From contig JAILPJ010000108.1 of the NCBI GenBank assembly GCA_024699605.1, positions 1 to 48,509 of the forward strand: DNA of 48,509 nucleotides. Direction: 5' to 3'. Below are positions 1-48,509 of the stretch, piece by piece. A program made the translations under genes and the position numbers. The first letter of the stretch is position 1; each line of letters starts with the position of its first letter. The DNA comes from Desulfovibrio sp. GTDB lineage: Bacteria; Desulfobacterota; Desulfovibrionia; Desulfovibrionales; Desulfovibrionaceae. Under the pieces are notes generated by a model. That model was not told where the DNA came from. It saw only the letters and a program-made list of their open reading frames with translations, and did no database searches.

Positions 1-725
1 CAGCTGTTGCAGGCAGCAGCCTCCACGCGGCGACGCCACGGGGCAAAATGCGCAAGCACACCCAAAAGCGCTCCTGCCGGACAGAGATAGCGGCACCAGA
101 AGCGTGGAGAAACTCGTTCAAGCGCAACGCACACGCCCCAGAAAAGCGCCACAAACCAGGCTGTGGCAAAGGTATGTGTCTCAATCTGCCAGTAGCGCAG
201 AGCATCAACCTTCAAGTGTTCCATGAGGGGCGCAAGCGATGTCAAGGCCTGCTCCATGCCGTGTTCACCCAGAGGAAAGAGAACGAGCGCATAGAGACGT
301 GCTGTCAAAGGCAATGGGCTTGCCCAGAAAGCCAGGTTCACGCCAAAAATGGCAGCAAGAAGGAGAGCGACCAAAAGGAGATATTTTACAGGCCGTAGAC
401 GGAAGGGGCCTGCCTGTTTGCGCTGCCTCCCCATGCGGACAAGCCAACCCAAGGCATCCAGCGTTGCCCCCATTGGACAGATCCAGCCACAGAAAACACG
501 CCCAAAAAGCATGGCGCTGACATAGACAAGCAAGACCGGCCAGAGGGCAGTAAGAACTGTCCGTGCAGCCAGCGGCAAGGCCAGGCCAGAGAGAGGATCA
601 AGACAGAGAAAACTGCCTGCAGCAAGTCCCCACACAGAGCCCTGGCTTGCAAACCAGAGCAATAGACAGAACACGGCAAGGCTTGCCGCCTGCACAACGG
701 TGCGCAAGGATGAGACTGTGCGCAT
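1..725 (-). CDS. NapH/MauN-like 4Fe-4S polyferredoxin membrane protein (3' end outside window)
   Basis: A membrane protein that probably passes electrons between the quinone pool and a partner through 4Fe-4S clusters. The frame is open from the ATG at 725 to the window edge, about 241 codons. It begins MRTVSSLRTVV, has hydrophobic stretches near residues 8-30 and 50-75, then the cluster motif GRVFCGWICPMGA, two more hydrophobic stretches, and a second motif CRYLCPAGALLG. These two CxxxCP-type motifs are characteristic of NapH/YccM-type proteins. The Shine-Dalgarno AGGAG overlaps the stop codon of the DUF362 gene just upstream, so the two are translationally coupled. The C-terminal cluster-binding part is lost at the edge; the last visible residues (AACNSC) already start a further Cys motif. 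The family is clear; the redox partner is unknown. Confidence 0.85.
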   Translation of the reverse strand, partial: MRTVSSLRTVVQAASLAVFCLLLWFASQGSVWGLAAGSFLCLDPLSGLALPLAARTVLTALWPVLLVYVSAMLFGRVFCGWICPMGATLDALGWLVRMGRQRKQAGPFRLRPVKYLLLVALLLAAIFGVNLAFWASPLPLTARLYALVLFPLGEHGMEQALTSLAPLMEHLKVDALRYWQIETHTFATAWFVALFWGVCVALERVSPRFWCRYLCPAGALLGVLAHFAPWRRRVEAAACNS

Positions 726-728
726 CTC

Positions 729-1637
729 CTAGAGACTCACTCGCGCAATCTGAAGATTTTCCACATCCATGCGCCCCAGCCCTCTGGCATGGGCTTGGGC
801 AAGATGCGCTACCTGGCGGGGCTGCACGTGCCGGCCATACCAGGTATAGGAGGACACCGCCAGGGCATCGGCGGCCACAGGGTCAGCGGAGGCGATGATT
901 TCTGCGGGCTTAAGCACCTTGCCAGGCCCATAGGGCCCATTGGTGCTCAAAACACGGCTTGCGTCGATGACCGACAACGCAGGTTTAAGGGCAAGGGCCA
1001 GATCCACGATGGAGGTGTCAAGGTCATAGCGCCCGTGCATGCAGCCACGGTCGAGAATCAAACCCATCTGCCCCTTAAGAGACAGGCTGACACCTGTGGA
1101 GGAATGGGATTTCGCCACAGGGCAGGCAATCAAGACGTCAGCCTCCAGCACGTCGATCATGGCGGCGTTGCTACGCATATCCTTGGCGCTCTCCAGGCTG
1201 AAATCCCGATAGTGGCGGCTGCGGGTAAGATTGTGACAGCATCCGGGGGCTACGCTTTCGCAGGCGTCGAGAATGCCCGAGTACTCCAGTGGCTTTTGCC
1301 CTTCGCGAAAGGCGTGATCCAAAACGCGCACCGACCCTGCCCCGGCTTCCAGGCAAAGGACAAGCAGTTCACGCACAACAGCAGGATGCGTGCAGGCTGC
1401 GCTGTCCACCGAGGCGGCAAAACTCATATTGGGTTTGATGACCACCTTTTGCCCAGGCTTCACAAAGACGCCCATGCAACCTAAGGCCTCCACCGCAGCG
1501 CGAGTGGCTGCGCCAGGTTCCCCCTTGACCACGGCAATGTCGGGCAGCTCTCCTGCCACTAAGAAGGAAGGAAGCCCCGTAAGGGCAAGGCTTCCCAAAG
1601 CCACAGACTGCATTTTAAGGAATTGACGCCTACGCAT
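729..1637 (-). CDS. Tat-exported DUF362 domain protein
   Basis: A 302-residue DUF362-family protein, often encoded beside polyferredoxins and thought to be an iron-sulfur-linked periplasmic protein; its reaction is unknown. The start is the ATG at 1637, preceded by GGGAGG at 7-base spacing. A longer in-frame extension to 1817 is possible but has no good ribosome site and would bury the signal. The N-terminus MRRRQFLKMQ followed by an Ala/Leu/Gly-rich stretch is a twin-arginine-type signal. DUF362 hallmarks include VVIKPNMSFA near the middle of the N-terminal half and PVAKSHSSTGVSLSLKGQMG further on. The gene overlaps the ribosome site of the downstream polyferredoxin (3-base gap), so they form one operon and probably one complex. 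Confidence 0.85.
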   Translation of the reverse strand: MRRRQFLKMQSVALGSLALTGLPSFLVAGELPDIAVVKGEPGAATRAAVEALGCMGVFVKPGQKVVIKPNMSFAASVDSAACTHPAVVRELLVLCLEAGAGSVRVLDHAFREGQKPLEYSGILDACESVAPGCCHNLTRSRHYRDFSLESAKDMRSNAAMIDVLEADVLIACPVAKSHSSTGVSLSLKGQMGLILDRGCMHGRYDLDTSIVDLALALKPALSVIDASRVLSTNGPYGPGKVLKPAEIIASADPVAADALAVSSYTWYGRHVQPRQVAHLAQAHARGLGRMDVENLQIARVSL

Positions 1638-1942
1638 AATCCGTCCTCCCTGCGTCCAATGACCTCTTATCTTTTTACACGCATTTCCCCCAACTAGGCT
1701 GAGCCTTTTTCCGGGAAGGCTTGCCATGGTACTATTATCAAGAAAACAGAAGAAAAGTCGAGGTTTTCCCGCAGACGCGTTGCTCATCAGCAGGAGAGTG
1801 ACATGCCATATGCCCAAAAATCAAAGACCCGTGTATAAGGCAAAAGAACAGTCGCTGACGTGAGCAGGACTTTCCAAACAGCATGCGCTGCAAACACTTC
1901 TCGCTTTTTTGTCGGGTGCCGCAAAGGCAAGAGAAAACCAAG
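1638..1942. other. Intergenic, no gene seen
   Basis: About 305 bases between the helicase stop and the DUF362 start, both on the minus strand. It should hold the DUF362 promoter. A short inverted repeat (AAGCCTT/AAAGGCT on the minus strand, about 1700-1725) could end the helicase transcript but lacks a good T tract. No convincing gene. Confidence 0.4.
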
Positions 1943-3862
1943 CTATTTCGCAGGACAAAACGACCCAATGCGATCCACAAGGTGCTTACCACTCAATTGC
2001 CTGTGAATACTGCTCGCCTTGACCATTACTCCGTTTTTCTTCGCTACAAAAACAAAGCCCCCACCACGTTCACGAATCTGAAGACCCCATTGGCTGCAGA
2101 CCTTGTGCAGCTCAGGCCAGGATTGGGCTGCAAGCAAACTGTTAATGCAGTTGTCGTGGATATACGCTAAGAGTTCGAGCTTTTCTTCTGTTTCTTGGCT
2201 CTCATCAGACGCAGAGCTCTTTTTTTTGGACTCAATTCCCAAAAAAGCAAAAAGGCTGCTGGTAACCTCAGGGCCCCCATGGGCAAGACGACGAATGATC
2301 ATGGCGATCAATTCGTCTAATGAATGCCCCAAGGCCTCGGCCTTGCACTTAGCCAAAAGCAAAGCCTCCTCATCAATGCCCAAAGCTCCCCAATCCGTAG
2401 CCTGCACTGCCTTGGGAATTGGCAGCGTAAGCGCTTCCACCGATACGGTCTTAAGATCAACAGGCTTGCAGGTTCTCTCGAATTCCCGCACCCGTTCTGA
2501 GGTGCGCAGATCAAAATTGCGCAACGGCTCATGCAGATAGAGCCCATTGATGCTGGCCAGTCTGGATAGGGCCGTATAGAGCTGACCTGAGGCAAACATG
2601 CCAGAATGCACCACGGCTTTCTGAAAAGTCTGTCCCTGACTTTTGTGGATGGTGATGGCATAGGCAAGCTTCAGCGGCAGCTGCAAAAACGACCCGATCT
2701 CCTTAAGCTGCAAGGACTTAACGGTTGCTGTTTCCTGCTTTTTGACAATCTTTGGCACCAGTTTGCCATCAATTTCTTCAAAGACCTCGCGCTCAACTTC
2801 CCGCTCAATCTCTTCATCACCCACAGCATATTCATTGTTGGACCACTTGAAGCGCAACAATTCCTCATCAGGCTTTTCCCGAAACCAGACCTTATTGCCG
2901 TTGTCAAAGACAACTTGAATCTGGCCTGTATCTTGTCCCCCTTTCCCCGTGAAATAGACATAGCCAAGGTCACCATTTATAAAACGCGATTCAAGGTCAT
3001 TGGCAACCGTCATGACTCTGGCACCACTGCGAAGACGCATCACCCGCTCTGCCGGCATATCCTGCTCAGGATAATCCCCTGTCACTTCCCCCGTTATCTC
3101 ATATTCAGGGCCTTTCAGCTTGGCCAATCGGGCATAGTTGATCTCATTGACTGTGACGTTCCTCGGGCAAATCTCCAGCACGTCCTCACGCTTTTCTTTG
3201 TGAGCATTGGCATTGATCCAGTTCAAAGCCCGAAAGTCATAATTGCGGATAGCGTTCAGACTCTGAATAAACTGCGTCTGGCTTGGATTCTGTCGAAGAA
3301 TTGTCTCAAGCCTGATGACCAAAAAATCCAGCTTCTTCCACGCTTCGGTATCAAAGGCGTACTCCGATTTCCAACGCGCCCCCCAGGTCTTTTCCAGCGC
3401 TTTGCGGTCATTGTCCGTCATAACAGGTGGCAGCTGAAAAAAGTCTCCAACAACCACGACCTGCTTGCGGCGCTTAATCTGCATCAGCGTATTGTAGAAG
3501 TACTGAAAATAATCCGCACGGCACATGGAGATTTCGTCAATGATGATGATTTCCGCCTTGTAGAAGGCAGATGATTCACGCAGAGCAACCTTACTGCTGC
3601 GAAAAGGCTCCACCGGCTGAGGCGGTAATCTGACGAATCTGTGCATGGTCACGCCATCCACATTGCGTGCAGCAAAACCCGTAGGGGCACAGACCGCGAC
3701 CAGCCTATGCTGAGACTGAGCCCAGGCACGAAAAAACTGAATCAGCACAGATTTTCCCGTACCGGCCTTGCCCGTCAGAAAAACATTGCGCCCAGTCTGC
3801 AGAAGCGAAAGGGCTTTGGCCTGTTCTTCTGTTAATTGTAAGGCGTGAGTGTCAATTTGCAT
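1943..3862 (-). CDS. Pif1/RecD-like SF1 DNA helicase
   Basis: A 639-residue ATP-dependent helicase of superfamily 1B. Walker A is GKAGTGKS at residues 31-38, followed by APTGFAARNVDG and TMHRF (motif Ia region), Walker B IIIDEISM, the motif III-type VVVVGDFFQLPPV, and the motif V/VI region AYAITIHKSQGQTFQKA with LYTALSRLASINGLYL. These are the conserved motifs of Pif1/RRM3 and RecD2 enzymes, which unwind DNA 5' to 3' and resolve G4s or R-loops. Residues beyond about 480 form an uncharacterised C-terminal region with a Lys/Ser/Glu-rich linker. The start at 3862 has only a weak ribosome site. It stands alone next to a nuclease-gene fragment. No signal or membrane segment; cytoplasmic. Confidence 0.9.
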   Translation of the reverse strand: MQIDTHALQLTEEQAKALSLLQTGRNVFLTGKAGTGKSVLIQFFRAWAQSQHRLVAVCAPTGFAARNVDGVTMHRFVRLPPQPVEPFRSSKVALRESSAFYKAEIIIIDEISMCRADYFQYFYNTLMQIKRRKQVVVVGDFFQLPPVMTDNDRKALEKTWGARWKSEYAFDTEAWKKLDFLVIRLETILRQNPSQTQFIQSLNAIRNYDFRALNWINANAHKEKREDVLEICPRNVTVNEINYARLAKLKGPEYEITGEVTGDYPEQDMPAERVMRLRSGARVMTVANDLESRFINGDLGYVYFTGKGGQDTGQIQVVFDNGNKVWFREKPDEELLRFKWSNNEYAVGDEEIEREVEREVFEEIDGKLVPKIVKKQETATVKSLQLKEIGSFLQLPLKLAYAITIHKSQGQTFQKAVVHSGMFASGQLYTALSRLASINGLYLHEPLRNFDLRTSERVREFERTCKPVDLKTVSVEALTLPIPKAVQATDWGALGIDEEALLLAKCKAEALGHSLDELIAMIIRRLAHGGPEVTSSLFAFLGIESKKKSSASDESQETEEKLELLAYIHDNCINSLLAAQSWPELHKVCSQWGLQIRERGGGFVFVAKKNGVMVKASSIHRQLSGKHLVDRIGSFCPAK

Positions 3863-4011
3863 GTGGTCTCACACAAGGCTCAATCAAAGACATAATAGCC
3901 TATTTTCCAGAGACAGTGATCCAAGAATCCTTTGCCGTTGACCGTCTCTCTTGAAGGCAAGCAGGATGAACAGCGCATGCCACCCTTTTTGTTTATCCTT
4001 ATCGTAAAAGA

Positions 4012-4788
4012 TACGCGTAGCCTGATGCGTCAACGACTCATGAACTTCTAACACAGGCAAAGCAGCGCTTCTTCCAAAAGGAAACACCCCAGTGGAGAAT
4101 ATGGGGATACTCCTTAAGCCTAGCATCATAGCCCAAAGCCGCAATCTGCGCTAAGCCCTCTTCAGCCCGCGTTTCCAGTTGTTCGGTTGTGTTGGCGATC
4201 TTAACCTCAAGACATGCCGCTCGGGCATGCAGGGGATCTCTCAGTAAAATCTCTGCCCGCCCTTCCCCGCTTTCTGCGTTGGACGGCACACGCACGCTCC
4301 CGGAAAAGAGGCCTGCCAAAAGGGCATGATAGGAGTCTTCGCGCAAGTCATAAAAGCTGATGCTCTTCAACAGCAAAGCGCTCACAAGCCGACTCCATTC
4401 CGGCGCATCTCCCCGCCTGAAAGCGGCAGATAAGCCAGTCCTGCACGGCAGTCAAAAATACTTCGCGTAGTTCCCTGTGAGATGAAACAATCTGCGTGAT
4501 TAGAAGACGTTCTGGTCTTGTGAGGATTTTTGACGCATGAGAGATAATCCGGACGTAGAGCAAGCTGAAAACTTCCGCCTCTGAGGCCTTGGCACGATCA
4601 ATAGTGCTTGTCTCTACGAGCCGTGTTTCGACGCTTCCCCCATTCAACAGGCTTTCCAAGGTTTCCCTAAAATCCCAAGCACCTTTTCCCAGAAAAACGG
4701 CTACAATGCTCTTGCTGCTGGTGGGTATCCCATACGGTTTTGGTTCAGCATTTGCATCTTGAAGCAAATCATAAACATAATGGCTATT
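4012..4788. repeat. Long direct repeat, copy 1 (with 13259-14073)
   Basis: About 0.78 kb of DNA strongly similar to 13259-14073 in the same orientation. It starts at the shared TACGCGTAGCCTGA and ends at the shared AAATCATAAACATAAT; flanks on both sides are unrelated. It covers the 3' half of an AAA-ATPase-like gene and about 20 bases past its stop. Such a pair could support recombination that deletes the roughly 9 kb between them, including the whole sensor/permease cluster. Confidence 0.85.
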
Positions 4789-4790
4789 AT
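4012..4790 (-). pseudogene. Decayed 3' fragment of AAA-ATPase-like/PD-(D/E)XK nuclease gene (copy 1)
   Basis: Matches the 3' half of the gene at 13282-14951 almost base for base but is broken. On the minus strand it enters at QDANAEPKPYGIPTSS, runs through LLNGGSVETRLVE and EAEVFSLLY, then loses similarity and frame around 4385-4560 (the segment equivalent to LYATGYLTRVKNG is scrambled and a stop follows). It resumes in another frame as LLLKSISFYDLRED through to the shared C-terminus ending CFACVRSS. The nuclease motif (ESGEGRAEILLRD, CLEVK) survives, although the usual Asp of the GRxD motif is Glu here. No ATPase domain or start is present: similarity to copy 2 stops at about 4788. It is a non-functional relic of duplication or recombination. 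Confidence 0.85.
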
Positions 4791-5328
4791 GAGTCCAGGA
4801 TTCTTATGGATTTTTCGAGGCGTGGCCGCCTGGCTCTCTGTTTTGCCTACACCTTCCTGATCTCGGCACGATGCTTCATTGATCAGCTACCTACGGCCCA
4901 GGCTTCAGCCGGAAAAAGTAACGTTGGATAAAGAGGCGTCGTTCTCTACGAACGATCCGCCAAGCATTGACTGGATATGCAAGGCGATATGGCATAAGTT
5001 CCATGCCTGGATGTACTGCATCGACTCAATCCGACGTTCTCTCTGCATACGAAATGGCATCCAATTATTACGAGGGGGATGCGTCCGTCCTTTTTTGCCT
5101 CTCTTCCACACAGACGCGATCGCTGACAACGGTCAAAGAAGATCTCAGTATTTTTGCGGCATCTTCACTCTCCCATCAACGGGCAGGGCATCGTCCGTCG
5201 GAGAGAGAAGACCTTGTCTGTCATGACAGATGGGGCATTCCTCGAAGAACAACAATCTCACCGGTCAATCCTGGGGAAAATTCCACGAATGTCTTTGTGG
5301 AAGTATGTCAACAGGGAGGCTACCACTC
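4791..5328. other. Gene-free or decayed stretch upstream of the response regulator
   Basis: About 540 bases with no supportable gene. A 41-codon frame from ATG 4807 begins with a signal-peptide-like run (MDFSRRGRLALCFAY) and stops early. A second plus frame (4967-5332) has odd composition and no family resemblance. This looks like the eroded remains of a secreted or sensor protein that once preceded the regulator, plus the regulator's promoter, which I could not locate. Confidence 0.4.
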
Positions 5329-6012
5329 ATGACTACAGGATCAATGTCGAATGCAGTCTGTCGCATTTTGCTGGTCGATGACCACAAGTTGCTCATGGAG
5401 GGCGTACGCAGTCTACTGGCCCCTTATGCGCACCTGCGCGTGGTGGGCATGGCCTCCAGTGGCGGCGAGGGCGTGGCCTTGGCGGCATCCTTGCGGCCGC
5501 ATCTCATTGTCCTGGATTTGGGTATGCCCGGCATGAATGGCCTTGAAACCGGACGGGCCGTGCGCGAGGTGTTACCGGAAGCGGGCATCATTATCTATAC
5601 CGGGCATGAAGATCAACGCTGGCTGCCGGAGCTCATCGACCTTGGCATCATAGGTCACGTACGAAAATCCGAAGCGCCGGGAATCCTCTTGCGGGCCATC
5701 GAGCACGCGCGTGCCGGCGAGACCTTCCTGACATTTCCCGACCCGGGCGGACGGGTAGCCGCCATGCTGGACCAGAGTCGCCGCCAGGCCGAAAGTGCTG
5801 ACGCCGATGGCTTGAAGACGCTTTCCCCACGTGAGAGGGAGATTTTTCGTCTTCTGGCTGACGGGCACAGCATTAAGTCCGTCGCCACCAAATTGATTAT
5901 CAGCCCCAAAACCGTGGAAACGCACAAATACAATCTCTTGACCAAGCTGCGGGCCAAATCCGTGGGCGATTTGATGAAAATTGCCATCCGCAACGGTGTG
6001 GTCAACGTCTAG
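5329..6012 (+). CDS. NarL/FixJ-type response regulator
   Basis: A 227-residue two-component response regulator. The receiver domain (about 11-128) has the acidic pair VDD at 16-18, the phospho-acceptor Asp63 in IVLDLGMPGMNG and the conserved Thr in IIYTGHE. The DNA-binding LuxR-type helix-turn-helix is at about 163-206 (LSPREREIFRLLADG, then SPKTVETHKYNLL). The ATG at 5329 is chosen because GGGAGG lies 9 bases upstream; the frame is open further up but the extension has no family similarity. No cognate kinase is adjacent on its 5' side. The likely partners are the kinases further downstream, after the TauE-like permease that starts 126 bases later. It probably activates that permease operon. 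Confidence 0.92.
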   Translation: MTTGSMSNAVCRILLVDDHKLLMEGVRSLLAPYAHLRVVGMASSGGEGVALAASLRPHLIVLDLGMPGMNGLETGRAVREVLPEAGIIIYTGHEDQRWLPELIDLGIIGHVRKSEAPGILLRAIEHARAGETFLTFPDPGGRVAAMLDQSRRQAESADADGLKTLSPREREIFRLLADGHSIKSVATKLIISPKTVETHKYNLLTKLRAKSVGDLMKIAIRNGVVNV

Positions 6013-6137
6013 GAAACGCTCAGGAATTTCCCTACTCGCGGCCGTAAAATCAGAGATCTCCCGATGGTGCGGGGAGGTGTCCCGATCTATCTTGCCCCCA
6101 TGCAAACAACGCCGCCTGGCGGCGCAAGGGGGGAACA

Positions 6138-7244
6138 ATGACCTGGGATACCCACGCTGCTTCGCATAGCGGAGCCAAGATTCTTTTCGTTTTTTTCGTG
6201 CTGCTGCTCACGACCGTGTACCTGTCCGGACCGGCTCTGGCAGGGCAGACGCTTTGTCTGTCCCAGAAGGAGGCAGCACCCATGGCAGAGCTGCATGCCA
6301 CAAACCAGGCTTCAGCGCTGAGCGTGGCCGACTCGACCAAGTCCGCCTCCTCGCAAGAGCCTCAACCCGCACAGCCAGCACAGGCCGCCGCGCCTGTGGA
6401 CAATCACCCCTGGTGGTTCTGGCCTGTGTCTCTGTTGTTTTTCTGCTTTATCCTCGGCATCATCGCCGTCATGGCCGGTGTCGGGGGCGGCGTACTCTTC
6501 GTGCCGCTGGTAAGCGGCTTCTTTCCCTTTCATCTGGATTTCGTGCGCGGCGCGGGGCTGATGGTGGCTCTGGCTGGGGCACTGGCCGCAGGACCTGGCC
6601 TTTTGCGACGCAACTTTGCCAATTTGCGGCTGGCCTTGCCCGTGGCATTGATTGCTTCGGCCTGCGCCATTGCCGGCGCCATGCTGGGTCTGGCCTTGCC
6701 GACCAGCATTGTCCAGACCTGTTTGGGCGTCACCATTCTCGGTATCGCCGTGTTGCTGCTTCTCTCCAAAAATTCCGTGCGACCTGTGGTCAATAAACAG
6801 GACGCCGTGGGAATAGCGCTGGGCATGAACGGCGTCTTCCTGGAACCGAGTACCGGCGAAGTCGTGGAGTGGAAAACACATCGCACCCTGGCTGGTCTTT
6901 TGCTCTTCATCGCCATCGGTATCATGGCGGGCATGTTTGGCCTGGGTGCCGGCTGGGCCAATGTGCCGGTACTCAACCTGCTTATGGGAGCCCCTCTCAA
7001 GGTGGCCGTAGGCACCTCCAAATTTCTGCTTTCCATCACGGACACCTCTGCGGCCTGGGTCTATATGAACCAGGGCTGCGTCATTCCGCTTATGGCCGTG
7101 CCTTCCATCGTGGGCCTGATGCTCGGCTCAGTGGTCGGTGTGCGACTTCTGGCCATCGCCAAGCCCAAGTTTATCCGCTACATGGTCATTGCCGTGCTTT
7201 TCTTCTCCGGGGCCAAGGCCCTTTTGAAGGGCCTTGGCTGGTAG
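6138..7244 (+). CDS. TauE/SafE family (TSUP, DUF81) anion permease, probable sulfite/sulfonate-type exporter
   Basis: A 368-residue inner-membrane protein. After a signal-like hydrophobic segment (about 14-33) there is a roughly 60-residue Ala/Gln/Pro-rich periplasmic stretch, then about eight membrane helices. TSUP hallmarks are the glycine-rich repeats AVMAGVGGGVLFVPL near 110 and GIMAGMFGLGAGWANVPVL near 260, which mark the two inverted halves. The family moves sulfite, sulfoacetate, thiosulfate or similar anions. The ATG has an AAGGGGGGA ribosome site. It is followed 34 bases later by a DUF1634 gene, a common partner of TSUP permeases, and then by sensor genes. The substrate cannot be read from sequence; an oxidised sulfur compound is inferred from family and lineage. 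Confidence 0.87.
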   Translation: MTWDTHAASHSGAKILFVFFVLLLTTVYLSGPALAGQTLCLSQKEAAPMAELHATNQASALSVADSTKSASSQEPQPAQPAQAAAPVDNHPWWFWPVSLLFFCFILGIIAVMAGVGGGVLFVPLVSGFFPFHLDFVRGAGLMVALAGALAAGPGLLRRNFANLRLALPVALIASACAIAGAMLGLALPTSIVQTCLGVTILGIAVLLLLSKNSVRPVVNKQDAVGIALGMNGVFLEPSTGEVVEWKTHRTLAGLLLFIAIGIMAGMFGLGAGWANVPVLNLLMGAPLKVAVGTSKFLLSITDTSAAWVYMNQGCVIPLMAVPSIVGLMLGSVVGVRLLAIAKPKFIRYMVIAVLFFSGAKALLKGLGW

Positions 7245-7278
7245 TTTTTCTATGACTGTTCTCTCAGGGAGGCACATT

Positions 7279-7710
7279 ATGACAGAACGCGATCTTCGAC
7301 AGGAAATCAAAGCGTCGCCCGCCCAGCTGCACTACGCGGACACCTTGTTCTACGGCGCCTTATTTGGCTTTGTGCTCATGCTGATCACCTACACGCTGTA
7401 CGTCTTCGGCGTGCTGACACCGCAGATTCCGCTGGAGGAACTGCCCAAGCTCTGGACGCAAAGCGCCGCTGCCTACCGTGCGGCCGGCGATATTCCGCAG
7501 GGCTGGGGCTGGCTTGCCCTTGTGAACAAGGGTGATATATGCAATTTCATTGGTATTGCCTTTCTGGCGGCGCTGACCATCCTTTGTTTTCTGCAGCTGG
7601 CCGTCAACCTTGCCCGGCGCGGCCAGTGGCTGATGATGACCATCGCCCTGCTGGAAGTCCTGGTGCTCTGCCTCGCCGCCTCAGGTGTGCTGGTGGCAGG
7701 GGCGCATTAG
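7279..7710 (+). CDS. DUF1634-type integral membrane protein
   Basis: A 143-residue membrane protein with three hydrophobic segments (about 22-45, 88-108, 118-142) and a periplasmic loop between the first two containing LPKLWTQSAAAYRAAG. The size, three-helix plan and position directly behind a TauE/SafE permease match DUF1634, which is often encoded with TSUP permeases and probably acts with them; its biochemical role is unknown. The start ATG 7279 has AGGGAGG 6 bases upstream. A longer frame from 7234 overlaps the permease stop and is less likely. The next gene, a sensor kinase, starts 77 bases further on. Confidence 0.72.
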   Translation: MTERDLRQEIKASPAQLHYADTLFYGALFGFVLMLITYTLYVFGVLTPQIPLEELPKLWTQSAAAYRAAGDIPQGWGWLALVNKGDICNFIGIAFLAALTILCFLQLAVNLARRGQWLMMTIALLEVLVLCLAASGVLVAGAH

Positions 7711-7787
7711 ACGAGGTGCGGCCGCAAGGGACAAGAGGCAAGAGTCGCCCTGAAGGACGTGTTTGAATCTGCAGCCGTGGAGGCCAC

Positions 7788-9557
7788 GTGTTCGCCGCGT
7801 TGAAAAAAACCTTCGCTCAGGCCCTGGAAGTTCCTGAGGCCGTTTCCCCGGCCCGCTACCGCTCCCTGAAGCGCCTGATGACCGTGCTGATTGTGGCCGT
7901 GTCAGTGACGCCGCTTTTGCTGCTGACCATTATCAGCCATATGCAGTATATGCGCACCCTGGAACGGGAAATGGAAAGCCCGCTCTATGACATGGCCCGC
8001 AAAACGCAGGCAGCGCTCGAGCTGTACCTGGGCGAGCGCGTCTCCACGGTGAGCTATCTGGCCCACGCCTATCGCTACAGCGATCTCTCCGATGAACGTT
8101 CTCTGAACCGTGTCTTCCTGGCACTAAAAAGTGAATATCAGGGATTTGTGGACATGGGGCTGGTGGACGGCGATGGCAGGCAGATCGCCTATGTGGGGCC
8201 GTACAAGCTCAAGGGAGCTGATTACGCGGGCAAGCCCTGGCTGCGCGAAACGGAAATCAAAGGCCGTTATATCAGCAACGCCATCTTAGGCTACCGCGGC
8301 TATCCACACCTGGTCATCGCCGTACATCGCTTGGAGGAAAGCGGCGCCTCGTGGACCCTGCGTGTGGGCACAGACACCTTGCGCATTCAGCAGATCGTCT
8401 CTTCCGAGGGCTCGGCCCGCGATACCGACGTCTTTCTGGCCGATGCGGCGGGCGTGCTGCAGACCGATTCCCGCGCCTACGGCAAGGCTTTGAATCCGCT
8501 GCCCTTTCCTTTGCCACAGGCCAGCCACGAGCCTGAGGTGTGTCGCATGACCGGACCTGACGGGCGCAGCCTTTTGATTGCTTCCTGCACCCTCGACGGC
8601 ACAGACTTCCGCCTGCTTGCGGTCAAGCCTGTGGAAAAGGCCTTCCGTCCCTGGCTGGCCTTGCGGGCGGAGTTGCTCTGGGTCATTTTCGGCGGCATTG
8701 CGCTCATCGTTATCGCTTCCAGCCTGCTGATGCGCCACCTGGTGGATCGCCTGCAGGCCAGCGATGAACGTCGGGTGGCCGTGTTCGCCCAGATGGAGCA
8801 TAATCAGAAACTCTCGTCCATCGGACGGCTGGCCGCCGGCGTAGCCCATGAGGTCAACAATCCCCTGGCTGTCATCTATGAAAAGGCGGGGCTTGCACGT
8901 GATCTTATTGATCTGGGGAAGATTGGCGGCGACGAGAAGGAAAAGCAGCGTCTTTCTTCGCTGCTGGCCAGCATTGAAAGCACTGTGGAACGAGCACGCG
9001 GCATTACCCACCGCTTACTGGGTTTTGCCCGGCGCATGGAGGCCAATCGCCAGGGCCTGCACATTGACGAGGTGATTGTGGAGACCCTGAGTTTTCTGGA
9101 GCGTGAAGCCCGCAATCGTGGGGTTGCCCTGGAAACAGAGCTTGCGCCAGACTTGCCGGAAATCATTTCCGACCGCGGTCAACTGCAGCAGGTTTTCCTC
9201 AATCTTGTGGGCAATGCCCTGGATGCCCATGTGGCGAGCGAGGGCGAGGACCAAGAAGCACGGTATGTACGCGTGTCCTGCGTCTGCGAGGGAGATGCGC
9301 TGCGCATCACGGTGCGCGACAACGGCATGGGCATGCCGCCGGAAGTTTTACGGCATATTTTCGAGCCCTTCTATTCGACCAAAAATGACAAGGGCACGGG
9401 CCTTGGGATGTTCATCACCTATGGCATCGTGCGTAAGCTGGGCGGTGACATCAGCGTAGAGAGCGAAGAAGGACAAGGCAGCGTCTTCACTATTGTCTTG
9501 CCTTTGGTTCCGCCTGATGCCGGCGGGGAAGTACGGGCGCAAACAAGCAAACCCTAG
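7788..9557 (+). CDS. Membrane sensor histidine kinase with extracytoplasmic Cache-type sensor
   Basis: A 589-residue kinase. TM1 lies at about 30-50 and TM2 at about 294-318; the roughly 240 residues between them form a periplasmic sensor region of dCache type (ELYLGERVSTVSYLA early, GYRGYPHLVIAVHRL mid-domain). After TM2 comes the dimerisation/phosphoacceptor helix with His about 353 in AAGVAHEVNNPLAV, then the ATPase with the N box LVGNALDAH, G1 VRDNGMGMP, F box FEPFYSTK and G2 GTGLGM about 534. It should be active as a kinase. The start is a GTG at 7788 with GGAGG only 4 bases upstream. Receiver genes follow. The His helix resembles those of the proteins at 10200 and 11415, so all three are probably paralogous. 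Confidence 0.92.
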   Translation: MFAALKKTFAQALEVPEAVSPARYRSLKRLMTVLIVAVSVTPLLLLTIISHMQYMRTLEREMESPLYDMARKTQAALELYLGERVSTVSYLAHAYRYSDLSDERSLNRVFLALKSEYQGFVDMGLVDGDGRQIAYVGPYKLKGADYAGKPWLRETEIKGRYISNAILGYRGYPHLVIAVHRLEESGASWTLRVGTDTLRIQQIVSSEGSARDTDVFLADAAGVLQTDSRAYGKALNPLPFPLPQASHEPEVCRMTGPDGRSLLIASCTLDGTDFRLLAVKPVEKAFRPWLALRAELLWVIFGGIALIVIASSLLMRHLVDRLQASDERRVAVFAQMEHNQKLSSIGRLAAGVAHEVNNPLAVIYEKAGLARDLIDLGKIGGDEKEKQRLSSLLASIESTVERARGITHRLLGFARRMEANRQGLHIDEVIVETLSFLEREARNRGVALETELAPDLPEIISDRGQLQQVFLNLVGNALDAHVASEGEDQEARYVRVSCVCEGDALRITVRDNGMGMPPEVLRHIFEPFYSTKNDKGTGLGMFITYGIVRKLGGDISVESEEGQGSVFTIVLPLVPPDAGGEVRAQTSKP

Positions 9558-9754
9558 GCCCCTGGGCTGCAAAAGCCAAAGCATGGCAGCGTGCGGAATC
9601 TGCCGCTTTGTTTGGCCTGCCAGGAGTGACTCCTTCAAGATCCTGGGCTTCCCACGTCCAGGGCTGGGTATGGCGTAGTTTTGCCCTTGCTCCAACCAAG
9701 ACTTTCGTCTGATCAGTCGGTCAGACGCTTATCCCGATCAATTCAGGAAAAAGA

Positions 9755-9811
9755 ATGGAGGCGGCGTTTCCTCCCCGGACTTTCGCCCGGGGCTTCCACG
9801 CCGAAAAGCTG
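9755..9811 (+). promoter_or_regulatory. Structured leader with Shine-Dalgarno placed upstream of a hairpin (copy A)
   Basis: GGAGG at 9757-9761 is followed by one base and then the outer stem GGCGT (9763-9767)/ACGCC (9798-9802). Inside is a 20-base inner hairpin at 9773-9792 with arms CCCCGG and CCGGGG, five unpaired bases on each side. Nine bases then lead to ATG 9812. No Shine-Dalgarno sequence lies at normal distance from that ATG. When folded, GGAGG would sit about 10 bases from it. The same layout, collinear base for base, occurs at 20305-20350 before trpS. Confidence 0.6.
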
Positions 9812-10210
9812 ATGACAATGCGCGTTTTGCTGGCGGATGATGAGCGTGATTTTGTGGACACTCTCGCCGAACGCCTCAGCCTGCGCGGCTACGAAGTGAC
9901 GACGGTGCACAACGGCGCAGAGGCTGTCCGTGCTGCCACGAGCGCGCGGCCCGATGTGGCCGTACTGGACCTTTTCATGCCGGGCCTGCCCGGCGATGAA
10001 ACGCTCAGGCAACTGAAGGTCATGTATCCCGATCTGCCCGTCATCCTCCTCACGGGCCACGAAGCGGTAGATGATAACGGCACAAGCCCCGTAGCCAAGG
10101 CTTTTGCCTGTCTGACCAAGCCCTTGGCCTTCAAAGATTTTGTCGCTGTGCTAGAAGCCGCGGCCCGTGCTGGCCGGCAAGCATCAGAGGGAGGCGAAGA
10201 TGGACAATGA
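9812..10210 (+). CDS. Stand-alone receiver-domain response regulator
   Basis: A 132-residue CheY-like protein made of one receiver domain: acidic residues ADDE at 8-11, phospho-acceptor Asp53 in AVLDLFMPG, Thr in VILLTGHE and Lys in CLTKPLAF. There is no output domain, so it acts by protein contact or as a phosphorelay intermediate. An in-frame ATG at 9755 exists, but its 19 extra codons lie inside a folded leader that is duplicated before trpS, where it is non-coding, so the start is placed at 9812 (MTMRVLLADDE). The stop overlaps the next gene by 11 bases. It sits between a full sensor kinase and a kinase remnant. Confidence 0.88.
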   Translation: MTMRVLLADDERDFVDTLAERLSLRGYEVTTVHNGAEAVRAATSARPDVAVLDLFMPGLPGDETLRQLKVMYPDLPVILLTGHEAVDDNGTSPVAKAFACLTKPLAFKDFVAVLEAAARAGRQASEGGEDGQ

Positions 10211-10862
10211 CAGCCAGTGTATGGCCCGTCTGCTGGCCTCAGCCGTTCATGATCTGCGCAATGTCCTGGCTGTCATACGTGAATCAGCAGGGCTTGCGCA
10301 GGATTTGACCGCTCTGGCCATGAGGCAGGAGCAGGCAGCCCCTGATCCCCAACGTCTGGCAGGTGTCTTGGGCGAGGCGCAGCAGTCCGTGATCAGAGGG
10401 GCGGCTTTAGCCGACGCCATGGATTATGTGGCCCAGGCGGCCAGGGCGGAGGACAATGCCCCTGGCCCCTGCGACATGACGCGTGTCTGTCGCTTCTTCT
10501 GCCTTTTGGCGGCCCGCCAGGCACGGGCCGTACAGATGCGTTTGGAGAGCGGCGAGGCCGCTGAACCTGTCTGGGCCAACGTGCCGCCCTTAGCGTTGTT
10601 CGGCCTGCTTTTGGATGTGCTGGACCTCTGTGCTTCGGTGGGTGGCCAGGTTACGCTGCGCTTTACGGCGCAACGCCATCACCGGGAAGAGGGTATTGTC
10701 GTGGATGTGCCGGATGGTTCTAACCGCGAGCTGGTCTTGGCGGCTCTGGCGGGCAATCCCCGCCTGGAGAGCCTGCGACCCGGCTGGAAGGCGGCCCTCA
10801 TGCCCTGGCGCGAGGCAGAACCCCGATTTTTTCTTTCCTTTTCCTCTGTTGCCGATGCTTAA
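10200..10862 (+). CDS. Kinase-derived protein with His box but no recognisable ATPase domain; putative phosphotransfer protein
   Basis: A 220-residue soluble protein. Residues 11-36 carry a phosphoacceptor-like helix with His17 in SAVHDLRNVLAVIRESAG, aligning with the His helices of the kinases at 7788 (HEVNNPLAVIYEKAG) and 11415 (HEVNNPLNIIVQAAG). The C-terminal 100 residues have the length and rough pattern of an ATPase domain, but the N, G1, F and G2 boxes cannot be found. It therefore probably cannot phosphorylate itself and may pass phosphate between receivers, as ChpT-like proteins do; this is inference. The start ATG 10200 has GGGAGG 7 bases upstream, inside the preceding receiver gene, indicating coupling. 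Confidence 0.7.
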   Translation: MDNDSQCMARLLASAVHDLRNVLAVIRESAGLAQDLTALAMRQEQAAPDPQRLAGVLGEAQQSVIRGAALADAMDYVAQAARAEDNAPGPCDMTRVCRFFCLLAARQARAVQMRLESGEAAEPVWANVPPLALFGLLLDVLDLCASVGGQVTLRFTAQRHHREEGIVVDVPDGSNRELVLAALAGNPRLESLRPGWKAALMPWREAEPRFFLSFSSVADA

Positions 10863-10891
10863 TCGCCCCACATTAGGTTTTGGGAGGGTAT

Positions 10892-11368
10892 ATGACAAAA
10901 GAAGACATTAAGATTCTGTTGGTGGACGATGAGAAACAGTTTGTGGACACCTTGGCCGAGCGTTTGGCCATGCGCGGTTTTGAGGCCCGTGTGGCCTATG
11001 ACGGACCGACAGCCTTGGAAGCCGTGACGCAGCCCACAGACGTCATTGTTCTGGACTTGCGCATGCCCGGCATGGACGGCTTTGAAGTGCTGCGCAGTGT
11101 CAAAAAAAGCAACCCGCAGGTGCAGGTGATCATTCTCACTGGCCACGGCGGTGACGCTGAGGAGCAGACAGCCTATCGCATGGGCGCGTACAACTTTCTG
11201 CGCAAACCCATGGATATTGACGAACTGCTCAACAGCATCCGTATGGCCTATCGTGACAAGCTAGAAAACGCCATGGTGGCCGTGTCTCTGGCTGAGGGCG
11301 GGGACTTTGAGGCCGCACGCGAGGTTTTGAGCGAAAAAGACGTGCTGGAAGGTCACGACAAATCGTAG
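10892..11368 (+). CDS. Receiver-domain response regulator with short C-terminal helix extension
   Basis: A 158-residue protein: one receiver domain (about 6-122) with VDDE at 11-14, phospho-acceptor Asp55 in IVLDLRMPGMDG, Thr in IILTGHGG and Lys in FLRKPMDI, then about 35 residues of charged helix (LAEGGDFEAAREVL). It has no DNA-binding domain. The ATG at 10892 has GGGAGGG 5 bases upstream. It closely resembles the receiver at 9812 (QFVDTLAERLAMRGF against DFVDTLAERLSLRGY), pointing to local duplication. It is probably another node of the same relay. Confidence 0.9.
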   Translation: MTKEDIKILLVDDEKQFVDTLAERLAMRGFEARVAYDGPTALEAVTQPTDVIVLDLRMPGMDGFEVLRSVKKSNPQVQVIILTGHGGDAEEQTAYRMGAYNFLRKPMDIDELLNSIRMAYRDKLENAMVAVSLAEGGDFEAAREVLSEKDVLEGHDKS

Positions 11369-11414
11369 GCTTTGAGGCTGGCCAAAGAGTCAATCCCACC
11401 CGAGTGGAGGAAGC

Positions 11415-12584
11415 ATGCGTGTGCTCATTGTGGACGATGAGGCGTCCTTTGCCGAGCCTCTCGCTGAACGTCTGCGCCTGCGGGGCGTGGATACAGTCGT
11501 TGCGGCGGATGCAGACGCCGCCTTGGCGGAGCTTGTGCATGCTCCGCGTGACCTCATCTTTCTGGATGTGGGTTTACCTGGTCTGGACGGCGTAGGGCTT
11601 TTGCCGCTTCTGCGGGAACGCTATCCGCAATGCGAGGTGGTGATGCTGTCTGGTGCGGGGGACGTTCGCAAGGCCGTGCAGGCCATGCGCTATGGTGCCT
11701 TGAACTGGCTTTCCAAACCCGTAAGTCTGGAAGATGTCCTGGCCGAATGCCGCAAGGCGACGGAACGAGCCACGGCCAGGCTTGAGGCGCAACGTCTCAC
11801 CGAAGCGGCACGCTGGCGTATGCTGGGCCGCGTGGCTGAAGGCGTTGCGCATGAAGTCAATAATCCCCTGAACATTATTGTCCAGGCGGCTGGATTGATC
11901 GAAGACTGTCTCGACACACCGCAAGCAAGCGGCCTGCCCGAGATCGACGAGGCCCGCGAAGCCCTTGCGGCCATCTCTGCCCAGGGGCTGCGCATCCGTG
12001 AATTGACACGCAAGCTGTTGATGGTGGGGCACGGCATGGACTTTCAGGAGGCTCCGCTAGACGGAGCCGCCTGCGTGCGTCATGCCGTGGAAATGCTGCG
12101 TAAACGTCTGGACGATCAAAAGGTGCAGCTTGAACTGTCCGTGCCAGAGGGGGATGGCGCACCCCGTCCCTTTGGCTCAGCGACGGAACTGCAGCAGATT
12201 TGCTTGCATCTGCTGGAAAATGCCCTAGACGCTTTGGAAATCAGCGGGCGAGCAGATGGTCGCATCACTGTCCAGGCTCTCAAGAATCAGGACGCACAGG
12301 GCCGTGACTGGTACGAGCTTACCGTGCAGGACAATGGCCCTGGCATTGCCCAGGAGGCTTTCCCTCATCTGTTTGATCCTTTCTTCAGTACACGTTCTCT
12401 GCAAGGAGAGCCGAAAACTGCCCAAAAGAGCCGTCTGCTGGGTCGTTTTGCCGGCCTTGGTCTTTCCGTGGCCCGATCCTTGGCACACGCTCGTGGCGGT
12501 GAACTGACAGGCGACAACGCAAGCGAGGGCGGTGCCCGCTTTGTGCTGCGCCTGCCCTTGGCCGGTGAGAGCTGCGAGCGTTGA
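11415..12584 (+). CDS. Receiver-histidine kinase fusion (hybrid, receiver first)
   Basis: A 389-residue cytoplasmic protein. The N-terminal receiver (1-118) has VDDE at 5-8, phospho-acceptor Asp51 in IFLDVGLPGLDG and Lys in WLSKPVSL. It is joined to a kinase core with His about 145 in GVAHEVNNPLNI, N box LLENALDALE, G1 VQDNGPGIA, F box FDPFFSTRS and G2 GLGLSV about 346. There is no membrane segment, so activity is likely set by phosphorylation of its own receiver from an upstream protein. GGAGG lies 4 bases before ATG 11415. It is the last gene of the signalling run, and a terminator follows at 12741. Confidence 0.92.
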   Translation: MRVLIVDDEASFAEPLAERLRLRGVDTVVAADADAALAELVHAPRDLIFLDVGLPGLDGVGLLPLLRERYPQCEVVMLSGAGDVRKAVQAMRYGALNWLSKPVSLEDVLAECRKATERATARLEAQRLTEAARWRMLGRVAEGVAHEVNNPLNIIVQAAGLIEDCLDTPQASGLPEIDEAREALAAISAQGLRIRELTRKLLMVGHGMDFQEAPLDGAACVRHAVEMLRKRLDDQKVQLELSVPEGDGAPRPFGSATELQQICLHLLENALDALEISGRADGRITVQALKNQDAQGRDWYELTVQDNGPGIAQEAFPHLFDPFFSTRSLQGEPKTAQKSRLLGRFAGLGLSVARSLAHARGGELTGDNASEGGARFVLRLPLAGESCER

Positions 12585-12740
12585 GCTGTCGAGCGCCCGC
12601 TGTATAATCATGTCAACCAGAAGCCTCTCTTGGCTTCTTGTCCTTTGCGGAAAACTTAGAAAATAGTATAGACTTTTCTCTTTCCTTTCCCATTCTTCTC
12701 AACAAAATGAGATTTCATAAATTTCTTTAAAGGAAACCGC

Positions 12741-12770
12741 CCGACCCTTTAGGGTCGGTTTTATTGTTTT
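12741..12770 (+). terminator. Rho-independent terminator after the signalling operon
   Basis: Perfect stem CCGACCC/GGGTCGG with loop TTTA at 12741-12758, followed by TTTTATTGTTTT on the plus strand. It is placed to end transcription from 11415-12584 and also marks the 3' edge of the IscB-like element. Confidence 0.85.
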
Positions 12771-12969
12771 ACAGCCAGCCGGAGCCATGTCGTATAATTT
12801 TCGCCTTTGAATAAGAACATGATAATTCTTTCCCACTTGCTGAAAGATTCTTTTGCAATAACACGATTGTTTTTCCTAAATTATGCATTCCATTAATTGA
12901 ATATTTCTTATCCTTGTATATGACAATATCTCCAGCCTGCAAATGATATCTTTTCCGCCTGATATTCAT
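12769..12969 (-). pseudogene. C-terminal remnant of an IscB-like (RRXRR/HNH) RNA-guided nuclease
   Basis: A 66-codon frame, NIRRKRYHLQAGDIVIYKDK through to IIRHGSGWL. From memory this resembles the C-terminal tail of long IscB/RRXRR-HNH proteins (RKRY, GDIV.Y.GK.Y, G.HN.G, ending GGW). It lacks everything upstream: the RuvC parts, bridge helix and HNH domain. Directly upstream is a large folded RNA-like region matching HEARO/omega RNA, as expected before iscB. The junction carries ATGGTCAATGAA, so a start (MV...) appears fused to the tail by an internal deletion. No nuclease activity is expected. The alternative is a small gene of unknown function. The family call rests on recall, not a search. 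Confidence 0.5.
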
Positions 12970-13245
12970 TGACCATTTTTTTGTATATTCAGCGCGGAAT
13001 ATCCTGCAATTCTTTTCTGAAACACGTGATGCTTTACTTCACCCACACTTCTCCTACCCTCAGAGATGTTTAAGGCATGTCCGCAGAGCAGGGAACCGTT
13101 CCGCATTTCCCGGTGCCTGTAGTATTTTGTACAAACGGCTCCGTATATCTCTATACGGCAGCTAATCAATCGGGCCTGTGGTTTTCACAAGCCTCGCCCC
13201 TTTATGGGGCGGGGTTATTGACCTCCAGTTTTGCCGTAGTTCCTT
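12970..13245 (-). ncRNA. HEARO/IscB omega RNA (probable)
   Basis: On the minus strand this region contains successive hairpins: GCCCC/GGGGC (13193-13211), GCTTGTG...CACAGGC (about 13173-13193), the perfect CCGTATA-GAGA-TATACGG (13141-13158), then CAGGCACCGGGAA...TTCCC and TGCTCTGCGGACATGCC. The order, including the strings CACAGGC and GCGGACATGCC, resembles the IscB omega RNA (HEARO) scaffold as I remember it, with a guide expected at the 5' end near 13220-13260. It lies immediately before the iscB-like tail, as in intact loci. Boundaries are approximate. Confidence 0.62.
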
Positions 13246-13258
13246 TTGTTTGATCTAT

Positions 13259-14073
13259 TACGCGTAGCCTGAGTCAACGACTCATGAACTTCTGACACAG
13301 GCAAAGCAGCGCTTCTTCCAAAAGGAAACACCCCAGTGGAGAATATGGGGATACTCCTTAAGCATGGCATCATAGCCCAAAGCCGCAATCTGCGCTAAGC
13401 CCTCTTCAGCCCGTTTTTCCAGTTGTTCGGTTGTGTTAGCGATCTTGACCTCAAGACATGCCGCACGGGCATGCTCGGGATCTCTGAGCAAAATGTCTGA
13501 CCGCCCTTCCCCGCTTTCTGCGTTGGACTGCACACGCCCCCCCATCCCGGCGAAGAGGCCGGCCAAAAAGGCATGATAGTAGTCTTCGTGCAAGTCATAA
13601 TAGCTGATGCTCTTCAACAACAAGGAGCTCACAAGCCGACTCCATTCCAGGGCATCTCCCCGCCAGAAAGCGTCAAAAAGCGCTGTGCGATCCATCTGTT
13701 TCAAAGTCGCAAAAAGCCATTCCTGCACGGCATTGAGAAAAACTTCACGTATTTCCTTGTTGGGTAGCACGAGCTCAGCGTAATGAGCAGGCTTTCCGGT
13801 CTTGTTCCCATTTTTGACACGCGTAAGATATCCCGTGGCGTAGAGCAGGCTGAAAACTTCCGCCTCTGAGGCCTTGGCAAGATCAAAAGTGCTTGTCTCC
13901 ACGAGCCGTGTTTCGACACTTTCCCATTCAACAAGCTTTCAAAGGTTTCTCTAAAATCTAAAGCACTTTTTCCCAAAAAATCTGCGACGATGCTCTTGCT
14001 GCTGGTGTTTATCCAATACGGTTTTGGTTCAGCATTGGCATCTTGAAGTAAATCATAAACATAATAGTTAATA
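13259..14073. repeat. Long direct repeat, copy 2 (with 4012-4788)
   Basis: Strongly similar to 4012-4788, same orientation. The left border (TACGCGTAGCCTGA) abuts the omega RNA element; the right border lies within the AAA-ATPase-like gene, which continues beyond it only in this copy. Confidence 0.85.
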
Positions 14074-14951
14074 TCCCATGGGCAATATATATCTTTGTCT
14101 TTTCCAAAAAGATAGCCATCATACCAGTCTTTAATGACTTGTTTTTTCTCAGAAAAATTCGCTTTTTCTATAATTTCGTCTACTTCTTTATCAGTAAATC
14201 CAAACGCATCTGAATATTTTTTATCATCTATACCATAGCATACAAAATTGTTTAATCCCGTAAAAATAGTTTCTTTTGCCATCCGTAGACAGCCAGTCAA
14301 AACAGCAAATTTTAATGCATCATTTCTTTGAAAAGCAGCACTAAACATATTTTCAAGAAAATCAACCATTTCATGATAGTATCCATTAGCTTTGGCATAC
14401 TGCAAGGGGACATCGTATTCGTCGATAAGGATAATCACTGGAAAGCCGTAGTAGCTCTTCAGGGCAGATGAGAGCATGCGTAGTGAATAGATCAGATCAT
14501 TTTTTTGGGCTTTTCCTGACTTCAGAAGGGCAATTTTCGCTTTAAGGTCCTGATCAAGCGTAGTACTTTGAAGAAGAAAGGCGTTGGTATAACACAATTC
14601 AGACAACGTATTGGAAAAATTGGCCAACGCTCTTGAAAAATCGAGATCCTTGACCTCTTTTAAGGAAAGACTAAGAACGGGATACTTATTCATCCACTCT
14701 TTACAGAGCGCAGTGTTCTTGGCAATGGCCAAGCCCTGAAAATACGACGCGCTCTCCTTTTGTCGCGAAAAAAACTCTTCCAGCATGCTCATGGCAAGCG
14801 TCTTTCCAAAACGTCTCGGCCTGGTAATCAAGGAGACTAAGGGACGGTCTGGCGTGAGCAGTTCTTCGATCAAATGGGTTTTGTCCACATAGAGCCTATG
14901 TTCTTCGCGAAAAAGACGAAACGTGTCCCCTCCGACATAGACATTGACCAT
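13282..14951 (-). pseudogene. AAA-ATPase-like/PD-(D/E)XK nuclease superfamily gene with one-base frameshift (copy 2)
   Basis: Full-length gene of the AAA-ATPase-like (PF09820) plus DUF1703 PD-(D/E)XK family, about 556 codons, expanded in many gut bacteria and of uncertain role. The start ATG 14951 (MVNVYVGGDTF) has AGGTG upstream. YVDKTHLI about 21-28 and the P-loop-like LITRPRRFGKT about 41-51 are followed by the Walker-B-like IILIDEYD. The C-terminal nuclease has ESGEGRSDILLRD and CLEVKIAN. At about 13918-13925 a single base is missing relative to copy 1: AATGGGAAAGTGTCG here, AATGGGGGAAGCGTCG there. This shifts the ATPase part out of frame (ending at 13701), while the nuclease part continues from 13902 in another frame. 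The 14050-14400 part is AT-rich, suggesting foreign origin. It could be a sequencing error or slippage. Confidence 0.85.
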
Positions 14952-15196
14952 ACTCACACCTGTTCTCCTTGCCAAAAATTGTAGCCTGCCAGCCCAGAAG
15001 AGCCTTCGGCCAAGCCAAGAGAGACAGAAAAGACAACAATGAAAACGCCAAAATCCAAAGCGTTCAATGACCGAAATTTTCGTTACGGGCAAGAATAGCG
15101 TACCATGAAGAATATAATTTCAGCCTTTTAGGAACAATTCTTGCAAAGATTACGGAAAACTTGGATTGTCCGCCTGCCTTTTGAGGAGCATCCTTC

Positions 15197-15727
15197 GTGC
15201 CCCAGATTATCACGTTTTTTCTTCTCCTGTTCACGCTTTTGGGACAAGCTGGGGCCTCAGCTTCGCAAAAAGACGAGATCACAGCACAGTCCTTTGCCGC
15301 CCTTGTGGCTGCATGCCAAAATTTCCTGTTACCCAAGGCGCAGATTGCGCAAAAGGCCTCTGCCGGAGAAGTCTGGCTAGCCAATTGTCCCAGTTGCCTG
15401 ACGCCCATTGAGACCTGCGTCTGTGATCTGCCGGTCACGCTGCTCACGGCGCAAACTGACTTCATACACTTTGACAGCACGCGCTTTGCTATTCATCTTG
15501 AGCATGGCCTATGCTATCTTTACGGAAGCGTGGATAGCACAGAAATGGCAGCCATTCGCCGAAAACTGCGCGGAACTCTCGCCCTCAGTTTTTGTCCCAA
15601 AGACAGTCAAAACGGTCACGATTGCCAGCCAAAGCTGCTTAGAGAGGATGGTACTCCTCTGGCTCTGCCGATGCCTGCTTCCGACCACAAAGACTGCGTG
15701 GTCCATGTCTTTCGCCTAGCCCGCTAA
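15197..15727 (+). CDS. Secreted Cys-rich protein of unknown function
   Basis: A 176-residue protein with a clear Sec signal (FFLLLFTLLGQAGASA, cleavage near residue 22). The mature part has eight or more cysteines, including NCPSC and TCVCD, so disulfides or metal binding are likely. The start is a GTG at 15197 with GAGGAG 8 bases upstream. It ends 11 bases before a PilV-like pilin gene on the same strand and so is probably the first gene of the pilus operon; it may be a periplasmic or pilus accessory protein. I do not recognise the family. Confidence 0.7.
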   Translation: MPQIITFFLLLFTLLGQAGASASQKDEITAQSFAALVAACQNFLLPKAQIAQKASAGEVWLANCPSCLTPIETCVCDLPVTLLTAQTDFIHFDSTRFAIHLEHGLCYLYGSVDSTEMAAIRRKLRGTLALSFCPKDSQNGHDCQPKLLREDGTPLALPMPASDHKDCVVHVFRLAR

Positions 15728-15738
15728 GTCCCAAGCCT

Positions 15739-16926
15739 ATGCGTACGATTCATCACATATCGCAACAAAGCCCCTGTAGCGGCCAGCCAACGCATCATCG
15801 TGAATCCGGCTTTCTGACTATCCAGGGCATCGCGGCTGTGGCGCTTTTTGCCATTCTGGCGGCGGCTCTGGCTCAAGGCTTTCAGCTGGTCATGGCGTAT
15901 CTGCAAAAACGCGTTGTGGCTGAACAGTTGCAACAGGTGGCCAGTGCCGCGAAAGACTATGCCATCTCCCGGGCTCTGCTCGAAACGCTGACACCAGGCG
16001 CTGAAGCCACACGGGTGGAAAGCGCAAGCCTGATCAGCGCAGGCCTTCTCCCTCAGTCAGACACAACAACGCTGACCAATCCCTGGGGCCAACGCTATGT
16101 TGTCTACTACTTTGTGCCCATCACCCCAGACAATCGCCGCAAGCTTGTCACTGTTGTGCTCACAGAAGGGGGAGAAGCGGTTTCTGATGCAAAGACGCTG
16201 GCCGTAACCCATGCAGGCGCTGCAGCAGGCATTGTCATCCAAAAGAACAATGAGGATATGCTACGCGGTGTGGGAGGAAGCTATTCCATCCCCTTAGGGA
16301 AAGCGCCCATGAATATTCCCTCACCCGGAAGTGGTCATATTGGCTATTACCTTCAGCTGGACGATGCGGCCTTGCTTTCAGACACGCTCTACCGGGTAGC
16401 AGTCCCTGGCCGCAGCGAGCTCAATCAGATGCAGGTGGATCTTGACATGAGCGACCACAGCCTGAGCAATGTGCAAAGCGTTCAGTTCAATGCCACCTCC
16501 GTCACAAGCCTGGATCTAGAAAGCATCTGCGGCAGCACAGAGGCTGAAAAACAACAAGCTGAGGGCAAAGTCTTCTTCTTTACCAATAGTGAGTCCAGCG
16601 ACAATCCCTCTGGGCTTTACACCTGCCGCCATGGCAGCCCCTGGATGGTAGCTGATGCCGGCAACTCGCCATTACTGAAAAAAACCTATACCGTTGCCCC
16701 TGAGGCAACGATTCCGGCGCCAGCCTGCCCGGACGGGCAGACTCCTTTTATTTCGGTCTCACCGGCAACGCTGCCCCAGGCTCTCAGTTCTGGCACAAGC
16801 CTGTACTCGTACTATACAGGATCCGGCACAAACGCCGATCCATGGATTGTCCACCTTGAGGTCAACGGTGCCCCGAGCAATCAAGGCACCCTTTCGGTGA
16901 TCACCTCCTGCAGTGGCTCAAACTAA
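15739..16926 (+). CDS. Type IVb pilin-like protein, PilV/shufflon adhesin type
   Basis: A 395-residue exported protein. A 24-residue basic leader ends in Gly24, followed by FLTIQGIAAVALFAILAAA, a hydrophobic N-terminal helix typical of type IV prepilins; cleavage is expected at Gly24-Phe25. Residue +5 is Gln rather than the usual Glu. The rest is a long beta-rich, Ser/Thr/Asn-rich domain ending in a Cys near the C-terminus (SVITSCSGSN). This layout fits PilV minor pilins/adhesins of IncI thin pili. The neighbours are a lytic transglycosylase and a prepilin peptidase, matching the R64 PilS-T-U-V set. No shufflon repeats or recombinase were seen downstream. Confidence 0.68.
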   Translation: MRTIHHISQQSPCSGQPTHHRESGFLTIQGIAAVALFAILAAALAQGFQLVMAYLQKRVVAEQLQQVASAAKDYAISRALLETLTPGAEATRVESASLISAGLLPQSDTTTLTNPWGQRYVVYYFVPITPDNRRKLVTVVLTEGGEAVSDAKTLAVTHAGAAAGIVIQKNNEDMLRGVGGSYSIPLGKAPMNIPSPGSGHIGYYLQLDDAALLSDTLYRVAVPGRSELNQMQVDLDMSDHSLSNVQSVQFNATSVTSLDLESICGSTEAEKQQAEGKVFFFTNSESSDNPSGLYTCRHGSPWMVADAGNSPLLKKTYTVAPEATIPAPACPDGQTPFISVSPATLPQALSSGTSLYSYYTGSGTNADPWIVHLEVNGAPSNQGTLSVITSCSGSN

Positions 16927-16972
16927 CGGCTTCTTACACAAAACAACGCAGGGCACCTCCCTGGCAAAGACA

Positions 16973-17575
16973 ATGAACCATCAGACTTTTGTCCACTTCT
17001 TTGTGCAACGCCTTCTCTTGCTTGGCCTGGCCCTTGCGCTCGCTGTCTTTTCCGTGCGCACAAGCTCGGCTGAGCCCCACAAGGCCAGCGAACGCACCTA
17101 TCTGTGGCTGCCCTGGTTCATTCAGCCCTGTGAAGACTACGGTGTCCCCCTGCCCCTGGCCCTTGCCATCGCCCGTCAGGAAAGCGGAACCCGTCCCTGG
17201 GTGATCAACGTGGCCGGCAAAGATTTTTCACCCAAAAGCCCAGAAGAGGCTCTCGAGATTGCCGCTCAGGCCAAACGGGCCGGCAAAAGCTTTGATGTGG
17301 GTATCATGCAGGTCAACAGCTACTGGCTGAAAAAATACCATATTGATCTTCGCGAGATCCTCGATCCTCAGAAAAACATCGCCATGGGGGTCTGGATTCT
17401 CGCCCGTGAGATCAAACGCTATGGCTTAACATGGAAGGCCATCGGCGCCTATCATACGCCCTTGGCCCGCAATCCCGACCGAGCCAGACGCTATGCCGCA
17501 ACCGTACTCACCCATATGCGGGCCATCTGCGACCGCGATGCGGCACGCCGTGCGCAAGCGGCACAGAGTCCGTAA
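16973..17575 (+). CDS. Lytic transglycosylase (PilT/VirB1-like, SLT domain)
   Basis: A 200-residue periplasmic muramidase that opens peptidoglycan for pilus or mating-channel assembly. It starts with a signal peptide (VQRLLLLGLALALAVF, cleavage near residue 33). The SLT fold is shown by LALAIARQESGTRPWVIN, containing the catalytic Glu of the RQESG motif, then DVGIMQVNSYW and WKAIGAYHTPLARNP. The start at 16973 places the signal peptide at the N-terminus. An upstream in-frame GTG at 16913 overlaps the pilin stop and would add 20 non-signal residues. Ribosome sites are weak, suggesting coupling to the pilin gene. Confidence 0.9.
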   Translation: MNHQTFVHFFVQRLLLLGLALALAVFSVRTSSAEPHKASERTYLWLPWFIQPCEDYGVPLPLALAIARQESGTRPWVINVAGKDFSPKSPEEALEIAAQAKRAGKSFDVGIMQVNSYWLKKYHIDLREILDPQKNIAMGVWILAREIKRYGLTWKAIGAYHTPLARNPDRARRYAATVLTHMRAICDRDAARRAQAAQSP

Positions 17576-17695
17576 CAATCCCCGTTATCCCCATAGTGAC
17601 AGAACGATGGCTCAAGCCAACGCTTCTTGTATGGTTAGGCCAACTGATGCCTCAACGAACCGTATTGCAACCCCAAAAAATCTCTTGCCAATTGT

Positions 17696-18274
17696 ATGCT
17701 CAAGTCGTCTGCTCTTCTGATGCCAGGCCTTTCTCTGCTCTGGCTCGCTCTCTTCGCTCTCCTGCGTACACCAGAACCTGAGACCTTTGCCCTTTGTCGC
17801 TTTGGTCTCTACACCCTGTTGGGCACCATTGCCATCTGTGCGGCCATCATTGACCTGAAAACAGAAATACTTCCGGATTGTCTAACGCTCTATGCCACAC
17901 TGCCCTGTCTTGCCGCCCTGCTTCTCGTCAATGGCCTATGGGCACAGGCCCAGGCTTTTCCCCTCTCACTGTCAGGCATGCTGACCCTCTCCGAGCCGCT
18001 TCTGGGCAGCCTTGTGGGCTTTGTCATACTCAAAGGTCTGCAGCTTATCCTGCGCAAAAAAAGTGGCAAAGAAGAACTCGGCTCAGGTGACAGCAAACTG
18101 ATGCTCGCTTTGGGCGCCCTCACAGGCCCAGCCAATGTCTTGCCAACCTTGATTTTGGCTGTGCTGTTGCTTTTTCCCTTTTTCCTGCTCGTCAAAAAAC
18201 GCCGCTTGCCCTTTGGCCCCGCTCTCGTCTGTTCTGCCGTCATCCTTGTGCTTGGCAATTTCCATCTCAGCTAA
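17696..18274 (+). CDS. Type IV prepilin peptidase (A24 family, PilU/TadV size)
   Basis: A 192-residue membrane aspartyl protease that cleaves prepilin leaders. The two catalytic Asp motifs are visible: IDLKTEILPDCLT near residues 53-65 and GSGDSKLMLALGA near 130-142. About six hydrophobic helices surround them. It lacks the N-terminal methyltransferase domain of PilD, like the short enzymes of conjugative and Tad pili. It follows the transglycosylase by 120 bases on the same strand; no clear ribosome site precedes ATG 17696, the only start after an in-frame stop at 17645. It should process the pilin at 15739. Confidence 0.9.
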   Translation: MLKSSALLMPGLSLLWLALFALLRTPEPETFALCRFGLYTLLGTIAICAAIIDLKTEILPDCLTLYATLPCLAALLLVNGLWAQAQAFPLSLSGMLTLSEPLLGSLVGFVILKGLQLILRKKSGKEELGSGDSKLMLALGALTGPANVLPTLILAVLLLFPFFLLVKKRRLPFGPALVCSAVILVLGNFHLS

Positions 18275-18396
18275 AGCGCAAGCTTGGCCTTTTTCCGGCT
18301 CATCCCCTTCCAAAGCCAATGGCTTCCTCTTCTCTCCTTCCGGAAGCGTCAGAAAAGCATCAAAAAAACCTCAAGCCACGAGACTCTTTGAAAAAA

Positions 18397-18440
18397 TGAC
18401 CGCCGCATTCTCGTGACTTCAGTCATGAAGTAGGCGGTCA
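18397..18440. repeat. Nested inverted repeat (outer TGACCGCC/GGCGGTCA, inner TGACT/AGTCA)
   Basis: Outer arms at 18397-18404 and 18433-18440 are perfect; an inner palindrome TGACTTCAGTCA sits at the centre (about 18414-18425). It directly precedes a terminator hairpin. It could be a small RNA body, a protein-binding site or a leftover recombination site; nothing in the sequence decides. Confidence 0.6.
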
Positions 18441-18479
18441 AACGGTTGATTCCCAGTATCACATATGGGAACCGTTTTT
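18440..18479 (+). terminator. Rho-independent terminator
   Basis: Arms AACGGTT (18441-18447) and AACCGTT (about 18469-18476), with inner CCCA/TGGG pairs, followed by a T run. It is positioned to end the pilus operon (15197-18274) or a small RNA starting near 18390. Confidence 0.72.
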
Positions 18480-18635
18480 CATGGATAATTTCGGCGAGAT
18501 AAGAAAGTGAAGCGCTCTTACGTATGGTCGCAGCTTCATCTCATCCAATAGCGCGGAGCGCCATCTGAGGAAGCCTGCGTCCGAAGTTCGTGACACCCAT
18601 TCAAGATACGTAAGGGGTATACTTCTGGAGCCACC

Positions 18636-18858
18636 ATGCATATTGACTCACAGCAGAAAGCACAACGGGCGTTGACAAGAATTGATCGCCACACAGGCCG
18701 AAAATCTCCAAGCCTCAGAATCGCGGATCTCCGACATTGATGTGGCCACAGAGATGACCAATTTCGTCCGATCTCAGATACTCACGCAATCCGCGGTGGC
18801 CATGCTTTCTCAGGCAAACTCCATGCCCCAAATGGCCATGCAATTGCTTGGCGGCTAA
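18636..18858 (+). pseudogene. Flagellin C-terminal remnant
   Basis: Bases 18676-18858 read as 60 residues, [18 protein letters not shown]... ending [15 protein letters not shown] and a stop. This is the conserved C-terminal D0 helix of flagellins ([22 protein letters not shown]). The preceding ATG at 18636 gives [17 protein letters not shown] in another frame, matching the flagellin segment that normally lies about 35-40 residues further upstream, so an internal deletion with a frameshift joined them. The rest of the gene is absent. It is non-functional as it stands and implies that a flagellin gene was once here or was recombined in. No other flagellar gene is in the window. Confidence 0.85.
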
Positions 18859-18918
18859 ACAGAGCAAAGCCTGGAGCACACTCTGAGCGGAACTTGTCTT
18901 GAGTGTCTATTGCAATGG

Positions 18919-19410
18919 TTAAAAACCTGGACGGAATGAGCGCTGGATGCAGAGCACAGTCTCCTCAAAGGTCGACAAAAATTGCTGTTTTCCAGAAATA
19001 GTGGCGATATTGGCCGCATCCTGTCCAAAATAGCAGAGCACACAGAGCAATTGCCCCTGACTGTCCCTGCCCACAATGCGAAAGAAATGGCGCAGACGAT
19101 CCACATCCTCATGCTCGATCTTGGCAAAGAGCACTCGCAAATGGGCGCGGGCGTCTTCCATATCCTGATTTTGCACAACGTAGCTTCTTGTCCCGTAGGC
19201 CCGCACTTCAATTGACGCCTGTGTGAAGACGCAGCCATCGCCATTGGCGGCTTCCGTGCGCTTCCAGTCCCCCTTGGGCAAGGCCAGTGAAAAACCGTAA
19301 CGGCTATTGTTGTAGGAGAGGGTATCAGAAGGCGCAGCTGCTGCCCAAAGCGGGGAAGAAGCCAAGAGCACAACGCTTAGCGCAAAAAGCACAGGAAAAA
19401 CACGCCGCAT
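18919..19410 (-). CDS. Secreted protein of unknown function
   Basis: A 163-residue exported protein with a Sec signal (VFPVLFALSVVLLASSPLWA, cleavage near residue 23). The mature part begins with NNSRYGFSLALPKGDWKRTE, the kind of strand-turn-strand opening seen in PsbP/DUF1795-like periplasmic proteins, but the rest is not recognisable. It contains Cys residues in GDGCVF and LLCVLCYFG. The ribosome site AGGAGT lies before ATG 19410. It is followed upstream (19467-20000) by another exported protein on the same strand, possibly an operon. Function unknown. Confidence 0.7.
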   Translation of the reverse strand: MRRVFPVLFALSVVLLASSPLWAAAAPSDTLSYNNSRYGFSLALPKGDWKRTEAANGDGCVFTQASIEVRAYGTRSYVVQNQDMEDARAHLRVLFAKIEHEDVDRLRHFFRIVGRDSQGQLLCVLCYFGQDAANIATISGKQQFLSTFEETVLCIQRSFRPGF

Positions 19411-19466
19411 AGCAACACTCCTTTATTCCAGGACACACAACGATCAGACTTTTGTTTTACGCAAAA

Positions 19467-20000
19467 CTAACGCAAGAGCTCATTGGCTTTGTCCAGCAGT
19501 GACCGGCTCTGGTGCGGGCTGCTGTCAAGGATTTTAGCAATGTCTTGCAGTCCCAAGATAAACCATTCAAAGGACGCTTGCAGATTTTCTTGACTCAATC
19601 CACCCTGCAGGGGGAAAAAGTAGTCAAAGACCAAAAGCTTGTTCTCGGCAAGGTAGAGCTTTCCGCTCTTGGTATCTGTGTTAAAGGCATTGACCTTTTC
19701 GACATTCATCTGCTCCACTTCATAGAGAGCCCGCAGCGTCAAAGAACCGCACCGGCTCTGATCCTCATTACAATCACGGAAAAGCCCGGCATACAAAATA
19801 CCATTGATCTTGCCGTCAAAACGGGGCTCTTGCCCCTCTTCCCTGATCAGATCAGCTGAACCGAACTGCTGGGCAATGCTCACAATCTCGGAAAACGACC
19901 CTTCTCCGAGCAGTTCAGCAGCCTGCACCGTTTTTTCCCCACCAAGCCAAGCCAAGAAGATGGCCAAACCAATCCACGCAATCCCACACAGCTTCTTCAT
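19467..20000 (-). CDS. YbjN-domain exported protein
   Basis: A 177-residue exported protein with a signal segment (LCGIAWIGLAIFLAWL). The mature part fits the YbjN family: PRFDGKINGILYAGLFRDC, then SLTLRALYE, VNAFNTDTKSGKLYL and LSQENLQASFEWFILGL, which follow the family's strand-helix order. YbjN proteins are small sensory or chaperone-like proteins with no known enzyme activity. The start is placed at ATG 20000; in-frame ATGs at 20012 and 20027 would only extend the N-terminus. It faces trpS across about 360 bases. Confidence 0.78.
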   Translation of the reverse strand: MKKLCGIAWIGLAIFLAWLGGEKTVQAAELLGEGSFSEIVSIAQQFGSADLIREEGQEPRFDGKINGILYAGLFRDCNEDQSRCGSLTLRALYEVEQMNVEKVNAFNTDTKSGKLYLAENKLLVFDYFFPLQGGLSQENLQASFEWFILGLQDIAKILDSSPHQSRSLLDKANELLR

Positions 20001-20304
20001 CACAAACCCCATTCCTTTCGCTTTCAAAAATTCTCTTCTCCATCCGCCCTGCCGTTCCCATTACGCCAAAATGCGCGCAGAGCTTGCCCTCTGGCGAAAG
20101 CCTTGCTTGGCACAACTTAGCCCAGAGAACCGCTCGCCGCAACGGCTGACAAAAACGCAAAAGCAAACCATGCGGCACATTGTACGTCTTCTAGACGAGC
20201 GTGTCCCTTCTCTGCTATAGGAACGCCATCGCCTAACGTATTTCTTGCAGAGTCCTGCACAACACAAGCCAGAGACCTGGCCCTTCATAGAGGAAAAATA
20301 CCAC
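20001..20304. other. Intergenic between divergent YbjN-domain gene and trpS
   Basis: Should hold both promoters. A 49-codon plus-strand frame at 20071-20220 (MRAELALWRKPCLAQLSPEN...) is amphipathic but has no ribosome site or known relatives; it is left as doubtful. Confidence 0.4.
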
Positions 20305-20360
20305 GGAGGCAGCGTTTCCCCCCCGGGCTTTTGCTCAGGGTCTGCACGCTGAAAGACTTG
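20305..20360 (+). promoter_or_regulatory. Structured leader with Shine-Dalgarno placed upstream of a hairpin (copy B, trpS)
   Basis: GGAGG at 20305-20309, one base, then outer stem AGCGT (20311-20315)/ACGCT (20346-20350), enclosing an inner 20-base hairpin at 20321-20340 (CCCCGGGC/GCTCAGGG, loop TTTT). Ten bases lead to ATG 20361. The layout is identical to 9757-9802, with 36 of 46 bases the same. The outer stem differs by a compensatory G-C to A-T change, and the inner stem gains a G-C pair where copy A has A and C opposite. No normally spaced Shine-Dalgarno is present. Confidence 0.62.
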
Positions 20361-21410
20361 ATGAAACAAATCATTCTGACGGGTGACCGACCCACAGGCC
20401 GTCTGCATGTGGGCCACTATGTCGGCTCCCTTAAAGAACGCGTTGCCCTGCAAAATTCAGGAAAGTTTGATGAAATCTATATCATGATCGCCGATGCCCA
20501 GGCCCTCACAGACAATGCCGAGCATCCTGAGCGTGTCAGACATAATATTCGTCAGGTCGCCCTGGACTATCTGGGCTGCGGCCTTGATCCGGAAAAAGCC
20601 GTGATCTTTATTCAGTCCACCATTCCGGAACTGCCTGAACTCACGGCCTATTACATGAATTTAGTGACAGTGGCCCGTGTGCAGCGCAATCCCACAGTCA
20701 AGGCCGAAATTCAGCAGAAAAACTTTGAATCCCATGTGCCTGTGGGCTTTTTCTGCTATCCCATCAGTCAGGCCGCCGACATCACAGCCTTCCGGGCTAC
20801 TGCCGTCCCCGTGGGCGAAGATCAAATGCCGATGCTTGAACAGTGCCGGGAAATTGTCCACAAATTCAACGCGGTCTATGGCGAAACACTGGTCGTGCCC
20901 GAAATAGTCCTGGCCTCCAACAAAGCCTGCCTGCGCCTGCCGGGCCTGGATGGCAAGGCCAAAATGAGTAAGTCCCTGGGCAACTGCATCTATCTTTCGG
21001 ACGATCCCGAAAGCGTGCAGAAAAAAATCATGTCGATGTACACTGATCCCAATCACCTCAAAGCCAGTGACCCCGGCAATCTGGAAGGCAACACGGTCTT
21101 TGTCTACCTCGACGCCTTCTGTCAGGATGCGTATTTTGTGGAATTTCTCCCGGAATACGCCAACCTTGATGAGCTCAAGGCCCATTATCAGCGCGGTGGC
21201 CTAGGCGATGTGAAGGTCAAAAAATTCCTGAATCAGGTTATTCAGGAAGAACTGGCTCCCATCAGAAAACGCCGCAAGCACTGGGAAGAACACTGGGATG
21301 ACGTCGTGGAGATTCTCCGCCAGGGCTGTGACAAAGCCCACGCCAAGGCAGCCGAAACACTGGCCGACGTACGCCGGGCCATGCAGATCAACTACTTTGA
21401 AAACGACTAG
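20361..21410 (+). CDS. trpS: Tryptophanyl-tRNA synthetase
   Basis: A 349-residue class I aminoacyl-tRNA synthetase that charges tRNA-Trp. The HIGH-type motif is GRLHVGHYVG at residues 13-22 and the KMSKS motif is KMSKSLGN near 202-209. Rossmann-fold landmarks such as IMIADAQALTDN and the Trp-binding region VGEDQMPMLEQ are intact, and the length is normal. The C-terminal helix includes RKRRKHWEEH. The start ATG 20361 lacks a nearby Shine-Dalgarno and follows the structured leader at 20305-20360, so translation is probably governed by that fold. A strong terminator follows at 21438. Confidence 0.97.
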   Translation: MKQIILTGDRPTGRLHVGHYVGSLKERVALQNSGKFDEIYIMIADAQALTDNAEHPERVRHNIRQVALDYLGCGLDPEKAVIFIQSTIPELPELTAYYMNLVTVARVQRNPTVKAEIQQKNFESHVPVGFFCYPISQAADITAFRATAVPVGEDQMPMLEQCREIVHKFNAVYGETLVVPEIVLASNKACLRLPGLDGKAKMSKSLGNCIYLSDDPESVQKKIMSMYTDPNHLKASDPGNLEGNTVFVYLDAFCQDAYFVEFLPEYANLDELKAHYQRGGLGDVKVKKFLNQVIQEELAPIRKRRKHWEEHWDDVVEILRQGCDKAHAKAAETLADVRRAMQINYFEND

Positions 21411-21437
21411 GCGCCATACGAGCCACATTCAGAAATC

Positions 21438-21468
21438 AAAAATCCTCCCAGACTCTGGGAGGATTTTT
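21438..21468 (+). terminator. Strong rho-independent terminator after trpS
   Basis: Near-perfect hairpin AAAAATCCTCCCAGA/TCTGGGAGGATTTTT with a minimal loop. The A-rich 5' arm and T-rich 3' arm make it usable in both directions. Confidence 0.9.
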
Positions 21469-21508
21469 GCCTACAACGCACCTCTTCTGCGTAACCTGAC
21501 ACCGATCC

Positions 21509-22459
21509 ATGTGCTCACCTCTTCAAGCCCCAGGCTTTGACATCATCGGCGATATCCACGGCCACCTGGAACTCCTCATACAACTCCTGGCCAAACTTGG
21601 CTATCAGCCAAGCGCCGGCTCCTGGCGTCATCCCGAAGGCCGTATCGCGGTCTTTGTGGGCGACCTCATCGACCGTGGGCCAAGCCAGGTGGAAACCGTA
21701 CGCACGGTACGCCGCATGGTTGAGGCGGGCCACGCGCTCTGTTGCCTGGGCAATCACGAATTCAACGCCATCTGCTGCGCGCTGGGTCTGCGTACGCTCT
21801 CAGACAGTGACCCGCATCACACCTTTCTCAAAGAAGCGCCAAAAGGCAGTGCCAGCTACCACGACTGCCTCTACTGGTTTCTGACACTTCCGGTCTGGCT
21901 TGACCTGCCAGGGGCAACGGTTGTGCACGCCTGTTACGATCAGGCTTCTATGCAGCAGCTGACCGGAGCCGGTGTCACGCAGTCCCATACCTTGGACAAA
22001 GACTTCTATGCCTTTGCCATCCACGGCAAAAACGCGCCCCCAGACACGCCGGAAAATCTGGCCTATCACGCCCTCGACACCCTACTCAAAGGCCGCGAAG
22101 TCCAGCTGCCACCGCCCAACACCTTCACCGATAACGACGGACGCAAACGCACGCGCATCCGCATCCGCTGGTGGGATAATCGGGCCAAAACCTACGCAAG
22201 CCTGGCTCTGCAGCCCGGGGTGCGAGACCTGCCCAATGTCCCCTTAACCTGCCCTGTTGAAACCTGCCGGCCGAAGCAGCCGGTCATTGTTGGCCACTAC
22301 TGGCTGCCTCCCAAGTCCAAACCCAAACCTCTGGCCTCAACGGTCGTCTGTGTGGATTACAGCGCAGGCCACGGCGGCCCTCTCGCCTGCTATCGCTACA
22401 ATCCAGAAAATCCCAAACCCTTGCTTGCCAAAAACTTTGTCACAACCCAAAGCCCGTAG
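21509..22459 (+). CDS. Calcineurin-like metallophosphoesterase
   Basis: A 316-residue cytoplasmic phosphoesterase with the di-metal motifs in order: GDIHGH (about 14-19), GDLIDRG (about 51-57), GNHEFNA (about 81-87), then VVHACYD and GHYWLP near the C-terminus supplying the remaining His ligands. The family includes Ser/Thr phosphatases, Ap4A hydrolases and polynucleotide phosphatases (PrpE/PNKP-like); the exact substrate is not evident. The start ATG 21509 has no good ribosome site but lies only six residues before the fold. It has its own unit between the trpS terminator and the converging conjugation operon. Confidence 0.88.
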   Translation: MCSPLQAPGFDIIGDIHGHLELLIQLLAKLGYQPSAGSWRHPEGRIAVFVGDLIDRGPSQVETVRTVRRMVEAGHALCCLGNHEFNAICCALGLRTLSDSDPHHTFLKEAPKGSASYHDCLYWFLTLPVWLDLPGATVVHACYDQASMQQLTGAGVTQSHTLDKDFYAFAIHGKNAPPDTPENLAYHALDTLLKGREVQLPPPNTFTDNDGRKRTRIRIRWWDNRAKTYASLALQPGVRDLPNVPLTCPVETCRPKQPVIVGHYWLPPKSKPKPLASTVVCVDYSAGHGGPLACYRYNPENPKPLLAKNFVTTQSP

Positions 22460-22541
22460 CCGTGATTTTTCCCCTTATTTCTAGCGCAGATCCCGTTTGC
22501 CCCTGAAAACGGCGCTGCGTATCTCCGTAACGCGATGCCTT

Positions 22542-25500
22542 TCAGACTTTGGCCAAGAGTTCTAAAAAGAGTGCCTCTTCAAGATCGGCTGAAGCAGCAG
22601 GCTCAAAGATCCCGGCGACCTTTGGCGTGTTCTTTGGGGAAGCCTTGGCCCACGCCCAGCTCTCTGACTGAACCTGCCCGCCCAAACTGTCTCCTCTCCC
22701 TTCCGCAAGCAAAGCCTTTCTGCGTTCGATCTCCTCTTTCACCGACCCCTGCGGATAGTATCTGGCAAGACAGGCGAGTGCCCTGGGCAATCCCACGGCA
22801 TCATAGAGACGGTTGCGCAGACGCATATCCTCGGCTGTGGTGGAAAACGCCCAACGCGCATAGCCCCCCGCACAATTGGTCAGATGCAAAATGCTTTCCC
22901 CAAGGGCCGTACGGTAGAGAGCAATACAGTCGGCACCGGCTTCACTTGGCCGGCCAATGGCCCGCAGAGCCTCGTAGGCTGCGTGATTGTAGCCAAAGCG
23001 CTGGGCAATTTCCTTGGCCTCCTGGAAATTGCCACTGCCCAAGGCATAAATGGCCGTGGCCATGGCCACCAGCTCCTTAGGGAAGTCCAAAAGGCGCTGA
23101 CTGTAGAGACCAATGGAGAGATTGCGCTTGCGCGATTCGCGCGTGGCTGTGGTCAGATCGCTGATGATCTGGCGTGACAGGGGATTCTGCATATCCTGAC
23201 AGGATGCGCGGTGGAATTCGTCGTAGCAGAGGCGCTTGGGATCGGCCAAGAGGCTTTCAAAACGCGGCCTGTGGTAGCTGCGATAGCGCTCGGGCACCTC
23301 AAGCAGGTCGTCGAGACTGGTAAAAAAGTGCCCAGCCCCCACAAAGCGCGCCAGCATATACATGATGCCCGATTGTCTCTGCGCCTGTGGCCCACCCCGT
23401 GGTGTGACCAGGGAAAGGTCAAGACCAATGACCCTGGCGCTGCCCAGAGAAAAACGCGTGGGATGGGAGAGCACCGGATATTCCTTAAGGGCACTGATCA
23501 AGTAGCGCGAGCAGGCCTCAGGGACGCTTTCACCGCCGCTTCCGGCCAAAATCCCCTGATAGTTCTCTGCGACATTGTGCCAGGTGACCGCCTGGGCGAG
23601 ATCGGCCATGAGCGGCATGGCCTGCCTCTGGGAGCTCTGCGCAAGCACAAGCTCCCCATGGGCAAAGAGCACGTCCACCACCTCCCACCAGGTGGTCTGT
23701 CCATCAAGGGCGAAACCCAGTTCACGGAGTTTGCGGCTCACCTCAGGCAGAAGATAGGGATCAAAGCGTCTGGGTTCTGCGCCGTCAGGGGCCAGGCGTT
23801 TGTAGAGCTGATCACAGGCTTCGCGCAAGAGCGAGCTTACGCCATCGGCAGGCGCGGTTTTATCCAGGGGCGTGCAGAGCAGACTTAAGAGATTGTTCAA
23901 AAATTCCTGATGATTGCGCAGCGGATACGGACAGCCCAGGGGCGTATCAAAGGGATTGATGGCATGGCTGGCCAGGTTTTTGAGCTGGGCAAAGACGGCC
24001 AAGTGCCGTTCAGACTTGGGCAGAGCCCAGCGGATCAGATTGACCACACCGGCGCAGGAGGGGCCGATGTCGATCACGGTCAGCCAGGGAAGCCGGTTTT
24101 GCCCGGAACGCAACAGAAAAAAGAAATTGAGCGTGTTCAGAAAAAACGATTTGCCGGCGCCCATGCCGGCAAAGACCACCTCGTTCCAGGAGGCCTGCAG
24201 GGAGTGAAAAAGCCCCACAGGCATATATTTGCCATCAGGTGTGCGCAGCGGCAGATCGCCACGCTGCCAGGGTGAGGCCGTACGCGTGAACGGCAAAAGC
24301 GCGATGGCCTCAGGCAGGGGCGCAAGGGCGCGCGGAGCCGGCTGCGCGGGCATCAGACAGGGCACAGTGGCCGTCAGGGCCAGCAAGGCATCGCCTGTGT
24401 CATCGAGCGTTTCACAGCTGCCCCAGGACTGCACCATACTTTGCAAATGGGCGCTGGCCCGCGCCAGATCCTCAAGAGGCCTGGCACTTTGCCATTCCCT
24501 AAGCCACGTGCAAAAGCAGGCTTGAAAGCCCACAATGCAGGTTCCGGCCAACATAGCCTCTTCCAGCTCCTGATAGGCGCGGCTGTACATGCGATTATGC
24601 TGGCCGGCAAAAGCCAGGACCTGACTGGCGAGCTTTTTCAGGCCACTGCGGGCAAGGCCATTGCCTGTGAGCAGAAAACTGGCCCGCCAGGGCATCTCGC
24701 CTTTCAGACTCTGAAAAAGCCGATTGAAGGGCAAAATGGTCTGAGGCGGCAGAGACAGGACAAAGGGCGCATAGATGCGGCCACAGGCGCGCACATAGCG
24801 CCGGCCAAGCAACTTCACGTCGCCTGGCCAAATCTGACGCGCCAGGGTTGGCAGCAAAAGCCTGGAGAGGTCGTGGGGATTTTTCCAGGCCTCGGCCTCT
24901 TCCAGCCAGGCGTGATCTCCTTTCAGCCTTGGCCGCCAGCCAGGCGGCGTCAGGTCCGGACAGAGCAGCCTGCGCACCTGGGCTACGGCCTGGGCTGAAG
25001 GAAGCCAGTGCACAAGCATCTGTTTCTGGGCAAAGCAATCCACCAGCTTCTTGACCTGGGAAATGTGGCTGTCTCTGAGGGCTGCGATCACACAGTCTTT
25101 CCCCTGGCGGTCAGCTTGGGCCGGGATCCTCTGCCTGCCGAGTTTTTTGCGCTCCATTTTCCACTGCGCCTTGGAGAGGGCCCAGGGCCTGGTCCAAAAA
25201 GCCAGATAGACCTCTTCCTCGGCCGTATACCTTGCGATTTTGGCCTCCCAGTCATCCAAAACCGCGTTGAGATCCAGGTGCAGACGCTGCGCTGAACGCA
25301 CAAGGGACTGAAACTCACGGTGCACCTGTTTATTGGCAGAGCACGGATCATACTGGAAGACCACCTGCAGACTGTGACAGGATTTGCCAAGCGGCACAGC
25401 GAGAATCGTCTGCAGATGCGCCACAAGCTCCGCAAATTCCGCTTCGCCAATCAGCCTGAGACTGCCTTCCAGGCGCAAAAGGCTAACCAGGGAGGCGTCG

Positions 25501-25628
25501 TCCAAGACCAGAACGCCGTCGAGATCATCGCTGTAGAGCCTGGTATGGGCCTGTGCCGTATAGCCCAGGGTCGACATCAGACCAAAGGCAGCACTATTCA
25601 GCCAGGAAAAAAACTGTTCCATAGGCAT
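22542..25628 (-). CDS. Conjugation/T4SS ATPase of the DotO/IcmB/TraU family (MPF-I)
   Basis: A 1028-residue VirB4-related ATPase that would power a Dot/Icm-type secretion or IncI mating channel at the inner membrane. The P-loop FAGMGAGKSFFLNTLNFF is near residue 487. The Walker-B-like region KRLCYDEFHRAS and the following TATRESRKRNLSIGLYSQ (about residues 800-840) match the C-terminal lobe of IcmB/TraU as I know it. The length is close to the usual 1000-1020. ATG 25628 is preferred, with GGGGAC just upstream; the frame is open to 25697 (a TTG), overlapping the DotI gene. It is third in a minus-strand operon. The other essential genes (DotG, DotH, DotB, DotL) are not in the window. Confidence 0.82.
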   Translation of the reverse strand: MPMEQFFSWLNSAAFGLMSTLGYTAQAHTRLYSDDLDGVLVLDDASLVSLLRLEGSLRLIGEAEFAELVAHLQTILAVPLGKSCHSLQVVFQYDPCSANKQVHREFQSLVRSAQRLHLDLNAVLDDWEAKIARYTAEEEVYLAFWTRPWALSKAQWKMERKKLGRQRIPAQADRQGKDCVIAALRDSHISQVKKLVDCFAQKQMLVHWLPSAQAVAQVRRLLCPDLTPPGWRPRLKGDHAWLEEAEAWKNPHDLSRLLLPTLARQIWPGDVKLLGRRYVRACGRIYAPFVLSLPPQTILPFNRLFQSLKGEMPWRASFLLTGNGLARSGLKKLASQVLAFAGQHNRMYSRAYQELEEAMLAGTCIVGFQACFCTWLREWQSARPLEDLARASAHLQSMVQSWGSCETLDDTGDALLALTATVPCLMPAQPAPRALAPLPEAIALLPFTRTASPWQRGDLPLRTPDGKYMPVGLFHSLQASWNEVVFAGMGAGKSFFLNTLNFFFLLRSGQNRLPWLTVIDIGPSCAGVVNLIRWALPKSERHLAVFAQLKNLASHAINPFDTPLGCPYPLRNHQEFLNNLLSLLCTPLDKTAPADGVSSLLREACDQLYKRLAPDGAEPRRFDPYLLPEVSRKLRELGFALDGQTTWWEVVDVLFAHGELVLAQSSQRQAMPLMADLAQAVTWHNVAENYQGILAGSGGESVPEACSRYLISALKEYPVLSHPTRFSLGSARVIGLDLSLVTPRGGPQAQRQSGIMYMLARFVGAGHFFTSLDDLLEVPERYRSYHRPRFESLLADPKRLCYDEFHRASCQDMQNPLSRQIISDLTTATRESRKRNLSIGLYSQRLLDFPKELVAMATAIYALGSGNFQEAKEIAQRFGYNHAAYEALRAIGRPSEAGADCIALYRTALGESILHLTNCAGGYARWAFSTTAEDMRLRNRLYDAVGLPRALACLARYYPQGSVKEEIERRKALLAEGRGDSLGGQVQSESWAWAKASPKNTPKVAGIFEPAASADLEEALFLELLAKV

Positions 25629-25675
25629 CGTCCCCACAAGGCTTAGGCGTCTGCCAATGACGCCTTGGCAAGCAT

Positions 25676-26353
25676 TCAGCTTCGCGCAGCCGGCCAAGAA
25701 GCCAGAGGCGACTTTTCCACCACAATCATCTGGCAGATAGCAATGCCCTTGACATATTCGGCCGTGGAAACGCGCTGAATGCGCATACTGATGAGAAAGG
25801 ACTGCCGGGAGAGCACCCTGTCCGAGGTTTCAAAGGCCAGGGCAAAGGGCACCTCGACCTCCCAGGTCATGCGGTTTTCCAGCATTCCCTTGGCCACAAT
25901 CACCGGCATGCCGGCGATGATGCCGTGCATCAGTGCCCGGTACTGGGAAAGAATGCGCAGATGCCCCTCATCCTGCAGGGAGCGACGAAAACCGAGATAG
26001 GCCTTCTTGGTGAAGGCGCTGCGGCTGGCTGCCAGCTGTTCACGCCAGTGCAGAAAATCGAGATTAAAGATGGCGATGGCTGTCTGGGCCGCCCACGAGG
26101 TCAGCGCGGCATCGCTGTAGAGCGGTTCACTCAAGGGATACATGGGCATGATCTGCATCTCCTGGTTGACGCCGAAATAGACAGGATGCTCCTCCCTGAG
26201 GGCCAAAACCAAAAGGCCTGAGAGACTCAAAACAAAGGCGAAGAGCAAAAGCAGACACAGATGCAAAAGCTTTCGGCTCATCCCCGCATAGTGGCCGATG
26301 CCGTAGACCACGCCCTCAAGCCCGCACACTTCCTGATCTCTCGCAGCCTTCAC
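25676..26353 (-). CDS. DotI/IcmL/TraM family T4SS inner-membrane protein
   Basis: A 225-residue bitopic membrane protein. One helix (LLHLCLLLLFAFVLSLSG, about 30-52) precedes a periplasmic domain that follows IcmL closely: PVYFGVNQEMQIMPMYPL, the helix SWAAQTAIAIFNLDFLHWRE, PVIVAKGMLENRMTWEVEVP and the closing GIAICQMIV. In Dot/Icm and IncI systems this protein sits in the inner-membrane complex of the channel. The start is a GTG at 26353 that overlaps the previous gene's stop (GTGA), with GGAGGAGGGGG just upstream, so translation is coupled. It defines this cluster as MPF-I type. Confidence 0.9.
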   Translation of the reverse strand: MKAARDQEVCGLEGVVYGIGHYAGMSRKLLHLCLLLLFAFVLSLSGLLVLALREEHPVYFGVNQEMQIMPMYPLSEPLYSDAALTSWAAQTAIAIFNLDFLHWREQLAASRSAFTKKAYLGFRRSLQDEGHLRILSQYRALMHGIIAGMPVIVAKGMLENRMTWEVEVPFALAFETSDRVLSRQSFLISMRIQRVSTAEYVKGIAICQMIVVEKSPLASWPAARS

Positions 26354-27717
26354 GCCCCCTCCTCCTGCAAGGGCCGCTTCTCAAGCCCACGCGCCTGCGA
26401 AGAGGCCAAAAGCTTTTCCACAATCAGCCTGTCCGCTGTCAGAAGGCTTGGCAAAAGGCCCTGGGCAGACCATTGTGCATGCAGGGCAAAGGCTGAAGCT
26501 GCCTTGTGGCAAGGAGCGCTATTGTCTGAGAACGCGAGTATGGGCGGAATGCAGCCAGAGGTCGTTGCCATGGCGTAGAGCTCGCTTGCCTGATGCTCGC
26601 CTGCGTCAAGACGAAGACGGCCGTTGGCAAAGCCTGTCACAGTAAGTCCCAAGGACTGAAGCTGTGCGGCCGTCTCACACAAGAGCAGGCTGTCCTTGGC
26701 CCTGAGAAATGGCGTTACGGGGTTGACGGCCACAAGCTGCCTGAGAAAACGCTTTTGCCTGCGGCTGGTCTGAGCCAGTGCGTTCCAGACGTTCTCAAAA
26801 AACAGGCCGCAGCTTACGGAAAGGACGCTGGCCTCGGGAAAAAAGCTGGCAAGCTCTTGCGGCAAAAAAAGCCTGCGTGACGAGGCAGGCAAAAGGGCCG
26901 CGTGCACCAGAAGATCCGCCCGCTCAGCCAAAAAACGCAGCTCAGGCCAGCTCACCCAGAGACAGCGGCCCTTGCCAAGTCGAGTGCCGCGTGATTGGCC
27001 AAAACGGAAGAGACTGGCCCAGGGCTCATCCAGGTGCAGACAGGTGATCTGAAAAAATCCAGGACGCGCCTGCAGGTCCTTGGCAAATGACAGAACAGCT
27101 TCTCGCCCGGCCGGCTCTTTGGGTAAGGCAGCTTCCGGCAAGGGCGCAAAACGGCCATAGGGAAAGCGCTGATCGAGCAGCGCAAGACAATGCCTGCGTG
27201 GTTCAAGACAAAAGAGCAAAGGCCTGTTTGCCAAAGCGTCCTGACTTGTCCGGCAGCTGATATTGGTGATCGTGGCTTCCTCAATGATGGCACAAAGATC
27301 CGGCGTAACCAGCATCTCGCTTGTTCCAAGACAGTCCTTGAGACCGTGTCGCAGGCTTAGGGCCGGCAAAAAATGGCTCTGCCCAAAGTAGGCCCGAGAC
27401 AGTGCCAATATCCTCGAAAGCAGTTTTGCGCCGCATTCTGCCAGGATTCTGCTGTCGCTGATCCCATGCCGCCTGGCAAAGGCTGAAAGATCCTCGCGTA
27501 AATAGCCTTGGCAAGCGAAGCCTTCTGGCCACCGACTGAACGCTTCCACACCCTGCTCATAGGCCAGATTGGTCAGCCAGAGGGCAGAATCCGGAAGCGC
27601 CTGTCCTGGCAAAAGACGCCTGGCGACCTCTTCATTTCTGGCATACCAACCGCTCTCAGGCCGCGTCGGATCATCATAGACCACACAGCCAACCGTCTCC
27701 TCAAATGCTCTTTCCAT
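26350..27717 (-). CDS. Unknown 455-residue protein, first gene of the MPF-I operon
   Basis: A cytoplasmic-looking protein with no signal peptide or membrane segment and no motif I recognise. It is rich in Leu, Ala, Arg and Cys, with scattered features such as TNISCRTSQDALANRP and FFENVWNALAQTSRRQKRF. The ATG 27717 has a perfect AGGAGG at 4-base spacing. The stop overlaps the DotI start by 4 bases, so it is coupled to the T4SS genes and probably takes part in mating or in coupling to it; this is inference from position only. A 46-bp palindrome lies directly upstream of its ribosome site. Confidence 0.75.
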   Translation of the reverse strand: MERAFEETVGCVVYDDPTRPESGWYARNEEVARRLLPGQALPDSALWLTNLAYEQGVEAFSRWPEGFACQGYLREDLSAFARRHGISDSRILAECGAKLLSRILALSRAYFGQSHFLPALSLRHGLKDCLGTSEMLVTPDLCAIIEEATITNISCRTSQDALANRPLLFCLEPRRHCLALLDQRFPYGRFAPLPEAALPKEPAGREAVLSFAKDLQARPGFFQITCLHLDEPWASLFRFGQSRGTRLGKGRCLWVSWPELRFLAERADLLVHAALLPASSRRLFLPQELASFFPEASVLSVSCGLFFENVWNALAQTSRRQKRFLRQLVAVNPVTPFLRAKDSLLLCETAAQLQSLGLTVTGFANGRLRLDAGEHQASELYAMATTSGCIPPILAFSDNSAPCHKAASAFALHAQWSAQGLLPSLLTADRLIVEKLLASSQARGLEKRPLQEEGA

Positions 27718-27727
27718 GGCGCCTCCT

Positions 27728-27773
27728 GGCTCTTCTTAATAAATTTGATACATCAAGTCAATAAGAAAGAGCC
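27728..27773. promoter_or_regulatory. 46-bp palindrome upstream of the conjugation operon
   Basis: Arms GGCTCTT (27728-27734) and AAGAGCC (27767-27773) share the exact centre of TTGATACATCAA (27745-27756); 16 of 23 positions pair. It ends next to the AGGAGG of the minus-strand gene starting at 27717. It could be a repressor operator or, in RNA, a hairpin controlling translation of the operon. Confidence 0.65.
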
Positions 27774-27974
27774 TAAGCCAAGAGCCTACTCGGCAGATGC
27801 GTGGGAAAAGCCTTGCCTTTTTGCTTTTTCTGCTTACTATGTCTCGGCGTATGGGGCAGGCGCTCGTGCTTGCTGCGTGCAGCAACAAAGAGGCCAAGCC
27901 TTGCCTTCATGCCTTGAAACTCGGCGAGAACGGACTTTCGTCTGCAAGCTTTGGCTGAGTTTGCAAAACAAAGG
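27774..27974. other. Gene-poor stretch, possible structured RNA
   Basis: About 200 bases without a convincing gene. A 54-codon plus frame at 27797-27961 has a lipobox-like LAAC but charged residues interrupt its hydrophobic start, so it is not called. The text contains a perfect hairpin TTGCTGC-GT-GCAGCAA and the repeat AAGCCTTGCC twice, and a terminator lies downstream at 28022, which would suit a small RNA. Confidence 0.35.
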
Positions 27975-28072
27975 GAGCGCCACGATCTCACGCAGAAGCG
28001 AGCTTTTTTTTGAACGCAAGCAGATCCCAAGGGGATCTTTTTTTGTGGCTTGCCCAAAAAAACCTGGCGCTC
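27975..28072 (+). promoter_or_regulatory. Nested-stem leader containing an internal terminator
   Basis: Three perfect nested stems: outer GAGCGCCA (27975-27982)/TGGCGCTC (28065-28072), middle GCAAGC (28016-28021)/GCTTGC (28048-28053), inner AGATCCC/GGGATCT (28022-28038). The inner stem is followed by seven Ts. It ends 19 bases before ATG 28092. This looks like a transcription-attenuation leader; an origin-of-transfer hairpin set is an alternative, given the adjoining conjugation operon. Confidence 0.55.
28022..28044 (+). terminator. Rho-independent terminator/attenuator
   Basis: Perfect AGATCCC-AAG-GGGATCT hairpin followed by T7 on the plus strand. It lies 48 bases before the gene at 28092, so it either ends a short upstream RNA or attenuates that gene. 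Confidence 0.85.
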
Positions 28073-28091
28073 TTTTCCCAAAGGATTTTCC

Positions 28092-28733
28092 ATGCCTGCA
28101 TCTGCCAAGACCAATACTGCAAAGACCACGAAAAACGCAGAGAATGCCGTCAAACGGCCGACGAAAAGCCCGCTCAGGGCCATTCGCCGCAAATGTCTGG
28201 AGTGCAGTGGTGACAGCGCTCTTGAAGTCAAAGAATGCGTCATGGACCACTGCGCACTCTGGCCTTTTCGCTTTGGACGCAATCCCTACGATGCCAAGTC
28301 ACTGTTCCAAGAACCTGAAGAGGAAGCCTTGCCCGAGCTTTTGGCAGAACACAGGCAGGACAGTGCGGCACAGGCTCTGGCAGGCCAAGGCCACGAAGCG
28401 CTCGCTCAATCAGTCAAGGCCGATCCCTGCCCCTTAGCAACAGAAACAGAATCCCAGATTACCAGAGAGATCTCGGATTCTTCCCCTGCCAAGCCCTGTC
28501 AGCCGCAAAGCGCGGCCAGCGCTGCCAGTCCAAGCCCTGCTTCTGCCGCAGAGCCTTCTTTTCCCCCGAACGCCACACTGCAAGCAGAGACCCCACTTGC
28601 TGCAGAGCCTCCCAAAAGCGCTGAGACCAAGCCCTCCACAACGCCCCCTGCTCCCTGGCCAAAGACCGAGCAAAAAAAGCCTTCCACCAAGAAAATACGG
28701 AAGCCCGCAACCTCTCTTCTCGATTTTTGCTAA
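28092..28733 (+). CDS. Small Cys-cluster (zinc-finger-like) protein with disordered tail
   Basis: A 213-residue protein. Residues 28-65 carry a compact cluster, RRKCLECSG followed by a second Cys pair and CALWPFRFGRNP; this CxxC...C...CxLWP(F/Y)RFG pattern recurs, as I recall it, in small proteins of phages and integrative elements of Desulfovibrio and relatives, and probably binds zinc. The rest is a long low-complexity Ala/Pro/Ser/Lys tail, likely disordered, ending LLDFC. The start is ATG 28092; an earlier in-frame ATG (28050) lies inside the nested stem. It is convergent with the gene at 28751. The role is unknown; DNA or RNA binding is possible. Confidence 0.62.
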   Translation: MPASAKTNTAKTTKNAENAVKRPTKSPLRAIRRKCLECSGDSALEVKECVMDHCALWPFRFGRNPYDAKSLFQEPEEEALPELLAEHRQDSAAQALAGQGHEALAQSVKADPCPLATETESQITREISDSSPAKPCQPQSAASAASPSPASAAEPSFPPNATLQAETPLAAEPPKSAETKPSTTPPAPWPKTEQKKPSTKKIRKPATSLLDFC

Positions 28734-28750
28734 GCGCGATCACGCCGGGC

Positions 28751-30022
28751 CTATTTGCCCGGAAAGGCAGAAGGCAGGCGCTTTTCCAGAAAATGAAGAA
28801 TACGCTCCCTGCCTTCGCGGTAGCCCTTGGGAAACACCCCATAGCTATGGGCTGAGATTTTGCGGCCATCGGCAAACTCCACGCTGAGCCCAAAACCCGG
28901 CGCATCAAGCACGTCGCGGGCAACCTCATGGAAGCCGTCCCAGCGGCCAAGAGAGCGCAGGATGAGACTGAGCTCCTCTTCCTCAGCGCTACTTAAGGGC
29001 ACATCCCCTTCCAGCTTGCCGCCCAGGCTGCGCATGATATGCGCCCTTGGGCCTTGGGCGTCCAGACGCCGATAGCATCGATATTGCGGTTGCATGCTCA
29101 TACCGTTTTCACCGAAGTGCAACTGCTTGATTGCCCATGGCGGAAGCCCTTGGGCCTGCTGCCAACGCTTGGCAAGAGCGCCCAAGGTAGATCGCAGGTC
29201 ATCGCAGAAGGCGGCAAAACCCTTGGGCATGCGGTCTTGATCAGCAAAGACGACTACAGGCTGTCGCGTGCTGTAGGAGACTTCAAGGCAAAGAGGCATC
29301 TTGCCCGGCTCATACAGGCCGAAGCCAAAGCCGTGCCAGGCTTGGGCCCCATGCTTCTCCAAAAGCAAGGCCAATTCCTCCAGAAGCGCAGGATCCGCAT
29401 AGAATTCCACGGTGCTCCGCCCATTGCCGATGACGCAGACGTGCACAAGCCCTTCATCGACTGCCACAGACCAATAGCCGTTTTCAAAGCGTTCACTCAA
29501 GGAGAGATGCTCCAGACGCTTGGGGCAAGTCACGTAGAGTTCGGCCAATTTTTCCTTCAGATACGCACACAATCGCGCCTCAGCCTCAAGACGCGGCGTA
29601 TCCCGCCCCTTGTCGGCTCCGTAAACGCGCTTCTGCCGGTATTCCGGCTGCCTGACGGCAAGACAGAGATTCCACTCGCACTGATCCTTCCGGCGCTCGC
29701 CCCGATTCTCGTCACCGCTTGCGCCCGGCCAGGCAGCCGCGTCCATGGAACGCAAAAGCGCCACAAGCTCATCAACGGTCTTGGCGTCCACAGGACCGGT
29801 ATAGGAGAGCGTGGGCATTGCCCCACTCAGACTGACATTCAGTTTGCCCCCGCTCAGCTCAAGATGAAGGCTGCGCGCAATGGGAGGGGTCAGCTTCTCC
29901 CCCCACTCTGAATGATAGGCGGCGTAGCTGACAGGCCCTTCCAGACCTGCGCTTTCGGCTTTGGCCTGACCGCAGACCAGGAGGGGCAAAACAGCGGCCA
30001 GAATGAGACCAGAGTAGAGCAT
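28751..30022 (-). CDS. Large secreted protein of unknown function
   Basis: A 423-residue exported protein. The signal peptide LYSGLILAAVLPLLVCGQAKA gives cleavage near residue 23. AGGAG lies 8 bases before ATG 30022; the frame is open further upstream but without signal or ribosome site. Two halves show a similar pattern of a strand-rich segment followed by helix: SYTGPVDAKTVDELVALLRS early and LSSAEEEELSLILRSLGRWDGF late, each followed by a GxW/WxG-type turn, suggesting a duplicated domain. There are several Cys in the centre. I do not recognise the family. It is alone on its strand between the Cys-cluster protein (convergent) and the PilZ gene terminator. Confidence 0.75.
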   Translation of the reverse strand: MLYSGLILAAVLPLLVCGQAKAESAGLEGPVSYAAYHSEWGEKLTPPIARSLHLELSGGKLNVSLSGAMPTLSYTGPVDAKTVDELVALLRSMDAAAWPGASGDENRGERRKDQCEWNLCLAVRQPEYRQKRVYGADKGRDTPRLEAEARLCAYLKEKLAELYVTCPKRLEHLSLSERFENGYWSVAVDEGLVHVCVIGNGRSTVEFYADPALLEELALLLEKHGAQAWHGFGFGLYEPGKMPLCLEVSYSTRQPVVVFADQDRMPKGFAAFCDDLRSTLGALAKRWQQAQGLPPWAIKQLHFGENGMSMQPQYRCYRRLDAQGPRAHIMRSLGGKLEGDVPLSSAEEEELSLILRSLGRWDGFHEVARDVLDAPGFGLSVEFADGRKISAHSYGVFPKGYREGRERILHFLEKRLPSAFPGK

Positions 30023-30120
30023 GCGAAATCTCCTTTGGACAGAAAAGCAGGCTTTGCCCGTACGTGACAGGGACCTGCCTGGCTGCGTAGCTGCCAAGGT
30101 TTTTTTCAAAAACTCGCCAT

Positions 30121-30162
30121 AAAAAAAGCAGTACCCTGGTCTTTGGCTGCCGAGGTACTGCT
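30121..30162 (-). terminator. Rho-independent terminator of the PilZ gene
   Basis: On the minus strand, AGCAGTACC (30162-30154) pairs perfectly with GGTACTGCT (30135-30127), followed by a run of Ts. It lies 25 bases past the stop of the gene at 30187. Confidence 0.88.
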
Positions 30163-30186
30163 GAAATGGGCAAGTCCTGCCAAGAC

Positions 30187-31116
30187 TCAGGAATGCAGCT
30201 GATCGCGATCCATTTGCATGACCCATTGGGACATGGGGGAAACCCCTGCCGCCTGTTTGGTAGCAAGCCAGTTGATCTCCGATTTGCCACGCTCAAGCAG
30301 GGCCCAGTTGGTAAATTCCATACCCAGGACCAAGGTGGGAACCGGGCTTTCCTGGGTTCTGACATTGCAGATTTTGCAGGCACTCCAATAGATGATCAGG
30401 GGACGATCGAGGGATTGACAATAGACCAGCAAGGCCAGGATCTTGGCGTCTTTTTGGAATTCCTGCTGGCTTCCGTCCAGCGCACTGATGGCAATCTGCA
30501 CGGCCATGCCCGAGGCCGAAACATCCGAGACATGAATGATTTCTTTGTCTAAACCGAAACGATAGTGCAAGAGCGGCTGACCAACCTCATTGGTCTTTTG
30601 CGGCAAAGACTGATCGTCTTTGAAAGGCCAGAGCGCCACAACGCGCACCCTGTCCTTGGGCGGCTCAATACGGTGGAAAAGACGTCGCTCGCCTGAGCCG
30701 ATTTCTTCGGGAAAATGCAGAACGAGCACGGTCTGCCGTTCGGTGTTGCGCACTTCCTTGATCACGGAATGGAATTTGCGGATGGTCACGCCTTCTTTGG
30801 AAAAGATGCGGTAAAAGACATCCACTTCTTCATGGCAAAGGTCGGACGGTAGAAGATTCAAGGCCTCAAACTCCAGCGTATCCGCACCAATTTTTCCCAA
30901 AAGACAGGAAATCGTGTGATAACGGATCTCTGGGTTTTGCAGATTGACCTCGAAGATATTGTTCTGGAGCTGCGCATCTTCCAGCATCTTGAGCAGGGCG
31001 CTCTGATGCTTCTGCCGGTTTTTCTTTTTTTGCTTGAACCTCACAAAAGCCGTCAGCAGAGCCACAACAACGACCAAAACCACCACAAGCACAATGATCA
31101 TCTGTATTTCCGTCAT
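30187..31116 (-). CDS. Membrane-anchored PilZ-domain (c-di-GMP binding) protein
   Basis: A 309-residue protein. An N-terminal helix (MIIVLVVVLVVVVALLTAFV, about 6-25) is followed by the basic stretch RFKQKKKNRQKH, so the body faces the cytoplasm. A YcgR-N-like region comes next, then the PilZ signature: GERRLFHRIEPPKD (RRxxxR near residue 150) and VSDVSASGMAVQI about 50 residues later (the D/NxSxxG motif). It should bind cyclic di-GMP and could act on motility, pili or envelope functions. The start is set at ATG 31116, next to the membrane helix; a 16-residue extension is possible and neither start has a strong ribosome site. It has its own terminator at 30121. Confidence 0.83.
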   Translation of the reverse strand: MTEIQMIIVLVVVLVVVVALLTAFVRFKQKKKNRQKHQSALLKMLEDAQLQNNIFEVNLQNPEIRYHTISCLLGKIGADTLEFEALNLLPSDLCHEEVDVFYRIFSKEGVTIRKFHSVIKEVRNTERQTVLVLHFPEEIGSGERRLFHRIEPPKDRVRVVALWPFKDDQSLPQKTNEVGQPLLHYRFGLDKEIIHVSDVSASGMAVQIAISALDGSQQEFQKDAKILALLVYCQSLDRPLIIYWSACKICNVRTQESPVPTLVLGMEFTNWALLERGKSEINWLATKQAAGVSPMSQWVMQMDRDQLHS

Positions 31117-31230
31117 TATGGTTTTCGGCAGCTTGCGGCCTGCAGGCCAAGCCGCCGCCTCCATCGCAGTATTTCAAAGTGTTCGAAAGAGTCCTGTGAA
31201 ACAAAAGACGCCTTGTCTCAAAACCAAGGC

Positions 31231-32286
31231 CTAGGCCAGCGGCACTTTCGGCCAATGCCGCTTGGCAAAACGTACGGCTTCTCCCACAAGCAGGGCACTC
31301 ACAAAACAGCCCAGTCCCGCCGCCATGGCCTTCTCAAGCGGATCCTGGATGGTCAGCCAATCAAGCAAAATCAAGAGCACAGGCCAGTGATACAGGTAGA
31401 TATCAAAACTGCGGCTATCAAGATAGCGCACAATGGCGTTGCCGCTAAAGGCCGGATAATCACGGACAAGCTTGCGGGCCAAGAGCACGAAGATGGCAAT
31501 CAGGCCAAACTGCTTGACCAGTTCAAGCAATTGCAAAAGGAAAAGACCAGCCAAAGGGATGCCTTGGGTATCATCGCCGGCCAAAAAACCACACATGGCA
31601 TCAAGAACGTAAATGACAAAAACGCCAGCCAATAGCCAGGGTAACAGTCTGCGCCCCTGAAGACGGCTGCTCAGCGCAAGCTTCTCTCTATTTAACAGGT
31701 AGCCGGCAAAGAAATGCACAGCGTAGAGCGCCGAACGGTCAAGATGAAACTGTGTGGGGAAAAGCTGGGCTGCCTGATGCACGGCAACCAGGCCTAGGAA
31801 AATACCAAGACAGACCTTGCGGGTGGCCGCGATGTTCGCATAGCGCAAGACCTCACGCCCCACATAGGCCAGAATATAGGTCGTAAAAAGCGCCATGAGG
31901 AACCAGAGGGCATCGGCATTGACGCCAAAGGGGTATTCAAGGAAAAGGATGTACAGCGGATTGCGGCCCGCGTAGCGCACATCGCCGGAAAGGCAAAAGA
32001 GCGGCAGAAACCAGAGCGCAAGCACGGCTCCATACGGCAAAAGCAGACGACGGATTTTTTTGGCTGTCAGCTCACCGATGGAGCGGTATTTTTGCAAATC
32101 ATAGAGGCAGAAGGAGAAGACAAAGCCAGAGGCGAAAAACAGCAGGGGCACCTGAAAATCATTGGTCAGGATCTTGAATGGCGGCCAGCCATAGCGAATG
32201 CTGTGATTGACGACAATGCAGAGAATGGCAAAGAGTTTGAGCAGCGAATAGTGACGGGTATCGTAAAGCGGCGTTTTTTCGGGCAT
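31231..32286 (-). CDS. Acyltransferase 3 (OafA/YrhL-type) membrane protein
   Basis: A 351-residue integral membrane O-acyltransferase with about ten helices. The family's N-terminal motif is present: LKLFAILCIVVNHSIRYGW, with the conserved His near residue 24, then LLFFASGFVFSF and the arginine-rich KKIRRLLLPYGAVLAL. The C-terminal region has SFDIYLYHWPVLLIL. Such enzymes add acetyl or similar groups to lipopolysaccharide, exopolysaccharide or peptidoglycan sugars; the substrate is unknown. A moderate GGACGGA lies before ATG 32286. It is followed 114 bases later by the PilZ gene on the same strand. Confidence 0.88.
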   Translation of the reverse strand: MPEKTPLYDTRHYSLLKLFAILCIVVNHSIRYGWPPFKILTNDFQVPLLFFASGFVFSFCLYDLQKYRSIGELTAKKIRRLLLPYGAVLALWFLPLFCLSGDVRYAGRNPLYILFLEYPFGVNADALWFLMALFTTYILAYVGREVLRYANIAATRKVCLGIFLGLVAVHQAAQLFPTQFHLDRSALYAVHFFAGYLLNREKLALSSRLQGRRLLPWLLAGVFVIYVLDAMCGFLAGDDTQGIPLAGLFLLQLLELVKQFGLIAIFVLLARKLVRDYPAFSGNAIVRYLDSRSFDIYLYHWPVLLILLDWLTIQDPLEKAMAAGLGCFVSALLVGEAVRFAKRHWPKVPLA

Positions 32287-32311
32287 AAGCGTTCCGTCCT
32301 TGGCTGAAAGA

Positions 32312-32343
32312 GCTAAGCCGCAAGCTCAGGTTTGTGGCTTAGC
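32312..32343. repeat. Inverted repeat between acyltransferase and coiled-coil genes
   Basis: Perfect 8-bp arms GCTAAGCC (32312-32319) and GGCTTAGC (32336-32343). There is no T tract on the minus strand, so it is a weak terminator candidate for the gene ending at 32477. Confidence 0.5.
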
Positions 32344-32476
32344 AGAGGTCTGAGCGCAAGTTTAGCACAACGACAAAAAAACGTGAACCGGCAGTCTCCC
32401 GCATCTATCTGGCCTCTAAAGCATGCTAAGCAGGGAACGGCAGCGTGCCAAGGCGATCTGCCAGGGAGAGACTGGC

Positions 32477-33265
32477 TCAGAGATTGGCATAGGCGGCTGC
32501 TTGCACAGCCTTCAGCGCACTGATTTCAGCCTTCAGCTCTCGAATTTTGGCCTGCGAGGCCTGTGACTTACGGTCATGCGAGCACTCAAGCTCGTTGAGC
32601 TTAGATCTGAGGCTTTTGCGTAGGTTCTGACAACCGGCTATCAGCTCGGCCTGTTCCTTCTTGGCCTGCATGAACGTGATAATCCGTTCATTGTTACAAG
32701 CACAGGCAACAGCCGTTTCAAACCGTGTCTTGGCCGCGTCCAGCAAAGGCTTGCGCTGCGTCTCAAACGCCTCAAGGAGATCCTTGCCCCTGGATTTATC
32801 AGCCAACGCCTGGGCTTTTTGCTTTGCGATAGCGTTCTTGCGGGCGTTGGCGAAATCCACAGCTCCGTTTTGCAGATCCCCATGCAGCCGCTCCAGGGCA
32901 TCTACCACGGCCTCAAGCTTTGTAGTCGTGCGTTGCAGAAGGCGCTTGGACTTTTTTTGGACCGTTACTTCTTCCAACATCAAGTCTCTGACAGCCTTCA
33001 TGGCATCGTTACCCTCTTTGAGCAGGGCTCGGGCCGTCGCGTCCTCCTCAACCGCCTGACTGGCCTCTGCGAGCTTCTGCCTGGCTTTGGCAAAGGCAAG
33101 CCTGTACTCCTCGCTCGTGGCAAGCCCGCAAGGTTTTAACGTAAGGTCTTCGCAGCATTGCTGAAAACCAGGGTCTTGTGCCAACAAAGGAAAGAATGCC
33201 TGCGCATCAGGGTTAAGGCGTTGCTCCTGCCCACGCATTTCTGCCTTCGGCGTGTTCTCAGTCAT
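32477..33265 (-). CDS. Coiled-coil protein of unknown function
   Basis: A 262-residue soluble protein, mostly long alpha-helices with heptad-like spacing: AFAKARQKLAEASQAVEE, LLQRTTTKLEAVVDALERL, and a final helix KIRELKAEISALKAVQ. Short Cys pairs occur at QCCEDL and AVACACNNE. There is no signal or membrane segment. Ribosome site GGAGAGA before ATG 33265. It could be a structural, scaffold or DNA-partitioning protein; no family is recognised. It is divergent from the gene at 33468, so the 200-base gap probably holds two promoters. Confidence 0.72.
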   Translation of the reverse strand: MTENTPKAEMRGQEQRLNPDAQAFFPLLAQDPGFQQCCEDLTLKPCGLATSEEYRLAFAKARQKLAEASQAVEEDATARALLKEGNDAMKAVRDLMLEEVTVQKKSKRLLQRTTTKLEAVVDALERLHGDLQNGAVDFANARKNAIAKQKAQALADKSRGKDLLEAFETQRKPLLDAAKTRFETAVACACNNERIITFMQAKKEQAELIAGCQNLRKSLRSKLNELECSHDRKSQASQAKIRELKAEISALKAVQAAAYANL

Positions 33266-33467
33266 CGATCTCTCCTCAAAGACGGATAGCTATGGGCTTT
33301 GCAACTGGCCAGAAAAAAACGGCTCACGAACACAAGCCCTGCTCAAGAAGCCTGACGCAGCAGACAGACAAAATCTTGCCATTCCCAGATTTTCCCGGTA
33401 GGTACTCTTTACCTGCGTGCTTTGCGACAGGCTCCTAACATCAACATGCCCTCTTGGAATCCTCATT

Positions 33468-34490
33468 ATGCCGAAAAATCAAGACCCTCAGAGCAAAACA
33501 GCGTCTAAGCCTCCAAAAGCCAGGATCTTCGAGCTCAGGCCAGCTCTGCCCAGAACCAGGTTTTCAGCCCTGCTCACAGCCTGCTGTGAAAAAATGCTCA
33601 GGCCGGAAGCGCTACTCAGGCTGGAAAAAGAGGTTGAACCACTTCCCGCCGACTTCTGCCTGATCACGCGTGAAGAGCAAAATGCCATCTACAATGAAGC
33701 CATCAGCATTCGCTATCCGAAAATCCTTGAGCTCTACATCAAACTCAATGGCATGCACAGCGCAGAGCTCATCCCCAAGCTCTGTACGGAGATGGTTTTG
33801 CCGATCAAAATGCTGGAAGCGCCAAACACGGCTTTCAAATCCTTTGCCAGCCTCCACAGAGCGGGCCTTTCACTGTCCTGGTGGCTCTTTGGCCTGGATA
33901 GTCCTCTGCGCACAAGCTTGCGTGTGGAAACAGTGCCCTGGGAAATGTCCCTGGCCGACCACATCCGGACCATGCGTTTCAAGCAGGGCTGGAACGAGCT
34001 GGAATCACGCTGGATGATCACCCAGACCCATGGCACTTCGCAAAAGAAGCTGGAGCATAAAATCCTCTGCCGCTTGATGAGCGGTCTGCCGCAGATCAAG
34101 CTCTTTCCCCTGATGCCTTCAGTGGTTGGGGTTTTTGAGCGCTTGGAAAACGCCGTGCTGAATTTTGTGCCACCGGCTGACTGCGAGCCCTGGATCAAAG
34201 AATGCTACCAGATGTTCAAGCAATCCCCCTGGCGCTGCTGTGTGCTCATGCTGGTCAGGCAGGGCAGCATTTCCCACTGGCAGGTGGTCAAACAACGCCC
34301 CAGGCGCAAATCCGAACGCCTGGCCTATGTGCTCAATTTGATTTTTGATCTCTATGGTGAAAACGAAGGCCTTGTCTATTATCTGCGTGTGCTCAATGAA
34401 GAGGCCCGCGCTCAAGGCTTTGCCAATCTTTCCGAAGTTGTGCGAGACGCCGTATGGAACCGGGACGCAATCCACCCAGAAAAGGACTGA
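33468..34490 (+). CDS. Unknown cytoplasmic protein, pair with 34454
   Basis: A 340-residue protein without signal or membrane segment. Visible features are basic helices near the N-terminus (FSALLTACCEKMLRPEALL) and a Trp/Arg-rich region around 130-200 (LSWWLFGLDSPLRTSLRVE, FKQGWNELESRWMITQTHG). The C-terminal half has YQMFKQSPWRCCVLMLVRQ. I know no family match. The start ATG 33468 has GGAATCC upstream; the frame is open 17 codons earlier without a ribosome site. Its stop overlaps the start of the next gene by 37 bases, so the two are coupled and probably act together. They lie against the 3' end of the Wadjet operon in convergent orientation. Confidence 0.7.
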   Translation: MPKNQDPQSKTASKPPKARIFELRPALPRTRFSALLTACCEKMLRPEALLRLEKEVEPLPADFCLITREEQNAIYNEAISIRYPKILELYIKLNGMHSAELIPKLCTEMVLPIKMLEAPNTAFKSFASLHRAGLSLSWWLFGLDSPLRTSLRVETVPWEMSLADHIRTMRFKQGWNELESRWMITQTHGTSQKKLEHKILCRLMSGLPQIKLFPLMPSVVGVFERLENAVLNFVPPADCEPWIKECYQMFKQSPWRCCVLMLVRQGSISHWQVVKQRPRRKSERLAYVLNLIFDLYGENEGLVYYLRVLNEEARAQGFANLSEVVRDAVWNRDAIHPEKD

Positions 34491-35068
34491 CACGCTTCCG
34501 CAGCCTGCAGATCATCACAAGCCCCGAGGCGCCCCAGGAGGTCCGCTCCATCGACCTGATGGCTCCCCGTGGCGTCCCAGGCAGACTGAGCGGTTTTTTC
34601 GGCAGTGAAGCACCGTTCATAGCCTACATCCACAAAACACTGCTTGGCCCTGATCAATCCCTGCGCTTCTTCACCCTCTATGCCGACGGCGGCGATTTGC
34701 AGCCCCATCCCAAAAACTCGGAGGAGCTGGCGCAAAAAAAGATGGTGGCTCTTGATACCTATACCAGCCAGTTTGTGCGCGCCCTTGTGCAGAAAATCCT
34801 GGACATCCCCCTTGAGCGCGACAGCTTTATCCGCCTGTTGACAAAAAAGCCAGAACTGCTCAACCGCCTCTGGGAACACGAACTCTTTGCCAACGTCAAG
34901 GCCTTTCAATGGCGCTGTGACGTTACGCTGCCCAATGGCGCCTGCTTTCCGGGCATGCGCCTGATCACGCTCAAAGACCCTTCCTCAATCCTCTATGTTC
35001 AGTGCGTGGATCCCTGCGTCCGCCGCGAAGACATCCGCTTTGTCCCGTATCCCGCGGCCCAGGGCTAA
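34454..35068 (+). CDS. Unknown protein coupled to 33468
   Basis: A 204-residue soluble protein with mixed composition and no motif I recognise: APRGVPGRLSGFFGSEAPF near the N-terminus, a helical middle (LVQKILDIPLERDSFIRLL), and a C-terminal strand-rich part with FQWRCDVTLPNGACFPGM and ILYVQCVDPCVRREDIRF. It starts inside the preceding gene (37-base overlap), a sign of translational coupling. The last 4 bases overlap the end of jetC on the other strand. Function unknown. Confidence 0.68.
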   Translation: MEPGRNPPRKGLTRFRSLQIITSPEAPQEVRSIDLMAPRGVPGRLSGFFGSEAPFIAYIHKTLLGPDQSLRFFTLYADGGDLQPHPKNSEELAQKKMVALDTYTSQFVRALVQKILDIPLERDSFIRLLTKKPELLNRLWEHELFANVKAFQWRCDVTLPNGACFPGMRLITLKDPSSILYVQCVDPCVRREDIRFVPYPAAQG

Positions 35069-38000
35069 GCCTTGGACATGGCTGCGCCCGACGTATCCAG
35101 ATCAATGGCATCGGTAAAGAGGCTGAGCAAAGAATTTTCATCAGCCACCTGCAGGCGCGCCAGGGAAAGCACGGCGGGATTGCTCCCCTTTTCCTTGGTG
35201 CTGCGCACAAAGGTCACGCCGCTCTCGGAGGCGGGAATCAAATTGAGCACATAGATATTGTCGAAACGATCGTAGATGGAGTCGCCGCCAAGGCCGGTGA
35301 GGCAGATCAGCTGCAGATTATTCTTCTTGGCCATCTCCATCAGGGGCTTGAGGAGATGTGTGGCATTGGTCTTGCCAAAGGGATTGTCCATAATCAAGGT
35401 CTTGCCCTCGCTCAGGGCCGCGCGGAAGCTATCGCCGTCATCGTGGCGCATATAGCTGAGAAGGGAGCTTAGGACGATAAAGGAGGACAAAAAGCCCTCG
35501 CCGCCGGAATTGGTGGTCACGCTTTTCCAGGGAATGACCAATTCGCGCTGCGACTCGACCTTGATCAGTTCAATGCCAATGTTTGCGATGCCCACGATCT
35601 TGTCATAGAGCTCTCTGGTGGTCAGACGGCTGGCCACCAGATCGTGCACGGCCTGTCCGTCATGCAGCGCCTCCAGGCAGAGCGTACGCACCCCGTCCAT
35701 CAGATCCCCGATCTTGTGCCGATAGATGTCCTTGTTCTCCTCCCAGCTGGGAACCTTGATCTGCAGTGTCTTGCGCGCTTTGTCGCGGATTTTGATGGAG
35801 GAATTATTGTCTATGAGATTCATCTGGATATTCACGCGTTCCAGATAGTCGAAAAAGATATTGGCCAGGACTTCTTTTTCCTCGTCGATCTTGGAAATAT
35901 CCTTGTCCAGCTTGCCGGCCATGCTGGCCAGGATCGTCAGCTTCAGGGGCAGCTCATGCAGGAGATTGCGGGTCGAATTGATCAGGGCCAGCAGATCGGG
36001 CAGGATTTTGCGAATGGGATCATAGACCGGCTGATTGCAGGTTGTGGTCACAAGCTGGGTTAAGGCGGCCCTTTCCTGATGGGAAGTGGCCAGTGCCAGA
36101 CTGTAGGCCTCTTTCTTGCTCTTGATGAAGAGCGTAATTTTGTCAATGGCAAGGCTTTCCAGGGCAAAATAGTCCGGCAGAGGCGGAAGCTCACCCAGCT
36201 CGCCTTCCCTTTGGCCAAACTCCGCCTCATTGTTGGCCACAATGGCGCGCAGGCCTTCTTCGTCTTTCTGCGTCGCCGCCAATTCCGCCTGCACCTGCGC
36301 TTTGCTCTTGGCAAGCTCTGCCAGCTGATAGGCGAAATCGCGCTCCAGAAAGCCTTCCGTGGCAAGGCGCTCGCGATCCATGGCTTCCGTTTTGTCACAG
36401 GTCTGCTGGATGGCATGGAGCAGATGCTCGACCCGGGCCTTGGCTTCTGAGGCTTTGGCGGTCAGCTCCATCAAGGCGGCATTGCACTCCTTGCTTTTCT
36501 GCTCAAGACGGGCCTGCTCGCTTTTGCAGAGCTCCAGCTCACTGTCGGTGATCTGGCTTGCCGCGATCTCCTCGTCGCTGATCTTTGAACCCGCCTGCAT
36601 GGTTTTCAGCTCAGCAGTCCAGGACTCCAAAGAACTCCTGTGTCGTTTCAGTTCCTCTTCAAGGGCTGGGATATTGATGTTGGACTCATCCCCCATGGTT
36701 TTGACAAGAGCCTGATACTGCCCTGTGGCCGCCACGGCATCAAAGTCCTCCTCAAGACCCGGCAAGTCCTCATAGGACGCGTAGGTCACCGAAAGCTCAT
36801 TGTGCAGACGTTGCTGCGTAGCCCAGGCAGCCTTTTTGTTCTCACGGGCCAGCTGGAGATTCTGCTCAAGTTTGCCACGCTCTTCGCGCAACTGGGCCTG
36901 CTGCTTCTGGCAGTTCGCAAAGTCGCGGTTTAAGGTCTCCGCTTCTTTTTTCTGCTCGCGATAGCTCACATAGCTTTTGGAGAGTTCGGCAAATTCGCTG
37001 ATCTGCTGGCCCAGGGCACTTCTGGCCATCAAGAGTTTCTTGACCTCTTCCTGCAACGCGGCCTCATCAGAGCGCATTTTCTGCAGGGCCTGCCGGTCGG
37101 CCGCAAGCTCACGCTTCAGGCGTTCAAGCCGTTCATTGTCGTGCGCAAGCGTCTTCTGGCAGCTTTGGTAGAGCTCCCGGCTGACCCTGTGACCGCAAAG
37201 ACGTGTCAGACGTTCACGGTAACCGGCCAGTTCCTTGCGCCGTTCACTCAAGAGCCCCTCAAGCCGCTGCGCCTCGCCGGCTATCTCGTCCAGTTTGGCC
37301 TGGCATTTCTGCTCATCGAACAGTTCCCAATCCACGTGGGTGTAAAAGCGAAGGCCCGATGCTTCAGGCTCTGCGCTTTGGGCCTCAGCCTGAAGGCAAT
37401 CGCGGCTGATCAGGGGAATGGGCGTAAAGCTTTCCACCTTCTCGCTCGTATCCTCGATCCGCGCAAGTTCATTGGGCTCAAGCAACAAGGCATAGGGCAG
37501 AAAACGGTTGTGTTTGAGCAGGTCCAGTTTCTGCTCCAGCGGCGCAGGATGCCTGCGCAACCACTCCATGCCGTAAACAACGGGAATTTCCAGCCTGCGG
37601 AAAAAGTCCTGGAGGCTGTCGGAAAGCGTCAAAAAGCCCTTGGTATAGCGTTCGCGCCGCACATCGAGCTCGCGCAGCTCCTTTTCCAGTCTTGCGATTT
37701 CACTTTCGTGCTCGGTGATGCGCAGCTCCGAACGGCTCACAAGCTTGTCCGTATCAAAGACGGCGTCTTCGGCCAGGTCCAGGTATTGGAGAATCGTCCG
37801 GCGCTCGTCCAGTTCCCGCTCAAGCTCGCCAAGTTCTCGCGCGTGCATGCTCTGATCGATTTCAACCTGCTTGATCCGATCCTGGCCGTCTTCGATTTTG
37901 CGTTCCAAAAGCGCGGCTTCCTTGCGCAGATTTTGGCTCTGCCCTTCCTTAAGGCCGCGCGCCGTTTCCAGCTCGTGATCCTGGCTGGCAAGCGCATCGG

Positions 38001-39555
38001 CATGGGCAGAAAAGACCTCCAGGGGAAAATGGTATTTGCCCTGAAAGAGCGTGATTTCAAATGTCACGCCATAGCCGGCAAAATAGGCGTCTTCCTTCTG
38101 CTCATAGGCTGTACACAAGCTTGAAAGTTCACCCAGACGCATCTTGATGGCCATCAGCTGGGACTCCACAGCCTGGCGCTTTGCGGCATTGGCCTCAAGG
38201 GCAAGACCGGTCTCGGTCTCGGTCTTGGCTGCGGCACTGATCAGCTCCTTGGCCTGCGCCTCCTGCTCCAGACAATGGCGTTTGAGTTGTGCCCCAAGCC
38301 GTACGAGCTCCTGGCTGAAGTTCTTGGCCTGCGAGCGGGCCATTTCCAGCTGCTTTTCCAGCTTGCTGCTTTCGGCGCGCTCATTATCCAGGGCATTTTT
38401 CAAAAACTGGCAATGGCGGATGCGCTGGCTTTTGACAAGGCCCTCGATCTCCACACTCAGCTCTGCCAGCTGACTTTTCTGGGCCGCAAGCTTGTCGGAA
38501 AGCTCCTCAAAGATGGCCTGCTTGGCATAATAGTCCACAGACAGCTGCGCATAGGTCACATCGGCCATCTGCCGGCAGATCTCCTCCAGACGCTGGCTTA
38601 CGGCCTCGCGCCTCTGGGCAAGCTTGCCAAAGAGCTCTTCAATGGCCAAAAGCCCCTGCCGTACACTCTGCAAGGCCTCTTCACTCTGATCTTCAGCCTT
38701 TTTCAAGACCTCGGCCATTTCCAGGATCGCTGTGGCATCCTGCTGAAACTGGACGATGGCCTCCTTCTGCGCAATGCTCGCCTCCATTTCATGGTAGTGG
38801 CGCACATAGTGCTCAAATTGCTTCTGCATGGTCGAAATCAGACTGTTTTCGCGATTGAGCTTGGTCTCAATCTGCGGCAGCAGCCATTTTTCAATCAGGC
38901 GGCGTTCGTCCTTGCATTCGGAAAAAATCTTGGAGAGCCCGCCCTCCTCCTTGTTCACCGTGCGGATAATGGTCTGCCATTCCTTGCAGTTGATGCCGTA
39001 TTCTTTCAGCTTGGCAAAATAGCTGCTGGCCTGATGATTGCCGTTCATATCGTAGAGGAAAAACTTGAGGCTCTTGTCCTTCTTGAAGGACTCAAAGAGC
39101 GCGCGGCACTCGGCAAAGCTCTTCAGTTGCGTCCGCTTGCCGTCTTTTTCCACCACCGGCAGATGATAGATATCGTGGGCGCACTGACTTTTGTACTCAC
39201 TGATGAAAGTGAAGATTTCCAGTTCATCTTCATTGTTCTCATCCACATGCTGGTTTCTGCGCACCATCATACCGGTCAAAAGATAGCCCGAGCCGCCGTC
39301 GAGCAGCCATTCCACGAGAATGAAGGAAGGCTGGGAGGTGAGAAAATAGCCTGAAAACTTGCGGTCAGCGAGGTCGCGGTAATTTTTCTGCACAAAGGGC
39401 GCCATCAGCATTTGAATCATCACGCTCTTGCCGCCGCCGTTTTCCAGGGAAATCAGCGTGCTGTCGCCCTTGAAATAGAGGCATTCGTCGTTGATGCGGA
39501 TGGCGTCGTTGTTGTAGTTGACATTGATAAAACGAATGGCATTGATCTTGCTCAT
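35065..39555 (-). CDS. jetC: Wadjet subunit JetC (SMC-like ATPase)
   Basis: A 1496-residue SMC/MukB-like ATPase, the motor of the Wadjet system, which extrudes DNA loops and marks small circular plasmids for cleavage. The N-terminus SKINAIRFINVNYNND leads into Walker A ENGGGKS at 38-44. About 1000 residues of coiled coil follow, broken by a hinge-like region near 640-800. The C-terminal head has the signature TNSGGEGFLSSFIVL near 1345 and the Walker B region TLIMDNPFGKTNATHL near 1385. It starts at ATG 39555, whose ATGA overlaps the stop of jetB; GGAGGG is upstream. It is the last gene of jetD-A-B-C. Confidence 0.93.
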   Translation of the reverse strand: MSKINAIRFINVNYNNDAIRINDECLYFKGDSTLISLENGGGKSVMIQMLMAPFVQKNYRDLADRKFSGYFLTSQPSFILVEWLLDGGSGYLLTGMMVRRNQHVDENNEDELEIFTFISEYKSQCAHDIYHLPVVEKDGKRTQLKSFAECRALFESFKKDKSLKFFLYDMNGNHQASSYFAKLKEYGINCKEWQTIIRTVNKEEGGLSKIFSECKDERRLIEKWLLPQIETKLNRENSLISTMQKQFEHYVRHYHEMEASIAQKEAIVQFQQDATAILEMAEVLKKAEDQSEEALQSVRQGLLAIEELFGKLAQRREAVSQRLEEICRQMADVTYAQLSVDYYAKQAIFEELSDKLAAQKSQLAELSVEIEGLVKSQRIRHCQFLKNALDNERAESSKLEKQLEMARSQAKNFSQELVRLGAQLKRHCLEQEAQAKELISAAAKTETETGLALEANAAKRQAVESQLMAIKMRLGELSSLCTAYEQKEDAYFAGYGVTFEITLFQGKYHFPLEVFSAHADALASQDHELETARGLKEGQSQNLRKEAALLERKIEDGQDRIKQVEIDQSMHARELGELERELDERRTILQYLDLAEDAVFDTDKLVSRSELRITEHESEIARLEKELRELDVRRERYTKGFLTLSDSLQDFFRRLEIPVVYGMEWLRRHPAPLEQKLDLLKHNRFLPYALLLEPNELARIEDTSEKVESFTPIPLISRDCLQAEAQSAEPEASGLRFYTHVDWELFDEQKCQAKLDEIAGEAQRLEGLLSERRKELAGYRERLTRLCGHRVSRELYQSCQKTLAHDNERLERLKRELAADRQALQKMRSDEAALQEEVKKLLMARSALGQQISEFAELSKSYVSYREQKKEAETLNRDFANCQKQQAQLREERGKLEQNLQLARENKKAAWATQQRLHNELSVTYASYEDLPGLEEDFDAVAATGQYQALVKTMGDESNINIPALEEELKRHRSSLESWTAELKTMQAGSKISDEEIAASQITDSELELCKSEQARLEQKSKECNAALMELTAKASEAKARVEHLLHAIQQTCDKTEAMDRERLATEGFLERDFAYQLAELAKSKAQVQAELAATQKDEEGLRAIVANNEAEFGQREGELGELPPLPDYFALESLAIDKITLFIKSKKEAYSLALATSHQERAALTQLVTTTCNQPVYDPIRKILPDLLALINSTRNLLHELPLKLTILASMAGKLDKDISKIDEEKEVLANIFFDYLERVNIQMNLIDNNSSIKIRDKARKTLQIKVPSWEENKDIYRHKIGDLMDGVRTLCLEALHDGQAVHDLVASRLTTRELYDKIVGIANIGIELIKVESQRELVIPWKSVTTNSGGEGFLSSFIVLSSLLSYMRHDDGDSFRAALSEGKTLIMDNPFGKTNATHLLKPLMEMAKKNNLQLICLTGLGGDSIYDRFDNIYVLNLIPASESGVTFVRSTKEKGSNPAVLSLARLQVADENSLLSLFTDAIDLDTSGAAMSKA

Positions 39556-40406
39556 TGACCGCCCTCCTCTGCCGCGTAGCTCATCGCGCCCGCTCCCTCC
39601 TGCTGCGTGCCCACTGCCGCCAGATCCTGCTCCCAATCATCTTCCGGCTCTGAGACCTCTTCTGTCGCAAGGGGTTCTGTCTCATCCCCGCTCGCCTTCT
39701 CAAGCGTATCCATCAGCCTGAGCACACGGCTGTAATTGTTGCGGTCAAGGAGATTCCAGTCCATGAAATGATCAAATTTCCGGGCGGTTTTGATCATTTC
39801 ATCTTTTTCGATGTAGATGACCAGCCCCTGTTCCTGCAGAAAACGGATGATGGCGTATAAAAAACCTTCCTTGGTGGTTTTGCGGCGCGAAAGTTTTTCA
39901 TCGGAACGCAGGCTCTCGTAGGATTGACTCATGGCCGTAAAGAGCAGGCCACTGGCATTTTGCTCCGCTTCGTCGTAGCGGTTCATGCCGCGCTTGAGAT
40001 ATTCGGCAATACTGTTCTGCCAATCGCCAAAACGCAAATAGTCACGGATTTTGCTGCTATTGCCGTAGCCGTCGTAAAACTTGAGGATCAGAACCATGAT
40101 GGCAAAAAGCGCCAGGTAGTAGTCGGCTTCCAGGGTATTGCTGCGGCAAAGCTGCTGCTTGAGCTCGGATTTGGAGAAGCCAAGAAAATAATTGTCCTCA
40201 GCCGGGAAGAGATAAATGACATCGTCGTAGCGGGCAATGTCCACACTCAGATACTCGGCCTGATGCTGCAAAAGCACCTGCACGGCTTCGGAATCGAGAA
40301 AGCTGCGGTAGAGTTCCGGCTCGCGGCTCTGCTCAAGCTCATGATGTTCCAAAAGATAGGCGAAAATTGCCTGACTCTGCTCGATTTCTTCAAGACTGTA
40401 GGCCAT
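39552..40406 (-). CDS. jetB: Wadjet subunit JetB (MksE-like kite protein)
   Basis: A 284-residue protein that would bridge JetA and JetC, like MukE/MksE. The N-terminal two-thirds is winged-helix-like: LFAIMVLILKFYDGYG, DYLRFGDWQNSIAEYLKRG, and RKTTKEGFLYAIIRFLQEQG followed by VIYIEKDEMIKTARKFDHFM. The last 40 residues are acidic and probably flexible. It resembles the JetB form paired with the JetA of type III Wadjet (DUF6063, from memory). ATG 40406 overlaps the JetA stop (TGATG), and its own stop overlaps the JetC start, so JetA, JetB and JetC are translationally chained. Confidence 0.88.
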   Translation of the reverse strand: MAYSLEEIEQSQAIFAYLLEHHELEQSREPELYRSFLDSEAVQVLLQHQAEYLSVDIARYDDVIYLFPAEDNYFLGFSKSELKQQLCRSNTLEADYYLALFAIMVLILKFYDGYGNSSKIRDYLRFGDWQNSIAEYLKRGMNRYDEAEQNASGLLFTAMSQSYESLRSDEKLSRRKTTKEGFLYAIIRFLQEQGLVIYIEKDEMIKTARKFDHFMDWNLLDRNNYSRVLRLMDTLEKASGDETEPLATEEVSEPEDDWEQDLAAVGTQQEGAGAMSYAAEEGGQ

Positions 40407-42052
40407 CAGAGTCCCCTCTTCACCGAAAAGCAAATATCCGTGCAGGCCAGTTGCCTGGGCCGACCGGTCTCATCCATCAGGCCGTGAAAGAGCACATCAG
40501 GCACCTGGGAGATCTTGCGCACGACAAGCTCTTCGAGATTGTGCCAGCCAGCCTCATGGTCGACAATGGACAAAAGCAAATCCCCGATTTTCAGCCCTTC
40601 CAGCGCCGCTGGCTGGGAAGCCTCCGTGTTTCTGACCTGGACAATCTGCGCGTGCTCCTCACGCAGACGCTCCACGGAAAAAACCGCCGCACGAATCAGA
40701 TCCACCATGATTTCCTTGAAAATGCTGATATCGGGAAGCAAACGCGCCTGATAGGCCGCATCCTCTTGGCAGCGGGCACAGAGCGCGGCAAGGGTGGTCT
40801 GGCCCGTGCGCCCGCTTTCTTCCAAAATGGCCAGAAGGCAGCTGCGATAGCGGGCATTTTTTTCTTCCGCCTTGAGCCGCTGCTCGCGGCGCCAGCTCTC
40901 TTCATCAAAATCCAGCTCTTCCACGCTGGCCTGCTGACTGCGCTCTTCACGCTTGCGCTGTGGTGTGAAGACTTTGTTGAGATTAAAAATCTTTCGCGGA
41001 TCCCGGGTAAAGAGGGGGTACAAAAAAGCGACGGATTGTCCCAGAAGCGAAGCGTCATCGAGAATCTTCTCAAAGATGTCCTGAGAAAAGGAAAAGCGCT
41101 CCACACGCGTCATGCGCAAAAAATTCTCCATTTCGCGCGCGCAGATATCGCGGTAGGTATTGTAGCTCTCCATGATGCCCATATGGCAGTCGATGGTCCG
41201 GTCGAGGTAGCAGCTGATCTCCCTGAGTTTTTCCAGCTTTCCGGCATCTTCTTCACTGATATGCTCGAGGTCAATGTGTTCGCTTTCAATGACTTTGACG
41301 CGGTCATTGACCAGGTTTTTGTACTTTTCAAGCTTTGCGCGAGTATCCTTGATCGTTCCAAAGGTCTCATCGAGACGACGGCTGTACTCTTCCACGGAAA
41401 AATTCAGGATATTCTGACGAATCCGGGAAATGGCCTCATCGTTTTTGAGTTTCTCAATGCGCATCAGCTCAAAGATATTTTTGATATCATCCAGGGCCTT
41501 GTCGAAATTGCGCTTTTTCAGGTGCTCATTAAAAATGATCTCCTGAATGGTCAGGCGCATATTGTTTTCGACTTCCAGGGTGCCGAGCAGCAGCGAATAG
41601 CCGTTATCGGTCAGATAGTAGGAGGTGCGCCGGTTCTCCAGGGCATCGTAGACGATTTTATTGGCCACATAGCTGATATAGATTTCCTGATAGGCCCCTT
41701 TGTCGAAATCGTAGCCCTGAAAATGCATCTGCAGGCCGTCGTTGGAAAGTACCGTATTGACCAGGAAGTCGCCCAAATCGTGACAGTCCTCAATACTCAT
41801 GGGCTTATGCAGATATTCGCTGTTGAGATCGTCGATAAAGGCCGCCACCTCGTCCAGGGTACAGTTCTCCTCCCGCAAGGACTGCTCCATGATGAAGAGC
41901 AATGTTGCGAAGAGCAGCGTGATCTGCTCATCTTCGGTCTCAAAGCCGTGTTGTTTCCACTTCTGCTTCTGACCGCTGTTGGCGAGCAGCACGGCATACA
42001 TGCCAACGACTTTCATGCGCCGTGTAAATTCACGGAGGAACGGGTATTTCAT
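40406..42052 (-). CDS. jetA: Wadjet subunit JetA (MksF-like kleisin)
   Basis: A 548-residue kleisin-type subunit that closes the JetC ring. It starts KYPFLREFTRRMKVVGMYAV with helical domains, then a long helical middle (FSVEEYSRRLDETFGTIKD, DLEHISEEDAGKLEKLREI), a C-terminal winged-helix-like part (TTLAALCARCQEDAAYQARL) and the end TDICFSVKRGL. Overall it matches JetA of type III (PF18982-like, from memory). The start ATG 42052 lies 18 bases after the jetD stop with a modest ribosome site. No broken motifs were seen; the system looks complete. Confidence 0.88.
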   Translation of the reverse strand: MKYPFLREFTRRMKVVGMYAVLLANSGQKQKWKQHGFETEDEQITLLFATLLFIMEQSLREENCTLDEVAAFIDDLNSEYLHKPMSIEDCHDLGDFLVNTVLSNDGLQMHFQGYDFDKGAYQEIYISYVANKIVYDALENRRTSYYLTDNGYSLLLGTLEVENNMRLTIQEIIFNEHLKKRNFDKALDDIKNIFELMRIEKLKNDEAISRIRQNILNFSVEEYSRRLDETFGTIKDTRAKLEKYKNLVNDRVKVIESEHIDLEHISEEDAGKLEKLREISCYLDRTIDCHMGIMESYNTYRDICAREMENFLRMTRVERFSFSQDIFEKILDDASLLGQSVAFLYPLFTRDPRKIFNLNKVFTPQRKREERSQQASVEELDFDEESWRREQRLKAEEKNARYRSCLLAILEESGRTGQTTLAALCARCQEDAAYQARLLPDISIFKEIMVDLIRAAVFSVERLREEHAQIVQVRNTEASQPAALEGLKIGDLLLSIVDHEAGWHNLEELVVRKISQVPDVLFHGLMDETGRPRQLACTDICFSVKRGL

Positions 42053-42070
42053 AAATAAGGACCTAAGACG

Positions 42071-43087
42071 TCAAAGCCAGGCAGATGGTATGAGAATTTC
42101 CTGGGGAATATAGCGACCGCTTTGCAGTATCGACTCCATGGCACAGACAAGATCAGCGACAAAAAAGCTGAAAAAAAGGCCACTGTGCTTTTTGTTCTGG
42201 CCCTCACGCGCTTGCGGCAGATCCAGATCTCGGCCCATGGCCAGCATTTTGGCATAGGCCGGAATAAAGGGCTCAATGGCACTTTGGCTGAAATTTTTGG
42301 CAAAGGCCTCAAAGATGATAATGCCCTCGTAATCAATATCACCCACATAGAAAAAGCGGTTCCGAGCATCCCGCAAATAGGCTTCAGCGCTCACGGAAAA
42401 CTGCTGAAAGCTCGGAATTTTACTTTTTCCTGCCCCATAGATCAATGTCCCGAAACGGTGGCCCAAAAGGGTCTCTGTGCCCTGCGAGAGGAGCCTGCGC
42501 AAACTGTAGAAGGTGTCGAGGTTTTCAATGATCAGGATATCCTGTGGGATTGTCCGTTCAAGGGGAAAGGCCGGCAAAGGTTCTGCCGTCTCGTAGAAAT
42601 TGAGATCTGAGGCCAAAAGGCCGCAGTGGGCAAGCAAGGTTTTGCCACCCTTGTCATCCAAAAACTTTTCATCCCGCCAGATCTGAAAACTGCGCTCATT
42701 GCAGGAGACAGCCTCATTAAGCTGCTGGGCTTTCTTGGTCAAAAAAGCGCTGAGGGCCAAGACCGCAGCACGCTCACGCCGGTAGATGGCCAGGTGCTTG
42801 CGGTAATAGTCCAGGCGAATGCTGGGATGCAGATCGTAGTCCAACTCCGCAAGATAGGCACTGTCATCGCGTTTCTGACTTTCCCAGAAATACCAGGTGG
42901 AAAGAGGCGGTTTTTTGCCATTGGGCGGCGAGGACTTGATCGCCCTGATCTTCCCCTGGCCTAAGAGCGCCTCAATATGCGCATACTGCCTGGCATAGGG
43001 AGCCTTGAGCAGATCGGCCTCAGCCAGCAGGCCGTCCAGAGAGATGCGTTTCAAAGCCATAGGTACTGGGTCGTAACGACTGGTCAT
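42071..43087 (-). CDS. jetD: Wadjet nuclease JetD (topoisomerase-VI/TOPRIM-like)
   Basis: A 338-residue DNA endonuclease subunit. The N-terminal half is helical; the C-terminal half holds the TOPRIM-like catalytic core, with ILIIENLDTFYSLRRLL near 186 (acidic Glu) and FFYVGDIDYEGIIIFEAF near 247 (the DxDxEG motif). In known Wadjet systems JetD dimers cut plasmid DNA trapped by JetABC. It is the first gene of the operon here. Two starts are possible: ATG 43087 (reported) and ATG 43060 (MALKRISLDG); neither has a strong Shine-Dalgarno. The upstream 150 bases contain the promoter and an inverted repeat. Confidence 0.9.
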   Translation of the reverse strand: MTSRYDPVPMALKRISLDGLLAEADLLKAPYARQYAHIEALLGQGKIRAIKSSPPNGKKPPLSTWYFWESQKRDDSAYLAELDYDLHPSIRLDYYRKHLAIYRRERAAVLALSAFLTKKAQQLNEAVSCNERSFQIWRDEKFLDDKGGKTLLAHCGLLASDLNFYETAEPLPAFPLERTIPQDILIIENLDTFYSLRRLLSQGTETLLGHRFGTLIYGAGKSKIPSFQQFSVSAEAYLRDARNRFFYVGDIDYEGIIIFEAFAKNFSQSAIEPFIPAYAKMLAMGRDLDLPQAREGQNKKHSGLFFSFFVADLVCAMESILQSGRYIPQEILIPSAWL

Positions 43088-43106
43088 GCGTTAGGGATAG
43101 CCAAAA

Positions 43107-43241
43107 CTAGTAGTTCATTCTCTAAATTCTAAGGCTAAAACTGTTCAGGATTTTTCAGAGCTGAAAAATTCATAATCCCCAATAATCGCGGGAAAACCAA
43201 AAATTTCCATTTGCATTTGAATTAACAGAACGAACTACTAG
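43107..43241. repeat. Inverted repeat pair flanking an AT-rich spacer upstream of jetD
   Basis: CTAGTAGTTCATTC at 43107-43120 faces GAACGAACTACTAG at 43228-43241 (13 of 14 pair, with further matches inward). Between them are 107 bases of AT-rich DNA with a short hairpin ATTTTTC/GAAAAAT (43150-43169). The right arm contains the stop codon of the ABC exporter. It could be a miniature mobile element footprint or paired regulator sites for jetD. Confidence 0.6.
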
Positions 43242-44977
43242 GTCGCGGCCTGAACAATGGGACCAAGGCTCCAGCTTAGGCCGGTCATCTTCAGCTCCGT
43301 TTGGTGCAAGGCAAAGAGCGTTGAGCGATGACCGACACTGACAATACCGGTCTTGGGCAAACGCGTGTGCAACAGGGTATACATGGCCCGTTCCCGCTTT
43401 TCATCCAGGGCCGAGGTGGCCTCATCGAGAAAGACCCATTGCGGTTTGACGAGCAAGACACGGGCAAAGGCCATGCGCTGCTGCTCACCCAGAGAGAGAA
43501 TGCGGCTCCAGTCGTCTTCGTCGTCAAGACGGCTGGCAAGCTCAGAGAGCTCAACCGCCTGCAAGACCTCGCCGATGCGGGCATCATCCAGTTCCTGCAA
43601 TGGGTAGCAAATGGCCCGTCGCAAGCTCCCCAGCGGCAGATAGGGTCTCTGGGGCAGGAAGAGGATCTGCGCCCCTTCTGCCGCCTCCACCCGCCCCTGG
43701 CCAAAGGGCCAGATGCCGGCAATGGAGCGTAAAAAGGTGCTCTTGCCGCAGCCCGAAGGACCTGTCAGCAAGAGACGGTCACCGCTGGCCAAACGCAACG
43801 AGCATCGCTCCATCAGGGCACGGCCGTCGGGCAAAGCCACGGTCAGATCCTCTACGCGAAAGGTCGGCGTCTGCCCACAGGCGCGTTGCACGCCGTTTTC
43901 CAGCTCATGGGCCTGATCAATGTGCTGGGTGAAGAGTCCAAGACGTTGCACCACAGCCGCCAGAGAAGCAATGGTGCTGTAGGAGGAGACAAAGAAAGAA
44001 AGCGCGTCTTTGACGCTGGCAAAGGCATGGGTCAGCTGCATAAACTGACCAATCTGAAACGTGCCGGCAAACAAACGCGGCGCGCTCATCAGGATGGGCA
44101 TCAGAGCGGCGCTCTGATCGTAGCTATTGGTATAAAAACTCAAAAGCTTGTGCCGGTGGATCAGCTTCAGATAGTTGGTCACGCAGTGGCCGAAATATTC
44201 CCCAAAGCTCACCAGCTCCATCTTCTCCCCACCGTAGAAGGCGATGCTTTCGCTGTTTTCACGCACACGCATCATGCTGAAACGGAAATTGGCCTCGTAT
44301 TTTTGCTGATCGTATTTCAGCGGAATGAGCTTCTGACCCACCAGATGGGCCAGATAGGTGCCCACAATGCAGTAGATGAGACAGGCCCAAAACATGTAGC
44401 CGTGGATATTGATGGTCGTGCTGCCTATGGTGATGGGTAAAAGGCCCGAAAGATCCCAGAGAATGAGCGAAAAGGCCACCAGACTCGTCAGCTTGCGCAA
44501 AAAGCCAATGAGCAGCTCAAGGGTCAGGCGGGCAAAGCTGCCCACGTCTTCGGAAATACGCTGATCGGGGTTGTCGGTGTCACTGCCCAAGACCTGCAGG
44601 CGATAGTAGGACTGCCGGTTCATCCATTTTTCAAGATAGACCTTGGTCAGCCAGATGCGCCAGCGCAGGCGCAAGAGTTCCTGAAGATAGAGGGAATTGG
44701 CGGCGATGAAGATGAAGAGGAAGGCGATCACAGCAAATTCGGCAATAAAGGGCCAGAACATGCTGTAGTCGGCAATTTCGAACATGCCGAAGAATTCTTT
44801 CTGCCAGGTGTTGAAACGCACCAGCAGATAGACCAGGGCAAAATTCAACACCACCACAAGGCCCAAAAGACCCCGCGCTTCCCATTTTTTTTCAGAACAC
44901 CAGTAGCCGCGAAAAATCGACCAAAACATTTTCCAGGTGGAAGTCTTTTGCTTCTGCATAGCATCTGCCAAGGCCAA
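43238..44977 (-). CDS. SbmA/BacA-YddA-like ABC transporter (fused membrane and ATP-binding domains)
   Basis: A 579-residue half-transporter: an ABC_membrane_2-type membrane domain (helices from about 35 to 330; landmark RWRIWLTKVYLEKWMNRQSYY and DNPDQRISEDV) fused to an ATPase with Walker A GPSGCGKST near 405, signature LSLGEQQRMAFAR near 495 and Walker B WVFLDEATSALDE near 517. Relatives (YddA, SbmA, human ABCD) transport peptides, vitamin B12-like compounds or fatty acyl groups. It would act as a homodimer. The start is a TTG at 44977 with GATGAGG before it; ATG 44959 is the alternative. It ends within an inverted repeat before the Wadjet operon. Confidence 0.9.
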   Translation of the reverse strand: MALADAMQKQKTSTWKMFWSIFRGYWCSEKKWEARGLLGLVVVLNFALVYLLVRFNTWQKEFFGMFEIADYSMFWPFIAEFAVIAFLFIFIAANSLYLQELLRLRWRIWLTKVYLEKWMNRQSYYRLQVLGSDTDNPDQRISEDVGSFARLTLELLIGFLRKLTSLVAFSLILWDLSGLLPITIGSTTINIHGYMFWACLIYCIVGTYLAHLVGQKLIPLKYDQQKYEANFRFSMMRVRENSESIAFYGGEKMELVSFGEYFGHCVTNYLKLIHRHKLLSFYTNSYDQSAALMPILMSAPRLFAGTFQIGQFMQLTHAFASVKDALSFFVSSYSTIASLAAVVQRLGLFTQHIDQAHELENGVQRACGQTPTFRVEDLTVALPDGRALMERCSLRLASGDRLLLTGPSGCGKSTFLRSIAGIWPFGQGRVEAAEGAQILFLPQRPYLPLGSLRRAICYPLQELDDARIGEVLQAVELSELASRLDDEDDWSRILSLGEQQRMAFARVLLVKPQWVFLDEATSALDEKRERAMYTLLHTRLPKTGIVSVGHRSTLFALHQTELKMTGLSWSLGPIVQAAT

Positions 44978-45022
44978 AAAGCCTCATCTCCTCTGTCTTT
45001 GTGAAAAAACCGTAAGCGCAAC

Positions 45023-45373
45023 CTAGCGTGGGCCAAAGCCCATGGACTGACAATAGGATGCGGGATCATAGATGCAACGCTCACGCAACATCTGGCCATG
45101 AGCGGAAAAAAGCGCTCGCCACTTGGGATCGGGAGCCAAAAGGGATTCAATCTGCCGCTTTTCCGCTGGCGCAAGCTCGGCCCCGCAAAAGCTCGCGGCA
45201 AAGTCGCGCTCAGCCAAGCCTTCCACCAGACGGGCCGCATTGAGGCTGAGCCCGAAGCGTTTTGCGTTTTCGCAGCTGCCGCGCTCATCCGCCGGATATT
45301 GCTCACAGTTCAGCGGCTCTGCCCAAAGAGCAGAGGGCATGGCCAGCAAAAACAACAGGAAAAGGAGGGGCAT
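45023..45373 (-). CDS. Small secreted protein of unknown function
   Basis: A 116-residue exported protein with a Sec signal (LLFLLFLLAMPSALWA, cleavage before EPLNC). The mature part has six Cys, including NCEQYPADERGSCENAKRF and a C-terminal pair near CIYDPASYC, so disulfides are likely; in overall look it resembles small lysozyme-inhibitor-like or YARHG-like periplasmic proteins, but I cannot assign it. The start ATG 45373 has AAGGGAGG at 4-base spacing. It begins 10 bases after the stop of the beta-repeat protein and so is in the same operon. Confidence 0.72.
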   Translation of the reverse strand: MPLLFLLFLLAMPSALWAEPLNCEQYPADERGSCENAKRFGLSLNAARLVEGLAERDFAASFCGAELAPAEKRQIESLLAPDPKWRALFSAHGQMLRERCIYDPASYCQSMGFGPR

Positions 45374-45383
45374 GGCGCCTCCC

Positions 45384-46325
45384 TTACATGCCCTGACGCA
45401 CATAGGGAATGGGATCCACATTGGGATCAGTGGTAGTGAAAATCAAAAGGCGGTTGCCGTTGAGCTGAAACAGCAAAACATCGGTCTTCCCGGCTTCCGG
45501 TCCGCTTTCATGGTGCATCACAAGCTGGCTGCCCTGAATCTGAAAGGTGCCGCGACTTTGCTCGGCATTGTTCCACAGCGCAACAAAACGATTGCCCGAA
45601 AAAATAAAGCCAAAGCTCACAGGCCCGTTCTTGGCCCAGACCCAACGCCCATCAAGAGGCGTTTGTCCCATTGGACTGGCATTGCCGCTCACTTGCCGTT
45701 GATAGGTCAGGCTCATGCCATTGGGCCAGAACATGGTGAAACTCTGCCCCTGCAACATGAGGCGGTTTTCGCCGCTTTGTCCGGCATACTGGCCGGCTGT
45801 GACCTGATAGCGAAAGCGGCCGTCGGCAAAAAGAGCAAATTGGCCTTCTTCCACCACCTGACCATTGATCAGCTGGGCATAGCGATTGCCCTGAAAGCGA
45901 AACGAACGCAATCCCTGAGCCGTTTGCACAGACCACAGGCCATCCAAGCCCGAAGCCTGAGGGGCTTGGGGCGGAAAAGCCTGTGGGGGCGTGGGCTGCG
46001 AAGAAGCCCGCGTAAGTTGCACGGAGCCATCCAGCGTCAGGACCTGACCGTTATAGGCCACCGTGTAGCGGACATTGCGGCCATTGGCAAAATTCATGAT
46101 CAGCTGATTGCCCACAAGGGTCCAGATACCGGAGATGCTCTGACCATTGAGCTGCATAGCACAGCGCTCGCCCTGCAGCACAAGCACCATCTGATTCTGC
46201 CCATCACGGCCGCTCCAGGTGCCCTGAATGGAGATGGCATTCAGTTCCTGAGCCTTGAGGCTCTGGGCAAAAAGACAGAAGCTAGTGATCAGCACAAGAA
46301 AGAAGAGCGTCTTTTTCCAGATCAT
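45384..46325 (-). CDS. Secreted protein with three beta-rich repeats
   Basis: A 313-residue exported protein with the signal TLFFLVLITSFCLFAQSLKA. The mature part has three similar units of 75-90 residues, starting GTWSGRDGQNQ, GLWSVQTAQGL and GRWVWAKNGPV. Each continues with a hydrophobic strand, a GxR(C/Y/F) turn (GERCAMQLNG, GNRYAQLING, GNRFVALWNN) and alternating Gly-rich strands, much like lipocalin-type or META-like beta-barrel repeats. A Pro/Gln linker separates units one and two. GAGGAA lies before ATG 46325; the longer open frame to 46901 is a shadow of the neighbouring gene. It probably binds a ligand or polymer at the cell surface; no family is assigned. Confidence 0.75.
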   Translation of the reverse strand: MIWKKTLFFLVLITSFCLFAQSLKAQELNAISIQGTWSGRDGQNQMVLVLQGERCAMQLNGQSISGIWTLVGNQLIMNFANGRNVRYTVAYNGQVLTLDGSVQLTRASSQPTPPQAFPPQAPQASGLDGLWSVQTAQGLRSFRFQGNRYAQLINGQVVEEGQFALFADGRFRYQVTAGQYAGQSGENRLMLQGQSFTMFWPNGMSLTYQRQVSGNASPMGQTPLDGRWVWAKNGPVSFGFIFSGNRFVALWNNAEQSRGTFQIQGSQLVMHHESGPEAGKTDVLLFQLNGNRLLIFTTTDPNVDPIPYVRQGM

Positions 46326-46374
46326 GACAACATTCCTCGTCTCTTTCGTCATTACAAGAGAAGACAGGCAAAGC

Positions 46375-48147
46375 TCATCGTAGCGCATAGCGTTCAATAT
46401 GGCAGGTGTGCTTCTTGCTTTCCCGGTCATAATTGATCCCAACGAGCAAAAGTGGCTTTTCGTGCTCTGCCAGCGAAGCCGGATACTGGCGTTGGGAGAT
46501 TTGGGCGATGGCCGCTTTGGCCGTCTTATCCCATTTGAGCTCAATGAGCAGAATGGGGAAGGGGCAGTGGGGCCTTGGCAAGAAGACAAGATCCGCAAAA
46601 CCCTTGCCAGCGGGAAATTCCCGGACAATGGTGTAGTGTTCTCTGGCAGCAAAAAAGGCCAGGGAAATCGTATACGCCAAGGCGTTCTCGTCGTTGTACT
46701 GCAGCTGACTGGTTTCCAGATGCGCCGCTTCAACACCTTTGGCCACAGCAGCCGCATCAAAATTGAGCACAGCCTCAAGCAATTGCTTTGAGCTTTCGAT
46801 GGCCTTGACCACGATGGGCCAGCCGCTCTGCTGGATGGCATTGACAAATTCAGCGGCGATTTCCTTGTTGGGGATGCGCACAGAAGCCGTTTGGGCATCA
46901 TAGGAAAGGTAGCCCAGATGCACGAGCAGCGTTAAAATATCATCCTGGCAGCCAAAGGTTTTCATATCATTGGCAAAAGTCCCGGTCTGAACCGGAATGG
47001 ACGCATTGGCCAACAGTTTGATGACGGCATCCTTCAGGCCAAATTTTGCCATGGTAATATAGACTTTCAGCGCTTCGTAGCTTTCCGTAGTATTCCAATA
47101 GGTTCGGAAGACACCCGAGCTTATAGAGCTCGTCACCGAACGTGGATTATAGATGGACGAAAAATCCTCAATTTGGTATCCATCATACCATCTTTTACAT
47201 TCCAGAAAATCACGCTTATATTGAAGACAGAGATTTTTAACTTCAGATTCTGTAAAACCGACAAATTCTGTCAAGGGAGCAGCAGCCAGCATTGAATACT
47301 CATTAAACATATTCGAAGCTGAATGCGTCCCATATTTCTTAATTGGTAATATCCCAGTCATATAAACAAGAGCAATATAATCTTGATCTTTAAACCAAAG
47401 GCGTAGAAAATCTAAATATTTTTCTTGCCAAGCTTCGTGCTCGCGAAATTCTCGAAAAAGACAATCCCATTCATCTATCACAATCACAAATTTTTTACCA
47501 CTCACTTGGGCAATAGAACGCATCAAAAGCGTCAGGTCAGCTCTGGCCGAGATCTCAGCATACAGTCTGGACAAATCAGCAATAATATCTTTCCTCATAT
47601 TTTCAAGCATTACATCAATTTTTTTAGCCTTACTCAGGTACGTTTGCAGCGTAATTTTAATAACAATATATTGATTGGCATGGACTAAAAAAGTTGGATG
47701 CTCGGCAATTTTGAGTCCTTTAAAAGTCGTCTTGGCTCTGCAGGTTACATCATAATAAGCCGCAAGCATATTAGCAGAAATAGTTTTACCAAAGCGTCGA
47801 GGCCGACTAAGACATAGATATTTATTATATGTTTCTAGCAACCTATTGGTATGAATAAGTAATTCTGATTTATCAACATAAATTTCAGAGTCTCTGGCTT
47901 CAACAAACGCCGCATCACCTTGATGTACACAAAAATAATGAGGTGTAAAGCTTCTTGAATATTTTTTTAAATAGTAGTCATAATTATTTTTGTGCTCATA
48001 GAAGCATTTTAAAGTCGAAAAAGGATGATACAGGAGATTGTTAGCCGTAAAAAAGGGTGTATCAGGCAGTTCAAAGGCTCCAGCCTGCTCGAAAGCTGAA
48101 GCGATGTCAGACAATTCCTGGCGCGTAAAGCCCATTAGAGGCGTCAA
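46375..48147 (-). CDS. AAA-ATPase-like/PD-(D/E)XK nuclease superfamily protein, chimeric N-terminus
   Basis: A 590-residue member of the same family as the broken genes at 4012 and 13282, here in one frame. From about residue 80 it has the normal order: EARDSEIYVDKSELL, the P-loop-like LSRPRRFGKTISANM, Walker-B-like IVIDEWDCLFREF, the mid-domain FVGFTESEVKNLC, and the C-terminal nuclease FPAGKGFADLVFLPR with LLIELKWD. The first 40 or so residues (TPLMGFTRQELSDIASAF, open upstream as LDKLNDISTQPA) resemble the middle of another family member, so a truncated copy seems fused in frame to this one. The start is uncertain (TTG 48147 or ATG 48135). The 47100-48100 part is AT-rich, suggesting transfer. 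Confidence 0.8.
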   Translation of the reverse strand: MTPLMGFTRQELSDIASAFEQAGAFELPDTPFFTANNLLYHPFSTLKCFYEHKNNYDYYLKKYSRSFTPHYFCVHQGDAAFVEARDSEIYVDKSELLIHTNRLLETYNKYLCLSRPRRFGKTISANMLAAYYDVTCRAKTTFKGLKIAEHPTFLVHANQYIVIKITLQTYLSKAKKIDVMLENMRKDIIADLSRLYAEISARADLTLLMRSIAQVSGKKFVIVIDEWDCLFREFREHEAWQEKYLDFLRLWFKDQDYIALVYMTGILPIKKYGTHSASNMFNEYSMLAAAPLTEFVGFTESEVKNLCLQYKRDFLECKRWYDGYQIEDFSSIYNPRSVTSSISSGVFRTYWNTTESYEALKVYITMAKFGLKDAVIKLLANASIPVQTGTFANDMKTFGCQDDILTLLVHLGYLSYDAQTASVRIPNKEIAAEFVNAIQQSGWPIVVKAIESSKQLLEAVLNFDAAAVAKGVEAAHLETSQLQYNDENALAYTISLAFFAAREHYTIVREFPAGKGFADLVFLPRPHCPFPILLIELKWDKTAKAAIAQISQRQYPASLAEHEKPLLLVGINYDRESKKHTCHIERYALR

Positions 48148-48509
48148 GGCAGGCTGCGTTGAAATATCGTTAAGCTTATCAAGAGTTGCAAACTCGACTT
48201 TCGACTAAGGCGAAATATGAAAAGTACCGCATGAGAAGCGGGTTTTCAGGTGCCGAATCTTCCGCTGCATAATTTCTTATAAATTAATGCGTTACGTTAA
48301 TATTTTTTATCGTGTTTGCTTGTCTAAAAATAGTAAGTTATATTTGATATTATTTGTCTGCTCTCTCAAAAATTCTTTGCTAATTTCGAATTTTATTGAT
48401 TTACACGAGTGACTTACATGTATAAAAAAGATTTTTGTAAAACGCATAGGGGATCCTGACAGACTGCATGGGGAGCACCCTATGTTGCTGGTTCCTAGTA
48501 TCCAAACAG
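48148..48509. other. AT-rich right flank, no gene seen
   Basis: About 360 bases. The first 50 or so continue the eroded middle of an AAA-ATPase-like gene on the minus strand, back to an in-frame stop near 48207. The remainder (48260-48440) is AT-rich without coding signal and may hold a promoter. Confidence 0.45.

Follow-up and report, generated by a model that had tools for sequence, protein, structure and literature searches.

Two unrelated genes in a 48,509-nucleotide stretch of DNA from a Desulfovibrio sp., hereafter the window, are preceded by nearly the same leader. One encodes a receiver-domain protein and the other a tryptophanyl-tRNA ligase (trpS), and in front of each a hairpin separates a GGAGG sequence from the ATG. 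Here we ask where this leader comes from, why it precedes such different genes and how a ribosome could use it. Hairpin-bridged ribosome-binding sites in single phage genes are known already, as are IscB/TnpB elements and their target motifs. In phage T4 genes 38 and 25, a hairpin between the Shine–Dalgarno sequence and AUG is reported to shorten the functional spacing from 22 to 5 nt and from 27 to 11 nt, respectively (PMC3014915).

Leader copies in the window

The first-pass annotation had described the two leaders as collinear and similarly folded. Indeed, 9757–9802 and 20305–20350 align without gaps with 36 of 46 bases identical, and folding gave for both GGAGG, directly followed by a 6-bp closing stem, 5-nt internal loops and an inner hairpin. 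The compensatory change in the outer stem, from GGCGT/ACGCC to AGCGT/ACGCT, is real. A covariance model termed R1, built from 31 leader copies of this genome, scored both copies highly and a third one weakly.

9757..9811, + strand: leader copy 1, preceding the receiver-domain gene (R1 83.9 bits, rank 2 among 129)
9757-9761, + strand: GGAGG of copy 1
9762-9767 with 9798-9803, + strand: closing stem of copy 1
9773-9778 with 9787-9792, + strand: inner hairpin of copy 1
9804-9811, + strand: linker of copy 1, followed by ATG at 9812
9812..10210, + strand: receiver-domain gene (PF00072, E 1e-21)
20305..20360, + strand: leader copy 2, preceding trpS (R1 73.4 bits)
20305-20309, + strand: GGAGG of copy 2
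20310-20315 with 20346-20351, + strand: closing stem of copy 2
20321-20340, + strand: inner hairpin of copy 2
20352-20360, + strand: linker of copy 2, followed by ATG at 20361
20361..21410, + strand: trpS (TIGR00233, E 3.2e-65 over the first 300 aa; PF00579)
31117..31162, − strand: leader copy 3, weak (R1 17.9 bits, E 0.3; fold z −3.05; weak alone)
31162-31158, − strand: GGAGG of copy 3, then its closing stem and ATG at 31116
30187..31116, − strand: gene of unknown family after copy 3

In the predicted fold of copy 1, the closing-stem pairs have a mean probability of 0.96 and GGAGG is unpaired at 0.77; the AUG of the trpS leader is mostly paired (unpaired 0.14). The folding energies of the two leaders are unremarkable (z −1.1 for copy 1 and −0.3 for copy 2); the evidence lies in the leader family. 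With up to 3 mismatches allowed, the pattern GGAGGCNGCGTTTCC matches the window 14 times, where 6.8 matches are expected; it is exact in these two leaders only. Rfam gave no match in the window at the gathering score; at a permissive threshold, a 301-nt region yielded five sub-threshold matches, four of them to snoRNAs, which we judge to be chance.

The gene behind copy 3 has no match in NCBIfam at E ≤ 1e-20 or in Pfam at E ≤ 1e-5. Its start is more likely at 31116 than at 31164, as given in the ORF list, because the latter overlaps the leader's GGAGG. The listed ATG of the receiver ORF, at 9755, likewise overlaps GGAGG of copy 1, and start-codon annotation is thus affected at both genes.

A leader family at start codons

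With 150 of 1162 candidates in the 2.76-Mb genome scored, R1 returned 129 matches at E ≤ 1. They correspond to 128 distinct sites; one palindromic site was matched on both strands (C17:18804 opposite C17:18790, with only a CTG there). An ORF of at least 50 aa starts within −6 to +3 nt of the model ATG at 123 of the 128 sites, and an ATG lies exactly at the model position at 121. A lack of further copies upstream of start codons, which the first-pass annotation had named as a refutation, is thus not what the genome shows. One such leader, at C73:1816, precedes a 333-aa ORF. The five sites with no ORF of this length at the model ATG are C17:18790, C101:10433, C30:42229, C64:29077 and C24:4916. 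This list is incomplete, in that copy 3 of the window shows the full leader anatomy despite an R1 E-value of only 0.3.

In a pattern search, exact copies of GGAGGCNGCGTTTCC occur 51 times genome-wide, and at up to 2 mismatches there are 153 matches versus 32 for the reversed-pattern control. Among 32 of the 51 exact copies, read by eye, a start codon follows shortly after the stem in 31. The exception, L006 (C17:18790-18870), and L183 of the cyanobacterial genome G184 have two arms that form an almost perfect long palindrome, in L006 CAGCGTTTCCTCCC...GGGAGGAAACGCTG. Leaders in tandem were found at C24:4830-4995.

We scanned 40 of the genes that follow, namely 39 sampled at random from 120 ATG cases and the gene starting at 31116; 14 had no match at E ≤ 1e-20. 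The others are unrelated and include threonyl- and tryptophanyl-tRNA ligases, ribosomal protein S1, acetate kinase, ketol-acid reductoisomerase, a relative of phosphoglycerate dehydrogenase, lumazine synthase, IspH, alanine racemase and transport proteins. Genes for GAPDH, phosphoglycerate kinase, aspartokinase, aspartyl-tRNA ligase and HU-like proteins were recognised by eye from their protein starts. Several followers are usually essential (ribosomal protein S1, thrS and trpS, and by eye aspS and pgk), and in these no other Shine–Dalgarno sequence is visible near the ATG.

Conserved anatomy and predicted folding

The leaders share one architecture: GGAGG, a closing stem, a variable inner hairpin, the other strand of the stem, 7–12 nt and ATG. 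Alignment A4, with 106 rows, covers 98 of the 123 loci and holds 19 of the 31 training copies and one row at E 0.3. Left out of it are L006, L262 and 23 loci with high scores, of which 12 are training copies; one partial row (L303:1311-1376 and L265) repeats another copy. L006, having no ATG at the expected place, is also omitted from A3, an alignment of the 32 exact copies.

After dropping the three rows, of 106, that lack a start codon, GGAGG and ATG are 30–78 nt apart (mean 49.7, s.d. 6.7) and the linker after the closing stem measures 7–12 nt (mean 8.7, s.d. 1.1), figures to be read in the light that R1 models ATGA, linker and stem and that A4 was fitted to R1, so that weak matches are selected for the counted features. 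Thus, in 103 of 106 copies the Shine–Dalgarno sequence is too far from the ATG linearly and at a working distance once the stem is folded, and the collapsed spacing is near-constant. The proposal of the first-pass annotation that folding brings GGAGG close to the ATG therefore agrees with the spacing, given the predicted fold.

The closing stem covaries, as that annotation had suggested. Standard pairs fill 97.1% of its cells, with 124 double-change cells versus 38 in shuffles; the number of pairs showing double changes is not in excess (9 versus 8.3 in shuffles; 222/500 shuffles). At the second pair, 73 copies have A-U and 25 have G-C; trpS orthologues of other species have, by reading, U-A there (CUGCG/CGCAG), most clearly in G159 and G177. 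In other lineages the whole closing stem is re-written with pairing kept, as read in a cyanobacterium (CGCGCA/UGCGCG and CGCGGCU/AGCCGCG) and in other Desulfobacterota (GCGCCGU/ACGGCGC and GGGCGU/ACGCCC). The hypervariable inner hairpin is eroded in weak copies: among the weakest third of those aligned, a set biased by R1, the inner part is degenerate, and what remains is GGAGG (94–100% per position) together with the closing stem.

Folding predictions place GGAGG unpaired at 0.58 versus 0.25 with the interior shuffled (first 60 of the 106 copies, one shuffle each). Over all 106 copies the mean is 0.54, reaching a probability of at least 0.5 in only 58, and the closing stem forms with a probability of at least 0.5 in 82.

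Such a structure could in principle act as a switch, and the first-pass annotation had suggested sensing of a ligand or of temperature. In that case the conserved UUUCCUCC would pair with GGAGG and switch translation off, with a ligand, temperature or a protein selecting the state. A GGAGG-CCUCC pairing does form on an isolated 26-nt 5' fragment (−6.9 kcal/mol), and UUUCCUCC recurs across phyla, though it is part of one search pattern. In full leaders, however, GGAGG is predicted to pair with the next 30 nt at a mean probability of only 0.11; the trpS copy of the window has CCCCC instead of CCUCC; UUUCC decays in weak copies, by reading; and the named follower genes share no common pathway. 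The combination expected of a riboswitch or an RNA thermometer, an alternative structure hiding the Shine–Dalgarno sequence together with a signal common to the target genes, was not found, nor was any conserved switch beyond the hairpin. The idea of sensing is not borne out, and we regard a regulatory leader as the least likely of the alternatives weighed here, a very remote one. The loop is better explained as a piece of a transposon end.

Relation to IscB and TnpB elements

Comparison across genomes provides good support for identifying the leader with the target-side terminal hairpin of iscB- or tnpB-bearing IS200/IS605-superfamily elements. IscB and TnpB are relatives of the ancestors of Cas9 and Cas12. 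Both cyanobacteria and other Desulfobacterota contain the same hairpin next to a full-length gene for one of these two proteins. It adjoins full-length IscB in G186 (E 5e-79) and G648 (E 3e-109). Full-length TnpB is divergent from it, with the start 39–60 nt from GGAGG, in the cyanobacteria G184 and G185 (E 5e-113 to 3e-117) and in G031 (E 5e-101).

In G172 and G177, near-identical cassettes precede different genes; their similarity spans the IscB/TnpB sequence plus the leader and ends at (A/G)TGA(A). IscB sequence was detected beside 11 of 13 similar copies in G172, and TnpB beside 6 of 11 in G177, the copies with neither being short or cut by contig ends. Truncation on the far side is graded, with lengths that in G172 run from about 650 down to 59 nt and in G177 from at least 400 down to 67 nt. 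The first-pass annotation's view of a recurrent, mobile module common to unrelated genes is thus upheld by the 128 genomic sites and by a leader that travels with IscB/TnpB elements.

Traces of such elements are also present in the genome of the window. With a cutoff of 8 bits, an HMM made only from the IscB C-termini of G184 and G186 matched 10 of the 129 upstream regions and none of the downstream or reverse-complement controls; at 5 bits there were 14 upstream matches and one control match. A DNA profile was then made from 9 remnants found by this HMM. At 10 bits or more it matched 24 upstream regions versus 3 reverse complements, which also score because the remnant is partly palindromic. 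Its match in the window lies directly upstream of copy 1:

9701..9755, + strand: iscB C-terminal coding remnant (DNA profile E 2.2e-10, 35.1 bits; reverse complement 6.7 bits)

This remnant indicates that copy 1 descends from an IscB/TnpB-type element. The profile detected no iscB remnant upstream of the trpS leader of the window, whose descent from such an element is suggested by leader similarity. Within the remnant of copy 1, at 9706-9727, lies an inverted repeat, CGTCTGATC/GGTCAGACG, that folds strongly alone. Four IscB-remnant loci were recorded in this genome: those on C73 and C76 adjoin a leader, and those on C36 and C114 have no leader match nearby.

The A-rich AGGAAAA sequence upstream of GGAGG was considered as the gene's own displaced Shine–Dalgarno sequence; as a general explanation this was dropped, the sequence lying in the iscB remnant and end region where remnants exist. 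Nor do the left boundaries, which are graded, fit a two-ended MITE whose left end is constant. As for membership in the REP/RAYT group, the genome encodes Y1_Tnp proteins, one good (E 9.8e-41) and one split, and no link between them and the leaders was found.

The HEARO RNA family RF02033 was found with a full-length iscB of G172 (L217, E 2e-23) and in L216 of G184, and was absent at the gathering score from two G186 loci (L218, L223). The full-length IscB element of G172 has as its own downstream end a decayed leader that is not at ATGA, and the full-length IscB elements read in G184 carry another end, not the leader hairpin. A related element end lacking GGAGG, and ending at TTTGATGA, occurs in G618, of another Desulfobacterota family (L372 and L375; two read of three R1 places). 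It offers a natural contrast by which a need for GGAGG in mobility could be told apart from a need in translation only. In the Symploca record G185, leaders L181 and L187 are preceded by a shared sequence with neither a long IscB nor a long TnpB ORF, perhaps a structured RNA.

Distribution and turnover

R1 matches occur in 13 of 41 genomes of the genus, own genome counted, and 28 have none. In the family and phylum samples, for which 31 and 11 candidates per genome were scored, matches were found in at least 7 of 149 and at least 7 of 395 genomes, own genome counted, both lower bounds. R1 also misses variants, the U-A trpS leaders having been found only via the protein. A pattern scan of species genomes found the leader in rumen Desulfovibrio, in the Deltaproteobacteria record Gx485_bin195 (56 R1 matches) and in the cyanobacteria Prochloraceae and Symploca; one leader pattern gave no match in viral contigs. 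Family-wide pattern counts have a background in other genera of mostly 0–5 per genome, with a maximum of 9, and only large excesses over it were used: 92 in G000, 84 in G203, 63 in G182, 33 in G174 and 31 in G200.

By eye, 7 of 10 close trpS orthologues, fetched by protein, carry the leader, some of them of the U-A type or imperfectly paired, and G182, G162 and G158 have none. Sequence comparison thus indicates gain or loss of the trpS leader; the upstream region in the leaderless G182 is too diverged to prove insertion. In addition, G187 and three genomes with no R1 match (G068, G040 and G114) have one GGAGGCTGC...CGCAGAACATT-ATG leader each, resembling the trpS version. If trpS is the gene that follows them, this leader may have a long history in the genus.

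Inner parts turn over at fixed sites. At a common leader site in G172 and G218, which are 92% identical over 1.6 kb, the inner hairpin and linker differ and GGAGG and the closing stem are kept: one leader has been overwritten by another. One attempt at a clean empty site, with the flanks of L167, found the leader in both of these close genomes. Sister genomes, in a leader-biased sample, have orthologous leaders with different inner hairpins. The orthologue table, used only for sequence comparison as most of its loci were fetched for bearing a leader, has 42 rows with a leader, 11 with none and 2 unclear among 55, for 37 of 120 genes.

The single overwriting event allows for a different history, in which a leader born in the host was later captured, or used as a landing site, by IscB/TnpB elements and spread by gene conversion. 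Copies within a genome also resemble each other more than orthologues do, by eye and in a biased sample, and the U-A trpS leader occurs in genomes with few or no R1 matches. Against this history, the same end is attached to TnpB/IscB in cyanobacteria with few copies (8 and 3) and to an element in G648, a Desulfobacterota genome with two copies; the leader sequence moves with the element to different genes; and more than half of the genus genomes, the 28 mentioned above, have no R1 match. A host origin thus appears very improbable to us, and the leaders are more readily derived from the element ends themselves.

The junction motif and start codons

At the hairpin-side junction, all 36 examined copies (13 of 22 in G172, 11 of 11 in G177, 1 in G161, 8 in G184 and 3 in G185) have (A/G)TGA by eye, a motif that the script itself had picked. 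Of the other G172 copies, five that were read precede ORFs and four were not included. In G186, one TTGA, a TTG start, was seen among 19 copies read of 56. HEARO elements were reportedly described in 2009 as integrating 5' of ATGA or GTGA. The motif also agrees with NNRR, reported as the target-adjacent motif of OgeuIscB (PMC9640706). Ending at (A/G)TGA would explain why copies sit at start codons.

An ORF of at least 50 aa opens at the junction in only 23 of the 36 copies (11 of 13 in G172, 6 of 11 in G177, 0 of 1 in G161, 4 of 8 in G184 and 2 of 3 in G185). Each of the 19 copies read in G186 is followed by an ORF of at least 70 aa. Set beside these 19 and the 123 of 128 sites here, the lower fraction suggests that insertion needs the (A/G)TGA motif and that long-term retention needs a gene start.

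Enrichment at start codons could also arise by another route, from the (A/G)TGA preference plus loss of harmful insertions. The leaders would then be passive debris: start codons often provide an (A/G)TGA, gene-breaking insertions disappear, the hairpin is kept for the transposase only and GGAGG is translationally idle. A junction motif in 36 of 36 copies with an ORF behind only 23 fits this reading, and hairpins recognised by the transposase are expected at IS200/IS605-type ends. It fits less well with GGAGG and the closing stem outlasting the inner part in the weakest third of copies (subject to the model bias), with usually essential genes that carry the leader and show no other Shine–Dalgarno sequence near the ATG, with the presence of a leader in 7 of 10 close trpS orthologues, some with a different compensated stem, or with the 19 of 19 in G186. 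Idle debris is, in our estimation, an unlikely explanation, and exaptation of the transposon ends for translation the one we pursue.

A putative model

Taken together, the data make it quite probable that the leaders are exapted transposon ends with their own ribosome-binding site, standing as decayed solo ends at about 123 start codons. In the putative model, elements that sit immediately 5' of (A/G)TGA could land at ATGA(A) start codons. The element end would then read, on the sense strand of the gene, GGAGG, closing stem, internal loop plus inner hairpin, the other strand of the stem, 7–12 nt and the host ATG. Insertion would separate the gene from its own ribosome-binding site, for which the element end would substitute: the 30S subunit would bind GGAGG with the stem folded and meet the AUG 7–12 nt away. 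Later decay of the elements would have left mainly solo ends that are truncated on the 5' side, a part of them still preceded by an iscB remnant. The inner hairpin would drift or be overwritten by other copies, and GGAGG, closing stem and linker length would be retained. This translational role is drawn from anatomy and covariation, from which we infer that ribosomes initiate across the folded stem and that selection keeps the leaders for initiation. Solo ends may have multiplied by a transposase acting in trans or by nuclease-triggered gene conversion, two candidate routes.

A broader proposal, to which we incline only slightly, is that this class of IscB/TnpB transposons targets start codons via (A/G)TGA and has acquired, at the end that faces the target, a translation-initiation region complete in itself. 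Insertion would swap the host ribosome-binding site for the element's own instead of silencing the gene; by such a harm-avoiding design the class would have been able to reach several phyla, and in one bacterial lineage more than 100 genes, usually essential ones included, would now carry domesticated solo leaders.

The proposed leaders would work like T4 genes 38 and 25, by a hairpin that shortens the spacing between Shine–Dalgarno sequence and AUG. Unlike the dispersed leaders, known from sequence, those are single phage genes tested by mutants and reporters (PMC3014915), and the T4 case shows no sign of homology or mobility. IscB/HEARO (OMEGA) and TnpB elements of the IS200/IS605 superfamily, to whose terminal hairpin the leader corresponds, are known for guide RNAs and transposition. 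REPINs and REP sequences, MITEs and putative mobile promoters are short palindromic or regulatory repeats, partly transposon-derived and present in many copies per genome. The leaders resemble them as short, many-copy, transposon-derived repeats; to our knowledge, those repeats are not sense-oriented at start codons and are not known to supply a Shine–Dalgarno sequence. IStrons, transposons with self-splicing introns, are an analogy in that they reduce the cost of their own insertion, but by RNA splicing and not by replacing a ribosome-binding site. Within the open-access literature, which leaves most subscription papers outside, we found no element ends described as translation leaders or at start codons by hundreds.

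If the model is true, a transposon can do little harm even where a gene is most sensitive to insertion, and the translation of more than 100 genes in one genome can become dependent on transposon ends; if confirmed, it would mean that a transposon distributed ready-made translation start signals across a genome. The family is a natural library of split ribosome-binding sites, with more than 100 variants in one genome, on which initiation by 30S subunits across a folded stem can be tested directly; it also offers a new view of the ends and target choice of IscB/TnpB elements.

Apart from the leaders, two blocks of the window about 9.25 kb apart, 4026-4790 and 13270-14074, are 70–94% identical. 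They contain ORFs for a PD-(D/E)XK nuclease (PF08011, 4038-4385) and an AAA-ATPase-like protein (PF09820, 13701-15092), and look like the product of a duplication, one of the copies lying in smaller ORFs.
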